DNA of 64,000 bases from contig WGNL01000025.1 of the NCBI GenBank assembly GCA_016124585.1, positions 1 through 64,000 on the forward strand. The letters are read 5' to 3'. Positions 1-64,000 of the stretch are shown one piece after another. Numbering within the stretch: position 1 is the stretch's first letter; every line of letters begins with the position of its first letter. The position numbers and the translations under genes were made by a program. This DNA comes from Bacteroidota bacterium. GTDB lineage: Bacteria; Bacteroidota; Bacteroidia; Chitinophagales; Saprospiraceae. The notes beneath the pieces are model-generated. The model was not told the origin of the DNA and did no database searches. It saw nothing but the letters and a program-made list of their open reading frames with translations.

Positions 1-140
1 AGGGCCAGGGTCAGTAGGCTTGTACGAAAGGGGCTTTCATTCTCCAAGAAACTGGAAAACCATGTGGCTGCTTTACGATATTTCTTTTGGAGATATAATT
101 TAGAAAGGCAGCCTTACATTTGATACACCGCCAAATTTTT

Positions 141-1175
141 ATGATGAATAAGTTACTTACCGTCTTTTTCTCCTTGTTTTTGCTTTGCCAATGTTCGGTG
201 CCCAAAAATTCCCAAACTGCTGACCATGGCAATTTTCGGGTTGCATTTTATAATGTGGAAAACCTGTTCGATACCATCGATGACCCAAATAAACCCGATG
301 AGGAATTTTTACCAGATAGCAAGAAACAGTGGACCCCCGATCGCTACCAATTGAAGCTTGACCATTTGGCCAAGGTGGTTGAAGGCATGGGCTACCCAGC
401 ACTCTTGGGTTTAGCTGAAGTGGAGAACGCAACTGTATTGGAGGATTTTTGTAAAAAAACGAGCCTGAAATCACATGATTATGGATTTGTGCATTACGAG
501 TCTCCCGATTTCAGAGGCATTGATGTGGCCCTGCTCTACAAAAAAAGTATGTTCACCGTAACGGCCTCTGACACGATCCGAATCAAGTTTCCAGCAGAAT
601 TGATTCCTGATATTCCTGATTACACTACCCGTGATTTATTGGTGGTGGAGGGCAAATTTGCTGGCAATGAAAAACTGAATATAATCGTAGCGCACATGCC
701 TTCGAGGAGTGGGGGACAGAAAGAATCAGAGCCTAAGCGTTTGTACGTTGCTACGCAAATTGGCAAAAAAGTGGCGGAGATTTTCAAGCAGGATGCAAAT
801 GCCAACATCATCGTGATGGGCGATATGAATGATGAGCCAACTGACCCAAGCATTTTGCAAAATATTGATGCACATCCCCTTGCTAGTCAGCTTGACGCCA
901 AAACGATGTACAACTGTTTTTATCAGTTAAAGCAAAATGGTTTGGGGAGTTATCGCTACAAGGGCAATTGGAATATGCTTGACCAAATCATTTTGTCCAC
1001 TAATTTAATTAAGGGAGATAAGGAATTGAAATATAAAAGCTCCGTTATTTTTCAACAAGAGTGGATGATGTACAAGGATGATAAATATGGCGTTGCACCC
1101 AGCAGGACGTATGGAGGCGACCGCTATTTTGGGGGTTATAGCGACCATTTACCCGTTTACGTGGAGTTGAAATAA
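141..1175 (+). CDS. Endonuclease/exonuclease/phosphatase family lipoprotein
   Basis: ORF 120..1175; likely start at the ATG at 141 (MMNKLL, signal peptide ending LCQC). Motifs FYNVENLFDT, GLAEVEN, MGDMND, YSDHLPV typical of EEP nucleases/phosphatases. Confidence 0.85.
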   Translation: MMNKLLTVFFSLFLLCQCSVPKNSQTADHGNFRVAFYNVENLFDTIDDPNKPDEEFLPDSKKQWTPDRYQLKLDHLAKVVEGMGYPALLGLAEVENATVLEDFCKKTSLKSHDYGFVHYESPDFRGIDVALLYKKSMFTVTASDTIRIKFPAELIPDIPDYTTRDLLVVEGKFAGNEKLNIIVAHMPSRSGGQKESEPKRLYVATQIGKKVAEIFKQDANANIIVMGDMNDEPTDPSILQNIDAHPLASQLDAKTMYNCFYQLKQNGLGSYRYKGNWNMLDQIILSTNLIKGDKELKYKSSVIFQQEWMMYKDDKYGVAPSRTYGGDRYFGGYSDHLPVYVELK

Positions 1176-1180
1176 GGGGA

Positions 1181-4100
1181 TTATTGCCCGGCTTTTTTCA
1201 GTTTTCGTTGTTCTTGCTTCTTTTTTCTACCTTCGAAAAGTTCACTGAAAGAATCGAATTCACGCTTGTAATTGAGTGCAATTCCGCCACGCTTTCGAAA
1301 TCCACCTGTAAAATCTGCCTCAGTGTCACCGTATGCTTTTAGCTTGAGACGGCGGTCTTTTGTAAGCACATATTCAATGGTAAACTCACCGCCTAGCACG
1401 CCATTGTTTCCAGTAAAAGCCTCATTTCCAAAATTGCCACCAGCTTGCACGGAAATCCGGTCGTTGACGATGACTTTTAGTCTGGTGCGTAGTTCATTGT
1501 TGGTATAACTTGTTGTCGGGTTGTTTGGGTCGAAATTATTGGAAGTGTAGCGATTATAAGAAATGTCGAAGTCAATGCCCTGAATGAGTTTTTTACCCGT
1601 CAAAAATTCCATTATAAAATCCGTGAAATAAATGGAAAGCTGGTTGGACAGCATTTCACTCACGGTGTTGATGCCAACGTCACCTGCTTGGATGGTGTAA
1701 CCTGAAGGCAAAAACTGGCCTAACATCAACAGACCGAATACCTGTCGGTTGAGTTCGTTGGGGTCAAGCCTAACAGTTCTCATTTTACTTTCTGCATAGT
1801 TTTTCAGCTCTGAATCAAGGTTAGGGAACGAAATGTCAAAAGCAATATCAGGTTTGAGCAATTGCCCTGTCAATTGCATGGTAAGGTTGACGGGCGTACT
1901 GTTGCGGGCAATGTCTTGCGCTTCCTGAGAGGCTGTCGTTGTAAGGTATTCGGCAATAAAACTATAGACCGAAGTTGATAATCCAGAATAAGTTGCATCA
2001 ATATTGATGACGGCTTCGTAAGGATTGCCAGACCAAGAAATTGTGCCGCCAGGCTCCACCACGAAAGGCTTGTTCAGCCCAAGTTTCATCAAGGTAAACA
2101 AATAATTGCCCGTCTCAACTGTGTAGGTGCCACTCATGTCGAATGCACCATGACGGTCCAAGGAAACTAATAATGAACCAGAACCGGTGCCTTCCAATTT
2201 ATCCCCCCAGGCACGGTCAAAAATCACTTCCATTTTTGCAACAGGAGTGATGTCCACATCAAAAAGCATGTTCAAACCACGTGCTTCGGCTGCCGATTCA
2301 GTTTCGTTGCCACCTGTCTCAGTTTCAAGCGTTGGTTTTGTGAATTCAATAAAGTGGTTGTTGTTGGAAACAGTAGTACCTGTCATCGGGAGGTGCATTT
2401 CCGTCAATTCGGAAGTGGTTGCGCTCACATACAGGCTTGGTTGTGCAAAGCTTCCCGTGAATCGTACATATCCTGTCCCTAAAGCTCTACCATAAAAAAT
2501 CGGATTGTCTCGCTCCGTAGTTTCGAGGCCAAGAAATGGCCTGCCTGCTTCCGTTCGTATGGTCAAGTCAAGTCCGAAATTTTTCAAATGGTCATGGGTG
2601 ATTCCGCCGTCCAATTGGGCCTTGTTGTTGAAACGATCGTACACCCATGTATCTTTTGCATCAAAAATCCGATTGGTAATGGCCACCTGTCCTTCCGGAA
2701 TTCGATAGGTAACTTGTAAGGGTTTTATCGTAAATTCCACGTTAGACACTGTTGCATTGCCACTGATGTCCGGCATGGAGGGCACACCGCTGAAATGAAT
2801 GCCCGTAGCGCTCAAACTTCCTTTAGGGTTGAGTACTTCCGGCACAAAATAGTTGACGATTTTGACGGGGTATTTTTCAATGTCAATGTTGAAATCAAAG
2901 TATAGCGGTTCATTTTTTATCCATTTTCTTTTGGAAGTAGCCACAAATCCGGGAGGGTTGAAATAGCCATCGGCAGTAAGTAGGCTGGTATCTCCTTCAA
3001 TTGATAGGGTAGCAGTGATTGTTTCCTTTGGGCTATTGGCTGAGGCATCGACTCGCAGCACCCCATAATCGTCACCGTTGATTTTGAGGCTGTCGATGCG
3101 AAGCAGGGCCGACAAACCTTCAAATTTAAAAACGTTCTTAACCTTTGCCGTCAAGTCAGCTATTCCCCCAATTGTGTGTTTTTTGATTTCACGGATAAAT
3201 TCAAGCGAGTCTATTGGATAATTTTCCAATTCCAATTCCAGACCCTCATTCCTCACACTGTTGAGTTTAATGCTCCGCTTCCCTGAAGTCAACATGAAAT
3301 TTTCCGTTTCTACCTTACCGTTGCCAATTTCCAGATAGTTGTCGGTGTCCATTTGCCAAGTTTCATTCAGCACTACCAGGTCACTAGGCTTGAAACTGAT
3401 TCGGTAGGCATCGTCACCTTGCAAAGACAAAACCCCATTGATATTGATGTTATCAAGTATTTTGTAAAAATTGGAGGAAATGAGCAAGAACTCCAAGGTG
3501 TCAGTATAAATGGAGCCAATAATCGAAACTGGTGAAAGCTTCTGGGTTTCACTAAAAGCGGTTTCAATCACACCAATTTGAACACTTCCTTCAGGGCCAT
3601 TTAGTTTGCTCCGCAAATACACATCCTTAAATTTAATGTTTTGGTACTCCCATGCTGGTACTTCCACTTCGATATTGGCCTTGTTTGCAAAGCCATCAAA
3701 ATTGCCCTTGACGGAGGAAGCATCAAATCCCTTTAAGTCTTCTTCAAAAAAATTAACCAGGTTTTGAAGCTGATAGACCTGAAAATTGAAGTCAAATTTT
3801 GCAGTATCCCGAACGGGTTCAGGTATTTTGAGTTTTAATCGCTCTGCTAGATGTGGGTAGTTCGTGTAAACAAAATTGGAGATTTGAGCTGGGATTTTCT
3901 CGATGTCAAAAACACCATTCACGGAAAGGTCGCCCAAGCTTGATTTAAGAGTAAAAACCTTTTCTGACCTATCCAACAACCAACCTGAGGTGAGCATGGC
4001 AGAGTCTATCGAAAGGCTATCTTTTCTGTTTTTGACTATCTGAAAATCAGTTACTTGTGCAGTTCCCATGATGTCAGACAAACGCTTGCCAACCAGTTTC

Positions 4101-6097
4101 ATGTCCACATTCCCAAAAAACTGCAAGTCCTTGGAAGTCAGGTTCAGCGGACGCATATCCAGTTTTTTCACATTCGCCTTGAAGTCAAAACTTGGAAGTG
4201 AGTCTGTGAAATTCACATTACCACCAAATACCAGATCGATGTTACCATCATTGATGCTGAAATCTCCCATGAAACTGTTCCGCTGGAGTTGGCCCTTAAT
4301 GTTCGCATTGCGGTATTTGTAGCCTTTGAAAACCAAGCTGTCAACTACACCTTCAAGTTCAGCCGAGACCGTATTCAGCGTCAACCCAACCCCTTTTTTT
4401 ACATGGGAGCCAAGCGTCACTTTGCCAAAGTCCGAGTTGTCCGTCCAAGCGCCGAGGTTGAAATCATAGAGGTACAAGTCACCAGAGTAACGGGCTTTTT
4501 CCTTACCTTCTCTGAGTTTAAGGTTCATGAACATTTCAGCACGGCCGATATCTGTTTTCAGTTTGCCATCCGCCACGAAGTCAACGAAGAAGCCGTCGAA
4601 TTTTCCGCTAAAATCAAGGTTGCCAAGTTTTTCAAAATTGGGAGGTGGGTTAAATTTTGGAATTAACTTTTTGAGCGTCCGCACGTTTGTGTGCAGTTGC
4701 TTAAGGTTAAGGTGGAGGAATTGTTCATCAGGTACAGCTAGGTTGAGTGTACTGAAACTACCTTCAATATCAAGCCCATCGGCCATGTTTATTTTGAGGT
4801 TTTTGCCATCAAGTCGGTTCACTGGCCCTTTTATCGTGCCGTCCAAGTTGACCACTTGGTACTTATTTTCCTTGAAAAATGGGTTGTTTTCAAGCGCTGG
4901 CGCAAACTTCATGATGTCCTGCAAAGCAACTTGTGAATTATGAAAACGGCCTTCCATTTTCACTTCGTTCACAAAATCTTCCCATGCTGTGTAGGAGCCG
5001 CTATAACGGAAAATGAGTGTGTCGCCTAGTTCGGTGTAGGGAGTTTTGAGGTTGACATCGTAGAGTTCCATGCCACGGCAAGAAAGCGCAGCTTGCTTGG
5101 CGGATAAGTTTTCAAGGATGAAACCTGTGGTGTCCCGCAATGAAATCTTTTCCACTTCCCCGGCAAACTCTAAGTCAGAGAACCTGAAGTCGTTGAAGTG
5201 GACTTCAATGTCCAAGATGTCCAAGTAATTGTAATTCAGTAAGTTTTCAGGGGTGAGCCGCTGTGGTTCATTGCGCAAGTTGCGAAGCGAAAAACGTCCG
5301 CCGCTCAAGTCAACATTGTCAATTTGGATGACCAATTTGGCAGTATCAGAGCTAGATTCTTCAGCTACGTTTACAACTGGCAGTTTTGTAGGTGGAAGGG
5401 GAAATGCGGTGGTCAGCGTGATTTTCACATTGGGGTTGTCCAATTCAAAATCGCTGAGATGTAATTGCTTGCCAGCTAAATCAAAATCATTGAAATGCCC
5501 TTCAGCATGGGCCAAGTACACATCAAAGAGCTCCCCCTTAACCGCATCTGGCTTTACAAAATGTACTCGATCTAAGTAGAGATGCCTCAGGTCAAATTGA
5601 AAAGGGGGCTTTTCGCTTTTTTCCTTTTGTTTTTTAGGAGAAAAATAGTCGGCAATGAATTGATAATTGAAATCTTTTTGATTGACTTTACGACTAATAT
5701 TGACTGTAGCGTCAGTCAGTTGCAAGGATTCGATTTTGAATTTGCGGAGCAACAAATCAAACACACCTGAATGCCGAATTTCAAGTGCGCCGGCATACAT
5801 CAGGGTATCGTGGCTAAGGTCTTCGAGGTAAAAATTATCAAGATTTATTTTGTTCAAAATGCCGAGGTGGACTTTTCCAACCGAAACTGTGGTATTCCAT
5901 TCCTTAGAAAGGTAGGCTGTGAGTTTTTGTGCTGCTTTGTTTTGAACCCAAGGGATTTGAAAAATCAGAACAGGCAAAAGGAAAATGACCAGCAGCGTCT
6001 GAACGAGCCGTCGAATTATCAAGGGCAGTAAACGCCGCCACTTTTTGCGACTATTACCAATATCTTGATTTTCAGCCTTTTGCGTAGGGTCTTCCAT
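1181..6097 (-). CDS. Translocation/assembly module TamB (DUF490) domain protein, 1638 aa
   Basis: Single N-terminal TM, very long repetitive beta-rich AsmA/TamB-like body, C-terminal DUF490-like region (GNYLFTLMKLGLNKPFVVEPGGTISWSGNPYEAVINIDATYS). Confidence 0.85.
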   Translation of the reverse strand: MEDPTQKAENQDIGNSRKKWRRLLPLIIRRLVQTLLVIFLLPVLIFQIPWVQNKAAQKLTAYLSKEWNTTVSVGKVHLGILNKINLDNFYLEDLSHDTLMYAGALEIRHSGVFDLLLRKFKIESLQLTDATVNISRKVNQKDFNYQFIADYFSPKKQKEKSEKPPFQFDLRHLYLDRVHFVKPDAVKGELFDVYLAHAEGHFNDFDLAGKQLHLSDFELDNPNVKITLTTAFPLPPTKLPVVNVAEESSSDTAKLVIQIDNVDLSGGRFSLRNLRNEPQRLTPENLLNYNYLDILDIEVHFNDFRFSDLEFAGEVEKISLRDTTGFILENLSAKQAALSCRGMELYDVNLKTPYTELGDTLIFRYSGSYTAWEDFVNEVKMEGRFHNSQVALQDIMKFAPALENNPFFKENKYQVVNLDGTIKGPVNRLDGKNLKINMADGLDIEGSFSTLNLAVPDEQFLHLNLKQLHTNVRTLKKLIPKFNPPPNFEKLGNLDFSGKFDGFFVDFVADGKLKTDIGRAEMFMNLKLREGKEKARYSGDLYLYDFNLGAWTDNSDFGKVTLGSHVKKGVGLTLNTVSAELEGVVDSLVFKGYKYRNANIKGQLQRNSFMGDFSINDGNIDLVFGGNVNFTDSLPSFDFKANVKKLDMRPLNLTSKDLQFFGNVDMKLVGKRLSDIMGTAQVTDFQIVKNRKDSLSIDSAMLTSGWLLDRSEKVFTLKSSLGDLSVNGVFDIEKIPAQISNFVYTNYPHLAERLKLKIPEPVRDTAKFDFNFQVYQLQNLVNFFEEDLKGFDASSVKGNFDGFANKANIEVEVPAWEYQNIKFKDVYLRSKLNGPEGSVQIGVIETAFSETQKLSPVSIIGSIYTDTLEFLLISSNFYKILDNININGVLSLQGDDAYRISFKPSDLVVLNETWQMDTDNYLEIGNGKVETENFMLTSGKRSIKLNSVRNEGLELELENYPIDSLEFIREIKKHTIGGIADLTAKVKNVFKFEGLSALLRIDSLKINGDDYGVLRVDASANSPKETITATLSIEGDTSLLTADGYFNPPGFVATSKRKWIKNEPLYFDFNIDIEKYPVKIVNYFVPEVLNPKGSLSATGIHFSGVPSMPDISGNATVSNVEFTIKPLQVTYRIPEGQVAITNRIFDAKDTWVYDRFNNKAQLDGGITHDHLKNFGLDLTIRTEAGRPFLGLETTERDNPIFYGRALGTGYVRFTGSFAQPSLYVSATTSELTEMHLPMTGTTVSNNNHFIEFTKPTLETETGGNETESAAEARGLNMLFDVDITPVAKMEVIFDRAWGDKLEGTGSGSLLVSLDRHGAFDMSGTYTVETGNYLFTLMKLGLNKPFVVEPGGTISWSGNPYEAVINIDATYSGLSTSVYSFIAEYLTTTASQEAQDIARNSTPVNLTMQLTGQLLKPDIAFDISFPNLDSELKNYAESKMRTVRLDPNELNRQVFGLLMLGQFLPSGYTIQAGDVGINTVSEMLSNQLSIYFTDFIMEFLTGKKLIQGIDFDISYNRYTSNNFDPNNPTTSYTNNELRTRLKVIVNDRISVQAGGNFGNEAFTGNNGVLGGEFTIEYVLTKDRRLKLKAYGDTEADFTGGFRKRGGIALNYKREFDSFSELFEGRKKKQEQRKLKKAGQ

Positions 6098-6193
6098 AAA
6101 AAGCGAATGGCGGTGACAGCTTGAGACTGTAGCCTGTATTAAACCCGAAGGTAAGGTACTTTTGTTTGCTGCTAAAAGTGATTTAACGAAAGT

Positions 6194-6646
6194 TTATGGA
6201 CGTGTTTCAGTGGCAGCGTTGGTAAGGCAATTTTCTTGGAAAAATGGTTGCAGCAACCCGGTGAAAAATGTCGGCGCTGGGATGGGGCGCATGGTGTTCA
6301 TGTCCACAAATACCAAGCGAACACGACCCCCATTCACGATTTTTTTAGCTTCATTGATGACCTCTACATAGAAAACCATGTGTTTATCCGTAGGCATTTC
6401 TCGCAACGTGGTGCGGATAGTGAGCATCTCATCGTAGCGAGCAGGACGAACATACCGCATTTCCAAGGATGCTACAGGAAGCATTACTCGGTATTTCTCC
6501 TCCATTTCCTGATAGGTCATTCCGAGCGCACGAAGCATCTCACAGCGTCCGATTTCGTAATAATCTACGTACCGACCGTGGTACAGATAACCCATCTGGT
6601 CTATTTCGCTGTAGCGAACCCGCTTTTGGCATTCAAAAACGTACAT
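6194..6646 (-). CDS. Acyl-CoA thioesterase, YbgC/FadM (4HBT hotdog) family
   Basis: Motif RVRYSEIDQMGYLYHGRYVDYYEIGRCEMLR typical of 4-hydroxybenzoyl-CoA thioesterase-like proteins. Confidence 0.85.
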   Translation of the reverse strand: MYVFECQKRVRYSEIDQMGYLYHGRYVDYYEIGRCEMLRALGMTYQEMEEKYRVMLPVASLEMRYVRPARYDEMLTIRTTLREMPTDKHMVFYVEVINEAKKIVNGGRVRLVFVDMNTMRPIPAPTFFTGLLQPFFQENCLTNAATETRP

Positions 6647-6801
6647 TTATTTAAGTTAGGCTTATGGTCAAAACGGCTGGCCACATCGGAAGTTCAACCC
6701 GGATTTTCCTGACACAAAATTTGAATTATTGGGCGCTAAGGTAACCAAGTTTATGAGTTTGATGATTTCAAGTAAGCATTTTCGGACTGAGAAATGGTTG
6801 C

Positions 6802-7899
6802 TTACCGTCTTCTCCGCTTGTTGTTTTTGTAGTCCAAAAACACGAATTCACCCAAGCCTTGCAAGTTTGAATAGAATGCTTTGCCGTTGTTCGCCTTTGT
6901 AAATTGGTCCACAAAATTTACCAAATAAGGGTCACGAGCAATCATGAAAGTGGTGATAGGAATGCTCATTTTGCGGCATTTGGTCGCCAAATTCAAGGTG
7001 CGGGTGACGATTGTGCGGTCAAGTCCAAAGCTGTTCTGGTAATATTTCTTACCTTTTTTAATGCAGGTCGGTTTCCCATCCGTAATCATGAAAATCTGCT
7101 TGTTTGGATTTCTGCGCTTTTTCAAAAGTTCCATAGCCAGCTCCAAACCGGCAACAGTATTGGTGTGGTAAGGTCCCACTTCTAGGTATGGCAGGTCTTT
7201 GATTTCAATTTGCCAAGCGTCATTTCCGAAGACCAAAATATCTAGTGTGTCCTTCGGATAGCGTGTCGTGATGAGTTCCGACAATGCCAGCGCCACTTTT
7301 TTTGCAGGCGTGATACGGTCTTCACCATAGAGTATCATCGAGTGTGAAATGTCAATCATTAACACCGTACTTGTTTGGCTTTGGTAAAAAGTCTCTTGCA
7401 CTTCCAAATCCTCAGGTGTCAATTGGAATTCCTCTATTCCATGGTTGATATGTGCATTACGCAGGCTCTCTGAAACTGCAATGGTGTCAAGTCTGTCGCC
7501 GAACTCGTAGGGTCGGAGTTCAGTTGCCTGTTCATCACCCCGCCCATCAAACTTGGTAGAGTGGTTGCCAAGTTTTGTCTTTTTCAACTTTCCAAATACC
7601 TCATCCAATGCGTTGCGCCGCAACGCAATTTCCATTTTGGAGGTTGGAACATAACCGGGCATGCCGCTCACTTCTCCTGAAGTGATGTACCCGTTGTCTA
7701 TCAAGTCTTGGATGAAATCGGCCATGCCATACTCGTCATTCGTGAGTTTGTACTTTCGGTCGATCTCAGTCAACCATGAAAGTGCCTCGCTCACATTCCC
7801 CGAAGTATGTAGCAGCAGCTCCTGAAAAAGCTTCAATAGTTTGTCAAAAATGGAACCTTCGTCTTCTGGGATGTATTCTGAAAATTGCCAACCTAGCAT
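6802..7899 (-). CDS. VWA domain-containing protein
   Basis: MIDISHSM (MIDAS-like DxSxS) followed by ITPAKKVALALSELI and MITDGKPT. Confidence 0.8.
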   Translation of the reverse strand: MLGWQFSEYIPEDEGSIFDKLLKLFQELLLHTSGNVSEALSWLTEIDRKYKLTNDEYGMADFIQDLIDNGYITSGEVSGMPGYVPTSKMEIALRRNALDEVFGKLKKTKLGNHSTKFDGRGDEQATELRPYEFGDRLDTIAVSESLRNAHINHGIEEFQLTPEDLEVQETFYQSQTSTVLMIDISHSMILYGEDRITPAKKVALALSELITTRYPKDTLDILVFGNDAWQIEIKDLPYLEVGPYHTNTVAGLELAMELLKKRRNPNKQIFMITDGKPTCIKKGKKYYQNSFGLDRTIVTRTLNLATKCRKMSIPITTFMIARDPYLVNFVDQFTKANNGKAFYSNLQGLGEFVFLDYKNNKRRRR

Positions 7900-7979
7900 G
7901 TAGTGGAATTTGGAAATTATAAAATTGAAAGTTTGGGTTTTGGGAAATAGGACAAGTTTAGGGCGCTTTTTGTTTCAAA

Positions 7980-8858
7980 TCAAATGGAAGTTTCTATGCT
8001 GCGCAATTTCCTCTTGCGTTTTTCCAGCCAAATAATTCTTGACGCCAGCGCAATGACGATGATGGCACCACCAATTATAGCGCCTAGCGAGGGTTTTTCT
8101 CCATAAAAAATAAGTACCCAAACGGGATTCAAGATAGGTTCTAACATGGCAAGCAACGCCCCTTCAATTGCAAGCACCCTTTTGAGACCGAAGGTGAAAA
8201 GCACAAAACCCAGCCCGAGCTGGAAAACTCCCAGCCAACCTAGCATGGCAGCTTCTGGCAAGGTAGGTAGCGGAGATTGCAACAACCACGGCAGGCCGAC
8301 TAGTGCCATCATCACGTTCCCCCAGAAAATGGCGGCGGGTTGCCGCTCCGACCCGTTCAGCCGCTGCCCGATGAAGAGTGCTGCCATTAGAAAACCAGAC
8401 AAAAAAGCGATGAAATTGCCGAGCATACTGCCTGCCTTCAAGTCGCCTGCCACCAAAATGACCATGCCGATGATGCAGGTGAAAATGGTCACCACGTTTA
8501 CCCGCTGCATTTTTATATTAAAAAAATAAGGCTCGGCCAGCAGCACGTAAACGGTGCCGGTGTATTGAAGTAGGATGGAATTGGCTGCAGTCGTCAGTTT
8601 AGTTGAAACGACGAAACTCAAAACTAAAAGGCAGTAAAACAAGGCATTCAACCATGCCTGACCGTTCATTTGGAAGACTTTTTTGCGGAAAAAAACGAAG
8701 AAAACCGCCGCCGAGAGGAAGCTACGGTAGGAGAGAATGGTGTATGCGTCCTGCGGCAGAAGCTTTACAAAAACGCCACCTGTGCTCCAAAAAATGGCAG
8801 CTAAAATAATGGCAAAAATGCCTTGAAGATGGTCTGGTACGATTGATTTTGCGGTCAT
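7980..8858 (-). CDS. EamA-family (DMT superfamily) transporter
   Basis: About 10 predicted TM segments in two EamA-like halves; IFWSTGGVFVKLLP, LEPILNPVWVLIFYGEKPSLGAIIGGAIIV. Confidence 0.85.
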   Translation of the reverse strand: MTAKSIVPDHLQGIFAIILAAIFWSTGGVFVKLLPQDAYTILSYRSFLSAAVFFVFFRKKVFQMNGQAWLNALFYCLLVLSFVVSTKLTTAANSILLQYTGTVYVLLAEPYFFNIKMQRVNVVTIFTCIIGMVILVAGDLKAGSMLGNFIAFLSGFLMAALFIGQRLNGSERQPAAIFWGNVMMALVGLPWLLQSPLPTLPEAAMLGWLGVFQLGLGFVLFTFGLKRVLAIEGALLAMLEPILNPVWVLIFYGEKPSLGAIIGGAIIVIALASRIIWLEKRKRKLRSIETSI

Positions 8859-9145
8859 TTTTTAGGTTGAAAATCGCTGCAAATATTGATTTTTTGGGGT
8901 TAAAAATATTGGTCAATTTCTATTGTTTTAAGGCTAAATATGGCCAACCCAACATTCCTTGACTTGGTTGCTAATTTTTATTCAACATCCAAAAAAAGCT
9001 CTCAACATTTGCCGACGCTCTTGCCCGTATTCCCTTTCTTTGTGGCAAATTCTAACAGAATTGAAATTAGAGAAGCTAACCTGTTGATTGTCAGCAACCT
9101 GACTTTCCACTTCTCAATTTTCAATTTTCAATTTTCAATTCTAGC

Positions 9146-11164
9146 ATGTCTAATCTTTCCCTTCGCTGCGCCGACAACATCCGTATCCTAGCTGCCTCTA
9201 TGGTCGAAAAAGCCAAATCCGGTCACCCCGGTGGCCCGATGGGAGGCGCCGATTTCGTGCATATACTCTATTCAGAATTTCTGAACTACGACCCCAGCGA
9301 CATGGCTTGGCCGCTACGTGACCGCTTTTTCTTGGATGCCGGTCACATGTCCGCCATGCTCTACGCCCAGCAGACTTTGCTGGGGAATTTCACGATGGAT
9401 GACATCGAAAACTTCCGTCAGTGGGGCAGTCCGACGCCTGGTCATCCTGAATTGGATGTGAAGCGGGGCATCGAAAATACCAGTGGCCCGCTTGGTCAAG
9501 GGCATACATTTGGCGTGGGCGCTGCCATTGCCGAGCGGTTTTTGGCAGCTCGTTTCGGGGAGGAGGTGTCGCACAAAACCTACCTCTATATTTCTGACGG
9601 CGGCGTGCAGGAAGAGATTTCGCAAGGCGCAGGCCGTATCGCAGGATATTTGGGCTTAGGAAATATCGTCATGTTTTACGATGCTAACGATATCCAACTT
9701 TCCACCGAAGTGGACGCCGTGACCAGCGAAGACACCGCAAAAAAATACGAAGCTTGGGGCTGGCATGTGCTCACTATTCCTGGCAATGACCACGAAGCCA
9801 TACGTGGCGCACTGAAATCGGCCTTGGCAGAGATTAATAGACCTACGTTGATTATTGGTAAAACCCTCATGGGACTTGGCACCCGCAAAGCCGATGGCAG
9901 TTTGTTCGAAGGCGAGGTGGAACTACACGGTCAGCCGCTCACAGGTGCTGGCGGTTCTTTTGAAAAAACAGTGGAGGGGCTTGGCGGGAATGCCTCCAAA
10001 CCCTTCCAGATTTTCCCAGATGTGGCGGAATACTACGCCTCAGTTTTGGAACAAAAGAAAAAAGCGGCTAAAAAGCGTAAAGCTGCCTTTAAATCTTGGG
10101 CAAAGGACAATGCAGGTTTGGCTGAAAAATACACTTTCTTCCTCAGTGGAAAACTGCCAGAAATCAATTGGTCGGAGATAAAAACCAAGCCAAACGATGC
10201 TACCCGCAACGCCTCTAGTGCCGTCCTTGGGTATTTGGCTGGAAAGGTCGAAAACATGATTGTCACTTCCGCTGACCTCAGCAACAGCGATAAAACTGAC
10301 GGGTTTTTGAAGAAAACGCATGCATTCAAGCACGGCGATTTCAGTGGTTCTTTCCTACAGGCTGGGGTGGCCGAATTGACGATGGCCGCTTTGAACGTGG
10401 GCATGGGTTTACATGGCGGTGTGATTCCGGCTTGCGCTACTTTCTTCGCCTTCAGCGATTACATGAAGCCTGCCATTAGGGTAGCGGCGTTAATGGAGAC
10501 GCCCGTCATTTTCATCTGGACACATGACGCTTTCCGGGTAGGGGAGGATGGCCCGACGCACCAGCCGATTGAGCAAGAAGCGCAACTTCGGCTTTTGGAG
10601 CAATTGAAAAACCATTCCGGTAAAAATGCTGTGATTGCCCTTCGGCCTGGCGATGGAGCAGAGACGGTGGCCGCTTGGCGCTTCGCCTTGGAAAACCGCC
10701 ACTCCCCAACTGGCCTGATTTTCAGCCGCCAAGGCGTGGAGGATCTGCCCACTAACGACCAAAACGAGTTGGCAAAAGGTGCCTACATCGTTGAGAATTG
10801 CGAAGGAAAACCGGATGTGGTTCTGGTGGCAAATGGCTCTGAGGTAGCCACATTGGTGGCTGGAGCGGCCATTTTGCGAAGTGAAAACAAGCTGAAAGTG
10901 CGTGTCGTTTCAGCTCCTTCAGAAGGTCTTTTCCGAAACCAATCCAAGAAATACCAAAAGGAAATCCTGCCGGGTAATGTGCCGACTTTCGGCATGACTG
11001 CGGGCTTGCCAGTTACGCTGCGGGGTCTAGTGGGGGACCGTGGATTAATTTGGGGGCTTTGGCATTTTGGCTATTCTGCACCTTTCAAGGTATTGGATGA
11101 AAAGTTTGGATTTACAGGTTCGAATGTTGCAACCCAAGTTCGTAAATTGCTGAAAATCAAATAA
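9146..11164 (+). CDS. tkt: Transketolase (full length, 672 aa)
   Basis: KSGHPGGPMGGADF, GPLGQG, THDAFRVGEDGPTHQPIEQ motifs of TPP-dependent transketolase. Confidence 0.92.
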   Translation: MSNLSLRCADNIRILAASMVEKAKSGHPGGPMGGADFVHILYSEFLNYDPSDMAWPLRDRFFLDAGHMSAMLYAQQTLLGNFTMDDIENFRQWGSPTPGHPELDVKRGIENTSGPLGQGHTFGVGAAIAERFLAARFGEEVSHKTYLYISDGGVQEEISQGAGRIAGYLGLGNIVMFYDANDIQLSTEVDAVTSEDTAKKYEAWGWHVLTIPGNDHEAIRGALKSALAEINRPTLIIGKTLMGLGTRKADGSLFEGEVELHGQPLTGAGGSFEKTVEGLGGNASKPFQIFPDVAEYYASVLEQKKKAAKKRKAAFKSWAKDNAGLAEKYTFFLSGKLPEINWSEIKTKPNDATRNASSAVLGYLAGKVENMIVTSADLSNSDKTDGFLKKTHAFKHGDFSGSFLQAGVAELTMAALNVGMGLHGGVIPACATFFAFSDYMKPAIRVAALMETPVIFIWTHDAFRVGEDGPTHQPIEQEAQLRLLEQLKNHSGKNAVIALRPGDGAETVAAWRFALENRHSPTGLIFSRQGVEDLPTNDQNELAKGAYIVENCEGKPDVVLVANGSEVATLVAGAAILRSENKLKVRVVSAPSEGLFRNQSKKYQKEILPGNVPTFGMTAGLPVTLRGLVGDRGLIWGLWHFGYSAPFKVLDEKFGFTGSNVATQVRKLLKIK

Positions 11165-11166
11165 CT

Positions 11167-12024
11167 ATGAAACTCATCCGCCACGGCAAACCCAACCATG
11201 AAAAACCCGGCATCCTAATCCCCAATGGCACCCGCCTCGACGTAAGTGCATTTGGACAGGATTTTGACGAGAAATTTTTTGCAGAAGATGGCCTGAAACG
11301 TCTTTCCGATTGGTTGCAACAAAACCAGTCCAATTGCCCCATCGTCAGCCCGACGACGAGGCTAGGTTCACCAATTAGTCGTCCCTCCAAGATCATTTGC
11401 GTCGGCCTGAACTACTCCGACCATGCCAAGGAAAGTAACATGCAATTGCCGACCGAACCGATTATTTTCTTCAAATCCACCACGGCTATCTGCGGCCCTG
11501 ATGACAATGTCATTATTCCGAAGGGAAGTGAAAAAACGGATTGGGAGGTGGAGTTGGCGGTCGTGATTGGAAAAAAAGCGAGTTATGTGGAGGAGGCTGT
11601 GGCGATGGATTATGTAGCGGGATATGTACTGCACAACGACATCAGTGAACGAGCTTTTCAATTGGAACGGCAAGGGCAATGGGTGAAGGGTAAAAGCGCC
11701 GATACTTTTGCGCCGCTTGGGCCTTTTTTGGTAACGAAGGATGAAATAGCTGACATTGACAAGCTCGGCATTTGGCTGAAAGTCAATGGAGAAATGCTTC
11801 AAAATGGTAATACTTCCAATCTTGTTTTCAAAATCCCAAATTTGGTCAGCTACATTTCGCAGTTCATGACGCTTTTACCTGGTGACGTGATTTCTACAGG
11901 TACACCTGCTGGGGTTGGCCTTGGATTCAATCCTCCACGCTATCTCAAACCAGGCGATGTGATGGAATTGGGAATTGACGGGCTTGGTGAGCAGAAGCAG
12001 TCAACGGTAGCTTATTTTGCCTAA
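11167..12024 (+). CDS. Fumarylacetoacetate hydrolase (FAH) family protein
   Basis: IICVGLNYSDHAKESN, EVELAVVIGKKA, YVLHNDISERAFQ, GDVISTGTPAGVGLG. Confidence 0.9.
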   Translation: MKLIRHGKPNHEKPGILIPNGTRLDVSAFGQDFDEKFFAEDGLKRLSDWLQQNQSNCPIVSPTTRLGSPISRPSKIICVGLNYSDHAKESNMQLPTEPIIFFKSTTAICGPDDNVIIPKGSEKTDWEVELAVVIGKKASYVEEAVAMDYVAGYVLHNDISERAFQLERQGQWVKGKSADTFAPLGPFLVTKDEIADIDKLGIWLKVNGEMLQNGNTSNLVFKIPNLVSYISQFMTLLPGDVISTGTPAGVGLGFNPPRYLKPGDVMELGIDGLGEQKQSTVAYFA

Positions 12025-12228
12025 TTTTTTCGGCGAATTGGTGAAAGACTTTAATGGACATTGTGTTAAGTTTTCCGTTCCCTTTTGGTCAACCCGCGTT
12101 ATTTTCTTTTGAAAATCCTTTTCTTTGTAAAATCTTGACTTCAATTCCTGTTAAAACTTGGACTTGCAGTCAATTTTTTCAATCCCCCGTTCGTTCAGAG
12201 CAGCTAACCACGACTTTAGTACCACCGT

Positions 12229-15200
12229 ATGCGATTGTTGAAAACGCTTTTTTTTGTGCTAACCATTCTGTCGCCGCTCTTGTTGGAGGCGCAGTCTTTG
12301 TTTCCCATCAAAAAAGATAAGAAATGGGGTTTGATGAACGCTGAAGGTCGGCTTGTTCAACAACCGGTGTATGATGCCATTGGCGAGTTCAAGCAATTTG
12401 GCTATGCAACCATGCAGCGAAAAGGGAGGGTAGGGCTGCTAAATTCAGAAGGTGTGGAAATTGTACCACCCCAGTATGACGACGTGAAAGCATTGGATAG
12501 CACTTTGATTACCGTCATGGAAAATGGACAGTGGAAGGTGGTGAATTTGGCAGGCCAAGTGATTTTACCAGCAGGTTATGAACAAGTTGAAGTTTTAAAA
12601 AGCCAGCGTCAAATTGGTTTTATTGTTTCCCCAGCATTCCTGACCTATAAAAAGAACAAAAAATGGGGTATCGTAAACGAACAAGGGTTGGTGCTCGCTA
12701 CTCCACGTTTTGATGAAGTTTTGCTTGTTAAAAATCTACCCTCTGGAGTTAATACCTTATTTTTTCAAACAAGGTTGAATGGCTTGCTTGGCCTCATTCA
12801 ATCGAATGGCCTTGAAATTTTTCCACCCAAAGCGGATGAAATTAGAATTTGGAGTGCAGACCTGATTTTTTTCGAAAGGAACCAAAAATGGGGTGCTGTA
12901 AACCAGTTTGGGCAGCAGGTTCTTGACAATGTCTACGACCAATTTGCCAGCCTCTCCAATAACTTCATCAAATTGGTTTCCAACAAAAAAAACTTCCTCT
13001 TCTCATTGGTCTATAATAACTTGATAACCAGCGGGGAGTTCGAAGCCTATTACCCATTTGGAGATGATTTTGTGCTTTGCAAGAAAAAGCGACTTCTTGG
13101 CTTGATTGACCAATGTGGCAGTCTCGTTCTGGCTAACAGGTACAATGAGATTCAGACCTATGAGGGCGAGGCTTTCAGAGCTAATTTTGAAGGGAAATGG
13201 GGAATTGTGACATTGGATGATTTGATACTCATACCATTTGAGTATGATTATATTTCACCGATGAAAAATGGGCGCTGCGTTGTTGTAAACAATCGAAAAT
13301 GCGGTGTGGCAAATAGTCGAGGCAAGGTGATGGTCGCACCTCAATTTGACCGGATTGAGCTAGAAGAGGATGAAGTGAAAGCCTACTCAGGTCGTCAACT
13401 CAGTGTATTCAACTTTGATGATGAGGGGAAATTGGCGGATGAAAGCAGCTTTGGCTCCCATTTTACCATAAAAGTTACTAGGGGAAACAAGAAAACACTT
13501 GGATTTAATGATACCGCAGAAAGCCCCTATGAACTAGAAAAATTCGAGTGGTTTTACTCACCAAAACATGATAAATGGGGATTGAGAAGGTTGGACAATG
13601 GCACCGTACAGATTGAGCCCTCCTTTAACGAAGTCAAAGTGCAAAAAGAACTTGGCCTCACGCTCGTTGGCATCGAAATGATGCAAGAAGTAAAGTTTGA
13701 CAGAACTTCTTACCGGTTTGAGATGGCTTATGGCTTGGTACAAAATGATACTGGTCTTTTAGTGCACGAGCTTGATTTGGTAGATATACGCCTGAACGAT
13801 TTTGATCGTGGCCTGCCAGTAGCCCGTTGCATTTTCACCAACGGAAAACATGGTCTGGTAAATAAAATCGGCAAAATCATTAGCAAAGACAATGCATATA
13901 TCGGAGAGTTTAGCGGAGGAGTGGCCAGAGCTAGCCAAAAAGGGAAATTGTCTGCTACACTTGATAATTCGATAGATAATATGGGCTCTTTGCAGGGATT
14001 CTTATTATCTAAACTTGCCCCCATTTCCTTGACGGATTATACCCAACATGATTTGGATATTGACAACAGAGGCCGATTGATTTGTGATGGATGCAGTTGG
14101 GGTTACATAGATACAACAGGTGCAATGGCAGTCCCGGCCCAGTTTTCTTTTGCAAAGGATTTTGTAAACCAGGTAGGCATTGTGGAGATTGATGGGAAAT
14201 GGGGCATGGTCGATAATAAGGGGAAACAGTTGCTCCCTTGCCGATATGATGAACTTGGTTTTTTGGAGAATACGGGCAACAAGGTGTTACGTGTTTTCAA
14301 AAAGGAAGAAAAATATGGGCTGATAGATACACTAGGCCAGCTTGCAGTTGGGGTTCATTATGAAAACATTGGGTCATTTAGTGAAGGAAGGCTGGCGGTG
14401 AAGCGCAATGGCGTGTGGGGATTCGTGGACCAAAATGGTCGGGAAGTCGTGCCGTGTCGTTTTGATGAAATAGGGCCATTCAGCGATGGTTTGGCTGCAG
14501 CTAGGCTTGGTAGCAAATGGGGTTATATTGACAGAAACGGTGCGGTAGAACTGGATTTTAACTTTTCAAAAGCGGGCAGGTTCAGCAACGGACTAGCGCC
14601 AGCCAAACGGGAGGGCCCTCATTTTGGCTACATTGACCGAACTGGAAATTGGGTGATACAACCAAATTTCCCTAGAGCATATTCTTTCGACCGTGGAATT
14701 GCCAAAGTGGAAGAGCTCTCCGGTCAATTCCTTCGTTCAGGCTTGATTGATGGGCAAGGGAATTATGTTTTAAAGCCCAAATACGTTTCACTCAGCGATT
14801 TCAACGAGCATGGACTGGCTGTGGCTGAAATTGGTGGAAGCCCTACAAAATTTACTTTAGTGAATCTTAAAGGTCAAGCTATCACCAATTTGCCCTACAG
14901 GAATATTGAACCATTTGTGGAAGGGCTGGCCAGGGTACAATACCACGACAATTGGGGGTTCGTAGATACCACCGGGAGACTGGTGGTGGACGCGGTTTTT
15001 TTCAAGGCTAGTGATTTTTCTGAAGGCAGAGCTGCTGTTTGGTTGGATGGGCAATGTGGTTTCATTGACAAAACTGGCAAGTTTGTAGTGGAGCCCCAAT
15101 TCAGCAAATGCATGGATTTCAAGGATGGGAAAGCCATTGTTTTTAAAGGTAGCCAACGGGCTGGCCTGATTGATTCTGCCGGTAATTTTATCATAGAACC

Positions 15201-15618
15201 AGGCATCAACAAACTCTTGGATTTTGCGGATGGACGTGGCTTGGTGCGGGACGACAACTACAAATTCTACTACATCACCGAGCAGTCTCGTTTTTATAAT
15301 GGTTTTTATGAAAAAGCAGGTCAATATCGGCATGGTGTTGCCGTTGTGCAAGTGGATGGTAATTGGGCTATCATCAATCAGCAGGGAATTGAAATTATCC
15401 CGCCCAAATACGATAAAATTGAACAGTTTGAGGATGGCTTCGCAAAAGTTCGAATCAAAGGTTTCAGTGGATTAACAAATTTGCAGGGTGAGCTGATTGT
15501 TCAACCTGACTATGAATACATTAGCTACGCAGGTGAAGGGCTGTTCAGAGTTGAGCAAGGTGACAAAGTCGGCTATTTTGACATGGAAGGAAAGTGGGTT
15601 TGGGGCTTGCAGGAGTAA
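12229..15618 (+). CDS. WG-repeat containing protein with signal peptide, 1129 aa
   Basis: Many tandem KWG.(I/V/L)(D/N).xG..(V/I).P.(Y/F)D units along the whole length. Confidence 0.9.
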   Translation: MRLLKTLFFVLTILSPLLLEAQSLFPIKKDKKWGLMNAEGRLVQQPVYDAIGEFKQFGYATMQRKGRVGLLNSEGVEIVPPQYDDVKALDSTLITVMENGQWKVVNLAGQVILPAGYEQVEVLKSQRQIGFIVSPAFLTYKKNKKWGIVNEQGLVLATPRFDEVLLVKNLPSGVNTLFFQTRLNGLLGLIQSNGLEIFPPKADEIRIWSADLIFFERNQKWGAVNQFGQQVLDNVYDQFASLSNNFIKLVSNKKNFLFSLVYNNLITSGEFEAYYPFGDDFVLCKKKRLLGLIDQCGSLVLANRYNEIQTYEGEAFRANFEGKWGIVTLDDLILIPFEYDYISPMKNGRCVVVNNRKCGVANSRGKVMVAPQFDRIELEEDEVKAYSGRQLSVFNFDDEGKLADESSFGSHFTIKVTRGNKKTLGFNDTAESPYELEKFEWFYSPKHDKWGLRRLDNGTVQIEPSFNEVKVQKELGLTLVGIEMMQEVKFDRTSYRFEMAYGLVQNDTGLLVHELDLVDIRLNDFDRGLPVARCIFTNGKHGLVNKIGKIISKDNAYIGEFSGGVARASQKGKLSATLDNSIDNMGSLQGFLLSKLAPISLTDYTQHDLDIDNRGRLICDGCSWGYIDTTGAMAVPAQFSFAKDFVNQVGIVEIDGKWGMVDNKGKQLLPCRYDELGFLENTGNKVLRVFKKEEKYGLIDTLGQLAVGVHYENIGSFSEGRLAVKRNGVWGFVDQNGREVVPCRFDEIGPFSDGLAAARLGSKWGYIDRNGAVELDFNFSKAGRFSNGLAPAKREGPHFGYIDRTGNWVIQPNFPRAYSFDRGIAKVEELSGQFLRSGLIDGQGNYVLKPKYVSLSDFNEHGLAVAEIGGSPTKFTLVNLKGQAITNLPYRNIEPFVEGLARVQYHDNWGFVDTTGRLVVDAVFFKASDFSEGRAAVWLDGQCGFIDKTGKFVVEPQFSKCMDFKDGKAIVFKGSQRAGLIDSAGNFIIEPGINKLLDFADGRGLVRDDNYKFYYITEQSRFYNGFYEKAGQYRHGVAVVQVDGNWAIINQQGIEIIPPKYDKIEQFEDGFAKVRIKGFSGLTNLQGELIVQPDYEYISYAGEGLFRVEQGDKVGYFDMEGKWVWGLQE

Positions 15619-15681
15619 AACCCTTGTAAAATCTGAAAGATTTATTTTTTTTAAATTTTTTTAAAAAAAATTAAGAATGAC

Positions 15682-15713
15682 TTGCATGTTTTTTCAAAAG
15701 TATGATACCTTTG
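15682..15713 (+). promoter_or_regulatory. Putative Bacteroidota-type promoter for tRNA-Asn
   Basis: TTG at 15682-15684 and TACCTTTG at 15706-15713 (consensus TAnnTTTG), 21-nt spacing, about 50 nt upstream of the tRNA. Confidence 0.65.
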
Positions 15714-15764
15714 CGCTCGCCTTTGAAAAAGGGCAAGTTTGAAGAATGATTCAAGCTATAAAAT

Positions 15765-15838
15765 GCCTCCTTAGCTCAGCCGGTTAGAGCGCCGGACTGT
15801 TAATCCGTAGGTCCTTGGTTCGAGTCCAAGAGGGGGCG
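15765..15838 (+). tRNA. tRNA-Asn (anticodon GTT), CCA not encoded
   Basis: Cloverleaf: acceptor GCCTCCT/AGGGGGC, D arm TAGCTCAGCCGGTTAGAGC, anticodon loop CTGTTAA, T arm CTTGGTTCGAGTCCAAG. Confidence 0.95.
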
Positions 15839-15839
15839 C

Positions 15840-15870
15840 AAAAGCCTCGCAGCAATGCGAGGCTTTTCTG
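15840..15870 (+). terminator. Intrinsic terminator after tRNA-Asn
   Basis: Perfect 12-bp stem AAAAGCCTCGCA-GCAA-TGCGAGGCTTTT followed by ctgtttt. Confidence 0.85.
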
Positions 15871-15908
15871 TTTTACCCAGTAAGAACTTTCAATTTTCAA
15901 TTTTAGCA

Positions 15909-16829
15909 ATGAACTTACTTACCGTTGGCACAGTCGCTTTTGACGACATCGAAACTCCACTCGGCAAAGCCGATAAGATTGTTGGAGGAGCCTGCACCTA
16001 TATTTCCCTAGCTGCATCCTACTTCGTGGATGGTATCAATTTGGTATCAGTCATTGGAGACGATTTTCCTCAGGATACGCTTAATTTGCTATCATCAAAA
16101 GGGGTTAATTTGGATGGGCTTCAAGTAAAACATGGCGAAAAATCCTTCTTCTGGGCTGGTCGCTACCATGCTGACCTCAACAGCAGAGATACACTGGACA
16201 CCCAGCTGAATGTGCTCGCCGATTTCGATCCTGTGCTTCCTGAAAGTTACAAAAACAGTGATTTTGTGATGTTAGGTAACCTGACTCCTGACGTGCAAAT
16301 GCGGGTCATTGACCAAATGTCACAACGGCCAAGGCTGATAGCTATGGACACGATGAATTTTTGGATGAACATCGCTATGGAGCGCCTTTTGGAAGTTCTG
16401 CAAAAAATTGATTGCCTGATTATCAATGATGAAGAGGCCCGGCAATTGAGTGGGGAGTACAGCCTTGTGAAGGCAGCCGAAAAAATTCTAGAGATGGGCC
16501 CAAAATATCTAGTCATCAAAAAAGGGGAACACGGGGCACTGCTTTTTTATGATGACCAAATATTTTTCGCTCCTGCCTTACCTCTGGCAGAGGTTTTTGA
16601 CCCAACTGGGGCAGGCGATACATTTGCAGGAGGCTTTATTGGTTACCTTGCCAAAAGTGGAGATTTATCCTTTGAAAATATGAAGCGTGCTGTTATTTTT
16701 GGCTCAGCCATGGCTTCTTTTTGTGTAGAGAAATTTGGCATCGAACGGATTAAAGATTTGACTCACCTTGAAATCAAGCAGCGGGTTTCGAAATTTGTTG
16801 ATCTGGTGAATTTTGATGCGAATATTTGA
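15909..16829 (+). CDS. PfkB-family carbohydrate kinase
   Basis: ORF 15855..16829 with likely start ATG at 15909 (MNLLTVGTVAFDDIETP); C-terminal signature DPTGAGDTFAGGFIGYL. Confidence 0.9.
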   Translation: MNLLTVGTVAFDDIETPLGKADKIVGGACTYISLAASYFVDGINLVSVIGDDFPQDTLNLLSSKGVNLDGLQVKHGEKSFFWAGRYHADLNSRDTLDTQLNVLADFDPVLPESYKNSDFVMLGNLTPDVQMRVIDQMSQRPRLIAMDTMNFWMNIAMERLLEVLQKIDCLIINDEEARQLSGEYSLVKAAEKILEMGPKYLVIKKGEHGALLFYDDQIFFAPALPLAEVFDPTGAGDTFAGGFIGYLAKSGDLSFENMKRAVIFGSAMASFCVEKFGIERIKDLTHLEIKQRVSKFVDLVNFDANI

Positions 16830-16910
16830 TAGTTATTTTGGTTAAAAAACATTTGGAATACATTGGTTTCGATTTTTTGTCCGTATTTCGTCTGATTAAA
16901 TCACTTACTT

Positions 16911-18167
16911 ATGCGGCCAATTTTTGCGCTCCTTTTTTTGCTTAGTTTTTTCATACACGTTGACCTGAATTGTCAGGTAACTGTTCTAGGCAAATTTGTA
17001 ATTGGAGATACCACAAACTCTTACCTTCTCAAAACAAATCGCAGCGACCAATTCGTGGGGAAAGTGATGTCTTGGACTGTTGATTCTCTAGTTTTTTTTA
17101 CCAATTCTGATATAAAAGTCGTTTTCTCACCAAATGAAGTTAATTCGATTGAAATACTCGATAAAAAAGAAAATACCACTTCGCTCCCTGAAATATTTGT
17201 ACTTCGAACCATAGATGGAAATATATATTATGGGTTTCCAAAAAGAATAATGAGCAATGGAAGAATTCAATTTGTTGCTGGAAATACTGGCACTATCAGG
17301 TTGAAGTCTACTGAAATTGAATCTATTGTGCCAACTACGGCAATGCGTTTATTGCTAAAGGAACCTTTTACAAATGAGTATAGACTTTGGGGCAAAAAAA
17401 ACAAAAAGATAGTGGGCAGGATGCTTGGTTATCAAGACGGAATGATACAAATCCAAGATGATAAAGGGATGGTTTTTTCTGAAGATATAAGAGACGTTAA
17501 AAAATATGAATTAAATCCTCAATATACAGCCTATTTTGGATATGGCCGTTCTCTGCTATTTCTTCCTACTGGATTTGGTATGGAAAAAGGAGAGAAGCAG
17601 TACAGAAACATCGGACTAGGAATCAATATCGTATCAGTTGGCTTTTCGGATCATATATCAGCTGGCTTTGGTTTGGTTTCAATTCTGCCTTATGCAGATA
17701 TTAAATTTGCTCAGGACCTTGGTAATTATATTCATGTTAGTGTTGGTGCTTTTGCTTTTGTTCCATTTTCTGCAGGTTTTCATGGTTCAATTTCGGTCGG
17801 TACCCCAGATTATTTTTTGAATTTGAGTTTTTTGAGAAATGATGACTTTGAGAGTCAATATTCAGACAGTGATTTTGATAGTTTTGGTGTGGGTGCATCC
17901 TTAAGAGTAGGCCGGAGGTCAAGGGTTTTTGCCGAGTTCAATATTATGTCAGCTCCAGCATCAAGATATGGATATGACTCATTTTATGACTATGGATACG
18001 GTAATTCATTTAGTTGGGGGTATGGATGGTTTGGAAGAAAACAAAAATTTGAAACAGGGTTCATGGAAATTGGGCCAATTTACGGTTATAACTGCAACAC
18101 AAATACATGTCGTCAATCATATCATCATATACCTATCCCTTATTTCGCCTTTAGTTATAATTTTTGA
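16911..18167 (+). CDS. Hypothetical secreted/outer-membrane protein
   Basis: N-terminal signal peptide, C-terminal beta-rich region ending in Phe (YFAFSYNF); no family recognised. Confidence 0.6.
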   Translation: MRPIFALLFLLSFFIHVDLNCQVTVLGKFVIGDTTNSYLLKTNRSDQFVGKVMSWTVDSLVFFTNSDIKVVFSPNEVNSIEILDKKENTTSLPEIFVLRTIDGNIYYGFPKRIMSNGRIQFVAGNTGTIRLKSTEIESIVPTTAMRLLLKEPFTNEYRLWGKKNKKIVGRMLGYQDGMIQIQDDKGMVFSEDIRDVKKYELNPQYTAYFGYGRSLLFLPTGFGMEKGEKQYRNIGLGINIVSVGFSDHISAGFGLVSILPYADIKFAQDLGNYIHVSVGAFAFVPFSAGFHGSISVGTPDYFLNLSFLRNDDFESQYSDSDFDSFGVGASLRVGRRSRVFAEFNIMSAPASRYGYDSFYDYGYGNSFSWGYGWFGRKQKFETGFMEIGPIYGYNCNTNTCRQSYHHIPIPYFAFSYNF

Positions 18168-18194
18168 CAAGTGTTGCTTAAATTATTTTTGGAG

Positions 18195-18629
18195 TTATTT
18201 ATTGTTTTTTTCAGAATCCAAACGGCTTTTCAACCATTTTTGATTTTCGCCTTCTAGTATTTTTTCTATATTCTCGACAAAAACCTGAAAACCATTTTGA
18301 CCATTATAGGGGGCTGTTTTTGTGGAATAAAATAATTTTTCCCGTTTCAACGCTTCGGCAGTAATCCGGTATTCTGTCCAGTTTTCGTGGTACCTATTTA
18401 ATGCAAGCAAGCCTTGTGAAATAGCAACTATTGCTCCTAGTGCCCCTACCGAAATAGTAATCACGATTCCAATTTTTTCACTATAACCAGATAATAATGG
18501 AATTAATATAGCGGCAACTAAACTAATGATGCGTAATATTTTATAGCGTGTTTGATTAAAAGCGGCTTTATTGCCCAACCATTTGATTTGGTCATCAACG
18601 CGTTCAGTTAAGTATGCTTTTTCGTCCAT
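18195..18629 (-). CDS. DUF4231 (SLATT-superfamily-like two-TM) protein
   Basis: N-terminal LTERVDDQIKWLGNKAAFNQTRYKILRI followed by two hydrophobic segments and a helical tail. Confidence 0.7.
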   Translation of the reverse strand: MDEKAYLTERVDDQIKWLGNKAAFNQTRYKILRIISLVAAILIPLLSGYSEKIGIVITISVGALGAIVAISQGLLALNRYHENWTEYRITAEALKREKLFYSTKTAPYNGQNGFQVFVENIEKILEGENQKWLKSRLDSEKNNK

Positions 18630-18806
18630 TGTATTAGAATTAAATGGTAAAGAATCGATTTAGCTTCGGTAAAATTACTCCTTGCCTCTTTTTATTTGGT
18701 ATTTTTTTGAAAAAAAGCTGAAAATCTTTGATGAGAGGGTTAAATCTCTAATTGTCACTACATTTGGCAAAATTTCACAATTATTAGTTAATAAAATTGG
18801 CCAAAA

Positions 18807-19928
18807 ATGAAAACGTTGCATGACCATTTATACCAAAGTAAAGTTACCTCAGAACCTAAACGGATACTAGCAATGGATGGTGGAGGGATACGAGGGGCTC
18901 TCACTTTGGGAATACTCAAAACTGTTGAAGACAAGCTCCGAATTCGACATGGCAACAGTCCTGATTTTCGTTTATGCCACTATTTTGACCTTATTGGCGG
19001 CACAAGTACAGGTTCAATCATTGCAACATTGCTGGCAATTGGAAAAAGCGTTGATGAAATCCAGGCGATGTACCAAGATTTGGGTGGCAGGGTGTTCAGT
19101 AAGTCTCGGCTATTATCGTTGCTGCGCCCCGGTAAGTTTGATGTTGCCGAACTTGAAAAACTGCTTGAGGAGCAACTTGGGCAGGAAACACTCGGAAGCG
19201 ACAAACTTCTAACTGGTCTTTGCATCGTAGCCAAGCGTGCGGATACTGGAGGTACTTGGGCTTTTCTTAATCATCCTGATGGAAAATATTTTGATGACAA
19301 CAAGGGAATATTATTGAGAAGTGCAGTCAGGGCGAGTAGTGCTGCTCCTACCTATTTTGATGCGGAGGCTTTCGATGTAGGCAATGGACAAATTGGGGCT
19401 TTCGTGGATGGCGGAGTGAGTATGCACAACAACCCTGCACTCTTACTTTTCTTGATAGCAACGCTAAAAGGCTTCCCTTACAGATGGAAAACTGGGGCAG
19501 AAATGATTGAATTGGTGTCGGTAGGAACTGGCTTTGCAAAAGTACGGCGGAGGGTAGATGAATGCGTAGGCATTCCAGGTGTCAAATGGGCACCGGTAGT
19601 GCCTGCGATGCTCATGGATGATGCTGACATGCACAACCAATTGCTGCTCCAATACATGTCAACTTCTCCGACCGCTAAGGCAATAAATTCAGAAATTGGT
19701 GACTTAAGTGAAGACCTGCTGACCTCGACTCCATTATTTCATTATGTTCGTTATGATGTTCCATTGGAACAGAATTATCTTAATGAGCTGGGTTTCCCAA
19801 AAGTGGTCGCTGAAAAAATAAGGGAAATGTCAGATTCAAAAAATAAGGAAGTGCTAAGAGATATAGGTATTGAAGCTGGTAAAAGAATTGTAAAAGACGA
19901 GCATTTTCCAGCCGTTTTTAATGTATAA
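18807..19928 (+). CDS. Patatin-like phospholipase
   Basis: Oxyanion loop DGGGIRG, nucleophile elbow GGTSTGS, catalytic Asp in DGGVSMHNNPA. Confidence 0.9.
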   Translation: MKTLHDHLYQSKVTSEPKRILAMDGGGIRGALTLGILKTVEDKLRIRHGNSPDFRLCHYFDLIGGTSTGSIIATLLAIGKSVDEIQAMYQDLGGRVFSKSRLLSLLRPGKFDVAELEKLLEEQLGQETLGSDKLLTGLCIVAKRADTGGTWAFLNHPDGKYFDDNKGILLRSAVRASSAAPTYFDAEAFDVGNGQIGAFVDGGVSMHNNPALLLFLIATLKGFPYRWKTGAEMIELVSVGTGFAKVRRRVDECVGIPGVKWAPVVPAMLMDDADMHNQLLLQYMSTSPTAKAINSEIGDLSEDLLTSTPLFHYVRYDVPLEQNYLNELGFPKVVAEKIREMSDSKNKEVLRDIGIEAGKRIVKDEHFPAVFNV

Positions 19929-19994
19929 TACATGGTTGCATTTTGCCAAACTATTCTAATTGGAATTAGAGGGACTCGTGGATGATTTTTGTGG

Positions 19995-20606
19995 CTAAAT
20001 ATTTAATCTGCCTGCGCAAAATATTAAATCCAAAATGCTGAGATTTTGGATAAATCCAAGTCTATCTTCAAACACTTGTGGATATCTAACTGATTCTTTT
20101 TCAGTGCGTTGTGATGAATTCTTTTGTTCAAAATTATTTCTTAAATCTGTTTTGCCCTCAGGTAAAACCTCATATTGTTCGGTAAGTAATATTGGCGTGT
20201 TCAATTTTAATATTTTCATTGAAACCATTAATAAATCATAGTTCCAATCCCATAAGAATTCATATTTTTTCTTCGTAAAAAATGGCGCATATAGTTCCGA
20301 ATAATGTTCAAAAAACGGCGAATTGCCATATGCGGTGCATATGGCCCTCCAATGTCGAATTTGCCAAGGTTCGTCATAAGCAATCCGTACATCCCTAATA
20401 CCCTGTTGTTGGTTTTTACCCTTCCGCAATGGCACAGACAACCTATGCGGTCCGTTTACGGCTGCAATAATGCAGCGATTGCGATAGCTTCCTTTTACAT
20501 AATGCTCATTCTGTTCCAAATATACTTTAGAAGCATTGGCCACCGCTTTAAACCACATGACTGGTGGACAATAAAACAAAGGTAAAACGATTACAGGTTG
20601 GTCCAT
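19995..20606 (-). CDS. WbqC-like family protein
   Basis: LPLFYCPPVMWFKAV...EHYVKGSYRNRCIIAAVNGPHRLSVPL, WQIRHWRAICTAYGNSPFFEHY typical of WbqC-like proteins. Confidence 0.75.
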   Translation of the reverse strand: MDQPVIVLPLFYCPPVMWFKAVANASKVYLEQNEHYVKGSYRNRCIIAAVNGPHRLSVPLRKGKNQQQGIRDVRIAYDEPWQIRHWRAICTAYGNSPFFEHYSELYAPFFTKKKYEFLWDWNYDLLMVSMKILKLNTPILLTEQYEVLPEGKTDLRNNFEQKNSSQRTEKESVRYPQVFEDRLGFIQNLSILDLIFCAGRLNI

Positions 20607-21935
20607 TTATACAGTTACGAAATCTTTTCTGAGTATCTCTGCTTTTCCATTTAGGTGGAAAACCCCATAATATCGTGCACCAAGCTCATTGCCAGTTTTG
20701 CCAATGGAATGCAGCGCAAATTTGTCCTCTTTTGGCAGTACAGATTGCTGTCTTTGATGATGGTGCAACTGCTCATAAGTTTCATAGTCCAGTGCACGGC
20801 GGTTTTCCAATTTGTTGGACAAATCAAAATTGTTCGCTACCTTCTGCCAATCTCGCTGAACAATCCCCTCAAAAACTTTGGATTTGGAACCACTGCCGTA
20901 TGCCACGAATCCAATTTTTTTACCTCCCAACTTGCTGTTTTCCAAAGCATCAAAATACAAAGTGCTCATCAAAGCCATGAAGACGGAGCCAGTGTACAGG
21001 TTGCCGATTTGGCTGCTGGCTCGCTGTGCTTTCTCCAGTTTTTTATTGACAAACGCTTGATATTCAGGTGATTTTGAAATAGTCTTGGCATCAAACTCTC
21101 CATCCCATTTACCTTTGGCAATCATTTCCTTGGCGAACTCCTCAACATAAATCCGCTTGGCGTGGAAAGAGTAGGGGAGGTGGAAGGCCATGCGTTCCCA
21201 GCGGTCGCTAAGGGCAGTTTCGGTAGCACCTGAAACTTGGCGGAAATGCTCCAATGCCTCCGTCATCCGATATTGGTAGCACTGGTTGGAAAAAGGGCCG
21301 TCAAACACTGGCGTCTCAGAAAACTGCTTGCGGCGAGGCTTATAAAAATCATGCACGCTTTCCATGGCAACGCCAAATTGTCGGGTCAGCACCAGCAACC
21401 TTGGATTCCATTTCACCAAAACAGCCACTGCGCCAGCGCCTTGCGTGTACTCGCCTGTGGAGTCGCTTTCATATTTGGCGAAGTCGCTAGCGACCACGAT
21501 GGCGATGCGCTCCTTGTCACCTGCCACCCAGTCGAGGCAATTTTCGAGGGCATCCGTGGCACCAATGCAGGCAAAGGTCATGTCCACCACATCGCAGTGG
21601 CGGAAGCTGCCGCCGAGACGCTGCTGCACCATTTCCACGGCATAAGTGGCGGTGGGTTTTGCGCCATCCAAAGCACTTTCGGTGCCTAGGTAAATCCTGC
21701 CAATTTGCTCTGGTCTTAGCCCATTTTTTTCCATCAATTCGCTGATTGCCTCCGCTGCCATTGTGGCGGCATCCTCATGCACATCGGGGAAAGCCATTTT
21801 CAGCAAGCCGAGTCCATGGGCCAATTTTTCATACTGGATGCCACGGGCTTCCGCCAAATCACGGATGTCGAGGTAGAGGGAAGGCACGTAAGTGGCCATG
21901 TCATCAATGCCAACGGGCAAGTTTCTTTTTGCCAT
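20607..21935 (-). CDS. Hydroxymethylglutaryl-CoA synthase family protein
   Basis: VGIDDMATYVPSLYLD, TFACIGATDALENCLDWVAG (Cys nucleophile), FHLPYSFHAKRI, GNLYTGSVFMALMSTL. Confidence 0.85.
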   Translation of the reverse strand: MAKRNLPVGIDDMATYVPSLYLDIRDLAEARGIQYEKLAHGLGLLKMAFPDVHEDAATMAAEAISELMEKNGLRPEQIGRIYLGTESALDGAKPTATYAVEMVQQRLGGSFRHCDVVDMTFACIGATDALENCLDWVAGDKERIAIVVASDFAKYESDSTGEYTQGAGAVAVLVKWNPRLLVLTRQFGVAMESVHDFYKPRRKQFSETPVFDGPFSNQCYQYRMTEALEHFRQVSGATETALSDRWERMAFHLPYSFHAKRIYVEEFAKEMIAKGKWDGEFDAKTISKSPEYQAFVNKKLEKAQRASSQIGNLYTGSVFMALMSTLYFDALENSKLGGKKIGFVAYGSGSKSKVFEGIVQRDWQKVANNFDLSNKLENRRALDYETYEQLHHHQRQQSVLPKEDKFALHSIGKTGNELGARYYGVFHLNGKAEILRKDFVTV

Positions 21936-22084
21936 TTTTTTATGAATAAAAGATGAGTATTGATTGATGAATCAGGCAATAAGGGCTACTACACAATAAT
22001 CTGGCTGTGGTTCATTCAATCAGGCAAGGCCGCAAAGATAGCCATTGCACCGAGTTAACAAAGGAATGAAAGAAGGGTTTTAAA

Positions 22085-22120
22085 AAACAGAAGCCCCCAC
22101 CGAAAAACGGTGGGGGCTTC
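22085..22120 (-). terminator. Intrinsic terminator downstream of groEL
   Basis: 13-bp perfect stem GAAGCCCCCACCG-AAAAA-CGGTGGGGGCTTC (22090-22120); on the minus strand it is followed by tgttttttaaaa. Confidence 0.85.
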
Positions 22121-22201
22121 CTATCTTAAACATTTCACAGTTCATTTAGCAAATCCACAGTCACCGACTGCGAACTGCTAACTGGCGAACTGCCAACTTT
22201 T

Positions 22202-23839
<1,638 letters not shown>

Positions 23840-23959
23840 CTAAAGATTGTTGGATTGTTATATTGTTGAATTGTTGGGCTTGGCTATTTGCCCTGATGAT
23901 TTGATTTTGAATCAAACGACGTAAAATCGTGAATCCAAAATCGTAATTCGTAACTCAAA

Positions 23960-24235
23960 TTACTTGTCCATCACCACGAGGATGTCATCCTCACGCATAA
24001 TGAGGTAATCAACGCCATCGTAGTTCATTTCTTGGCCAGCGTACTTACCGTAAAGCACGATGTCGCCTTTTTTCACGGTCATTTTCTTATCGTCCTTGCC
24101 GGGACCAACGGCAACGATTTCGCCACGCTGTGGCTTTTCTTTGGCGGTGTCAGGGATGATGATGCCCCCTTTTGTTTTCTCTTCTGCGGGTGCTGGTTTC
24201 ACCACAACCCTGTCATTGATAGGCTTAAACTTCAT
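23960..24235 (-). CDS. groES: Co-chaperonin GroES
   Basis: [45 protein letters not shown]; directly upstream of groEL. Confidence 0.97.
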
Positions 24236-24533
24236 AGTAATTAACTGTTTTGAATGTTGAATTTATTTATTGTTGGAATTTTCATCCAGAATGACTTTCA
24301 AACCAAACAAGATTTGTCAGCTAGGATAAATATTCTCGTTTGACAACCGCACCTATCAGGGATTGTGCCATTGGAGAAAATGTGACGAACTGTCATTATT
24401 TTGGCAGGTATTGTAAATTATGGCGTGTCAATTTGGCAAAAAATATTCTCGACTGGTAGATTGGTTCAAAGGTTTGTGGCGCCTGTTTCACAATGGTACA
24501 TCTTAAAAATTCAGCAATCCATAACTTTGCCCT

Positions 24534-25586
24534 ATGATTGAAGTATCCAGTAAAAAAGACATTCGCCAATTGTCAAAAGATGAACTTTTGGCAGCTTTCA
24601 TTGAAAAGGGCGAGCCAAAGTTTCGGGCGAACCAAGTTTGGGAGTGGCTTTGGAAAAAAGGTGCCCATAGTTTTGAGCAGATGACCAATCTAAGCAAGCC
24701 GCTACGGGAGTGGTTGGATGCCAATTTTGTCATCCGTTTCATTGTAGAAGACAAGGTGCAAAACAGCAATGATGGCACCATCAAGACCCGCTTCCGACTG
24801 CACGATGGCCACCTTATCGAATCAGTGCTGATACCAGTGCCAGACGACCGTCGGTTTACGGTTTGCGTAAGCAGCCAAGTTGGGTGCAGCCTTACTTGTG
24901 CTTTTTGTGCTACCGGGCAAATGAAGCGGGTGCGAAACCTTGATGCCGCAGAAATTTATGACCAAGTGCTGCTGGTGAACCGCCAATGTGAGGCGGCTTT
25001 CGGCCATCCGTTGACCAACATCGTTTACATGGGCATGGGCGAGCCGCTGTTGGCCTATCGTCCTGTGATGGAGAGTATTGAAAAAATCACTTCGCCTGAA
25101 GGCTTGGGTATGTCGCCGAAACGAATCACGGTGAGTACGGCGGGCATTGCGAAGATGATAAAACAGCTCGCTGATGACAATGCAAAAATAAATCTCGCCC
25201 TTAGCCTGCATGCCCCTACTGATGAAAAAAGGAATGAAATAATGCCCATCAACGAAGCCAACAACTTGGAAGTTTTGATGGATGCGTTGCATTATTTTTA
25301 TAAACAGACTGGAAATCGCCTCAGTTACGAATACATTGCTTTCAACGATTTCAATGAAAGCTACGATGACGCTGTTGCACTGCTCCGGCTTTGCCAGCGC
25401 TTCCCGGTACGAGTGAATATCATTGAGTATAACCCAGTATCGGGATTGGATTTTGTGAAGGCAAACGAAGACAAGATTGACCGATTTGCCAGATTTCTAA
25501 GTAATAATGGCGTGATGACCACTGTACGCCGAAGTCGTGGTAAAGATATTGATGCTGCCTGCGGGCAATTGGCAAACAAGGATTGA
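24534..25586 (+). CDS. rlmN: 23S rRNA (adenine(2503)-C(2))-methyltransferase RlmN
   Basis: Radical-SAM CSLTCAFCATGQMKRVRNLDAAEI, GMGEPL, ALSLHAP motifs. Confidence 0.95.
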   Translation: MIEVSSKKDIRQLSKDELLAAFIEKGEPKFRANQVWEWLWKKGAHSFEQMTNLSKPLREWLDANFVIRFIVEDKVQNSNDGTIKTRFRLHDGHLIESVLIPVPDDRRFTVCVSSQVGCSLTCAFCATGQMKRVRNLDAAEIYDQVLLVNRQCEAAFGHPLTNIVYMGMGEPLLAYRPVMESIEKITSPEGLGMSPKRITVSTAGIAKMIKQLADDNAKINLALSLHAPTDEKRNEIMPINEANNLEVLMDALHYFYKQTGNRLSYEYIAFNDFNESYDDAVALLRLCQRFPVRVNIIEYNPVSGLDFVKANEDKIDRFARFLSNNGVMTTVRRSRGKDIDAACGQLANKD

Positions 25587-25708
25587 TTTTCATGTCAAGT
25601 TTTGTTCGGTTTTTCAGAAAGTGAAAAATTGCGTTAGATTTGGGTTTTTGCAGATTTGTTGCTTTCGTTGCGACAAAAATCGTTTTGCATTTACCAAAAC
25701 TTCCCACC

Positions 25709-27565
25709 ATGAAAACTTTGGAAACCATTCAAAATGAGCTTCGTGACCTGATTGCCCAAGGTATCGACCTCACCTTGGCAGCACTAAAAAAAACTTTGAT
25801 TCCTGGCACCGACCGCCACAATGACTTAATACTGCTGGAAGGGCGTTACCAAGATGTCAGCAGGCAACTACTGCAAGGCATCATCGCCAATGAGGAGGCG
25901 ACCTTGGAATTCAACAAAATCCGCAAAGAACTGCTGGACTTCATCAATGGGCTCAAAGAATCGGATATCCCAGGCATGGTTGCTGCCTCAACGGAAAGTG
26001 GTATTTCAGATGTTTACAATGGGGAAGTCATTTATCGCATTCCCAAGAAAATGCAGTTGGGAATTGAATCTGAATGCATCGTTAGGTTGGCTTTTGACAG
26101 GAAAGTGATTCTCCATGATTTTGAAATACATGTTGGAGATGTGATGAAAGACCTCCGTATTTCAGATGTGATGGGTGTCGAACTCCTCGACCCCAACGCC
26201 GACAAGGCGTTCACCATTACCACCTTGAACGACACAGTGCAATTTGTGGAAAAAGACCTTGTGACGGAATGGATTTTCTGCGTGACGCCATTGAAAGCAG
26301 GTGAATTCCCTTTGGTCTTGAAAATTTCCATCATCGAAATCATCAACGGCATAGAGCGCAAGCGCAACGAGGTTTTGAAAGAGCAAGTGCAGATAGTTAC
26401 AGAAAAACCAGCGGATGCCACCCCCGATTTTGTAAGTGCGGGATATTCTTGGCACGTCACCAATTCAGAAGAGCAGCGAGCAGTACCCCTTGATGGCGTT
26501 AAGGGAATTGAGCCTCAACCAAATATTCCAGCGCCAGCGCCGCCTAGTCCATCCGTTCCACCACCATCACCAGTTCCAATGCCGCAAGCGCCCAATGCCA
26601 GCAAGGCACTTGGCCTTGGGTTCATTGGTAGAGTTGCCGCAGCTGTAGTAGTTTTAGTGATTGGTAGTATCGCCTTGAGGCCGTATATTTTTGATACAAA
26701 TCCTGATATTAATTCGGATGTTGTAGATAATAGCCCTGCTGGTAAATTGAGAAAATTGAGAAGCAATCCCAGCCGAGCGGATTTGGAGGCATTTATTCGG
26801 GAAAACCCTACCGCAGCGGAGGCTACTACTGCAATGATGCTCTTGGACAGTTTGGAAGATGCAGCATGGCAATCTGCATTGGCCTCAAATGAGTCCGAGA
26901 AGGTAATGGATTATTTGAACGAATATCCTTTGGGAAAACATGCCTCTGAAGCGGCTCAATGGTTGGATGCGACAAATCGTGGGGAGGAGGATGTTGCGAC
27001 AGTAGATTCAACGGCAGTCATTGAGGTAGTCCCAGATGAAGATCCCCATACCCCCAAACCAGCCAGACCAAATGTTCAAAAACAAAAGCCTAAGATAGCT
27101 CCAAAACCGACTTCTCCGAATACATCTACAAAGCCACCAGTCACAAAACCACCCGTTGAAAAGCCAAAAACAGACCCTGTCAAACCTGCCCCAGAAGACC
27201 CGAACAAACCAGTTCCGATGGTCTCAGCAGCCCGAAGGCCGGTTTTCAAAAAATGCAACAACTCCAATAAAGAGAAGGAGGAAAAATGTACGGAAGAAAA
27301 GATTTATCTATACTTGAAAAATGGTTTTTCATACCCGCAACAGGCAATGGACCAATCCATTGAAGGGACAGTTGTTGTCAGCTTTGTGGTAGAGCGAAAT
27401 GGTTCCATTACGGAAGTGAAAGCGCTCAATGACATTGGAGGCGGGTGTGCAAAAGAGGCAGTGCGTTTAATAAAAACTTTACCCAAATTCAAGCCTGGAC
27501 TGAACGGGAATGGAGAGCCAATTCGGGTGCAATACACACAGCCAGTGCGATTTAGCTTGCGATAA
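25709..27565 (+). CDS. EAD11-like effector-associated domain / beta-sandwich / TM / TonB C-terminal domain protein
   Basis: N-term IQNELRDLIAQG..TLAALKKTLIPGTDRHNDLILLEGRYQDVSRQLLQGIIANEEATLEFNKIRKELLDFINGL resembles EAD11; then IPKKMQLGIESECIVRLAFDR.. region; TM AAVVVLVIGSIAL; Pro-rich linker; C-term YPQQAMDQSIEGTVVVSFVVERNGSITEVKAL..PKFKPG (TonB_C). ATG at 25709. Confidence 0.8.
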   Translation: MKTLETIQNELRDLIAQGIDLTLAALKKTLIPGTDRHNDLILLEGRYQDVSRQLLQGIIANEEATLEFNKIRKELLDFINGLKESDIPGMVAASTESGISDVYNGEVIYRIPKKMQLGIESECIVRLAFDRKVILHDFEIHVGDVMKDLRISDVMGVELLDPNADKAFTITTLNDTVQFVEKDLVTEWIFCVTPLKAGEFPLVLKISIIEIINGIERKRNEVLKEQVQIVTEKPADATPDFVSAGYSWHVTNSEEQRAVPLDGVKGIEPQPNIPAPAPPSPSVPPPSPVPMPQAPNASKALGLGFIGRVAAAVVVLVIGSIALRPYIFDTNPDINSDVVDNSPAGKLRKLRSNPSRADLEAFIRENPTAAEATTAMMLLDSLEDAAWQSALASNESEKVMDYLNEYPLGKHASEAAQWLDATNRGEEDVATVDSTAVIEVVPDEDPHTPKPARPNVQKQKPKIAPKPTSPNTSTKPPVTKPPVEKPKTDPVKPAPEDPNKPVPMVSAARRPVFKKCNNSNKEKEEKCTEEKIYLYLKNGFSYPQQAMDQSIEGTVVVSFVVERNGSITEVKALNDIGGGCAKEAVRLIKTLPKFKPGLNGNGEPIRVQYTQPVRFSLR

Positions 27566-27623
27566 ATTAGGTGACCGACGTAGTTTTGTGAGTCTTAATC
27601 TTTCGTAAAACGAAAATATTTTC

Positions 27624-29351
27624 ATGACAGAAATTCTCGACGATAAACTCCAAATACTGCGTTCTCATATCGATGAAATCGCAAAAGACCTGCACGATTT
27701 GACGGTGGATATTGGACACCATGAACTCAGGCAAACCGTCAGTGAACTGCGGAACCGTATCAACGAACCATTCATGTTTGTCATAGTTGGCGAGGTGAAA
27801 GCAGGGAAAAGTAGTTTCGTAAATGCTTTATTGTCAACGGGAAAAGAAGTGTGCAAAGTTGCGCCACAGCCCATGACGGATACCATTCAGCAAGTCATTT
27901 GGGGGGAAAAGGAGCAGGTCATCAACATCAATCCCTATCTAAAAAAAATCACGCATCCCGTCGAAATATTGAAAGAAATCGCCATTGTTGACACGCCCGG
28001 CACGAACACAATTGTGGAACACCACCAAGAAATCACGGAGCGCTTCATCCCTTCCAGTGACCTTATCGTTTTTGTTTTTGAAGCAAAAAATCCATATCGC
28101 CAGTCTGCTTGGGAGTTTTTTGATTTCATCAACTCAGAGTGGCGGCGCAAAGTCATTTTTGTGCTTCAACAAAAGGATTTGATGGCTGCTGAGGATTTGC
28201 CCGTTAACGTTCAAGGTGTTTTCCAACATGCCATGAAAAAAGGCATTGAAGCACCGCACGTTTTTGCGGTCTCTGCCAAAATGGAACAGGAGGGCAATCA
28301 TTCGGAAAGCGGCTTTCTACCCTTACGGGAGTATATCCGGGAAAATATTACGGGAGGCAAAGCTCCTGCCCTGAAGTTGGAGAATAACATCAACACCTGC
28401 CGGAACCTGAACGAGCGCATTGGCAAGGGAATCAATGACCGTCGGAAACAATGGGAGGCTGACCGTAAATTTCGACTAGATGTTTCAGAAACCCTTGAAA
28501 AACAGGAAGGTAAATCCCTTCGGCAAGTAGATATGCTGGTGGAAAACTTGCTGGCTGGTTATGACCGTATCACCCTGCAAAAAGAAGAAGAACTGGTGGA
28601 AGGACTCAGTTTTTTCAGCATATTGAAACGCAGTATCGCAGGGATTTTCAACAAAAAAGCAGGAGCGCAGGAGTGGTTGGAAGGGCTAGCAAAGGAACTC
28701 GACCAGCAGCTCCACCTCGAACTCCAAAACAAGCTCAACGATAACGTGGCCGATCTCGCCGACAGTATTCAGCAGATGGCAAAAAGCATTGACCAGAAAA
28801 TCCACAACAGCGAAACCATCCTTCGCAACAACCACGATATTTTCAGCGACATTGCCGAAAGGCGGGCCACGGTGATGGGGGATTTGCAGGAGACTTTTAC
28901 CAAATTCCTCAATCGACCTGAGAATTTTAGCGCTGACCAGCTTTTCCCAGATAAAAAACCAGGAACTGCCAGCATCGCTACTGGCAGTGGTTTGGCTGTC
29001 GTGGGAATCATCATTGCTGCGGTAACCAAAGTGGCTGTTTTTGATATAACGGGTGGCGTACTGACAGCAATCGGAGTGCTGTTCGCAGGCTTCACTTCCG
29101 CCGCTAAAAAGCGTAAAATTGTGGATGGTTTCAAAAGAGAAGTCGAGAAAGGTAGGACACAGTTACAGGAAGAGCTTTCCACCAAATTGCGCAGCTATGT
29201 GACGAATATCAAACTGAAAATTGACGCCAATTTTGAGGATTTTGATGCGATGCTGGACAGAGAAGAAATTCAGGTGACAACACTAGAGGAAAGGCAAGGG
29301 GGGATTGAGGGAAGGTTAATAAATGTAGAAAATGAATTGAAAACGGTATAA
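27624..29351 (+). CDS. Dynamin-like GTPase (bacterial dynamin family)
   Basis: G1 GEVKAGKSSFVNALL, candidate G2 PMTDTIQQV, G3 DTPGTNT, long helical region, paired C-terminal hydrophobic segments (GSGLAVVGIIIAAVTKVAVFDITGGVLTAIGVLFAGF). Confidence 0.85.
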   Translation: MTEILDDKLQILRSHIDEIAKDLHDLTVDIGHHELRQTVSELRNRINEPFMFVIVGEVKAGKSSFVNALLSTGKEVCKVAPQPMTDTIQQVIWGEKEQVININPYLKKITHPVEILKEIAIVDTPGTNTIVEHHQEITERFIPSSDLIVFVFEAKNPYRQSAWEFFDFINSEWRRKVIFVLQQKDLMAAEDLPVNVQGVFQHAMKKGIEAPHVFAVSAKMEQEGNHSESGFLPLREYIRENITGGKAPALKLENNINTCRNLNERIGKGINDRRKQWEADRKFRLDVSETLEKQEGKSLRQVDMLVENLLAGYDRITLQKEEELVEGLSFFSILKRSIAGIFNKKAGAQEWLEGLAKELDQQLHLELQNKLNDNVADLADSIQQMAKSIDQKIHNSETILRNNHDIFSDIAERRATVMGDLQETFTKFLNRPENFSADQLFPDKKPGTASIATGSGLAVVGIIIAAVTKVAVFDITGGVLTAIGVLFAGFTSAAKKRKIVDGFKREVEKGRTQLQEELSTKLRSYVTNIKLKIDANFEDFDAMLDREEIQVTTLEERQGGIEGRLINVENELKTV

Positions 29352-29361
29352 AGTCATATCT

Positions 29362-29976
29362 ATGAAAACACACTTTTGCTATTTACTTGTAGTTATGGTA
29401 TTTTTTATTGCTTGTCACGCTGACCCAGGCATAATATCAGATGATGATATGACGCCTATACTACCCGCAGCGCCATTGGAATGTGATTCATTGTTTGCAC
29501 CCAATAATGTTTTTCCAGAAAACATTGGCAATTTCTTGGTATTTGTGGATTCAATCGGTAATGAATTTGATACCCTTCAATGCGTTAAAAATGAAGCATT
29601 TACCAAAAAGATAGTCGAAGAAAACAGTCCAAGCCATATGCAATATTGCCTGGAAAATTACACTATAGCATATAGCACTAATTGGCTTCAGACCGATTTT
29701 TATTCATTGGAAATAAATTTTAATAAAGCCATCACCGAAACATACACAGCACAATCAGTCCCCTTCAATGATTTTTATTCTAACTTTCGAATATCAGATG
29801 AAACCTCTTCTACTATTTATGATTCACTTTTAATAAATGGCATATTATTTCAAAACGTAATGCTATTTAATTGTAATTCTAATAAACCATGCACATTTGT
29901 GGAAGCAATTGCAGCAATTAAAGGGGTTGGATTAATTGCATACAAACGGCAGGATAAATGGTGGACAAAAATATAG
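29362..29976 (+). CDS. Hypothetical lipoprotein
   Basis: Signal peptide with lipobox-like FFIAC; no family recognised; starts 10 nt after the dynamin-like gene. Confidence 0.65.
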   Translation: MKTHFCYLLVVMVFFIACHADPGIISDDDMTPILPAAPLECDSLFAPNNVFPENIGNFLVFVDSIGNEFDTLQCVKNEAFTKKIVEENSPSHMQYCLENYTIAYSTNWLQTDFYSLEINFNKAITETYTAQSVPFNDFYSNFRISDETSSTIYDSLLINGILFQNVMLFNCNSNKPCTFVEAIAAIKGVGLIAYKRQDKWWTKI

Positions 29977-29987
29977 AGGCAAAGCTT

Positions 29988-30959
29988 ATGGAGACTATTG
30001 TTGGAAATGACATAGAAAATGCAGTAAAAATATTGAAAGCGGGCCATCCTGTCGCCATTCCTACCGAAACCGTGTACGGTCTTGCCGCCAATGCCTTGAG
30101 CTCTGATGCCGTCCTTAATATCTTCAAGGCAAAGAACCGTCCGCATTTCAATCCACTCATCATACACCTGCCAGACTGGGATTCCGTGCGGAAATATGTG
30201 ACTGAAATCCCCAATGAAGCTGAAGTGTTGGCTCAAAAATTCTCCCCAGGGCCACTCACATTTTTGCTTGAAAAAAAAAACATCATTCCAGATTTGGTAA
30301 CAGCGGGTAGTTCAAAAGTAGCTGTGCGGATTCCGGCACATCCATTGACTAGGCAACTTTTGCACTTACTTGACTTCCCCATCGCAGCGCCATCTGCCAA
30401 TCCATTTGGCTACGTTAGCCCGACCACGGCGCAGCATGTTTTGGAGGGGCTGAACGGGGAAATCCCGTATATTTTAGATGGTGGGCCTTGTCAGGTTGGG
30501 TTAGAATCCACCATCGTTGACTTTGATAATCAGCAAGTTATCATCCGCAGAAAGGGTGGGATAGCGGTGGAAGCCATTGAGGAAGCCATTGGGAAAAAAG
30601 TCTTGATACAAACGGGCGTGGAAGAACATCCCGTCGCACCCGGGCAGTTGAAAAGCCATTATGCTACCACTACGCCGCTTTACGTGAATTGGTCGGAAGA
30701 TATGGTCGCCCAATTTTCACCCCAAAAAATAGCGGTGATTACCTTCGGAAAAAACATTGAGGACGTGACTGCTGAACATCGTTTTCAACTTTCTGCCAAC
30801 GCTGATTTTGAAGAAGCTGCCAAAAATCTTTTTGCCACCATGCGGAAAGCAGATGTTTGCGGAGCGACAATAATTCTCACCCGATTTTTGCCAGAAGAAG
30901 GCTTGGGTATGGCGATCAATGACCGATTAAGGAGGGCAGTTCACGATTCGAAGGATTGA
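29988..30959 (+). CDS. L-threonylcarbamoyladenylate synthase (Sua5/YciO/YrdC family)
   Basis: GHPVAIPTETVYGLAANALSSDAVLNIFKAKNRPHFNPLIIH; C-terminal Sua5 domain. Internal ATG at 29988 is preferred over the track start at 29958. Confidence 0.9.
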   Translation: METIVGNDIENAVKILKAGHPVAIPTETVYGLAANALSSDAVLNIFKAKNRPHFNPLIIHLPDWDSVRKYVTEIPNEAEVLAQKFSPGPLTFLLEKKNIIPDLVTAGSSKVAVRIPAHPLTRQLLHLLDFPIAAPSANPFGYVSPTTAQHVLEGLNGEIPYILDGGPCQVGLESTIVDFDNQQVIIRRKGGIAVEAIEEAIGKKVLIQTGVEEHPVAPGQLKSHYATTTPLYVNWSEDMVAQFSPQKIAVITFGKNIEDVTAEHRFQLSANADFEEAAKNLFATMRKADVCGATIILTRFLPEEGLGMAINDRLRRAVHDSKD

Positions 30960-31017
30960 GGAAATCCAAATCCCATTGTTTTCAATGAAAGGCGGTATTT
31001 ATTAAAAGTATACTTTG

Positions 31018-31149
31018 CATACAGCTTCTCAGAAAATCTGTGGAACAAAAAACAATTGCATATAGCTTTTTTGAGATTCAAAAATTCAATTTACACTTGC
31101 AGATAGGTTCTCAGACTGTCAAAATCGCTGTATGATTTTTCATACAGCT
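31018..31149. repeat. Three short CATA(C/T)AGCT direct repeats, the last forming a hairpin
   Basis: CATACAGCT 31018-31026, CATATAGCT 31059-31067, CATACAGCT 31141-31149; GCTGTATG (31127-31134)/CATACAGC (31141-31148) inverted repeat. Confidence 0.55.
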
Positions 31150-31277
31150 CCTCACAATTTCTAAAAGGCAGTTGACAAAATATTATTTGTAATTTGGTAG
31201 ACTTTTGGGCAATTGATTTTTTTTTGCCTTTTTTCGGCAAAATGGGCAGCACTGAAGAAATTTGAAGCACCATCTTT

Positions 31278-31685
31278 TCAAATTTTCAATTCTTGGCACA
31301 ATTCCACCAGCACTCCATTTGCTGATTTAGGATGGATGAAACAAACCAGTTTATTATCTGCTCCCCGCTTTGGCTCCTTGTTCAGTAAGGTAAATCCTTC
31401 CGCCCCCAATCGCTGCATTTCTGCCAAAATGTCATCCACCTCAAAGGCGACATGGTGTATGCCTTCCCCCCGTTTCTCAATGAATTTTGCAATGGCGCTA
31501 TTAGGTGAAGTGGCTTCCAACAGTTCCACTTTTGCTTCGCCCATTTTAAAAAAAGAAGTGACGACATGCTCGGAAGCCACTTCTTCAGCCTTGTAGGGAG
31601 GTGTGCCAAGCAAAGTCGTGTAGAGTTCATTGGCTGCTTTCAGGTCTTTCACCGCAATGCCAATATGTTCCAGATTTTTAATCAT
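31278..31685 (-). CDS. mce: Methylmalonyl-CoA epimerase
   Basis: MIKNLEHIGIAVKDLKAANELYTTLLG, EGIHHVAFEVDDI; VOC-fold family. Internal start at 31685. Confidence 0.9.
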   Translation of the reverse strand: MIKNLEHIGIAVKDLKAANELYTTLLGTPPYKAEEVASEHVVTSFFKMGEAKVELLEATSPNSAIAKFIEKRGEGIHHVAFEVDDILAEMQRLGAEGFTLLNKEPKRGADNKLVCFIHPKSANGVLVELCQELKI

Positions 31686-31799
31686 GATGAAATTGATTTT
31701 GGGCGGAAAGGTAAAATTTCCGAAAAACAAAAAGCGGATGACCGAAGCCATCCGCCTGAATTAGTATGAAATTTATAGACACGTTAGTTTTGTAGGATT

Positions 31800-34250
31800 C
31801 TAGTTTTTTATCCGGTTCTTCTCATCTTCCAAACCAGTGCTGCGTCTGCGGGCAGCTTTGACCTGTTCATTTCCAAAGCGATAGGAGAAGTTTGCCCGGA
31901 ATCTGCGGCTGTCACCACGACCATCAACTGTCATGTACAATTGGCCGAAATTGCTGACACCCCTCCATTTTTGGGTGTAGAAAATATCGTTTACAGACAG
32001 CTTTAAAGTAGCTTTTCCTTTCAACAGCTTTTTTGAAATACCTGCGTCGATTGCCCACATTGGGTCCATTTTGAAAGTGCCACCCCAGATGCTCGGAGAA
32101 TTGTACCAGCCGGATACTTCCATATTGAAGTCCTTCGGCAAGGTGAACGTGTGTTGCATGTACCCATTGAAGGCATTCACATTAGCATCCACTACTTTTC
32201 CATCGCCAAAGTCTGCGCTGATGTCCGTGTGGTAACCGTTCAGGTTGACATAAGCATTCCACCATTTTGCAATTGGAACAGGTGAGCCGATATTGATGCT
32301 GTAGTTATTTTGCTCTGCAAGGTTTTCCCAAGTCACAAATGCAGCGGTAGGGTTTACGTCCGAAATATCCACAAGCCGCTCGATAAGGTCAGACGTGTGG
32401 CTGAAACTCAACGACGTGCTGACCATTTGCATGAAAGTGTAGCTCAGCGAAATGTTGTTGGAATATTGCGGATTTAGGAAGGGGTTGCCTTTTTGAAAGG
32501 TCAATTCATCCAAACGGTATTCAAACGGATTGAGGTCCTGGTAGCTTGGGCGGTCGAGTCGGCGGCTGAAATTGAGGCCAAAACTGTGTTTTTCGCTCAA
32601 ATTGTACGACACGCCGCCAGAAGGGAACAGGTTGAAATAATCCCGTTTCACGTTTTTGTCGTTCACGGGTTTCAGGGCAGTCAAGTCTCCTTCAGAGTTT
32701 GTTTGCTCGGCACGGAGGCCTAATTGCATGCTCCATTTTCCAAATTGGCGGGAATAGGTAGTGTATGCCGCATTTACATTTTCAGTGTAGGTATAAAAGT
32801 TGGTGCGGTCAATGTCCACTTCGTCATTGCCTTCCACAATATTGTAGAAGTTGAAATCATTGTCGGTTTTTACATAGCTCAATTTGATGCCTGCGCCCAA
32901 CTGACCTTTCAAGAATGGCCGCTCATGGTCTATTTTAAATGTATAAATGTCGATGCTCGTAGGTGAAACTGTGTGGTAATCATGCTCCTGAAGCAGTACG
33001 CTGCCATCGGCGCCGTCACCTAAATAGTAATGGTTGGGTTGAACTTGGTTGTTTTCGTTTCTGAAAAAGCCGTAGTCCGCGTCAATGTTCAGGATTTTAC
33101 CCTTTGCATCATCAAATCGGTAGTTGAGGTTGAAATTGTAATTGCTTCGCTTACCATCCGTTGAGGTATTCGAGAACAATGTACTGTCAGGCTGTGTAGC
33201 GCCAATGGCGCTGATGGGGGTGCGGATGTGGCCCATGTCGTCCGATTTGTTTTCGTAGCCGTTCACCAAAAAGCCAATCGTGTTTTTTTCATTGATGAAA
33301 AAATCGTTGCCCAGCTTGAAATTGTTGGAACGCCAATGGTTGTCATTTTGGCCTTTTTGGTCTAGGCTAGTTCCATTTTGTTCCCGATAAAAATTCATGA
33401 TTTCGAGCCACTCACCATCGTTGAAGCTGTAGCTGCCGAAGGTATTCATGAGTTTATTACGGTAATTGCCACTTACGGAACCTTCGTAGTTGTGCCGACG
33501 GCCAACTGCATAGCCCAAGTTCACATTGCCGTTGCCTCCCAGTCGCTTATCTTTTTTCATGCGGATATTGATGATCCCTGCATTGCCTTCTGCATCCCAG
33601 CGGGCACTAGGGTTCGTGATGATTTCAATCGTGGCAATATCAGTGCTTTGAATTGTTTTAAGGTAGGCAGCAAGGTCATTTGCACTGAGTTGCGTTGGCT
33701 TTCCATCAATATAAACTCGAACGCCGCCCTTGCCACTCATGATGATATTGTCATTGTTGTCCACGACCACACCTGGCGATTTGCGGAGCAATTCCATGGC
33801 ATTGTTCCCTGTGGCGTTGATACTACCTTCTACATTGAAAACAGTCTTGTCAGGGTGGACTTCCACGAGCGGCTTCTTACTTTTCACGGTCACTTCGGCT
33901 AGTTCCACACCCTTATTTGACATTTTTATATCCGGGATGACTAGGTTTTGGCCAGTGGTCAGTTCGAATACTTGCGAGTTGTAATCAGAAAGCCCTACGA
34001 AACTAATGTTTAGCCAGTATTTTCCAGCTCCGATGCTTTGCAGTTCGAAACTGCCATCTTCTGCCGTGTACTCTGCTTTTACAAGAGCACTATCTTGCAC
34101 GGCATAGAGCAAAACATTGGCGAAGCTGATGGGTTGGTTATCGTTGCCAATTACTTTTCCTTTGATAATTCCAGTTTCCCGATTGGCATAATTTGCAGAA
34201 ATAAAAGCAAAAGAAAACAGGAGGACTAGGAGTCCAGTTAGCTTTTTCAT
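31800..34250 (-). CDS. TonB-dependent receptor / outer membrane beta-barrel with carboxypeptidase-like regulatory domain
   Basis: N-term GIIKGKVIGNDNQPISFANVLLY, plug-like NNDNIIMSGKGGVRVYIDGKP, long beta-barrel region. Confidence 0.85.
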   Translation of the reverse strand: MKKLTGLLVLLFSFAFISANYANRETGIIKGKVIGNDNQPISFANVLLYAVQDSALVKAEYTAEDGSFELQSIGAGKYWLNISFVGLSDYNSQVFELTTGQNLVIPDIKMSNKGVELAEVTVKSKKPLVEVHPDKTVFNVEGSINATGNNAMELLRKSPGVVVDNNDNIIMSGKGGVRVYIDGKPTQLSANDLAAYLKTIQSTDIATIEIITNPSARWDAEGNAGIINIRMKKDKRLGGNGNVNLGYAVGRRHNYEGSVSGNYRNKLMNTFGSYSFNDGEWLEIMNFYREQNGTSLDQKGQNDNHWRSNNFKLGNDFFINEKNTIGFLVNGYENKSDDMGHIRTPISAIGATQPDSTLFSNTSTDGKRSNYNFNLNYRFDDAKGKILNIDADYGFFRNENNQVQPNHYYLGDGADGSVLLQEHDYHTVSPTSIDIYTFKIDHERPFLKGQLGAGIKLSYVKTDNDFNFYNIVEGNDEVDIDRTNFYTYTENVNAAYTTYSRQFGKWSMQLGLRAEQTNSEGDLTALKPVNDKNVKRDYFNLFPSGGVSYNLSEKHSFGLNFSRRLDRPSYQDLNPFEYRLDELTFQKGNPFLNPQYSNNISLSYTFMQMVSTSLSFSHTSDLIERLVDISDVNPTAAFVTWENLAEQNNYSINIGSPVPIAKWWNAYVNLNGYHTDISADFGDGKVVDANVNAFNGYMQHTFTLPKDFNMEVSGWYNSPSIWGGTFKMDPMWAIDAGISKKLLKGKATLKLSVNDIFYTQKWRGVSNFGQLYMTVDGRGDSRRFRANFSYRFGNEQVKAARRRSTGLEDEKNRIKN

Positions 34251-34498
34251 AAGTCGGTAAGATTGATTTTAGTGGCACTAATTGGTTGGTAGTCAAATAG
34301 TTAGTAGGCCATTTGACGGTTGCCAATCAGCAGTGTACAGTCGGTGAATTAAACTTGTTTAACTAAAAATGATGATGTGGCAAAAGTGGGCTTACCCTTA
34401 GTTAAATGCCATATTTTTTCGATGAAAAACTTAATTTCTTAGGGCAAACGCCATTTTCAACGTTTTTCTTTAGCTTTTTTGCCGATGAAAATTCGATT

Positions 34499-35572
34499 TT
34501 AGCCTTTTTTGAGTACGCCGAGCATTTCTGTTTCGACCCGGTTTTTATCTTCTATTAATTCAAAAAAGCCTTCCAAATAATTAATCATTTCCGTTTTTGT
34601 TTCCATGTCAAGTCTATCAAAATCGTCAATGGTTGAAATGATTGCTTCCTTTTTTGATTTGAAATAACTGAAAATGACCCTTAGTTCCTCATAGCTTTTG
34701 GCATTTCCAAGGAACACCCGGTCAAGCACCGTTTTTTGACCTAACGCTGCATTTGCCCTTGCATAGGGTGCGGCTACCAATCCAGCATAGTCAAAATCAT
34801 AAGGTACTGGCACTATTTGCCCATCCTCCTGCTGAATCAGTTCCGTATTTCGGGCCATCATGTAGCTCCAATCTGCATTCCCTACCATGTATTGAAACAC
34901 GGACATGATTTTTTCTTGGTTAAGGTGCAGCGAGTCCAGTTGAATAATTTTTCTGCTCATGGTGTGGCAGTTGTTTCGAGCTGCCATGCTTTCAGCATCT
35001 TCAATGATGATACCCAATTGGGTAGTTTTTTTGAAAGACTTGCCTGTATTCCGATAAGTGATTTCTGCAAGGCTCGCCTTAAAGCTGTAGGGAGTAAGTA
35101 GACGAAACAGCTGATAAACCAGGTATTCACGTATGATATTGACCTCGCTGCCATCATTTTCCATACAGTGTGTCACTAGCTTGTACTCATTGAAACTTTC
35201 AAATCCATTGGCATTCAGCGAGTCTTTATGAAATTTCAATTTGAGCGGTGGAAACTCACAAATCATGCGTCGTGACTTACCTCTTGGGCGTAGCCTTACC
35301 GAGAATTTTGTACTGCTTTTCCTGCTGTGTTTTACCTCAAAAATCCCATCTTCATATTCTTTGTTGCGGATATTAGCTTTGATAGAATCAAAATTGGAGG
35401 TAATGTTAATCTCAGTTACCTTGTCAGCTGGTAATAGGTCAAAAAATACTTTTTTGTTATTTTTAACCTCAACTGCCATGGGTTGGCATTTGCTCAAAAC
35501 TGGCAAACCCAACAAAAGCACCAAAAAGGTCAAAACCCTGAAAATAAAAGGCTGATTCTTGATAAGCTGCAT
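34499..35572 (-). CDS. Hypothetical exported protein, possibly CotH-kinase-like
   Basis: Signal peptide; RLRPRGKSRRMICEFPPLKLKF, GNADWSYMMARNTELI, VPYDFDYAGL loosely resemble CotH-like kinase segments. Confidence 0.45.
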   Translation of the reverse strand: MQLIKNQPFIFRVLTFLVLLLGLPVLSKCQPMAVEVKNNKKVFFDLLPADKVTEINITSNFDSIKANIRNKEYEDGIFEVKHSRKSSTKFSVRLRPRGKSRRMICEFPPLKLKFHKDSLNANGFESFNEYKLVTHCMENDGSEVNIIREYLVYQLFRLLTPYSFKASLAEITYRNTGKSFKKTTQLGIIIEDAESMAARNNCHTMSRKIIQLDSLHLNQEKIMSVFQYMVGNADWSYMMARNTELIQQEDGQIVPVPYDFDYAGLVAAPYARANAALGQKTVLDRVFLGNAKSYEELRVIFSYFKSKKEAIISTIDDFDRLDMETKTEMINYLEGFFELIEDKNRVETEMLGVLKKG

Positions 35573-36031
35573 TTCAGTTTGATTCGAAGGGAATGAAATT
35601 AATTATTTGAACACAAGGTTAACCAGCTTTTTGCTAGATTTATACTGAGAATCTTAAAAAATGGCAAATGAATATTTTAATTGCCGGAACTCCGTTTCTA
35701 AATTCATTGTAATCAGGACGGAACAATTTTTCGATTTGTTACTTTTAGTTTTGTTCGAATAAGTAGATTGCCCTGCCAGAGATAAAAAAGTAGATGCTTT
35801 TAGCCCTAAAACTTCCATCAAAGTAGGCTTACCCAATAGTTCATTTCCTGAAATTTGATATTTACCAGGCTGTTACGGCCGTTACTGCTAGGCATTTATA
35901 TTGCCTGCGACTTTATTCTTTTCTCGTCGATTGAGGAGGGTAATGAGTAGTTGCGTGGTAAGAAGAATGCTGGTTTTGTTGAATTCACACTCTTTAGTTT
36001 TTTGAGTGAGGGTGATTCCTCATGCTTATCC

Positions 36032-36086
36032 AGCCCGTTTACTTATGCCTCGTTGCCAGTTTTCTTGGCAACGAGGCGGGCTTTTT
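36032..36086 (+). terminator. Intrinsic terminator-like hairpin oriented to the + strand
   Basis: 12-bp perfect stem GCCTCGTTGCCA (36047-36058)/TGGCAACGAGGC (36066-36077), extra AGCCC/GGGCT pairing, then TTTTTT on the + strand only. Confidence 0.65.
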
Positions 36087-36090
36087 TCAC

Positions 36091-38139
36091 TTAAACTTTC
36101 CAGAATCGCAACAGTAGGATTTCCATTGCTAGTGCAATTAAGGCAATGATGATGCACCATTTCCAAAGTAACACCCCCTTACTACGGTCACTGACTACAT
36201 TCTCCAAGCTGGCAGATGCATTATCTGTTAAAATGCTGATGTTTTTGCCAATTTTTTCTTGCAATGCAGTGCTATTAAGGTAGCTTAAATCTGATTCCCG
36301 TCGGTCAAAATTGAATGCAAATTTTGAAAGTGTGGAATCCGGGTTCAGGAACAAATCGTAGAAACCAGCATCAAAAATTTGGTTTTGAAGCCCGATAAAA
36401 ACTTTTGAAGCAACAATCCTTTGCTGAGGAATAAACTCTTCCGATACTTTGCCATCCTTTGCTTCACCTCGCATTTTGTAAACACTTTCGCCGCCTCGCA
36501 CCAGGTTGTCTGATTCAATACTCTCATCCCTACCAATGGTGTAGGCAATTGGACGCTTGCGGGCACTGGAGATGGCCATTTTGTAGAGCATTGGGATAAA
36601 AATCTCCCCACTGTTGGCAAGGTTATTTACATCAGGGTCAAGGGGTGCTGCGCAAAGATAAAGTATGCCCTGGCCGCTTTTGTACTTACCCAAAAATGTG
36701 CTGCCATCACGGTAAGTCAACAATTTTTCTTCGCCTCTGCTGGCTTGGGTGTTCAAATGATAGTTCCCTTTGGAAGTAGGCAGCTTTAAGTTTGCCGACT
36801 TGTTTTCAAATACATCCTTAAAGATGAATTCCTCCGTATTTACATCCGCAACGGTGCGCTCTTGTTGCTCGTAGGCTTGCAGTTCGTTGGCTGGGATTGA
36901 GTTCAAAAACTCGTTGTAAGTCGCTACATTCGAGGTGTTTGATGGGAACACGAGCACATTGCCACCATTGGTCACATATTGACGAAGCTCCAATGCCAAG
37001 CCACTTGAAATGCTGTTAACGCCATTAACCACAATCAACTGGTATTCAGGAAACTTGGAAAAGGTGATTTGACTGACAGATTGGTTGTCAACTTTGAAAT
37101 AGCTGATACCTTTGAAGGCAGCTTCCAAGTAGGGACTTGGCATCAATTCGTTGATTACCAGCACATTAATTTGCTCTGCAACATTGTAAGTGAAATAATA
37201 ATGGTCATCAAACTGAACTGGATAATCCGTCAGCGCCAGTTCTGCTTCGTGCCAACCTGGCTTTTGGATATTAATCACCACGGTGTCCAGCATGGAGCTA
37301 CTTCCAGGTATGTTCAATTCGCCAACTGGTTTGGTTTCACCGTCGTATTTCACGGTGAGCCTTACGTTTTCAGCAGCATCAGTACTCCAGTTCTTCACTT
37401 TTACAATTAAGGAATTGGGTTGACTTAACATCTGCACGGGGGCTTCGAACCAAGCACTGTCAATGCTTACATTTTTCTCCTGAACTGCCTGCAACGGCAC
37501 TAGGTTTACGCTCAAAACTGTGTCCTTGACATTTTCTAAATCACTTATATTTTTTTGAAAATCGGAAATTACGTAGCTGACCTTGTTGGCTCCAATTCCG
37601 CTCCCTAATGCCTGTTTTTGCCTAGCCAATATTTGAGAAATAGTATGAACCGCAGGTGAAATTTTGATTTCCTCTACCAATCCGATGGCCTCCTCTTTAC
37701 TTACCAATCGTTGGTGTTTTCCTTCGAAATCATTCGTTAAAACCTGAAACCTATCATCAACTGCATAAGCAGAAATGATTTCTTTGGCTTTTTGCTTTGC
37801 TCGTTCCACCAAAGGGGCATCCTCACTCAAAGCGCTCATACTGAACGAGTTGTCCACAAAAACGCTCACAGCGTTTTCACCTTGTTTTACTTCTACATCT
37901 TTTGGGATAAACGGTTGCGCAAACGCAAAAACCAGCATAGCAACCGCCAAGCAACGGGCCAAAAGCACAAGCAAATTCCGGAGTTTGCGGCGGGAACTGG
38001 TCTCATCCTTTACTTCCTTCAGAAACCTGACATTGGTGAAGTACACCTTCTTGAATCGCCTGAAATAGAACAGGTGGATGATGATGGGGATGGCCAAAGC
38101 GCCTAATGCGAAGAGAAAACCAGGATATAAAAACTGCAT
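36091..38139 (-). CDS. BatA-domain (N-terminal double-TM) VWA-type membrane protein
   Basis: MQFLYPGFLFALGALAIPIIIHLFYFRRFKKVYFTNVRFLKEV start; FVDNSFSMSA VWA-like motif; C-terminal TM. Confidence 0.85.
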   Translation of the reverse strand: MQFLYPGFLFALGALAIPIIIHLFYFRRFKKVYFTNVRFLKEVKDETSSRRKLRNLLVLLARCLAVAMLVFAFAQPFIPKDVEVKQGENAVSVFVDNSFSMSALSEDAPLVERAKQKAKEIISAYAVDDRFQVLTNDFEGKHQRLVSKEEAIGLVEEIKISPAVHTISQILARQKQALGSGIGANKVSYVISDFQKNISDLENVKDTVLSVNLVPLQAVQEKNVSIDSAWFEAPVQMLSQPNSLIVKVKNWSTDAAENVRLTVKYDGETKPVGELNIPGSSSMLDTVVINIQKPGWHEAELALTDYPVQFDDHYYFTYNVAEQINVLVINELMPSPYLEAAFKGISYFKVDNQSVSQITFSKFPEYQLIVVNGVNSISSGLALELRQYVTNGGNVLVFPSNTSNVATYNEFLNSIPANELQAYEQQERTVADVNTEEFIFKDVFENKSANLKLPTSKGNYHLNTQASRGEEKLLTYRDGSTFLGKYKSGQGILYLCAAPLDPDVNNLANSGEIFIPMLYKMAISSARKRPIAYTIGRDESIESDNLVRGGESVYKMRGEAKDGKVSEEFIPQQRIVASKVFIGLQNQIFDAGFYDLFLNPDSTLSKFAFNFDRRESDLSYLNSTALQEKIGKNISILTDNASASLENVVSDRSKGVLLWKWCIIIALIALAMEILLLRFWKV

Positions 38140-38327
38140 GTCGGATGTTTGATGGGCTGCCAGTTTGCAGCCTCTGAATGTACGTTTTAAAACAGAAAAT
38201 GTTGTATCTAAATTGGACTTACGTCAATATTCACGCATTGTAAGATTTTGAGGGACGAAGTTATTGCTATCGCCTGAGAAATGTTAAATTGGCGTGTCAT
38301 TCTTTCCTTTTAACCTAAACCTTGGTT

Positions 38328-38816
38328 ATGAAAAAACTATTCTACCTCTTGCCCATGTCCGTTATTTTTTTGCTCACGCAATGTATGCCCGCCAAGCGAC
38401 TGCACCAAGCAGAAACCAATGCTGAAACAATCCGACTGTGGTATGAGGAAGGTTGGAACAAAGGAAACAATGAAGCACTTATTCCAAGGGTTTTTCATCC
38501 AGACTGGAGCGATGGCAACCCTTTGCAGCCAGAATCCAATCAAGGAATCGGAGGCATGTACGAACTTGTCAAATTTTACAAGCAAGCTTTTCCTGATGCA
38601 CATTTTACTATCACTCATCTTTTTGCAGATGATACACATGCTGCCATTCGTTACGAAGTCGAAGCTACCCACATGGGCGATGCTTTTGGTGTGCCTGCTA
38701 CTGGCAAGAAATTCACGTCAACAGGACAGGTGATTTATGAAATGCGGGATGGGAAAATATACCGGAGTTGGCAGGAACTTGATTTGATGGGCATCATGAA
38801 TCAACTGAAGGATTGA
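38328..38816 (+). CDS. SnoaL-like / ester cyclase family lipoprotein
   Basis: Lipobox-like LLTQC; WYEEGWNKGN, DAHFTITHLFADDTHAAIRYEVEATHMGDAFGVPATGKKF. ATG at 38328. Confidence 0.75.
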   Translation: MKKLFYLLPMSVIFLLTQCMPAKRLHQAETNAETIRLWYEEGWNKGNNEALIPRVFHPDWSDGNPLQPESNQGIGGMYELVKFYKQAFPDAHFTITHLFADDTHAAIRYEVEATHMGDAFGVPATGKKFTSTGQVIYEMRDGKIYRSWQELDLMGIMNQLKD

Positions 38817-38818
38817 AG

Positions 38819-39598
38819 TCAATATGAGTTTTTTGAAAAAATGGAACGCAAGACGATTTGGCAATGCGAAATCAGATTTGGCCAAAAACCAAAGTGTTTT
38901 TTCAAAACTTCATACCTGTCTCTAAGTGACTGGCGGTGGCGTTGCTTGGAAACTCCGCCAGTCAGGTAATTGGCTAAAACCATTTCAGAATTTACTGTTT
39001 GCCTGCTTTTTTTCAAAATTTCAATTACCCAATCAATATCTGCCGCCAAGTTCCCTTCCTTAAACGCCGGGCAGATAGATTTCCGAGCAATAAATGCTTG
39101 GTGGCAGACGACCATTCCCATTTTCAAACTTTTCCATGTCAGTTCGGAAGGTAATTTCTGCGTTGTCAATTCGGTCCGTGTTCCAAGAACATGGCGGGTA
39201 AAAGTAACTAGGTTGGTTTCACCGTAAAGCACATCAGTTTCTGAGCCATATTTCAACATCATTTTCTCGACAGTGTTAGCTTCTGGCAATTCATCGCCTG
39301 CATTCAGAAACCAAATGAAGTCACCTGTGGCCAAATGCAACCCTTTGTTCATCGCATCATAAAGCCCTTTGTCTCGTTCGCTCACCCATTTGAGGATTTT
39401 TGCATTCAGTAATTTTTCATTGGCTAATTCCACAAGGGCGATGGCTGTCAGGGTGTGGTCGGTAGAGCCGCCATCTACGATGATGTATTCGATATGGGGA
39501 TAAGTTTGTGCAAGCACACTATTTGCCGTACCACGTAGGTAGTAGGCGCCATTGTAAACCACGGTGATGATGCTGATGAGTGGTGGACGTGCAATCAT
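38819..39598 (-). CDS. Glycosyltransferase family 2
   Basis: PLISIITVVYNGAYYLRGTANSVLAQTYPHIEYIIVDGGSTDHT; start at 39598 avoids overlap with the AraC gene. Confidence 0.9.
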   Translation of the reverse strand: MIARPPLISIITVVYNGAYYLRGTANSVLAQTYPHIEYIIVDGGSTDHTLTAIALVELANEKLLNAKILKWVSERDKGLYDAMNKGLHLATGDFIWFLNAGDELPEANTVEKMMLKYGSETDVLYGETNLVTFTRHVLGTRTELTTQKLPSELTWKSLKMGMVVCHQAFIARKSICPAFKEGNLAADIDWVIEILKKSRQTVNSEMVLANYLTGGVSKQRHRQSLRDRYEVLKKHFGFWPNLISHCQIVLRSIFSKNSY

Positions 39599-39668
39599 GG
39601 TGGCGAAGATAATTCGAATACTTGATGAATAGAGTTTGAAAAACAAGGCTTTAAAAACCAAAAAATGA

Positions 39669-40520
39669 CTATTGGTTCTTCCTGTAGGTGACTGGATTCT
39701 GACCCAGTGCTTTTTTAAAGGCTTTGTTGAAGTAGGAAATATTGCTAAAGCCACTTTCGAAGCAGATTTCAGCGACCGATTTTTCGGTGGTTGCCAGCAA
39801 ATTGGCAGCGTGGTTTACCCTGAAATGTGTCAATGCCTCAACAAAAGTCTGTCGAGCAATTTTCTTGAAGAATCGGCAGAATGAAGTGGGAGAAAGGTTG
39901 GCCACAGCTGCGATGGATTCCAATGGAACTTCAGTAGTGTAGTTTTCCGATAAAAAAGCATAGACTTTTCGGAATCGTTCTGTGTCCAAAGGCGTCGGCG
40001 GATGCTCCATAAAATGATAGTCGATGACAGAAACCTCCTTTGATTCAGAAATAATTAGCAGTAAATCAATGAGTTGCAGAAATTTTTGAGCAGGCTTTAG
40101 CTCAGTTTTCTGGTTCATCTTTTTTCCTAGCGCATCCCTTGTCTTCCCGAAAATATGGATACCATATTTCGCTTTTTCCAGCAGTTGGTTGACTTTGGCC
40201 ATCTCCGGCATTTCCCAAAATTCATTTCCCACGAATTCCTTTTTGAACTGGATGACTACTTGTTCAGCTGCTTTGCTGTCATTAAGATAATCTGTACTAA
40301 GCCAAGTATGTGGCAAATTTGAGCCTAGCAGCACCAAATCGCCTGGCTCAAAACTGGAAACTTGCCTGCCGACCATTCGTTTTCCACGCCCCTTGATGAT
40401 ATAGGTTAGCTCAATTTCAGGATGAAAATGAAAAGGAGCATCGAACCGGGCTTGAACGAATCGCCGCCAAAGGAAGGAGGTGTTGGTATTCCCAGAAATT
40501 TGCTCAAATGTGGGTTTCAT
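39669..40520 (-). CDS. AraC-family transcriptional regulator (cupin + HTH)
   Basis: N-term FHFHPEIELTYIIKGRGKRMVG cupin; C-term ATTEKSVAEICFESGFSNISYFNKAFKKALGQNPVTYRK. Confidence 0.92.
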   Translation of the reverse strand: MKPTFEQISGNTNTSFLWRRFVQARFDAPFHFHPEIELTYIIKGRGKRMVGRQVSSFEPGDLVLLGSNLPHTWLSTDYLNDSKAAEQVVIQFKKEFVGNEFWEMPEMAKVNQLLEKAKYGIHIFGKTRDALGKKMNQKTELKPAQKFLQLIDLLLIISESKEVSVIDYHFMEHPPTPLDTERFRKVYAFLSENYTTEVPLESIAAVANLSPTSFCRFFKKIARQTFVEALTHFRVNHAANLLATTEKSVAEICFESGFSNISYFNKAFKKALGQNPVTYRKNQ

Positions 40521-40810
40521 TCTTAATTAAAATTGCCTTAGATTTTAAATTTTGAAAAAGAATTGGACAATATTACATCATTTTTTGCAAAAAAAGAGGA
40601 AGTCCATTTCCATTAAATACCGTGACTTTGTTGCCCTGATTCTTGAGATTGTTTTGTTATTACTTTTTGGGCTTTGGTGTTTTAGTCAATATTGTAACAC
40701 TCTAATTGAATTGTACAGATTTTCAAAAACCTAATCCGCAAAACCGCATTTAAAAACGTTTAACTAAATAGATTTTCAAAATCATTTTCTCAAACCTAAC
40801 TTAAGATTGC

Positions 40811-43732
40811 ATGAAACTAATTATTCAAAATTTCTTTCTGCTCCTTGGGCTGGCCTTCATGCCGGTACTTGCATTTAGTCAAAGGACTATTTCAGGAACT
40901 GTGACAGATGGCAGTTCAGGTGAGACGCTTATCGGTGCAAGCATTCTAGTTGTTGGCACCTCTACTGGTACCGTCTCCGATGTGGACGGCACCTACAGTT
41001 TATCAGTTCCGACAGAAGCGACGACACTTCGTTTCAGCTACACGGGTTACGAAACGGTGGATGTGGCAATTGGCGCTTCCAATACGTTAGATGTAAAAAT
41101 GGCCGCAGGTACACTCCTAAACGAAGTCGTGGTGATTGGCTACGGGGAAGTTAAAAAGGAAGATGCAACTGGCTCAGTTACGGAAGTGAACTCCGATGTG
41201 TTCAATAGGGGCTCTATCACAGCGCCCCAGGAATTGTTGGCTGGTAAAGTAGCTGGCGTTCAAATCACGCCTAGTGCTGACCCAGGTGGTGGTGCACAAA
41301 TCCGAATTCGTGGAGGGTCTTCTTTGAGTGCTTCAAATGACCCACTGATTGTCATCGATGGCATTCCCCTTGACAACGGCACCATTTCTGGTGCACGTAA
41401 CGTTTTTGACTTTGTGAATCCAAACGATATTGAGACGTTTACCGTATTGAAAGATGCTTCCGCAACTGCAATTTATGGCAGCCGGGCGTCCAACGGCGTT
41501 ATTATCATCACCACCAAAAAAGGCAAGCTTGGACAAAAAATGAAGGTGGAATACAACGGCAATATCTCCTTCAGCAATGCGCTTGAAACTGGCGATGTGC
41601 TAAATGCTAGCGAATATACCGACTTGATTAACAGCCGTTTCCCGGATGGCAATGCAGCTAGGGCTGCTCTCGGAAGTGCCAACACCAACTGGCAAGATGC
41701 TATCTACGAAACTGGCGTTGGGCATGACCACAACTTGAATGTTTCAGGTGGAATTGGACCAGTTCCTTATCGTGTATCAGCTGGCTACACCGACAAAAAA
41801 GGGATACTTCTTACCGATCGTTTTCAACGTACCACTGGTTCTATCAACCTGACGCCCAAATTCATTGATAACCGTTTGCAGGTGAATTTCAGCCTGAAAG
41901 GCATGAACACGGACAACCATTTCGGCAATCAGGGTGCAATTGGTGCAGCTTCATTTTTTGACCCAACCCATCCGATTTATGACGAGAACAGCCCCTACGG
42001 TGGGTATTTCACTTGGACTCAAAACAATGGTGACCCCAATGTATTGGCACCTGCCAACCCGCTTGCTCAGTTGATGCTTCGCAAGGACGTTTCAAATGTG
42101 AAGCGGTTTGTGGTCAGCTCAGGGTTTGACTATCGTTTTGGCTTTTTGCCAGAGCTGAGGGCAAACTTGAATTTGGCCTATGATAAATCGAAAGGTGAGG
42201 GCACCGTTGATGTTCCTGAATATGCCTCTTTTGCTTTTTTTGATGGTGGCGTAAAAAATACTTACAGCCAAACTAAAGAGAACAGCTTGCTTGAATTTTA
42301 CTTGAATTATGTAAAAGATTTGGGGCAAACCAAAGTAGATGTCATGGGTGGTTACTCATGGCAGCGCAATTACTTCACGGATGATTTTACCAACAGCAAT
42401 ATCTCTGGTACTGAGACTTCAAGTGGTGATAATTCTGGCGAATTGTTCTTGCTTTCCTTGTTTGGCCGTGTCAATCTTACCTTTTTTGACAGGTTGCTCT
42501 TGACTGGAACATTGCGGAGCGACAATTCATCGAGGTTTTCAAAGGATACCCGTCAGGGCTTGTTCCCTGCTGCCGCACTTGGTTTCAAGGTAGTAGATGG
42601 TAATGGAAAAGGTACCGTCTCTTCCCTCAAAGTTCGCCTTGGTTGGGGTATTACAGGTCAGCAAAATATTGGTGACTACTACGTACACTTACCGCGCTAC
42701 TTGGCTAGTTTTGAAAATGCAGGTTACCAATTTGGCGATACATTTGTTCAAACACTTCGCCCAGGCGGTTATGATAGCAAAATCAAATGGGAAGAAACTA
42801 CCACTGAAAACGTTGGTATCGACTACGGATTCTTGGATGAAAGAATTTATGGCTCTTTTGAAGTTTACCAACGCAAGACGAAGGACTTGTTGAATTTCAT
42901 TCCTGTTCCTGCTGGTTCCAACCTGACAAATTACATCAATACGAATGTCGGTGACCTTGAAAACAAAGGGATTGAGTTCGCTATCAATGTGAACCCAATC
43001 CGCAGCCCAAAGATGAATTGGGATTTTGGTTTCAATATTACAGCCAACAAGAACAAAATCACCAAATTGACTGCTTCCGACGATCCTGCCTACAACGGTG
43101 TGCTGACAGGCAATATCAGCGGTGGTGTAGGTAACACGGCTCAAATCCACAGCGTTGGCTATCCTGCCAATTCGTTTTATGTTTACGAGCAGGTTTATGA
43201 TGAGCAGGGAGTTCCAATTGAAGGTTTGTATGTTGACAGGAACGGCGATGGCATTGTGAATTCTGACGACCTCTATCGTTATGAAAAAGCTGCGCCGAAT
43301 TACTTCCTTGGCTTTACTTCAACTTTCACTTACCACAATTTTGATTTCTCATTTGCTGGACGGGCCAATGTTGGCAATTACGTTTACAATAACGTACAAT
43401 CTGGTACCAGCTACGCCAACCTTTACCATCCAACTGGTTATCTTGGCAATGTGAATTCGATTGCTACTTATTTAGACTTTCAAAACCCACAGTATTTGAG
43501 CGATTATTTCGTTCAGAATGCCTCCTTCTTGCGGATAGACCACGTGACGCTGGGCTATAATTTTGGGGACATGATTCAGAAAATCAGTTTCCTAAAATTG
43601 TTTGTGACAGTTCAAAATCCATTGTTGATTACGAACTATGAAGGCATCGACCCAGAGGTAGCCAGTGGCCTTGACAATAATGTCTATCCACGTTCACGTA
43701 CCATTTTGTTTGGTTTGAATGCTCGGTTTTGA
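40811..43732 (+). CDS. SusC/RagA-family TonB-linked outer membrane protein
   Basis: N-terminal ISGTVTDGSSGETLIGASILVVGTSTGTVSDVDGTYSL, VVIGYGEVKKEDATGSV plug, barrel C-term TILFGLNARF. Confidence 0.95.
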   Translation: MKLIIQNFFLLLGLAFMPVLAFSQRTISGTVTDGSSGETLIGASILVVGTSTGTVSDVDGTYSLSVPTEATTLRFSYTGYETVDVAIGASNTLDVKMAAGTLLNEVVVIGYGEVKKEDATGSVTEVNSDVFNRGSITAPQELLAGKVAGVQITPSADPGGGAQIRIRGGSSLSASNDPLIVIDGIPLDNGTISGARNVFDFVNPNDIETFTVLKDASATAIYGSRASNGVIIITTKKGKLGQKMKVEYNGNISFSNALETGDVLNASEYTDLINSRFPDGNAARAALGSANTNWQDAIYETGVGHDHNLNVSGGIGPVPYRVSAGYTDKKGILLTDRFQRTTGSINLTPKFIDNRLQVNFSLKGMNTDNHFGNQGAIGAASFFDPTHPIYDENSPYGGYFTWTQNNGDPNVLAPANPLAQLMLRKDVSNVKRFVVSSGFDYRFGFLPELRANLNLAYDKSKGEGTVDVPEYASFAFFDGGVKNTYSQTKENSLLEFYLNYVKDLGQTKVDVMGGYSWQRNYFTDDFTNSNISGTETSSGDNSGELFLLSLFGRVNLTFFDRLLLTGTLRSDNSSRFSKDTRQGLFPAAALGFKVVDGNGKGTVSSLKVRLGWGITGQQNIGDYYVHLPRYLASFENAGYQFGDTFVQTLRPGGYDSKIKWEETTTENVGIDYGFLDERIYGSFEVYQRKTKDLLNFIPVPAGSNLTNYINTNVGDLENKGIEFAINVNPIRSPKMNWDFGFNITANKNKITKLTASDDPAYNGVLTGNISGGVGNTAQIHSVGYPANSFYVYEQVYDEQGVPIEGLYVDRNGDGIVNSDDLYRYEKAAPNYFLGFTSTFTYHNFDFSFAGRANVGNYVYNNVQSGTSYANLYHPTGYLGNVNSIATYLDFQNPQYLSDYFVQNASFLRIDHVTLGYNFGDMIQKISFLKLFVTVQNPLLITNYEGIDPEVASGLDNNVYPRSRTILFGLNARF

Positions 43733-43753
43733 TAATTCAAAAAATCTTAAATC

Positions 43754-45961
43754 ATGAAGTTATTTTCATTTTCAAAAATATTCTGGCTAACGGGGATACT
43801 TCTCGTATTCTCGTCTTGCTTCAAGGACCTCGATACGGTGCCAACCGACAAAGATGAACTCACGTCGGCAGCTGTATACGAAGATCCAGCTAACTACAAA
43901 AAAGTATTGGCTCGTTTATATTCTGGCTTGGCTGTAACTGGCCAACAAGGCCCGGCAGGCCAACCTGACATCAGCGGTATTGATGAAGGCTTTGGTCAAT
44001 ACCTTCGCATGTACTGGTATTTGCAGGAGTTGTCAACTGATGAGGCGGTTATTGGCTGGAATGATGCTACAATCCAGGATTTTCACAAACAAAACTGGAG
44101 CTCCGACGACGGTTTTATTTATGCCTGCTACAGCCGGATTTTCTATCAGGTAGCCATTTGCAACGAATTCCTTCGGGAAACAACTGATGCCAAATTGGAC
44201 AGCCGCAACGTAGATGCCGGTTTGCGCAGCGACATAAAGACTTACCGTGCTGAGGCCCGCTTTTTGCGTGCCCTCAGCTACTACCATGCCCTTGACCTCT
44301 TCCGCAATGTACCCTTCGTAACAGAAGAGGACGAGGTAGGTGCCTTCTTCCCTAAGCAGATTTCTGCTGCTGACCTTTACACTTGGTTAGAGAATGAAAT
44401 CAAAGCTTTCGAGCCAGACATGGCTGCACCACGCAGCAACGAGTATGGACGTGCCGACCAAGCTGCCGCTTGGATGTTGCTCTCCAAATTGTACTTGAAC
44501 GCCGAAGTCTATGTCGGCAAAAATGCTTACACCGATGCAGTAACGTATTCCAAAAAAGTAATTGATTCTGGCTACGAACTGGAACCGAACTTCGCCAATT
44601 TGTTTCTCGCCGACAACAATAAATCGAAGGAAATCATCTTCCCAATCACTTTCGATGGCGTTCATACCCGTACTTATGGCGGCATGACATTTTTGGTACA
44701 CGCACCAGTAGGTGGTAGTATGTCCGCCAGCGATTTTGGCTTGGATGGTGGCTGGGGCGGTATCCGTACTACCAGTGCTATCGTAAACAAATATCCAGCA
44801 GCGGGCAGTGGTGGCAGCATCATTGTGGCAGCAAACCAAGGCAATACGGGCTACCCTGTGGTAAATGTACCCGGTGACTTCCAAGGCTGGGACCCTGCAT
44901 TGACCACGACCGTTTTGTCCTCACCAAACAGCGACGACAAATACGAAGGTTATTTTTGGCTTAATGCAGGCGCAATGTTCAAGTTTGCATTGGGTAGCTG
45001 GGATACCAACTGGGGTGACACTGGTGCTGACGGTACACTTGATGCAGGTGGTGACAATATCACAGTCGCTGAAGATGGCTTCTACAAAATCAATGTTGAT
45101 TTGGGTGCCCTGACCTACACTATTTTAAAGACAGACTGGGGCCTTATCGGCTCTGCAACTGCCGATGGCTGGGATAGCGACCAGAACATGACATACGATG
45201 CAACAGATAATACTTGGAACATTACCACAACTCTCGTAGCTGGTGAGGTAAAATTCCGGGCAAATGATGCTTGGGATTTGAACTATGGTGACGATGGTGC
45301 GGATGCCATCCTAAATGAAGGTGGTGCCAATATTGCCATCCCAGAAAATGGGTTGTATGCCATCAAGCTATACCTGGATTCGCCAGATCATACCTATTCC
45401 ATCGAGAAAATGGCGACGGAATCGGATACTCGTAACCAGTTCTACACCAATGGTCAAAACTTGGAAATAGCTGATATTTCACAATTTACTGATGGCTACG
45501 CTGTCGCAAAATACAAGAACGTGACCTCGACTGGAGCGCCTGGATCTGACCAGACTTTTGTTGACACCGACTTCCCAATGTTTCGTTTGGCGGATGCCTA
45601 TTTGATGTACGCTGAAGCCGTACTCCGTGGCGGTGCCGGTGGTGACCAAGCTACTGCTTTGCAGTATATTAATGACCTTCGAACCCGAGCCTACAATGGC
45701 CCGACTGGCAATATCAGCAGCGCTGATTTGACCTTGGACTTCATTCTCGATGAGCGGGCACGGGAACTGCTCTGGGAAGGCCATCGCCGCACAGACTTGG
45801 TTCGTTATGGCCAATTCACGAATGGCACCTATCTCTGGCCTTGGAAGGGCGGTGTAGCTGCTGGTAGTGCCGTGGATGAATGCCGTGACGTGTACCCAAT
45901 CCCGTCACAGGATTTGAACGCCAACAACAACTTGAAGCAAAATGGCACGGGTTGTTATTGA
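43754..45961 (+). CDS. RagB/SusD-family nutrient uptake lipoprotein with inserted SusE/F-like tandem domain
   Basis: SusD N-term (SSCFKDLDTVPTDKD, EARFLRALSYYHALDLF) and C-term (DERARELLWEGHRRTDLVRYGQF); central ~195-aa insert similar to the next gene. Confidence 0.92.
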   Translation: MKLFSFSKIFWLTGILLVFSSCFKDLDTVPTDKDELTSAAVYEDPANYKKVLARLYSGLAVTGQQGPAGQPDISGIDEGFGQYLRMYWYLQELSTDEAVIGWNDATIQDFHKQNWSSDDGFIYACYSRIFYQVAICNEFLRETTDAKLDSRNVDAGLRSDIKTYRAEARFLRALSYYHALDLFRNVPFVTEEDEVGAFFPKQISAADLYTWLENEIKAFEPDMAAPRSNEYGRADQAAAWMLLSKLYLNAEVYVGKNAYTDAVTYSKKVIDSGYELEPNFANLFLADNNKSKEIIFPITFDGVHTRTYGGMTFLVHAPVGGSMSASDFGLDGGWGGIRTTSAIVNKYPAAGSGGSIIVAANQGNTGYPVVNVPGDFQGWDPALTTTVLSSPNSDDKYEGYFWLNAGAMFKFALGSWDTNWGDTGADGTLDAGGDNITVAEDGFYKINVDLGALTYTILKTDWGLIGSATADGWDSDQNMTYDATDNTWNITTTLVAGEVKFRANDAWDLNYGDDGADAILNEGGANIAIPENGLYAIKLYLDSPDHTYSIEKMATESDTRNQFYTNGQNLEIADISQFTDGYAVAKYKNVTSTGAPGSDQTFVDTDFPMFRLADAYLMYAEAVLRGGAGGDQATALQYINDLRTRAYNGPTGNISSADLTLDFILDERARELLWEGHRRTDLVRYGQFTNGTYLWPWKGGVAAGSAVDECRDVYPIPSQDLNANNNLKQNGTGCY

Positions 45962-45983
45962 TTTCTAACCAAATTTTTTAATC

Positions 45984-46015
45984 AAGACAAGGTTGAAAGC
46001 TTTCAACCTTGTCTT
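45984..46015. repeat. Perfect 32-bp palindrome between susD-like and susE-like genes
   Basis: AAGACAAGGTTGAAAGCTTTCAACCTTGTCTT, exact 16-bp inverted repeat with no spacer. Confidence 0.9.
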
Positions 46016-46033
46016 CATCAAAATTAAACAAAG

Positions 46034-47071
46034 ATGATTCGCAAATATCTTAGTTTCATGATGGTTTCCTTCCTGCTCTTTCAGGCATGCAAGGAAGACA
46101 GCCTCGGCCCTGAAGTAAAACTTGGTGCCGCACCTACCATCACCACCCCTTCTGGTGGCAATACTTATGTGTTGGAGGAGGCCACCGTTGCCGACCATTT
46201 CTCAGATTTTACCTGGACAAGCGCAGACTTTGGCTTCCAAGCTGCCATTACCTATACTGTTGAATTGGACAAAGCAGGCAATGGCTTCGCCAATGCAGTG
46301 GCATTGGGCACCACCAATTCCAATACACTTACCACTATCACCAATGAAAAAGTGAACTCCATCCTGCTAGCCAAGGAACTCCCAGGTGGAGCGCCAGCGG
46401 ATATCGAGGTAAGGGTAAGGGCAAAAGTGAGCAGTGATGTGACCGAACTGATTTCCCCATCCATCGCCATGACGGTCACGCCGTTTGAAGCAGCTGTTGA
46501 TTATCCAAAACTCCAAGTACCTGGCAGCTACCAGGGCTGGGACCCTGCCAACACTTCTACCGTCATTACTTCCCTAAAAAGTGATGGCACCTACGAAGGC
46601 TATATTTGGGTAGCTGATCCTGACGCCAAGCACAAGTTTACACAAGGCTTGTCATGGGACACGAACTGGGGAGACACTGGCCTTGATGGAACGCTTGATC
46701 CGGGTGGTGATGATATTCCCCTCGGCGCAGCGGGCATGTACAAGATGAACGTGGACCTGAATCAGTTGACTTATACAGATTTGTTGACAAGCTGGGGCCT
46801 CATTGGTGATGCCACGCCTACTGGCTGGGACTCAGACACTGACATGAACTACGATGTCAACACGGGCCACCTGACCCTCACCGTTGATTTGACAGTAGGT
46901 TCCATCAAATTCCGTGCGAACGATGGCTGGGACATCAATCTTGGCGATGATGGGCCAAATGGCAAATTGGAATACAATGGCGCTGATATTGCCATTGCCG
47001 AGGCAGGTAATTACACCATCGAATTGATTCTGAACGAACCGAAATATTCTTACACGGTTACGAAGAATTGA
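46034..47071 (+). CDS. SusE/SusF-like outer membrane lipoprotein
   Basis: SusE N-terminal domain (lipobox FQAC; FSDFTWTSADFGFQAAITYTVELDKAG) plus two starch-binding-like repeats (WDTNWGDTG, WDINLGDDG). Confidence 0.88.
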   Translation: MIRKYLSFMMVSFLLFQACKEDSLGPEVKLGAAPTITTPSGGNTYVLEEATVADHFSDFTWTSADFGFQAAITYTVELDKAGNGFANAVALGTTNSNTLTTITNEKVNSILLAKELPGGAPADIEVRVRAKVSSDVTELISPSIAMTVTPFEAAVDYPKLQVPGSYQGWDPANTSTVITSLKSDGTYEGYIWVADPDAKHKFTQGLSWDTNWGDTGLDGTLDPGGDDIPLGAAGMYKMNVDLNQLTYTDLLTSWGLIGDATPTGWDSDTDMNYDVNTGHLTLTVDLTVGSIKFRANDGWDINLGDDGPNGKLEYNGADIAIAEAGNYTIELILNEPKYSYTVTKN

Positions 47072-47122
47072 TGACGTCAACTAGGTGGTAAGCTCAATGA
47101 ATTCAACCACCCAATGCTACTT

Positions 47123-47160
47123 AAAAGCCGGAGGGACGAAAGGTTCTTCCGGCTTTTTTG
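47123..47160 (+). terminator. Intrinsic terminator ending the SusCDE-like locus
   Basis: AAAAGCCGGA (47123-47132)/TCCGGCTTTT (47148-47157) stem followed by a T run. Confidence 0.8.
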
Positions 47161-47223
47161 TTGTTCGAAATTGTGAATTGAAATGGAAATCCCATTTTTG
47201 CCCTTCAAACATAAAATAATAAC

Positions 47224-47622
47224 ATGACCGCTTTAGAGACTGTAAAAGAATATTACAAACGCTTCAATGCCAAGGATTTCGATGGTATGTTGGCGATGCT
47301 GGACCCCAACATCCGCCATGAGCCCAACCAAGGCGAGCCACGTATCGGCTTGGCGCTTTTCACGGAGTTCATGAGAATGATGGACGAGAGCTATGAGGAA
47401 ACGCTGACCGATATGGTATTCTACACGGAGGCCAATGGTGAGCGGGTGGCCGCCGAGTTCACGGTGAATGGCATTTATAAAAAAGCCGACGAGGGCTTTC
47501 CGCCTGCCCATGGCCAGAGCTACGTGTTGCCTGCCGCTAGTTTTTTGGAAGTAAAAAACGGCAAAATCACCCGGGTGGCTACGTTTTATAATCTTCCGCT
47601 TTGGATAAAATTGGTATCGTGA
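47224..47622 (+). CDS. SnoaL-like nuclear-transport-factor-2-fold protein
   Basis: VKEYYKRFNAKDFDGMLAMLDPNIRHEPNQGEPRIG, FLEVKNGKITRVATFYNLP. Confidence 0.8.
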   Translation: MTALETVKEYYKRFNAKDFDGMLAMLDPNIRHEPNQGEPRIGLALFTEFMRMMDESYEETLTDMVFYTEANGERVAAEFTVNGIYKKADEGFPPAHGQSYVLPAASFLEVKNGKITRVATFYNLPLWIKLVS

Positions 47623-47802
47623 ACAACTTAGGAATTATTATGCTGGATTGTCGCCGCTTTTGTCATCGCCGTAGGCGACCTGACCATGTCGTTTGTGCTA
47701 TTTCGCAGGGCGTGAAAATAGCCTAAAGTCACCGACAAGAATGCTTCACCAATTGCATCGATGCATCGAATTACCGTGTAACTTCAAAACCTTGACTTTA
47801 CC

Positions 47803-48411
47803 ATGTCCGAACTTAATTATAAATCCTTTCGTGGTGCCGAGATTGACAGCGTTTTTGAGCCATTGGCAAAGCTGCGCATCGCTGTATTTCATGATTTCCC
47901 TTACCTCTATGAGGGGAGTTTGGATTATGAAATGGAGTATTTGAAAATCTACGCCAATTCCCCTGATTCCTTCCTTTTTGCTGCATTTGATGGCCATGAA
48001 ATGGTTGGCGCAACCACTTGTATTCCTTTGAAAGACGAAACGGAAGATGTGCGGGAACCCTTTGAACGGGCGGGATTCGGCATTTCCACGATTTTCTATT
48101 TTGGGGAAAGCATTTTGCTGTCGCAATACCGGGGCCTTGGCCTTGGCCACCGCTTTTTTGACGAGCGGGAAGCACATGCCCGTTCATTTGAGCTTATCAA
48201 ATTCACCTGCTTCTGCGGCGTCATACGTCCTCTAGAGCACCCTGCAAGACCTGCCGACTACCGACCCTTGAATGATTTTTGGAAAAAAAGAGGCTACCAA
48301 CCTGTGATTGGCTTGCTGAGTGAGTTTGAATGGTTGGATATTGGAGAGACTGCACCGACCATGAAGCTGATGCAGTATTGGATGAAAAATTTAGCTGATG
48401 CAATCGTCTAA
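47803..48411 (+). CDS. GNAT-family N-acetyltransferase
   Basis: LRIAVFHDFPYLYEG, YFGESILLSQYRGLGLGHRFFDEREAHA. Confidence 0.8.
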   Translation: MSELNYKSFRGAEIDSVFEPLAKLRIAVFHDFPYLYEGSLDYEMEYLKIYANSPDSFLFAAFDGHEMVGATTCIPLKDETEDVREPFERAGFGISTIFYFGESILLSQYRGLGLGHRFFDEREAHARSFELIKFTCFCGVIRPLEHPARPADYRPLNDFWKKRGYQPVIGLLSEFEWLDIGETAPTMKLMQYWMKNLADAIV

Positions 48412-48701
48412 TTTTTCTTTATGCTGATGCACAAGTTCTGCTAAGCCTGCTCAATCCACTTCACTCATGAAAGTTTGCAATTTCCTTGGCTTCCCATTTG
48501 CTATTAACTAAAGTCTCTAGCGCCTTTATTTAGCGATGACCAGGTTGCCGCCACCGAGCCTTCTGACTTCACTCATCATTGTCTAGAATATAGCCCGGCG
48601 ACATTTCCCGAAGTCCAACTTCTGGCTACTATTTCTTATCAATATCCCGAAAAGGGATACAGGGTAGCCATAAGCTTTGAGGATTTTAATAAGTAGTGGA
48701 C

Positions 48702-49616
48702 TTATTTTATTATTATCAATTTACCATTTTCAATTAGATTGCCTGCCTGCAAAATATTCCAAAAGTAAAGCCCTGTACTTAAATCTTCAACATTATAACT
48801 GGATTGATTTTGAAAAGCAGGGACTTGGTATTTTTTAATGATTTGCCCTGCCGTTGAAGATAGTATTAATTCTGTATCGTTATTAAAACCACTGGTGCTT
48901 TGAATGGTGAAAAACTTATGAACAGGATTAGGATAAATGTAAAAATTGATTTGACTTCCATTTGTGCCTTCTATATCGACAGCAGAAATACAGTTTTCAC
49001 CGTTGATGATAATAACGCCCGATTGAGCAGTCTCATAACATGCAAGACTGGTGACAAAACATGGATCAGACAAAGTGACACAAAAATCAATCATCAACAA
49101 CGGGTTGGAATTTTTATTGCCCACACCCTTTTTTATGTAAACCGAATAATCATTCCACCAAGTAGGTTGGTTTGCATGAATTGAAATTTCTTGTTCTCCG
49201 TCTAAATCATTAGAGTTATTAATAATAGTTGCCGTAATGGAATCAGTTCCCCATGTATCATAGCAGACTTTTAGGTAATATAATTCGCCAGCTTGCAAGG
49301 AAAAGTCATACAAAATTTGGAAAGACTCTAATGTAGGATCATAAATAAACACTTTGTCTCCTTCTTGATATACATAATTCAAAAATTCGCATGAAGGAAT
49401 TATTGGACAATAATCGGAGTTTATCAACGTGCAATTTTTACCTTGTATGATTGAATCAATAGTAACTTCTCTATAGTGATAGAATATATCAGAGCTATTT
49501 GGATCACAAGGAATATCTTGGTAATACCATTTTGCTCCTAAAGGTGCGAAAGGAATTTGGCTTTCAGCATCAACAAAAATTAATAATGAGACTATCAATA
49601 AGCTAGTTTTTTTCAT
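48702..49616 (-). CDS. T9SS type A sorting domain-containing secreted protein
   Basis: Signal peptide from ATG at 49616 (MKKTSLLIVSLLIFVDAES); C-terminal IYPNPVHKFFTIQ...GLYFWNILQAGNLIENGKLIIIK. Confidence 0.85.
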   Translation of the reverse strand: MKKTSLLIVSLLIFVDAESQIPFAPLGAKWYYQDIPCDPNSSDIFYHYREVTIDSIIQGKNCTLINSDYCPIIPSCEFLNYVYQEGDKVFIYDPTLESFQILYDFSLQAGELYYLKVCYDTWGTDSITATIINNSNDLDGEQEISIHANQPTWWNDYSVYIKKGVGNKNSNPLLMIDFCVTLSDPCFVTSLACYETAQSGVIIINGENCISAVDIEGTNGSQINFYIYPNPVHKFFTIQSTSGFNNDTELILSSTAGQIIKKYQVPAFQNQSSYNVEDLSTGLYFWNILQAGNLIENGKLIIIK

Positions 49617-49621
49617 GGCTG

Positions 49622-51178
49622 TTATTTTGTAATTTGAAATTGTTTTGAAATAATAGGCTCGCTGCCGATGCAATACTGTAGCCAATACCCCCCGCTCGCC
49701 CATCCCCATACAGGAACAATAAAAGTCTGATCAAAGCTATCCGTTTTGAACTCCTTTACCAAACTTCCTTCACTATTGATGATGCGAATGGTCGCCCCAC
49801 TTGCAGGTTTTGGTGCATTTACGAGGAAGTTCAGGTAGTCGGAAGTAGGATTTGGGTAGATGGACAACCCGATTTCCGGTTTCTCATTTTCAATCGTGGG
49901 ATTTGGCAAATGACAGTCAGGCACAAGGCAACCAAAAGAATCCACCTTGAGCACCCAGCCAGGTATGTGCTGGCCCACCTTCAGGGTAGTACCTGCCACA
50001 ATATACCCACCATCCGTAGTGGTCGTCATTGTCCAAGGCTGTGGATTTAATTTTACGTCGTCAATCCATGAATAATACCTTGCCCAAAGGCTATCACCCT
50101 CCGGTGAAACCTTTGCCAACCAACAGCCAAAGCCTGGGGATGGGCCTGAAACGTTATCGGCAGTATATCCGGTCACGACATATCCGTTTCCGTCCGTTGC
50201 CTCCACCATGTCCACCAACTGAGTGAGCGGCCCTGGCTCGAAGCCCCTCAGTGGGGTGCTCCATACCATATTCCTGTCCGCATCCAACTTGAACACGTTG
50301 GCATCCCAATATATTAATCCCATTCCACCCACAGTTTGCTCTGTCCCTCTCCTGCTGGCCACCACAAGCCCTCCGTCTGAGGTCTTCAGCATGGCTTCTG
50401 CCTCCCCCCACAATTGGTTTGCACCGGGCGGTGATAGCCATTGCCATTCCATGTTACCATCTTCATCCGTTTTGACTATTAGGGTTTTATACACAAAGTT
50501 GTTCGAGACAATGTTAGTGTTCTCCCTGTTGCCCCCAATTATGTACCCTCCGTCGTTGTCCATTATTAGAGAAGTAGCTGTCTCCTGCCAATTCGTGCTT
50601 GCATATACCTTGAACAGTTCTTCATTATAATTTGAATCCAACAACAGCATTGAAATGTCAAAATCAAGTGGGCCAGCTATGGATTCATGGCCGAACAGTA
50701 TGGCAAAGCCTTTGTTGGGTCGTTGAAGAATGGTTCTTGGCACTAGGTATTGCAAATCAGGGTACAAAACGCTATGATATTCACGAGTTAATATTGTATC
50801 TCCTTGTTGTGAATACTTGATTAGCAAAGCCCTACTTATTGTATCACCCACGAGTGCTACCTCATACATGAAGCCATCATCTCCCTGCAATAAATTACAA
50901 TAATCATTAGAATAAAGCCTATCTGGGTGTTTGATTGATTTAACGAATTCAAGGTCACCTTGAAGATTGATTTTTGTGAGCATGATTCCCAATCGGCTTG
51001 GAATTAGAGTGTCACTAAATGTGGCTTTAAGATAATAACAAGTGTCTGTGGATGCCACTCCACTAAAGAATGCTGATGGGAAATCAAAAAAATGGAGCCT
51101 GTTAAATGTAGTTTGACCAAACGTCGTTGTTGCGGCCAATGAATAAATTAGCACCAATAATGAATAAATACGCTTCAT
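49622..51178 (-). CDS. T9SS type A sorting domain-containing secreted protein (beta-propeller-like)
   Basis: Signal peptide, repeated DGGYI(I/V)(G/A)G units, C-terminal IYPNPTSDYLNFLVNAP... tail. Confidence 0.85.
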   Translation of the reverse strand: MKRIYSLLVLIYSLAATTTFGQTTFNRLHFFDFPSAFFSGVASTDTCYYLKATFSDTLIPSRLGIMLTKINLQGDLEFVKSIKHPDRLYSNDYCNLLQGDDGFMYEVALVGDTISRALLIKYSQQGDTILTREYHSVLYPDLQYLVPRTILQRPNKGFAILFGHESIAGPLDFDISMLLLDSNYNEELFKVYASTNWQETATSLIMDNDGGYIIGGNRENTNIVSNNFVYKTLIVKTDEDGNMEWQWLSPPGANQLWGEAEAMLKTSDGGLVVASRRGTEQTVGGMGLIYWDANVFKLDADRNMVWSTPLRGFEPGPLTQLVDMVEATDGNGYVVTGYTADNVSGPSPGFGCWLAKVSPEGDSLWARYYSWIDDVKLNPQPWTMTTTTDGGYIVAGTTLKVGQHIPGWVLKVDSFGCLVPDCHLPNPTIENEKPEIGLSIYPNPTSDYLNFLVNAPKPASGATIRIINSEGSLVKEFKTDSFDQTFIVPVWGWASGGYWLQYCIGSEPIISKQFQITK

Positions 51179-51231
51179 GCTTCAATATTAAATACGTGGA
51201 GGAGGCAAAGCCTCCTCCACGTATAAATTAA

Positions 51232-54200
51232 TCACTTGATAATCACCAATTTGGCGATGCTGGACTCCCCGCCAATGAACTTGACTTTGTAGAAGTACAC
51301 ACCAGCGTCCACACCCTCTGTTGACCAACCTTGGCTTCCGTATTGCCCTGCCACCGCCAATTTGGCTACTGTCCTGCCTTGCAGGTCGGTCAGCAGTATG
51401 GTGGCCTCCTCAGTATCCTTTGGCAACTGCCAGTTGAACATGACGTTCTTCCGAGCAGGATTCGGGAAGGCTGTAACAAATCTTTCAGCAATCGCCGAAC
51501 TTGTGTTGGCAGCCCCATCCGGCATGTAGACCAACTGTTGGGCTTCGCTTGGGTCAAGTGCCAACACATCGTAGTTGTAGCCATACAATGCATTCAAAAA
51601 ACCCCTTGACATTGCCCCGGCTAAACCCGGTTCGTTATCAGCTATAGACTGGATGGAGGCAACCGTTGTAGGCGAAAGTTCCATGATGGGCGTACTATTA
51701 TTATAGATGTTTTCCCAAATACCAACTAGCGATACATAGCTGCTGTGCGCTTGGGTCTGTACGGTAGTCAACGTATAGTTCTGAGGTATGGCGGACAGCT
51801 TTTGATAGGCAGTCGTGAAATCGGCCTCGGCGACATAGGTTCCAACTATCGAATAGTCAGCTTCGAGGTTCAATTTGTTGGCAAGCCAAGTTCGAAGCAG
51901 GGTGGTGTCTACCGTCGTGGTATCCTTCAATATATCCCGTGTCAGGATATCAGCATACCGCTGCATGGCAGTCCGGTTCTCACCAACCTTGTTCTCCAGT
52001 GTGGTACGGGCCGTGGAGGTACCTGATTGGGACAATATGGCAGTTGCGGTTGTTGCTTGGTAAGCAGCTATGATTGCATCACGGAGTGCTACATCGCCCA
52101 GTTCGTCAGGATTAGCAGTCAGGATATTTTGCACGGAACTAGCTGAAAGAACGCTTATCTTGCTCACTGCGGCCCTCAGCACTTGGGAGGTGACATAAGG
52201 AGAAATTGATTGAAGCTGTTGAACAACAGACTGTGCATTCAGACTTGTAACATTACTTACGGTGGTAAGTAGGGATGTGGTGTTCCCACCGTCCAGTAAA
52301 GCGGCTAGGCTGGTTGCATCAGTCTGCCATGCGGATTTGGCGTCGTTGTATTTTGTATCAATATCCTGCCATTCAGTGGGCGAGAGAAAATCTAAGGCTT
52401 CACCCTCATCATCTGAATCACTTGGGCAAGTGTTTGACTTTAATACTTGATGATTGTTGACTCCAATTGGGTTATTGGGGATTTGAGCAGCGACATTTAA
52501 ATGGTAATAATCTATTGCACCTATTTCGTTCCGAAAATCACCATCCGTCAACACGGTATTATGTGAAAATTCATTCAGTACGGCCTTTCCATTTCCCTGT
52601 GATGGAAAAATACCTGCCCCGCTGCTTGCCACGTAGAAATCACGGGTGTTGTTGCCAAGGTTTTCATTGCACCAGTATTGAAGCCCAGTTTGGTCACCTG
52701 TGTTATCGCCCTGTGCCTGGTTGCCCTTTTGCAAGTAATCAAAATGATTCTCATTGATGAAATTGGCCGCCGTTCCACTTTGGTCAGTCAGGATGCCAAT
52801 CCTTTTTCCAGGAATGTCATTTGCACCAGTAAAATGATTTTGCTCAACCTTATAGCCTGAACAGTTGGTCATTACAATGCCCTTGGATGGGATGGTTGAT
52901 GGATAAGAATTTCCGCCTACATCGAATGTATTTCTTGTAAAAATTTGGTTTTGAAGGCCCCAAGCATTGATACCAATGTAGTTATTGGTGAAACTGCAAT
53001 TGTCCACCACAGTATTGGAGGCAAAACTATTGATGAAATTATTCGCACTAATACCGTTATGGAATCCTGTAAAGGTAGAACTGCCTGTAACAGAGAATAC
53101 AGCACCTGTTGCTGCAATCCCGTATGTTTGGCCAGACATAGCAACTGGTACGTTCTCCATCTCAAAATCACAATTAACAAACCTCATCCCACGGTTACCC
53201 AGTGTTAGTATATGGTAAAATGAGGTTTGATTTGGAAAGTATGTGCTTCCGTCCATTTCAAAATTGGTGTCAAAGAACCAGCACTTGTTTTCAAACGCAA
53301 AACTGTAGGGATAGAAGAACGCACCTCCGCAGTTAGAAATCGTGGATTCGTTCTGCGAGAGTACCCTACCACCGCCTTTTACCTCCATGGACATCGTGGC
53401 GCCCTTTATCAGCGCACCATTGGTCAGGTGCAGATACCCCTGACTGGCCAGACTCCAAGGCAGGCCAGCATTCCCTTCCACTACAAAACCCTTCCAGCCA
53501 TCAGGGCAGTTGTTGTACACTTCGCCACCATCCACGGTGAGTTTGCCTCCGGGCTGAATTGTCATGGTAGTACCTGAAGCCATACCAATACGACAAGTAA
53601 TTGTAAGTTTTCCTTGAGGTTTTACAATTACATTGCTTCTTAGCTGGCGATGAGAATTCCAAACAATATCTTGATTGGCTTCAATTATTATGTCGGGATC
53701 AGTTTGATAACAATTTCGTTCTGAATAAGAGAATTGACCATTACCAATGGGGAAGACTTCAAAAGGTGGATTATCTAATATTGTGGGTGGATTTCCTGTT
53801 TGGAAATTACTCATTGCGTAGTGTGCCCTCCCTAATTGACACTGCGTAAGTGCACATCTATAATTGGGGTCTGATGTTACTAAACAATGCATTTTGTTGT
53901 AAGGGGAATCTTCAGGAGTATCTTCACATGAATCTGCAAATTGAGGATGATTAATATGAGCTTGTAATGGAGATATATGGTCAACATTCAAGATGTGCAA
54001 AAATTCCCCTAAAATAGATGTGCCGTGTTCTGCTGGATATGTTGGAGGACCACCACAGTTATTTAACCCGAAAGTGTAATTAAAAGAACCTGTCATTACT
54101 GCGATTGGTCTTGGGTTTTTTGGACATGGAACTGCGTCATAAGTATATCCACCTAAACAGCCGTTGAACAAAAATATATGATATGCATTGATGGTTAAAT

Positions 54201-55134
54201 TCGAGGTTGCTAAAGTGTTGGCAGTATTAAAATTGCCGTTCCATGCATTATCATTTTGGTAGAAAAAAAGATCTTCACCTTCAACTGCATTACAGACAAA
54301 TCTTATTCTTGCATCTTGTATATGGTCTGAACCATCTGTTGGGTCGTCGCATAAATTTGATAAAAAATGATTAACACTGTGATTAGGGTCGTTAAACCAA
54401 GAATTAAGTATATAAGCATTACTCAAATCCCAATTTTCTGGATTACTGCCCGTTTTTTGAAAAACATGAAGTACTACTTTGATGTAACGTATTGGAGTGT
54501 GGGACAATAGATCTTTTTTAGGGCCATAATTGTAAGTAGTTTCACAAGGCGATGTTGAAGTTAATGGGCCATGACAATCCTCGTTATAGGTTGATCCACA
54601 TGAGTTTTGGACACATTCGCAAACTGAACATTGTTTAGGTTTCCCATGATTTGGATTGCAAATTGGATTTGTAAAAGAACAAGAGTAAGAAGAGCTTAAA
54701 GGAGTTGAATTAACATTTAGTGTAGCAGTAATTGAGATGTTAGGGTTGTAAACATCAGATTTATCAGTTTTAAATTTTACTAAAGGGAACTCATAAAATT
54801 CGTCTCCTTCAGGAATGATAATTGAAGTAACTGGTTCAACTAAATCATTGCCTGATAAAGTCAAGAGTGAGGTTCCCCAATTTTGTGTAAATGTAACTTG
54901 CACTTTTGCAGTGAAAAAATCATCTCTGTAATCGTCATTATTATTTCTGTCACACTGTGAAATATTGGAGGTTGAAATAGATAATATGTCACAAGAGGTA
55001 GGTTGGCAGAAAACGAAATTAGGAATTAATAATGCTGTAAAAATCCAATGTGCGCACCTAAATTTATGAATTAAATAAACTAGGTAATTTAAATGATGAA
55101 ATTTAGAAATGATACGATTTTTAAAATTTTTCAT
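51232..55134 (-). CDS. Large T9SS-secreted protein with metzincin-like N-terminal region and parallel beta-helix
   Basis: Motif GEFLHILNVDH, central beta-helix-type sequence (VDNCSFTNNYIGINAWGLQNQIFTRNTF), C-terminal AFPNPARKNVMFNWQLP...GVYFYKVKFIGGESSIAKLVIIK. Confidence 0.8.
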   Translation of the reverse strand: MKNFKNRIISKFHHLNYLVYLIHKFRCAHWIFTALLIPNFVFCQPTSCDILSISTSNISQCDRNNNDDYRDDFFTAKVQVTFTQNWGTSLLTLSGNDLVEPVTSIIIPEGDEFYEFPLVKFKTDKSDVYNPNISITATLNVNSTPLSSSYSCSFTNPICNPNHGKPKQCSVCECVQNSCGSTYNEDCHGPLTSTSPCETTYNYGPKKDLLSHTPIRYIKVVLHVFQKTGSNPENWDLSNAYILNSWFNDPNHSVNHFLSNLCDDPTDGSDHIQDARIRFVCNAVEGEDLFFYQNDNAWNGNFNTANTLATSNLTINAYHIFLFNGCLGGYTYDAVPCPKNPRPIAVMTGSFNYTFGLNNCGGPPTYPAEHGTSILGEFLHILNVDHISPLQAHINHPQFADSCEDTPEDSPYNKMHCLVTSDPNYRCALTQCQLGRAHYAMSNFQTGNPPTILDNPPFEVFPIGNGQFSYSERNCYQTDPDIIIEANQDIVWNSHRQLRSNVIVKPQGKLTITCRIGMASGTTMTIQPGGKLTVDGGEVYNNCPDGWKGFVVEGNAGLPWSLASQGYLHLTNGALIKGATMSMEVKGGGRVLSQNESTISNCGGAFFYPYSFAFENKCWFFDTNFEMDGSTYFPNQTSFYHILTLGNRGMRFVNCDFEMENVPVAMSGQTYGIAATGAVFSVTGSSTFTGFHNGISANNFINSFASNTVVDNCSFTNNYIGINAWGLQNQIFTRNTFDVGGNSYPSTIPSKGIVMTNCSGYKVEQNHFTGANDIPGKRIGILTDQSGTAANFINENHFDYLQKGNQAQGDNTGDQTGLQYWCNENLGNNTRDFYVASSGAGIFPSQGNGKAVLNEFSHNTVLTDGDFRNEIGAIDYYHLNVAAQIPNNPIGVNNHQVLKSNTCPSDSDDEGEALDFLSPTEWQDIDTKYNDAKSAWQTDATSLAALLDGGNTTSLLTTVSNVTSLNAQSVVQQLQSISPYVTSQVLRAAVSKISVLSASSVQNILTANPDELGDVALRDAIIAAYQATTATAILSQSGTSTARTTLENKVGENRTAMQRYADILTRDILKDTTTVDTTLLRTWLANKLNLEADYSIVGTYVAEADFTTAYQKLSAIPQNYTLTTVQTQAHSSYVSLVGIWENIYNNSTPIMELSPTTVASIQSIADNEPGLAGAMSRGFLNALYGYNYDVLALDPSEAQQLVYMPDGAANTSSAIAERFVTAFPNPARKNVMFNWQLPKDTEEATILLTDLQGRTVAKLAVAGQYGSQGWSTEGVDAGVYFYKVKFIGGESSIAKLVIIK

Positions 55135-55492
55135 TCGTAGAGATTGTTAAATTTTGAGATTTTAAGAAAAGCAAATCACGGAGCGAGTCGAAGTGATAAA
55201 AACATATCATCGAGTAGCATATTTAATTACAAAATCAGGTAACTAGTAATCGTTTTCGGTCACATGGCAAATGGTAACGTATGTATCGCAGTTTCTGTGG
55301 CAGCTCGTGCACCGGCCACTTGTGTTGGGTCTAGCATCATACAGATTACAAGGATAGGTTATTTGTTCCATGCTTCCAAGAAGCCCACCCGACTTTAACA
55401 AATAAAAGTAATGTAGCTAACAAATTTCTGACGCCAAGGCTAGTGCATTCCATTTTTGCTGCCCACCCCGTTCTGGACTGCGATGTCGTGTC

Positions 55493-55640
55493 ACGGGGTC
55501 GCACCCCGTTGCCAACGGGGTGCGACCATTTGCCAACGGGTCGCATCCATTTGCCATTGGGTCGCACCCAATTGCCAACGGGTCGCACCCATTTGTCACA
55601 AGGTCGCACCCAATTGTCAACGGGTCGCACCCATTTGTCA
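55493..55640. repeat. Tandem repeat: 7 units of ~21 bp (ACGGGTCGCACCCATTTGCCA-like)
   Basis: One 22-nt then six 21-nt units read directly; units 1-2 form a 14-bp inverted repeat (55497-55527). Confidence 0.95.
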
Positions 55641-55883
55641 CTTTTTTATGATGAGAATTGACTTTAAAGCTATCCGAATAAAATATATTTCAGTTTGTAA
55701 AAAAAATGTTGAGTCGCCTATTGACATGTTGATTTTTTGTAATTTAATTTGTGCAGGCATTGGCAATGTTTTCATAAAAAATCCAACGGAACCGCAAATA
55801 AACCGGTCTGTTCTGTCGAATGGCAGAGGGGCCAGTCTTTTAGAGTTCCCCATTCATTAACCTTTTAATTTTCATTTGAAATC

Positions 55884-56603
55884 ATGGAACCCGATCTCTT
55901 TTTCCCACCGCCTAGAACAAGCGACAACGCACCGTGGCTCAACAATTTTGTAGTGGTATTGCTGCCTATTTTTGCCGATTACGACATCACGCAAGCCGAG
56001 ATGGATGAATTGGAATTGGACAATACAGCTTTCCAATTTACGGTGACAAGACAAGGTGTTTACGACGATGTTAACGCCGAGTACATCAATACCCGCAACA
56101 TTATCTGGTCGGGTGATACCAACAACCCGAACCTGGCCGCAATTGGCTTCCCAAATCAGCCAGCTGTAGTAGCACCAGTACCTGCATCGGTACGTCCTAA
56201 CCTGTACGCCCGGCTCAAAAGCTTGGTATTCCGTTTGCGCCAGCACCCAAAAATGACAGAAGTAGTGGCCAAGCAACTGGGTATTTTGCCCAAACCGCAA
56301 TCCATTGACCCTTCACCTGATTATCAGCCAAATTTAGGTGGCAGTGTCTATAATGGACAGGCCGTGCTCGATTGCCCCGTGCGTGGTTTTGCGGGTTATG
56401 CCATTTGGCGTGCAGTAGGCGGCAGCAATGATTTTGTTTATCTTGACAAATCGTTGGGCAGGAGCTATACGGACACGACACCATTGCCAGAAGGAGTGAC
56501 AGCACAAATTCAAAGCTATCGGGTAAGGATGTTGGATACCAACAATCAATCAAGCGGACAATGGTCGAACATCGTGACGCTTACGGTGTCAATTGTTATT
56601 TAG
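55884..56603 (+). CDS. Hypothetical protein, C-terminal FN3-like
   Basis: Intact 239-aa ORF, C-term FAGYAIWRAVGGSNDFVYLDKSLGRSYTDTTPLPEGVTAQIQSYRVRMLD..GQWSNIVTLTV resembles fibronectin-III. Confidence 0.65.
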   Translation: MEPDLFFPPPRTSDNAPWLNNFVVVLLPIFADYDITQAEMDELELDNTAFQFTVTRQGVYDDVNAEYINTRNIIWSGDTNNPNLAAIGFPNQPAVVAPVPASVRPNLYARLKSLVFRLRQHPKMTEVVAKQLGILPKPQSIDPSPDYQPNLGGSVYNGQAVLDCPVRGFAGYAIWRAVGGSNDFVYLDKSLGRSYTDTTPLPEGVTAQIQSYRVRMLDTNNQSSGQWSNIVTLTVSIVI

Positions 56604-56693
56604 ATACTGATTTGGACAGGGGTTTTGGGTTTTCAGGCTTTTGGGGGTAATTCCTTTTCCCACAAGCCTATCACCCAAAATCCTTACTACACC

Positions 56694-58151
56694 TTATGCC
56701 AAAATCCCTTTCACTACTTCTCCCGAAACATCCGTCAGGCGATAGCGTCGGCCTTGGTGCTTAAAGGTCATTTTGGTGTGGTCAAGTCCCAGTTGATTTA
56801 GGATGGTCGCATGGAAATCGTGGATATGCACGGGGTCTTTGGCGATATTATAGCCAAATTCATCCGACTCGCCGTACACCATGCCCGGCTGAATGCCGCC
56901 ACCGGCCATCCAAGCGGAGAAGCAACGGGGATGGTGGTCACGGCCGTATTCTTTGGCATCAAGAGGGCCTTGGCAATAATTGGTGCGGCCAAATTCCCCG
57001 CCCCAAATCACGAGGGTATCGTCCAAGAGGCCCCGTTGTTTCAAATCCATTATCAGTGCGGCGGAGGGCTGGTCGGTCTGCTTGGCCTGCATGCCCATTT
57101 CTTCCACGAGGTTGCCGTGCTGGTCCCAGCCTTGGTGGTATAGCTGGATGAAACGGACGCCTTTTTCCGCCAGCTTTCTTGCCAGCAGGCAGTTGGCGGC
57201 GAAACTGCCCGGCATCAGCACATCGGCACCGTACATTTTCAGGATATGGTCCGGCTCGCCGTTGATGTCCATCACATCTGGCACACTGGTCTGCATCCGG
57301 TACGCCATTTCATACTGTTTTATCCTAGAAACGATTTCAGGGTCGCCCAATTCGTCGTAGCTGTCTTGGTTCAGTTCCGCCAAGTGGTCAAGGAAGCGGC
57401 GGCGGTCGGTGGAGGTCATCCCTTTGGGGTCTTGGAGATAGAGCACGGGGTCTTTGCCGCCCCGCAACAGTACGCCTTGGTGTGAAGAATCGAGAAAACC
57501 TGCCGACCATAGGTGGGCGTAAAGCCCTTGCGAATTGCCGCCCCCTCGGCTGGTCAGCACTACGAAGGCTGGCAGGTTTTCGTTCTCACTCCCTAGCCCA
57601 TAACTCAGCCATGCGCCCATGCTTGGCCTCCCGGCTTGTTGGTGGCCAGTTTGAAAAAAAGTAATGGCAGGGTCATGGTTGATGGCTTCGGTGAAAAGGC
57701 TGTTGACGATGCAAATGTCATCGGCCACCTGCCCAGTATAGGGGAAGAAGTCGCTAATCCAGGCGCCATGTTTGCCGTATTGTTTGAAGTCCACACCCGA
57801 ACCCACCAGTGGGAATTTGGATTGCCCGCTGGTCATGGTAGTAAGGCGCTGGCCCTGGCGCACGCTTTCTGGCAAATCCTGCCCGTGCATTTTGCGGAGC
57901 AGCGGCTTGTAATCAAAAGACTCCAACTGGGAGGGCGCCCCACTCTGAAAGAGGTAGATGACCCGCTTTGCCTTCGGGGCAAAATGCGGCATCCCGGCTG
58001 TGCTGTTTCCTTCATCGTCTTCTTTGTTGCAGGAAAACAAGCCCGGTATCATCAGCGAGCCCAATGCCGCAGAGCCAATGCCCAAGCTCATCCGGGAAAG
58101 GAATGTGCGGCGGTTGATATTTAGTTGGGATTCGAGTATTTGCTTTTCCAT
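56694..58151 (-). CDS. DUF1501 domain-containing protein
   Basis: NRRTFLSRMSLGIGSAALGSLMIPGLFSC; VIYLFQSGAPSQLESFDYKP, LWSAGFLDSSHQGVLLR, LDDTLVIWGGEFGRT. Start at 58151. Confidence 0.88.
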   Translation of the reverse strand: MEKQILESQLNINRRTFLSRMSLGIGSAALGSLMIPGLFSCNKEDDEGNSTAGMPHFAPKAKRVIYLFQSGAPSQLESFDYKPLLRKMHGQDLPESVRQGQRLTTMTSGQSKFPLVGSGVDFKQYGKHGAWISDFFPYTGQVADDICIVNSLFTEAINHDPAITFFQTGHQQAGRPSMGAWLSYGLGSENENLPAFVVLTSRGGGNSQGLYAHLWSAGFLDSSHQGVLLRGGKDPVLYLQDPKGMTSTDRRRFLDHLAELNQDSYDELGDPEIVSRIKQYEMAYRMQTSVPDVMDINGEPDHILKMYGADVLMPGSFAANCLLARKLAEKGVRFIQLYHQGWDQHGNLVEEMGMQAKQTDQPSAALIMDLKQRGLLDDTLVIWGGEFGRTNYCQGPLDAKEYGRDHHPRCFSAWMAGGGIQPGMVYGESDEFGYNIAKDPVHIHDFHATILNQLGLDHTKMTFKHQGRRYRLTDVSGEVVKGILA

Positions 58152-58205
58152 CTGAAAAAACTTGTTTCTGATTTCAGGATGTTGTGATTTAGGAATAAGC
58201 TCTCT

Positions 58206-58296
58206 TTGTCGCCGCTTTGTCATTGCCGAAGGCAAACTGTCCACGTCGCTTTTGAATCTTGTCGGTTTGCCTTCGGCAATGACAAAGCGGCGACAA
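58206..58296. repeat. 32-bp perfect inverted repeat with 27-nt spacer
   Basis: TTGTCGCCGCTTTGTCATTGCCGAAGGCAAAC (58206-58237) / exact reverse complement (58265-58296). Confidence 0.95.
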
Positions 58297-58381
58297 CCTC
58301 GGGACAGCAACATTACGACGGTAATTGACAATTGCGTCTTGTGTCATTTTCAATTCTCAATTTTCAATTTTCAATTCTCCA

Positions 58382-58816
58382 TTACCGATAAATATAACTG
58401 GTCATGTTCTCGATGATGTCTTGCTGGTGGTTGATGTAGGTGGATACAACATCACCAATGGAAATGAGGCCAAGTAGTTTGCCTTTTTCCATAACTGGCA
58501 AGTGGCGCACCTTCTTCTGGGTCATGATTTCCATGCAATCTTCAATACTGGTGTATGGCTCCACAACGGTCAGGCCGGGATGAGGTGTCATGATTTCATG
58601 GACGTAAGTATCAGCGCTGTACTTGCCTTTCAGCACGATTTTACGGGCATAATCCCGCTCGGTCAGGATACCAACTAATTGGTCGCCATCCATCACCAGT
58701 ACCGAGCCAACGTTGTGTTCTCCCATCACCCGGATGGCCTCGTACACTGTCAAATTAGGTTTTACAGTGAAAATCATGTTTCCCTTTTGGGCCAAAATCT
58801 GTTTTACGGTTTTCAT
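58382..58816 (-). CDS. CBS-domain pair protein
   Basis: VYEAIRVMGEHNVGSVLVMDGDQLVGILTERDYARKIVL and second CBS VRHLPVMEKGKLLGLISIGDVV. Confidence 0.92.
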   Translation of the reverse strand: MKTVKQILAQKGNMIFTVKPNLTVYEAIRVMGEHNVGSVLVMDGDQLVGILTERDYARKIVLKGKYSADTYVHEIMTPHPGLTVVEPYTSIEDCMEIMTQKKVRHLPVMEKGKLLGLISIGDVVSTYINHQQDIIENMTSYIYR

Positions 58817-58906
58817 CTTTTATATTGTTATTATGGTTGTATTGTTGTATTGCCTTAAGGTAAGTCATGAATAACTATATGACAATTTAACAATACAACA
58901 ATTAAT

Positions 58907-61231
58907 TCATTTACAAATCACCTCATCCATGTTGAACACCAACGCTACGGTCTCCATCAGCGCAGCGGATTCAATTGGGTCTAGGTCTTCATCTATTGGG
59001 CTATCGCCAACTTTAAGTAGCGACTTTGCCAAGTCTGACTTTCCAGATAGCTCCGTTTTCTTTTCGATGAAATGTTTTTCCAAAACCGCCAATTCCCGCT
59101 CAGTAGGCTGACGGGCGGCTACTTGCCGAAAGGCAGATGATAGGCGTTTTGGCAACGAAGCCGCTTTAGTCTTCAACAATTTTTGTGCAATCGTGCGGCT
59201 GGCCTCCAGCATCATGGGGTCGTTCATCAGGTTGAGTGCTTGGAGCGGGGTATTGGTGCGTTGCCGCTTAACGGCGCATACGTCCCGGTAACTGGCATCG
59301 AAAGTCGTAAGGAATGGGTGTGGCAGTGTCCGTTTAAAGATGGTGTACATGGTTCGACGGTAAAGCTTGTCGTCTTTGTCCTGCACATATTTTGTCAGAG
59401 AGCCACGGCCATCACCTGCATTGGTTTCCTCCCAAAGCCCCGCAGGTTGGTATGGGCGAACTGGTGGGCCCCCAATCATTGGGTTGAGCAAACCGCTAGC
59501 CAGTAGCCAAGTGTCCCTGATTTCCTCTGGGGTCATGCGATAGCGGGGCCCACGGCTCACGAGACGGTTCTCAGGGTCACGCTCCAATTTTTCAGGGGAA
59601 GTGGCCGCCAACTGACGATAGGCCGCCGAAGTCACGATTTCCTTTATCAAGCGCTTCATATCCCAACCATTTTCCCGGAAGTCGATGGCCAGCCAATCCA
59701 AAAGTTCGGGATGGGAGGGCAGCTCTCCTTGACTGCCAAAGTTCTCGGTACTTTTCACCAAGCCCATTCCAAAGAAGTGCTGCCAAATTCGATTGACGGC
59801 AACCCTTGCAGTCAATGGATTTTTTTCATCAAACAGCCATTTGGAAAGACCAAGGCGGTTGCAATCAAGGTCGTCCGGGAAAGCAAGTACGGATTTTGGT
59901 GTTCCGAACATAACTTGTTTGCCATGATGGTCGTATTGGCCACGCTTCAAAATATAGGTCTTGTGCAGGGTGTCAGATTCCTGCATAATCATGCTGACAA
60001 TTGTGTCCGGTTGCGAGTGGTTGATAAAACTAAGAAGGCCGTTCAGTTCCTCTTTTGTGGGAACCAAGGTTGGTTGCTCCGCAATGCTAATATTGCTTAC
60101 ATCCCCATAAAATCCTCGTTCGGTATTTTGGTTAAAAAAGGCATAGGTACTGTAATATTCTTCCTGTGAAATGGGGTCGTATTTATGGTCGTGGCATTTG
60201 GCACATTCCATGGTCAAACCAAGAAAAGCGGTCGAAAACAGGTTGGTCTTGTCGGCAATGTATTCCACTCGGTATTCTTCTTCAATAACGCCCCCTTCTT
60301 GCGTGATTTTATGGTTTCGGCAAAAACCAGTGGCAAGGATTTGTTCCTTGTTGGCGTTGGGCAGCAAGTCTCCAGCCAACTGCCAGGTCACGAATTGGTC
60401 ATAGGGCAGGTTTTCATTGTAGGCATGGATGACCCAATCCCGCCAAGGCCATTGAGAACGATAGCTGTCGTCTTGGTAGCCATGAGAGTCGGCGTAACGT
60501 GCGACATCGAGCCACTGAGCGGCTTGGTGTTCCCCGTAACTGGGCATTGCAAGCAAGGTGTCCACCATTTTTTCAAAAGCATCGGCGGATTCATCACCGA
60601 GGAAGCGGTCGAGCAGGGCAGGGGAGGGCGGTAACCCTGTGATGTCGTAGCTCGCCCGACGAAGCAATCGTTCTTTGTCGGCTTCGGGGTTCGGTTTGAG
60701 TCCTTTGCTTTCAAGCTTTTGCAGAATAAAAAAATCAATGCTGCTCCGGGCCCATGCCTTGTTTTTTATTTTCGGTAAATCGGGCTTGGTAGGCGGTATG
60801 AAAGCCCAATGCTGCTTGTACTTGGCCCCCTGTTCTATCCATTTCTTAATCAGGGCTTTTTCAAATTCGGTGAGGGACAGGTTGCTCTCTGGTGGAGGCA
60901 TCATCTCTTCGGGGTCATTATTCATGATGCGGAGGTAGAGTTCGCTTTGCTCCGGTTTACCCGGCACAATGATATGCCGTGTGGAGTCCTCCTTTAGCGT
61001 TTTGAAAAAACCAGCCTCAGTGTTCAAGCCGAGTTCGTGTTCTTGTTTGGCCTTGTCAGGTCCATGGCATTTGAAGCAACGGTCAGAGATAATGGGTTTG
61101 ATATGGTAGTTGAAGTCAACGATATTAGGAAGTCCAGCAGTTTTTTCACGGGCAAAAAATGCGGGAAACAGAAATACAGATGCTAAGATAATCCCACCAA
61201 TGCCCAGCATTAATTTTGTGGATGACTTCAT
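58907..61231 (-). CDS. Planctomycete-type cytochrome c / DUF1549 / DUF1553 protein
   Basis: N-term FNYHIKPIISDRCFKCHGPDKAKQEHELGLNT (CxxCH heme motif); SSIDFFILQKLESKGLKPNPEADKERLLRRASYDITGLPPSP; C-terminal VKRQRTNTPLQALNLMNDP. Confidence 0.9.
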   Translation of the reverse strand: MKSSTKLMLGIGGIILASVFLFPAFFAREKTAGLPNIVDFNYHIKPIISDRCFKCHGPDKAKQEHELGLNTEAGFFKTLKEDSTRHIIVPGKPEQSELYLRIMNNDPEEMMPPPESNLSLTEFEKALIKKWIEQGAKYKQHWAFIPPTKPDLPKIKNKAWARSSIDFFILQKLESKGLKPNPEADKERLLRRASYDITGLPPSPALLDRFLGDESADAFEKMVDTLLAMPSYGEHQAAQWLDVARYADSHGYQDDSYRSQWPWRDWVIHAYNENLPYDQFVTWQLAGDLLPNANKEQILATGFCRNHKITQEGGVIEEEYRVEYIADKTNLFSTAFLGLTMECAKCHDHKYDPISQEEYYSTYAFFNQNTERGFYGDVSNISIAEQPTLVPTKEELNGLLSFINHSQPDTIVSMIMQESDTLHKTYILKRGQYDHHGKQVMFGTPKSVLAFPDDLDCNRLGLSKWLFDEKNPLTARVAVNRIWQHFFGMGLVKSTENFGSQGELPSHPELLDWLAIDFRENGWDMKRLIKEIVTSAAYRQLAATSPEKLERDPENRLVSRGPRYRMTPEEIRDTWLLASGLLNPMIGGPPVRPYQPAGLWEETNAGDGRGSLTKYVQDKDDKLYRRTMYTIFKRTLPHPFLTTFDASYRDVCAVKRQRTNTPLQALNLMNDPMMLEASRTIAQKLLKTKAASLPKRLSSAFRQVAARQPTERELAVLEKHFIEKKTELSGKSDLAKSLLKVGDSPIDEDLDPIESAALMETVALVFNMDEVICK

Positions 61232-61840
61232 AAAGGCTTTAAATGATTGGTAATTCGAGGGCCTAAGGTAGGAAAATATTTCTAGGAAATGAAAAGGGGC
61301 TTTTGCTGGTTTTTCAAGAAAATCTGCACAATCTCACCCTATATCTGTAGTTCGTCATTTTTAGTTTTTTACCATTTTTCTAACTTCCATATTTACGTTC
61401 ACTTTTGAAGGGTTGCAAAAGTTGCTATGTTTTCAAGCGGTTCGTTCTGATTCACATAGGTGTAAATTCCTTGAACGTTCTAAAACCTGCCATAAACATC
61501 AAATTGACTATTGCCCGGTTTTGTGAGGAAAGCATTCACTTGAATTTTTAGGAACAAAAGTTCAAGTTATTGCAGGCAAAAACTAGCATTCAAGTTCCCT
61601 AGGATTTGTAACCTGAAATCAAGTCCAATAAAATTGATAATAATTTGATTTAAAGAAAATAGGTTGAAAAAAATGGGTAGATAAGGACTATTTGGATTAG
61701 AGTCCTTATCCGGGCGCATTAGTAATTTACTAATGCGTTCTATTTTAGGATAGAAGATTTTAGCATTTAGTATCAGCTTCAGCTTTTGTTAAGCGATAAT
61801 TTTATGAGATTACTATTCGAGATTAGCTCTGTTAAAGAAG

Positions 61841-61870
61841 GCGCACTAGAAAAAATCTAGTGCGCTTTTA
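61841..61870. terminator. Hairpin terminator, possibly bidirectional
   Basis: GCGCACTAGA-AAAAA-TCTAGTGCGC perfect 10-bp stem followed by TTTTACTTTT on +; lies just downstream of the minus-strand glutamate synthase gene. Confidence 0.75.
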
Positions 61871-61881
61871 CTTTTGTCAAG

Positions 61882-63489
61882 TCAGAATTTTTCTGTGGAT
61901 GCCTCTTCCATTTCTTTAGACCAATTAGATGGGATTGTGTGCGCATCCAACAAGCAGCCAGTCGGCAGGTAGGGGTAAAGCTCATCAAACCTTCGGACTT
62001 CGCTCATATTCACCCGACGATAGACATGTGCCCTTTTTATCAGGCTCGGCTCCGTTAGGCCGGCAGCCCCCATCAGTTCTACGAATGAATGGACGGTCAA
62101 ATCATGGTAATTGGCGACCCGTACTTTCTTTTCTTTTACCACTAGTCCGTGCGTAAGTTCAGGGTCTTGTGTCGCTACACCGGTTGGGCAGGTATTTAAG
62201 TTGCATTCCAGGGCTTGGATACAGCCCAAAGCAAGCATCATGGCACGGGCTGAATTGCAGGTATCTGCTCCAAGTGCCATAGCCCGGAAGAGGTGGAACC
62301 CGGTGAGAATTTTGCCGGAGGCAATCACCCGAATGTCCTTTTTTAGGTCAAACCCTTGCAAAGCGTCACAAACGAAAGCCAAACCATCCAAGAATGGCAT
62401 TCCCACTGAGTTTGAAAACTCCAATGGGGCTGCGCCAGTGCCACCTTCACCACCATCAACAGTGATGAAATCTGGTTGAATGCCCGTTTCGACCATTGCC
62501 TTGCAAATGCCTAAGAACTCGCTCTTTTTGCCCACACAAAGTTTGAAACCAATGGGTTTTCCCCCCGAAAGTTCCTGCATTTGTTTTACCAATTTTAGCA
62601 AGCCAATTGGAGAGTTGAATGCAGAATGAGCTGGAGGGGACAGTACTTCTGTGCCGGGTTCTACACCTCTAATTTCTGCTATTTCCGGAGTGTTCTTTTT
62701 GGCAGGCAGAATGCCGCCGTGCCCAGGCTTTGCGCCTTGTGAGAGTTTAATTTCCACCATTTTTACATTGGGTGTTGCCACCCTTTTTGTAAATGCTTCA
62801 GGTGAAAAATGCCCATCCAAAGTTCGGCAACCAAAATAGCCAGTGCCAACTTGGTATATCAAATCGCCACCTTCGGCTAGGTGGTGTGGGCTGATGCCGC
62901 CTTCCCCGGTATTGTGGGCAAAGCCGCCAATTTTTGCGCCGCCGTTTAGTGCCAGTATTGCTTTGTCGCTCAATGAGCCAAATGACATGGCGGAAACATT
63001 CAGCACGCTCGCTGAATAGGGTTGTTGGCAATTCTTGTTGCCGAAAACTACCCTTGGTGCATAATCCAATTCATGCCCAGACAGTGCTGCAATGGAATGG
63101 TTCACCCATTCGTAACCTTCTGCATACACATCGAGCTGGGTGCCAAATGGGGTCGTGTCTACCTCTTTTTTTGCCCTTGAATAAACCACCGCTCTGAAAA
63201 TCCTGCTAATGGGTGCCCCGTTCGTATCCGATTCAATAAAATACTGGTAAATCTTTGGGCGCAGCTCTTCCATGATGTACCTGCCTCTTCCCAGTACTGG
63301 GAAATTGCGCATGATGGCGTGTTTTGCCTGAAACATATCATAGAAGCCCAACAACAAGATGGGGATCAGCACCCAGAGTACATGAAAAAAAGGCGGCCAA
63401 AAAAAATAGCCGACAATACCGACAATCAACAAGGATAAAAGTGTGAAGACTAGGAAATCGTTGCGCATGATTTGGGAATTTTTATTCAA
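61882..63489 (-). CDS. FMN-binding glutamate synthase family protein
   Basis: MSFGSLSDKAILALNGGAKIGGFAHNTGEGGISPHHLAEGGDLIYQVGTGYFG, KLSQGAKPGHGGILPAKK, CNLNTCPTGVATQDP. Confidence 0.92.
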   Translation of the reverse strand: MNKNSQIMRNDFLVFTLLSLLIVGIVGYFFWPPFFHVLWVLIPILLLGFYDMFQAKHAIMRNFPVLGRGRYIMEELRPKIYQYFIESDTNGAPISRIFRAVVYSRAKKEVDTTPFGTQLDVYAEGYEWVNHSIAALSGHELDYAPRVVFGNKNCQQPYSASVLNVSAMSFGSLSDKAILALNGGAKIGGFAHNTGEGGISPHHLAEGGDLIYQVGTGYFGCRTLDGHFSPEAFTKRVATPNVKMVEIKLSQGAKPGHGGILPAKKNTPEIAEIRGVEPGTEVLSPPAHSAFNSPIGLLKLVKQMQELSGGKPIGFKLCVGKKSEFLGICKAMVETGIQPDFITVDGGEGGTGAAPLEFSNSVGMPFLDGLAFVCDALQGFDLKKDIRVIASGKILTGFHLFRAMALGADTCNSARAMMLALGCIQALECNLNTCPTGVATQDPELTHGLVVKEKKVRVANYHDLTVHSFVELMGAAGLTEPSLIKRAHVYRRVNMSEVRRFDELYPYLPTGCLLDAHTIPSNWSKEMEEASTEKF

Positions 63490-63769
63490 TTGAGAACGGA
63501 GGAAAAAAGCATAAGCAGACTAAAACAAAACCTTTTCGGTTTCTTCACAGCAAATACAAGCAAATTTTTCAACTGTAATTCTTAACAAGAACCAAAGGAA
63601 GGATTTTTCATGTATTTTCAATAGAAATGAAGTGTTGAGTGAAGTTTGTGGCAAATATGGATTTAAGCTGATTTCAAACAAAAATTGGAATACCCCCTAA
63701 AAATTGTTGTAGTTATCCCTGAAAACCTAATTTTTTTCTACTAAACCCTATTTTTTTTGGGGGTAGCGT

Positions 63770-63799
63770 TTTGGGTAAGGTATTTTGATTCTACCTTTG
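63770..63799 (+). promoter_or_regulatory. Putative Bacteroidota-type promoter
   Basis: TTTG ending at 63773 and TACCTTTG at 63792-63799, 18-nt spacing, upstream of the 63840 start. Confidence 0.6.
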
Positions 63800-63839
63800 C
63801 CCCTGATTTTTTTGAAACAATTAAAAATAAAAATCCAAC

Positions 63840-64000
63840 ATGGCAACTATCCGTTTTCAGGCAATTCGTGAAACTTTGAACAGACAGCCCGTTCCAGTTG
63901 TAGAACCAAATCTGCGTAGGTCAGAATTGTATGCGGCCAACGTTTTTACCATTAGCACAGCTAAGCACTATATGCCCAAAGAGGCCTACAATGCTGTCCT
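63840..64000 (+). CDS. Glutamine synthetase type III, N-terminus (truncated by window end)
   Basis: My translation MATIRFQAIRETLNRQPVPVVEPNLRRSELYAANVFTISTAKHYMPKEAYNAV resembles the GSIII N-terminus; not in the ORF track because it runs off the window. Confidence 0.7.
   Translation, partial: MATIRFQAIRETLNRQPVPVVEPNLRRSELYAANVFTISTAKHYMPKEAYNAV

Follow-up and report, generated by a model that had tools for sequence, protein, structure and literature searches.

How a SusD-like lipoprotein came to carry, within its own chain, a segment closely resembling the SusE-like protein encoded next to it, and what that segment might do there, are the questions raised by a locus on contig WGNL01000025.1 of a Saprospiraceae genome (assembly GCA_016124585.1). 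We refer to the whole stretch of DNA that was analyzed, 64,000 nucleotides, as the window.

The locus and its SusD protein

The features of the window that bear on these questions are as follows.

39669..40520, minus strand: AraC-type regulator, divergent from susC (PF12833 HTH_18, E=2e-21; Cupin_2)
40811..43732, plus strand: SusC-like TonB-dependent transporter (Pfam Plug, E=9e-20; CarbopepD_reg_2; TonB-dependent beta-barrel, E=5e-16)
43754..45961, plus strand: SusD-like lid lipoprotein with insert, 735 aa (Pfam PF07980, E=5e-34; SusD-like_3)
44006..44059, plus strand: R85 and W102, equivalents of R81 and W98 of Bacteroides thetaiotaomicron SusD (BtSusD; alignment to 3ck7)
44675..44755, plus strand: Y308 and W334, equivalents of BtSusD Y296 and W320 (alignment to 3ck7, constant numbering offset)
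44840..45412, plus strand: whole insert, residues 363-553 (~190 aa; similar to the SusE-like protein, missing from the plain SusDs aligned)
44852..45130, plus strand: insert module d1, X25/SusE type, with W379 at 44888 and W416 at 44999 (PF22058 X25_BaPul_like; profile match to SusF 4fe9, E=0.0012; Trp conservation)
45131..45409, plus strand: insert module d2, SusF_SusE type, with W473 at 45170 and W507 at 45272 (PF16411 SusF_SusE; profile matches; Trp conservation)
46034..47071, plus strand: SusE-like lipoprotein, 345 aa, an N-terminal SusE domain followed by a d1-d2 tandem (PF14292 SusE, E=5e-21; PF16411)
46502..47065, plus strand: the part of the SusE-like protein to which the SusD insert is homologous, its d1-d2 tandem (BLASTP)

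The SusC, SusD, and SusE genes run in the same direction. Membership of the inserted protein in the alpha-glucan branch of the SusD/RagB family is indicated by its domains, its fold, a lipoprotein Cys together with an upstream susC, and its starch-site residues. Its closest solved relatives by phmmer are 3jys (369 bits) and BtSusD 3ck7 (303 bits), and Foldseek with the whole protein returns 3jys (E=1e-35) as well as complexes of BtSusD with oligosaccharides. Against NF033071, the NCBIfam model for the Bacteroides-type SusD, it scores 437 bits, below the curated cut-off of 725, which points to a homologue of the starch branch rather than the named Bacteroides SusD itself. A 39-row homologue alignment shows no variation at the lipoprotein Cys (C22), R85, or W102 and very little at W334. 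We take BtSusD R81, W98, Y296, and W320 to be residues of the SusD starch site; one constant offset puts R, W, N, Y, and W on the matching letters of 3ck7, and the position of BtSusD N101 corresponds to D104 in the window protein.

No glycoside hydrolase was found adjoining the SusC, SusD, and SusE genes of the window, and the GH13 genes of this genome lie on other contigs. Among relatives, GH13, a SusG-like amylase, GH97, or GH65 is encoded near several inserted SusDs, making an alpha-glucan SusC/SusD importer with a SusE-like partner the best reading of the locus. Counted against this reading is GH53, which adjoins SusD at two loci with divergent inserts.

Other genes were seen in these surroundings. 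Two small SnoaL-like proteins lie on either side of the region in the window (38322-38816 and 47224-47622). Among the relatives' loci, which we number with an L, GH53, the beta-1,4-galactanase family, is found just downstream of starch-branch inserted SusDs at L184:4216-5658 and L071:13381-14847. Proteins with five to eight SusE-type modules are encoded near inserted SusDs at L055:13470-15374, L057:13359-15155, L074:13327-15354, L182:7129-9852, and L183:694-2529; those of L057 and L182, the ones scanned, have a type IX secretion tail at the C-terminus and look like secreted multi-module starch-binding proteins.

A SusE-type tandem in a SusD loop

The resemblance of the insert to the C-terminal half of the adjacent SusE-like protein, on which the original prediction was built, is real. 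SusD residues 367-552 align with SusE-like residues 157-344 at 55% identity (104/188; BLASTP E=1e-63, in a search of those two sequences only), the DNA is 67% identical over 347 bp (E=2e-21), and the ~195-aa interval proposed at first, 44836-45414, was right to within a few bases. PF16411 scores 54 bits on the SusD protein (cut-off, 27.5) and PF22058 scores 35.5 bits (cut-off, 27). Searching PDB with the insert as a single sequence yielded weak matches only, and it took profiles to reveal matches of the SusE/F type; the d2 profile matches BT3088 SGBPdex (E=1e-9) and, weakly, Sca5 X25-2 (7rpy). Pfam, BLASTP, profile, and Foldseek matches agree in placing a SusE/F-type pair within SusD, as had been proposed. 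The further claim that each half is itself a two-fold repeat stands by profile comparison of d1 with d2 (hhalign probability 99.1, E=6e-19) but not by self-BLAST, in which no repeat was visible.

The position of the pair is well defined. Alignment of the SusD to 3jys and 3ck7 falls into two blocks, stopping at query residue 347 and resuming at about 526-554, and the insert starts ~16-30 residues past W334, the third aromatic of the starch site, between the conserved SusD motifs xxVxKF and DxRxxF in the cases printed. Outside the insert, SusD length is constant, with medians of 535-540. An AlphaFold2 model of the whole protein, made with 39 homologues (mean pLDDT, 84.9), contains the SusD helical core and an all-beta stretch at 356-553, in which both modules reach pLDDT ~88-95; residues 350-354, just before it, form a linker of low confidence. 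The two-block alignment and this model confirm the expected placement, a loop flanked by conserved segments of SusD.

Modeled alone (mean pLDDT, 96.8), the insert has the beta-sandwich fold of SusE/F. Foldseek matches it to Sca5 X25-2 (7rpy), SusE with alpha-cyclodextrin (4fem), SusE with maltoheptaose (4fch), and SusF (4fe9), with E-values of 1.1e-5 to 4e-7, and to further starch-binding domains at weaker E-values. TM-scores for the module pair are moderate (0.36-0.55), which may reflect an angle between the modules that differs from that in SusE. For pairs with unsaturated synonymous change, dN/dS of the insert is 0.03-0.12, in most pairs somewhat above that of the core, but the insert is clearly under constraint.

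Predicted binding residues

In the X25 pair of Ruminococcus bromii Sca5/Sas20, maltooligosaccharides are bound via two Trp per module, and each Trp mutation weakens binding (PMC9112005). By comparison with Sca5 W509/W555 and W620/W661 (PMC9112005), the predicted binding residues of the insert are W379/W416 in d1 and W473/W507 in d2, and W507 matches the position of the second Trp in the d2 profile alignment. Across 60 inserts, a count that excludes one divergent eight-member Saprospiraceae clade, W379 is kept in 59, W416 in 54, W473 in 59, and W507 in all 60. This conservation and the comparison with Sca5/Sas20 favor the proposed SusD with built-in glycan-binding modules, as a prediction.

The modules might instead serve assembly or lid stability, through contacts to SusC, SusE, or a second SusD, with no glycan binding involved. 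BtSusE does aid uptake in a way that does not depend on its starch-binding sites (Foley 2018, cited in PMC9599597), and in the eight-member clade both modules are retained with many of the four Trp gone. Nevertheless, each Trp is kept in 54 to 60 of the 60 inserts outside that clade, and the top fold matches are alpha-glucan-binding modules, so we regard a role confined to assembly or lid stability as unlikely. For the eroded inserts themselves a changed ligand is possible, and, since their modules are kept, part of the inserts may have another ligand or a structural role. At the loci with Trp-eroded Saprospiraceae inserts L020-L023, L129, and L130, no SusE-type gene was detected directly beside SusD. 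The Trp-eroded inserts include L129/L184, where GH53 is the neighbor.

Distribution among relatives

Within the genus, the insert is present in 10 of 10 complete orthologs, the tenth counted despite partial coverage of its ends, and in two broken ones. A strong match occurs in 146 of 298 Saprospiraceae genomes, and 84 of these matches span the insert in one frame, as counted by hand from the match table. Outside the family the insert is a minority trait (7 of 77 matches at class level; about 16 of 93 at phylum level, with one-module and unrelated inserts included), at odds with the alternative that had been named alongside the original prediction, an insert present in most SusD orthologs. The insert is old, common in Saprospiraceae, rare elsewhere, and often lost.

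A set of 160 SusDs studied in detail, which includes near-copies, comprises 69 with no module, 12 with one, 77 with two, and 2 with three, one unrelated single domain being among the counts. Inserted SusDs usually also have a SusE gene. One-module inserts are d2-like in Flavobacteriaceae and d1-like in Balneolaceae (L117, L186-L193). The same SusD loop holds an unrelated 132-aa domain at L035:2512-2919 (and L185) and a ~79-aa domain in L194/L195; these had no Pfam match in that stretch and no detectable X25 similarity, and the 132-aa domain of L035 had no match in Pfam or PDB.

Evolutionary history of the insert

Was the insert copied from the neighboring gene? A local, lineage-recent duplication of SusE modules into SusD, as originally predicted, would be consistent with the adjacency of the genes and their 55% protein and 67% DNA identity, and in the first d1 tree the single SusD module of Rhodohalobacter L117 was indeed closest to its own SusE module, at 64%. 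With more Balneolaceae sequences, however, the L117 module joins other SusD modules. The insert is common to the genus and the family, and inserts group together: in a 160-row tree, SusD inserts and SusE tandems are separated by 2 label changes, and the SusE of the same locus ranks first among SusEs in only 4 of 57 loci. Over the same 45 loci, insert distances correlate with those of the SusD core (r=0.57) and scarcely with those of the neighboring SusE (r=0.11). Trees, own-SusE rank, and distance correlations lead us to reject recent local duplication, and we give it very little probability.

In the close relatives L011, L012, and L016, an inserted SusD that is nearly orthologous has next to it a quite different SusE, which contains two modules of the d2 type. 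Their SusE is 35-37% identical to the insert, while the inserted SusDs are 69-83% identical, a further point against duplication. By these comparisons, the SusE gene or its modules were swapped while the SusD insert stayed.

At the other extreme, the insert could be ancestral to all alpha-glucan SusDs and have been lost many times. On SusD-core trees, plain SusDs nest among inserted ones with 15-16 changes of insert presence or absence, insert and core distances correlate as noted above, and the data are compatible with one gain at the root of the large clade, counting L063/L067 and L071 in it (p-AU, 0.15-0.30), making a single tandem gain with many losses possible. Ancestry to all SusDs is not supported: outside the family only a minority of SusDs have the insert, X25 similarity is missing from two inserts at this site, and a single clade of the Flavobacteriaceae one-module d2 inserts with the d2 of the tandems is rejected (p-AU, 0.024). 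We consider this history improbable.

That last rejection makes the Flavobacteriaceae inserts a separate gain. For Balneolaceae, the tree favors an origin of d1 apart from the tandem d1, short of significance (p-AU, 0.07), and the single module there was probably gained independently. For the Lentimicrobium-type SusDs (L063-L067), the free tree hints at a separate cassette transfer, but their inclusion in the main clade is not rejected (p-AU, 0.30). Forcing two- and three-module SusDs together as a single clade in the SusD core tree gave a topology that was rejected (p-AU, 0.00017), which implies multiple gains and losses or exchange. Overall, the near-single grouping of the inserts and the way their distances track the SusD core suggest that the tandem entered SusD once or a few times long ago and then mainly traveled with SusD, at times being lost and perhaps exchanged.

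Discussion

Our preferred reading, which we consider likely, is that an old SusE-type X25 tandem lies within the SusD lid of an alpha-glucan importer and acts there as a starch-binding pair in cis. It builds on the homology and position that were observed, on the predicted fold, on the conserved binding residues, and on phylogeny. Two X25 beta-sandwich modules would have entered the SusD loop after the third starch-site aromatic and would since have been passed on mostly together with SusD, though lost repeatedly or exchanged to some extent. The ligand, the geometry on the closed lid, and the benefit to uptake are what we infer from this arrangement: the pair would project from the lid near SusD's own starch site, its Trp would hold an alpha-glucan chain or helix as in the Sca5/Sas20 pair, and local avidity at the transporter mouth would be raised in cis, on top of SusE in trans, improving hand-over of the glycan there.

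Several known systems resemble parts of this arrangement. BtSusD (3ck7-3ckc) and the B. vulgatus SusD-like protein 3jys share the SusD fold and starch-site residues but have only a short loop, of about 40 and about 10 residues, respectively, in place of the insert. SusE/SusF (4fch, 4fem, 4fe9) and BT3088 SGBPdex (9sje) belong to the same module family, are tandem, and are encoded beside susCD, but act in trans, as lipoproteins of their own. R. bromii Sca5 X25-2/Sas20 domain 2 (7rpy; PMC9112005) is likewise a tandem X25 pair with two Trp per module, within a scaffoldin/dockerin protein of a Gram-positive amylosome. The SusG alpha-amylase has CBM58 inserted in its domain B (PMC11267923), again a starch-binding module within a Sus protein, although the host is an enzyme rather than a transporter lid and the module family differs. 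In levan and dextran utilisomes, the surface glycan-binding protein (SGBP) sits side by side with SusD at the SusC mouth, as a separate subunit docked on SusC (PMC7618045), whereas the pair described here is covalently part of the lid. The "looped" alpha-glucan SusDs of marine Flavobacteriia also have extra sequence near the binding site and lie beside SusE and GH13; the accessible part of that survey reports a ~17-aa loop and describes no SusDs with inserted SusE-type modules (PMC11093988). Nor did we find such SusDs described in the open papers searched, a scope that took in few subscription papers; domain databases may list the architecture. What looks new is the combination, together with the repeated use of a single loop; each component by itself is known.

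We count four uses of this loop, namely, the SusE-type tandem of Saprospiraceae and others, the Flavobacteriaceae d2, the ~132-aa domain, and the ~79-aa domain; the single d1 of Balneolaceae is probably a fifth. It seems somewhat probable that this loop of the lid is a domain acceptor with at least four independent uses, and that the lid thereby becomes a surface glycan-binding protein in its own right, each lineage having tuned the number of modules and their binding residues.

How glycan chains are handed over from surface glycan-binding proteins to the SusCD "pedal bin" is an open question because these subunits are separate and mobile. A natural fusion at a defined site on the lid makes hand-over testable in a single protein, by comparing forms that have or lack the modules, or the Trp of the modules, and the repeated use of one loop marks where SusD accepts extra domains without loss of function.
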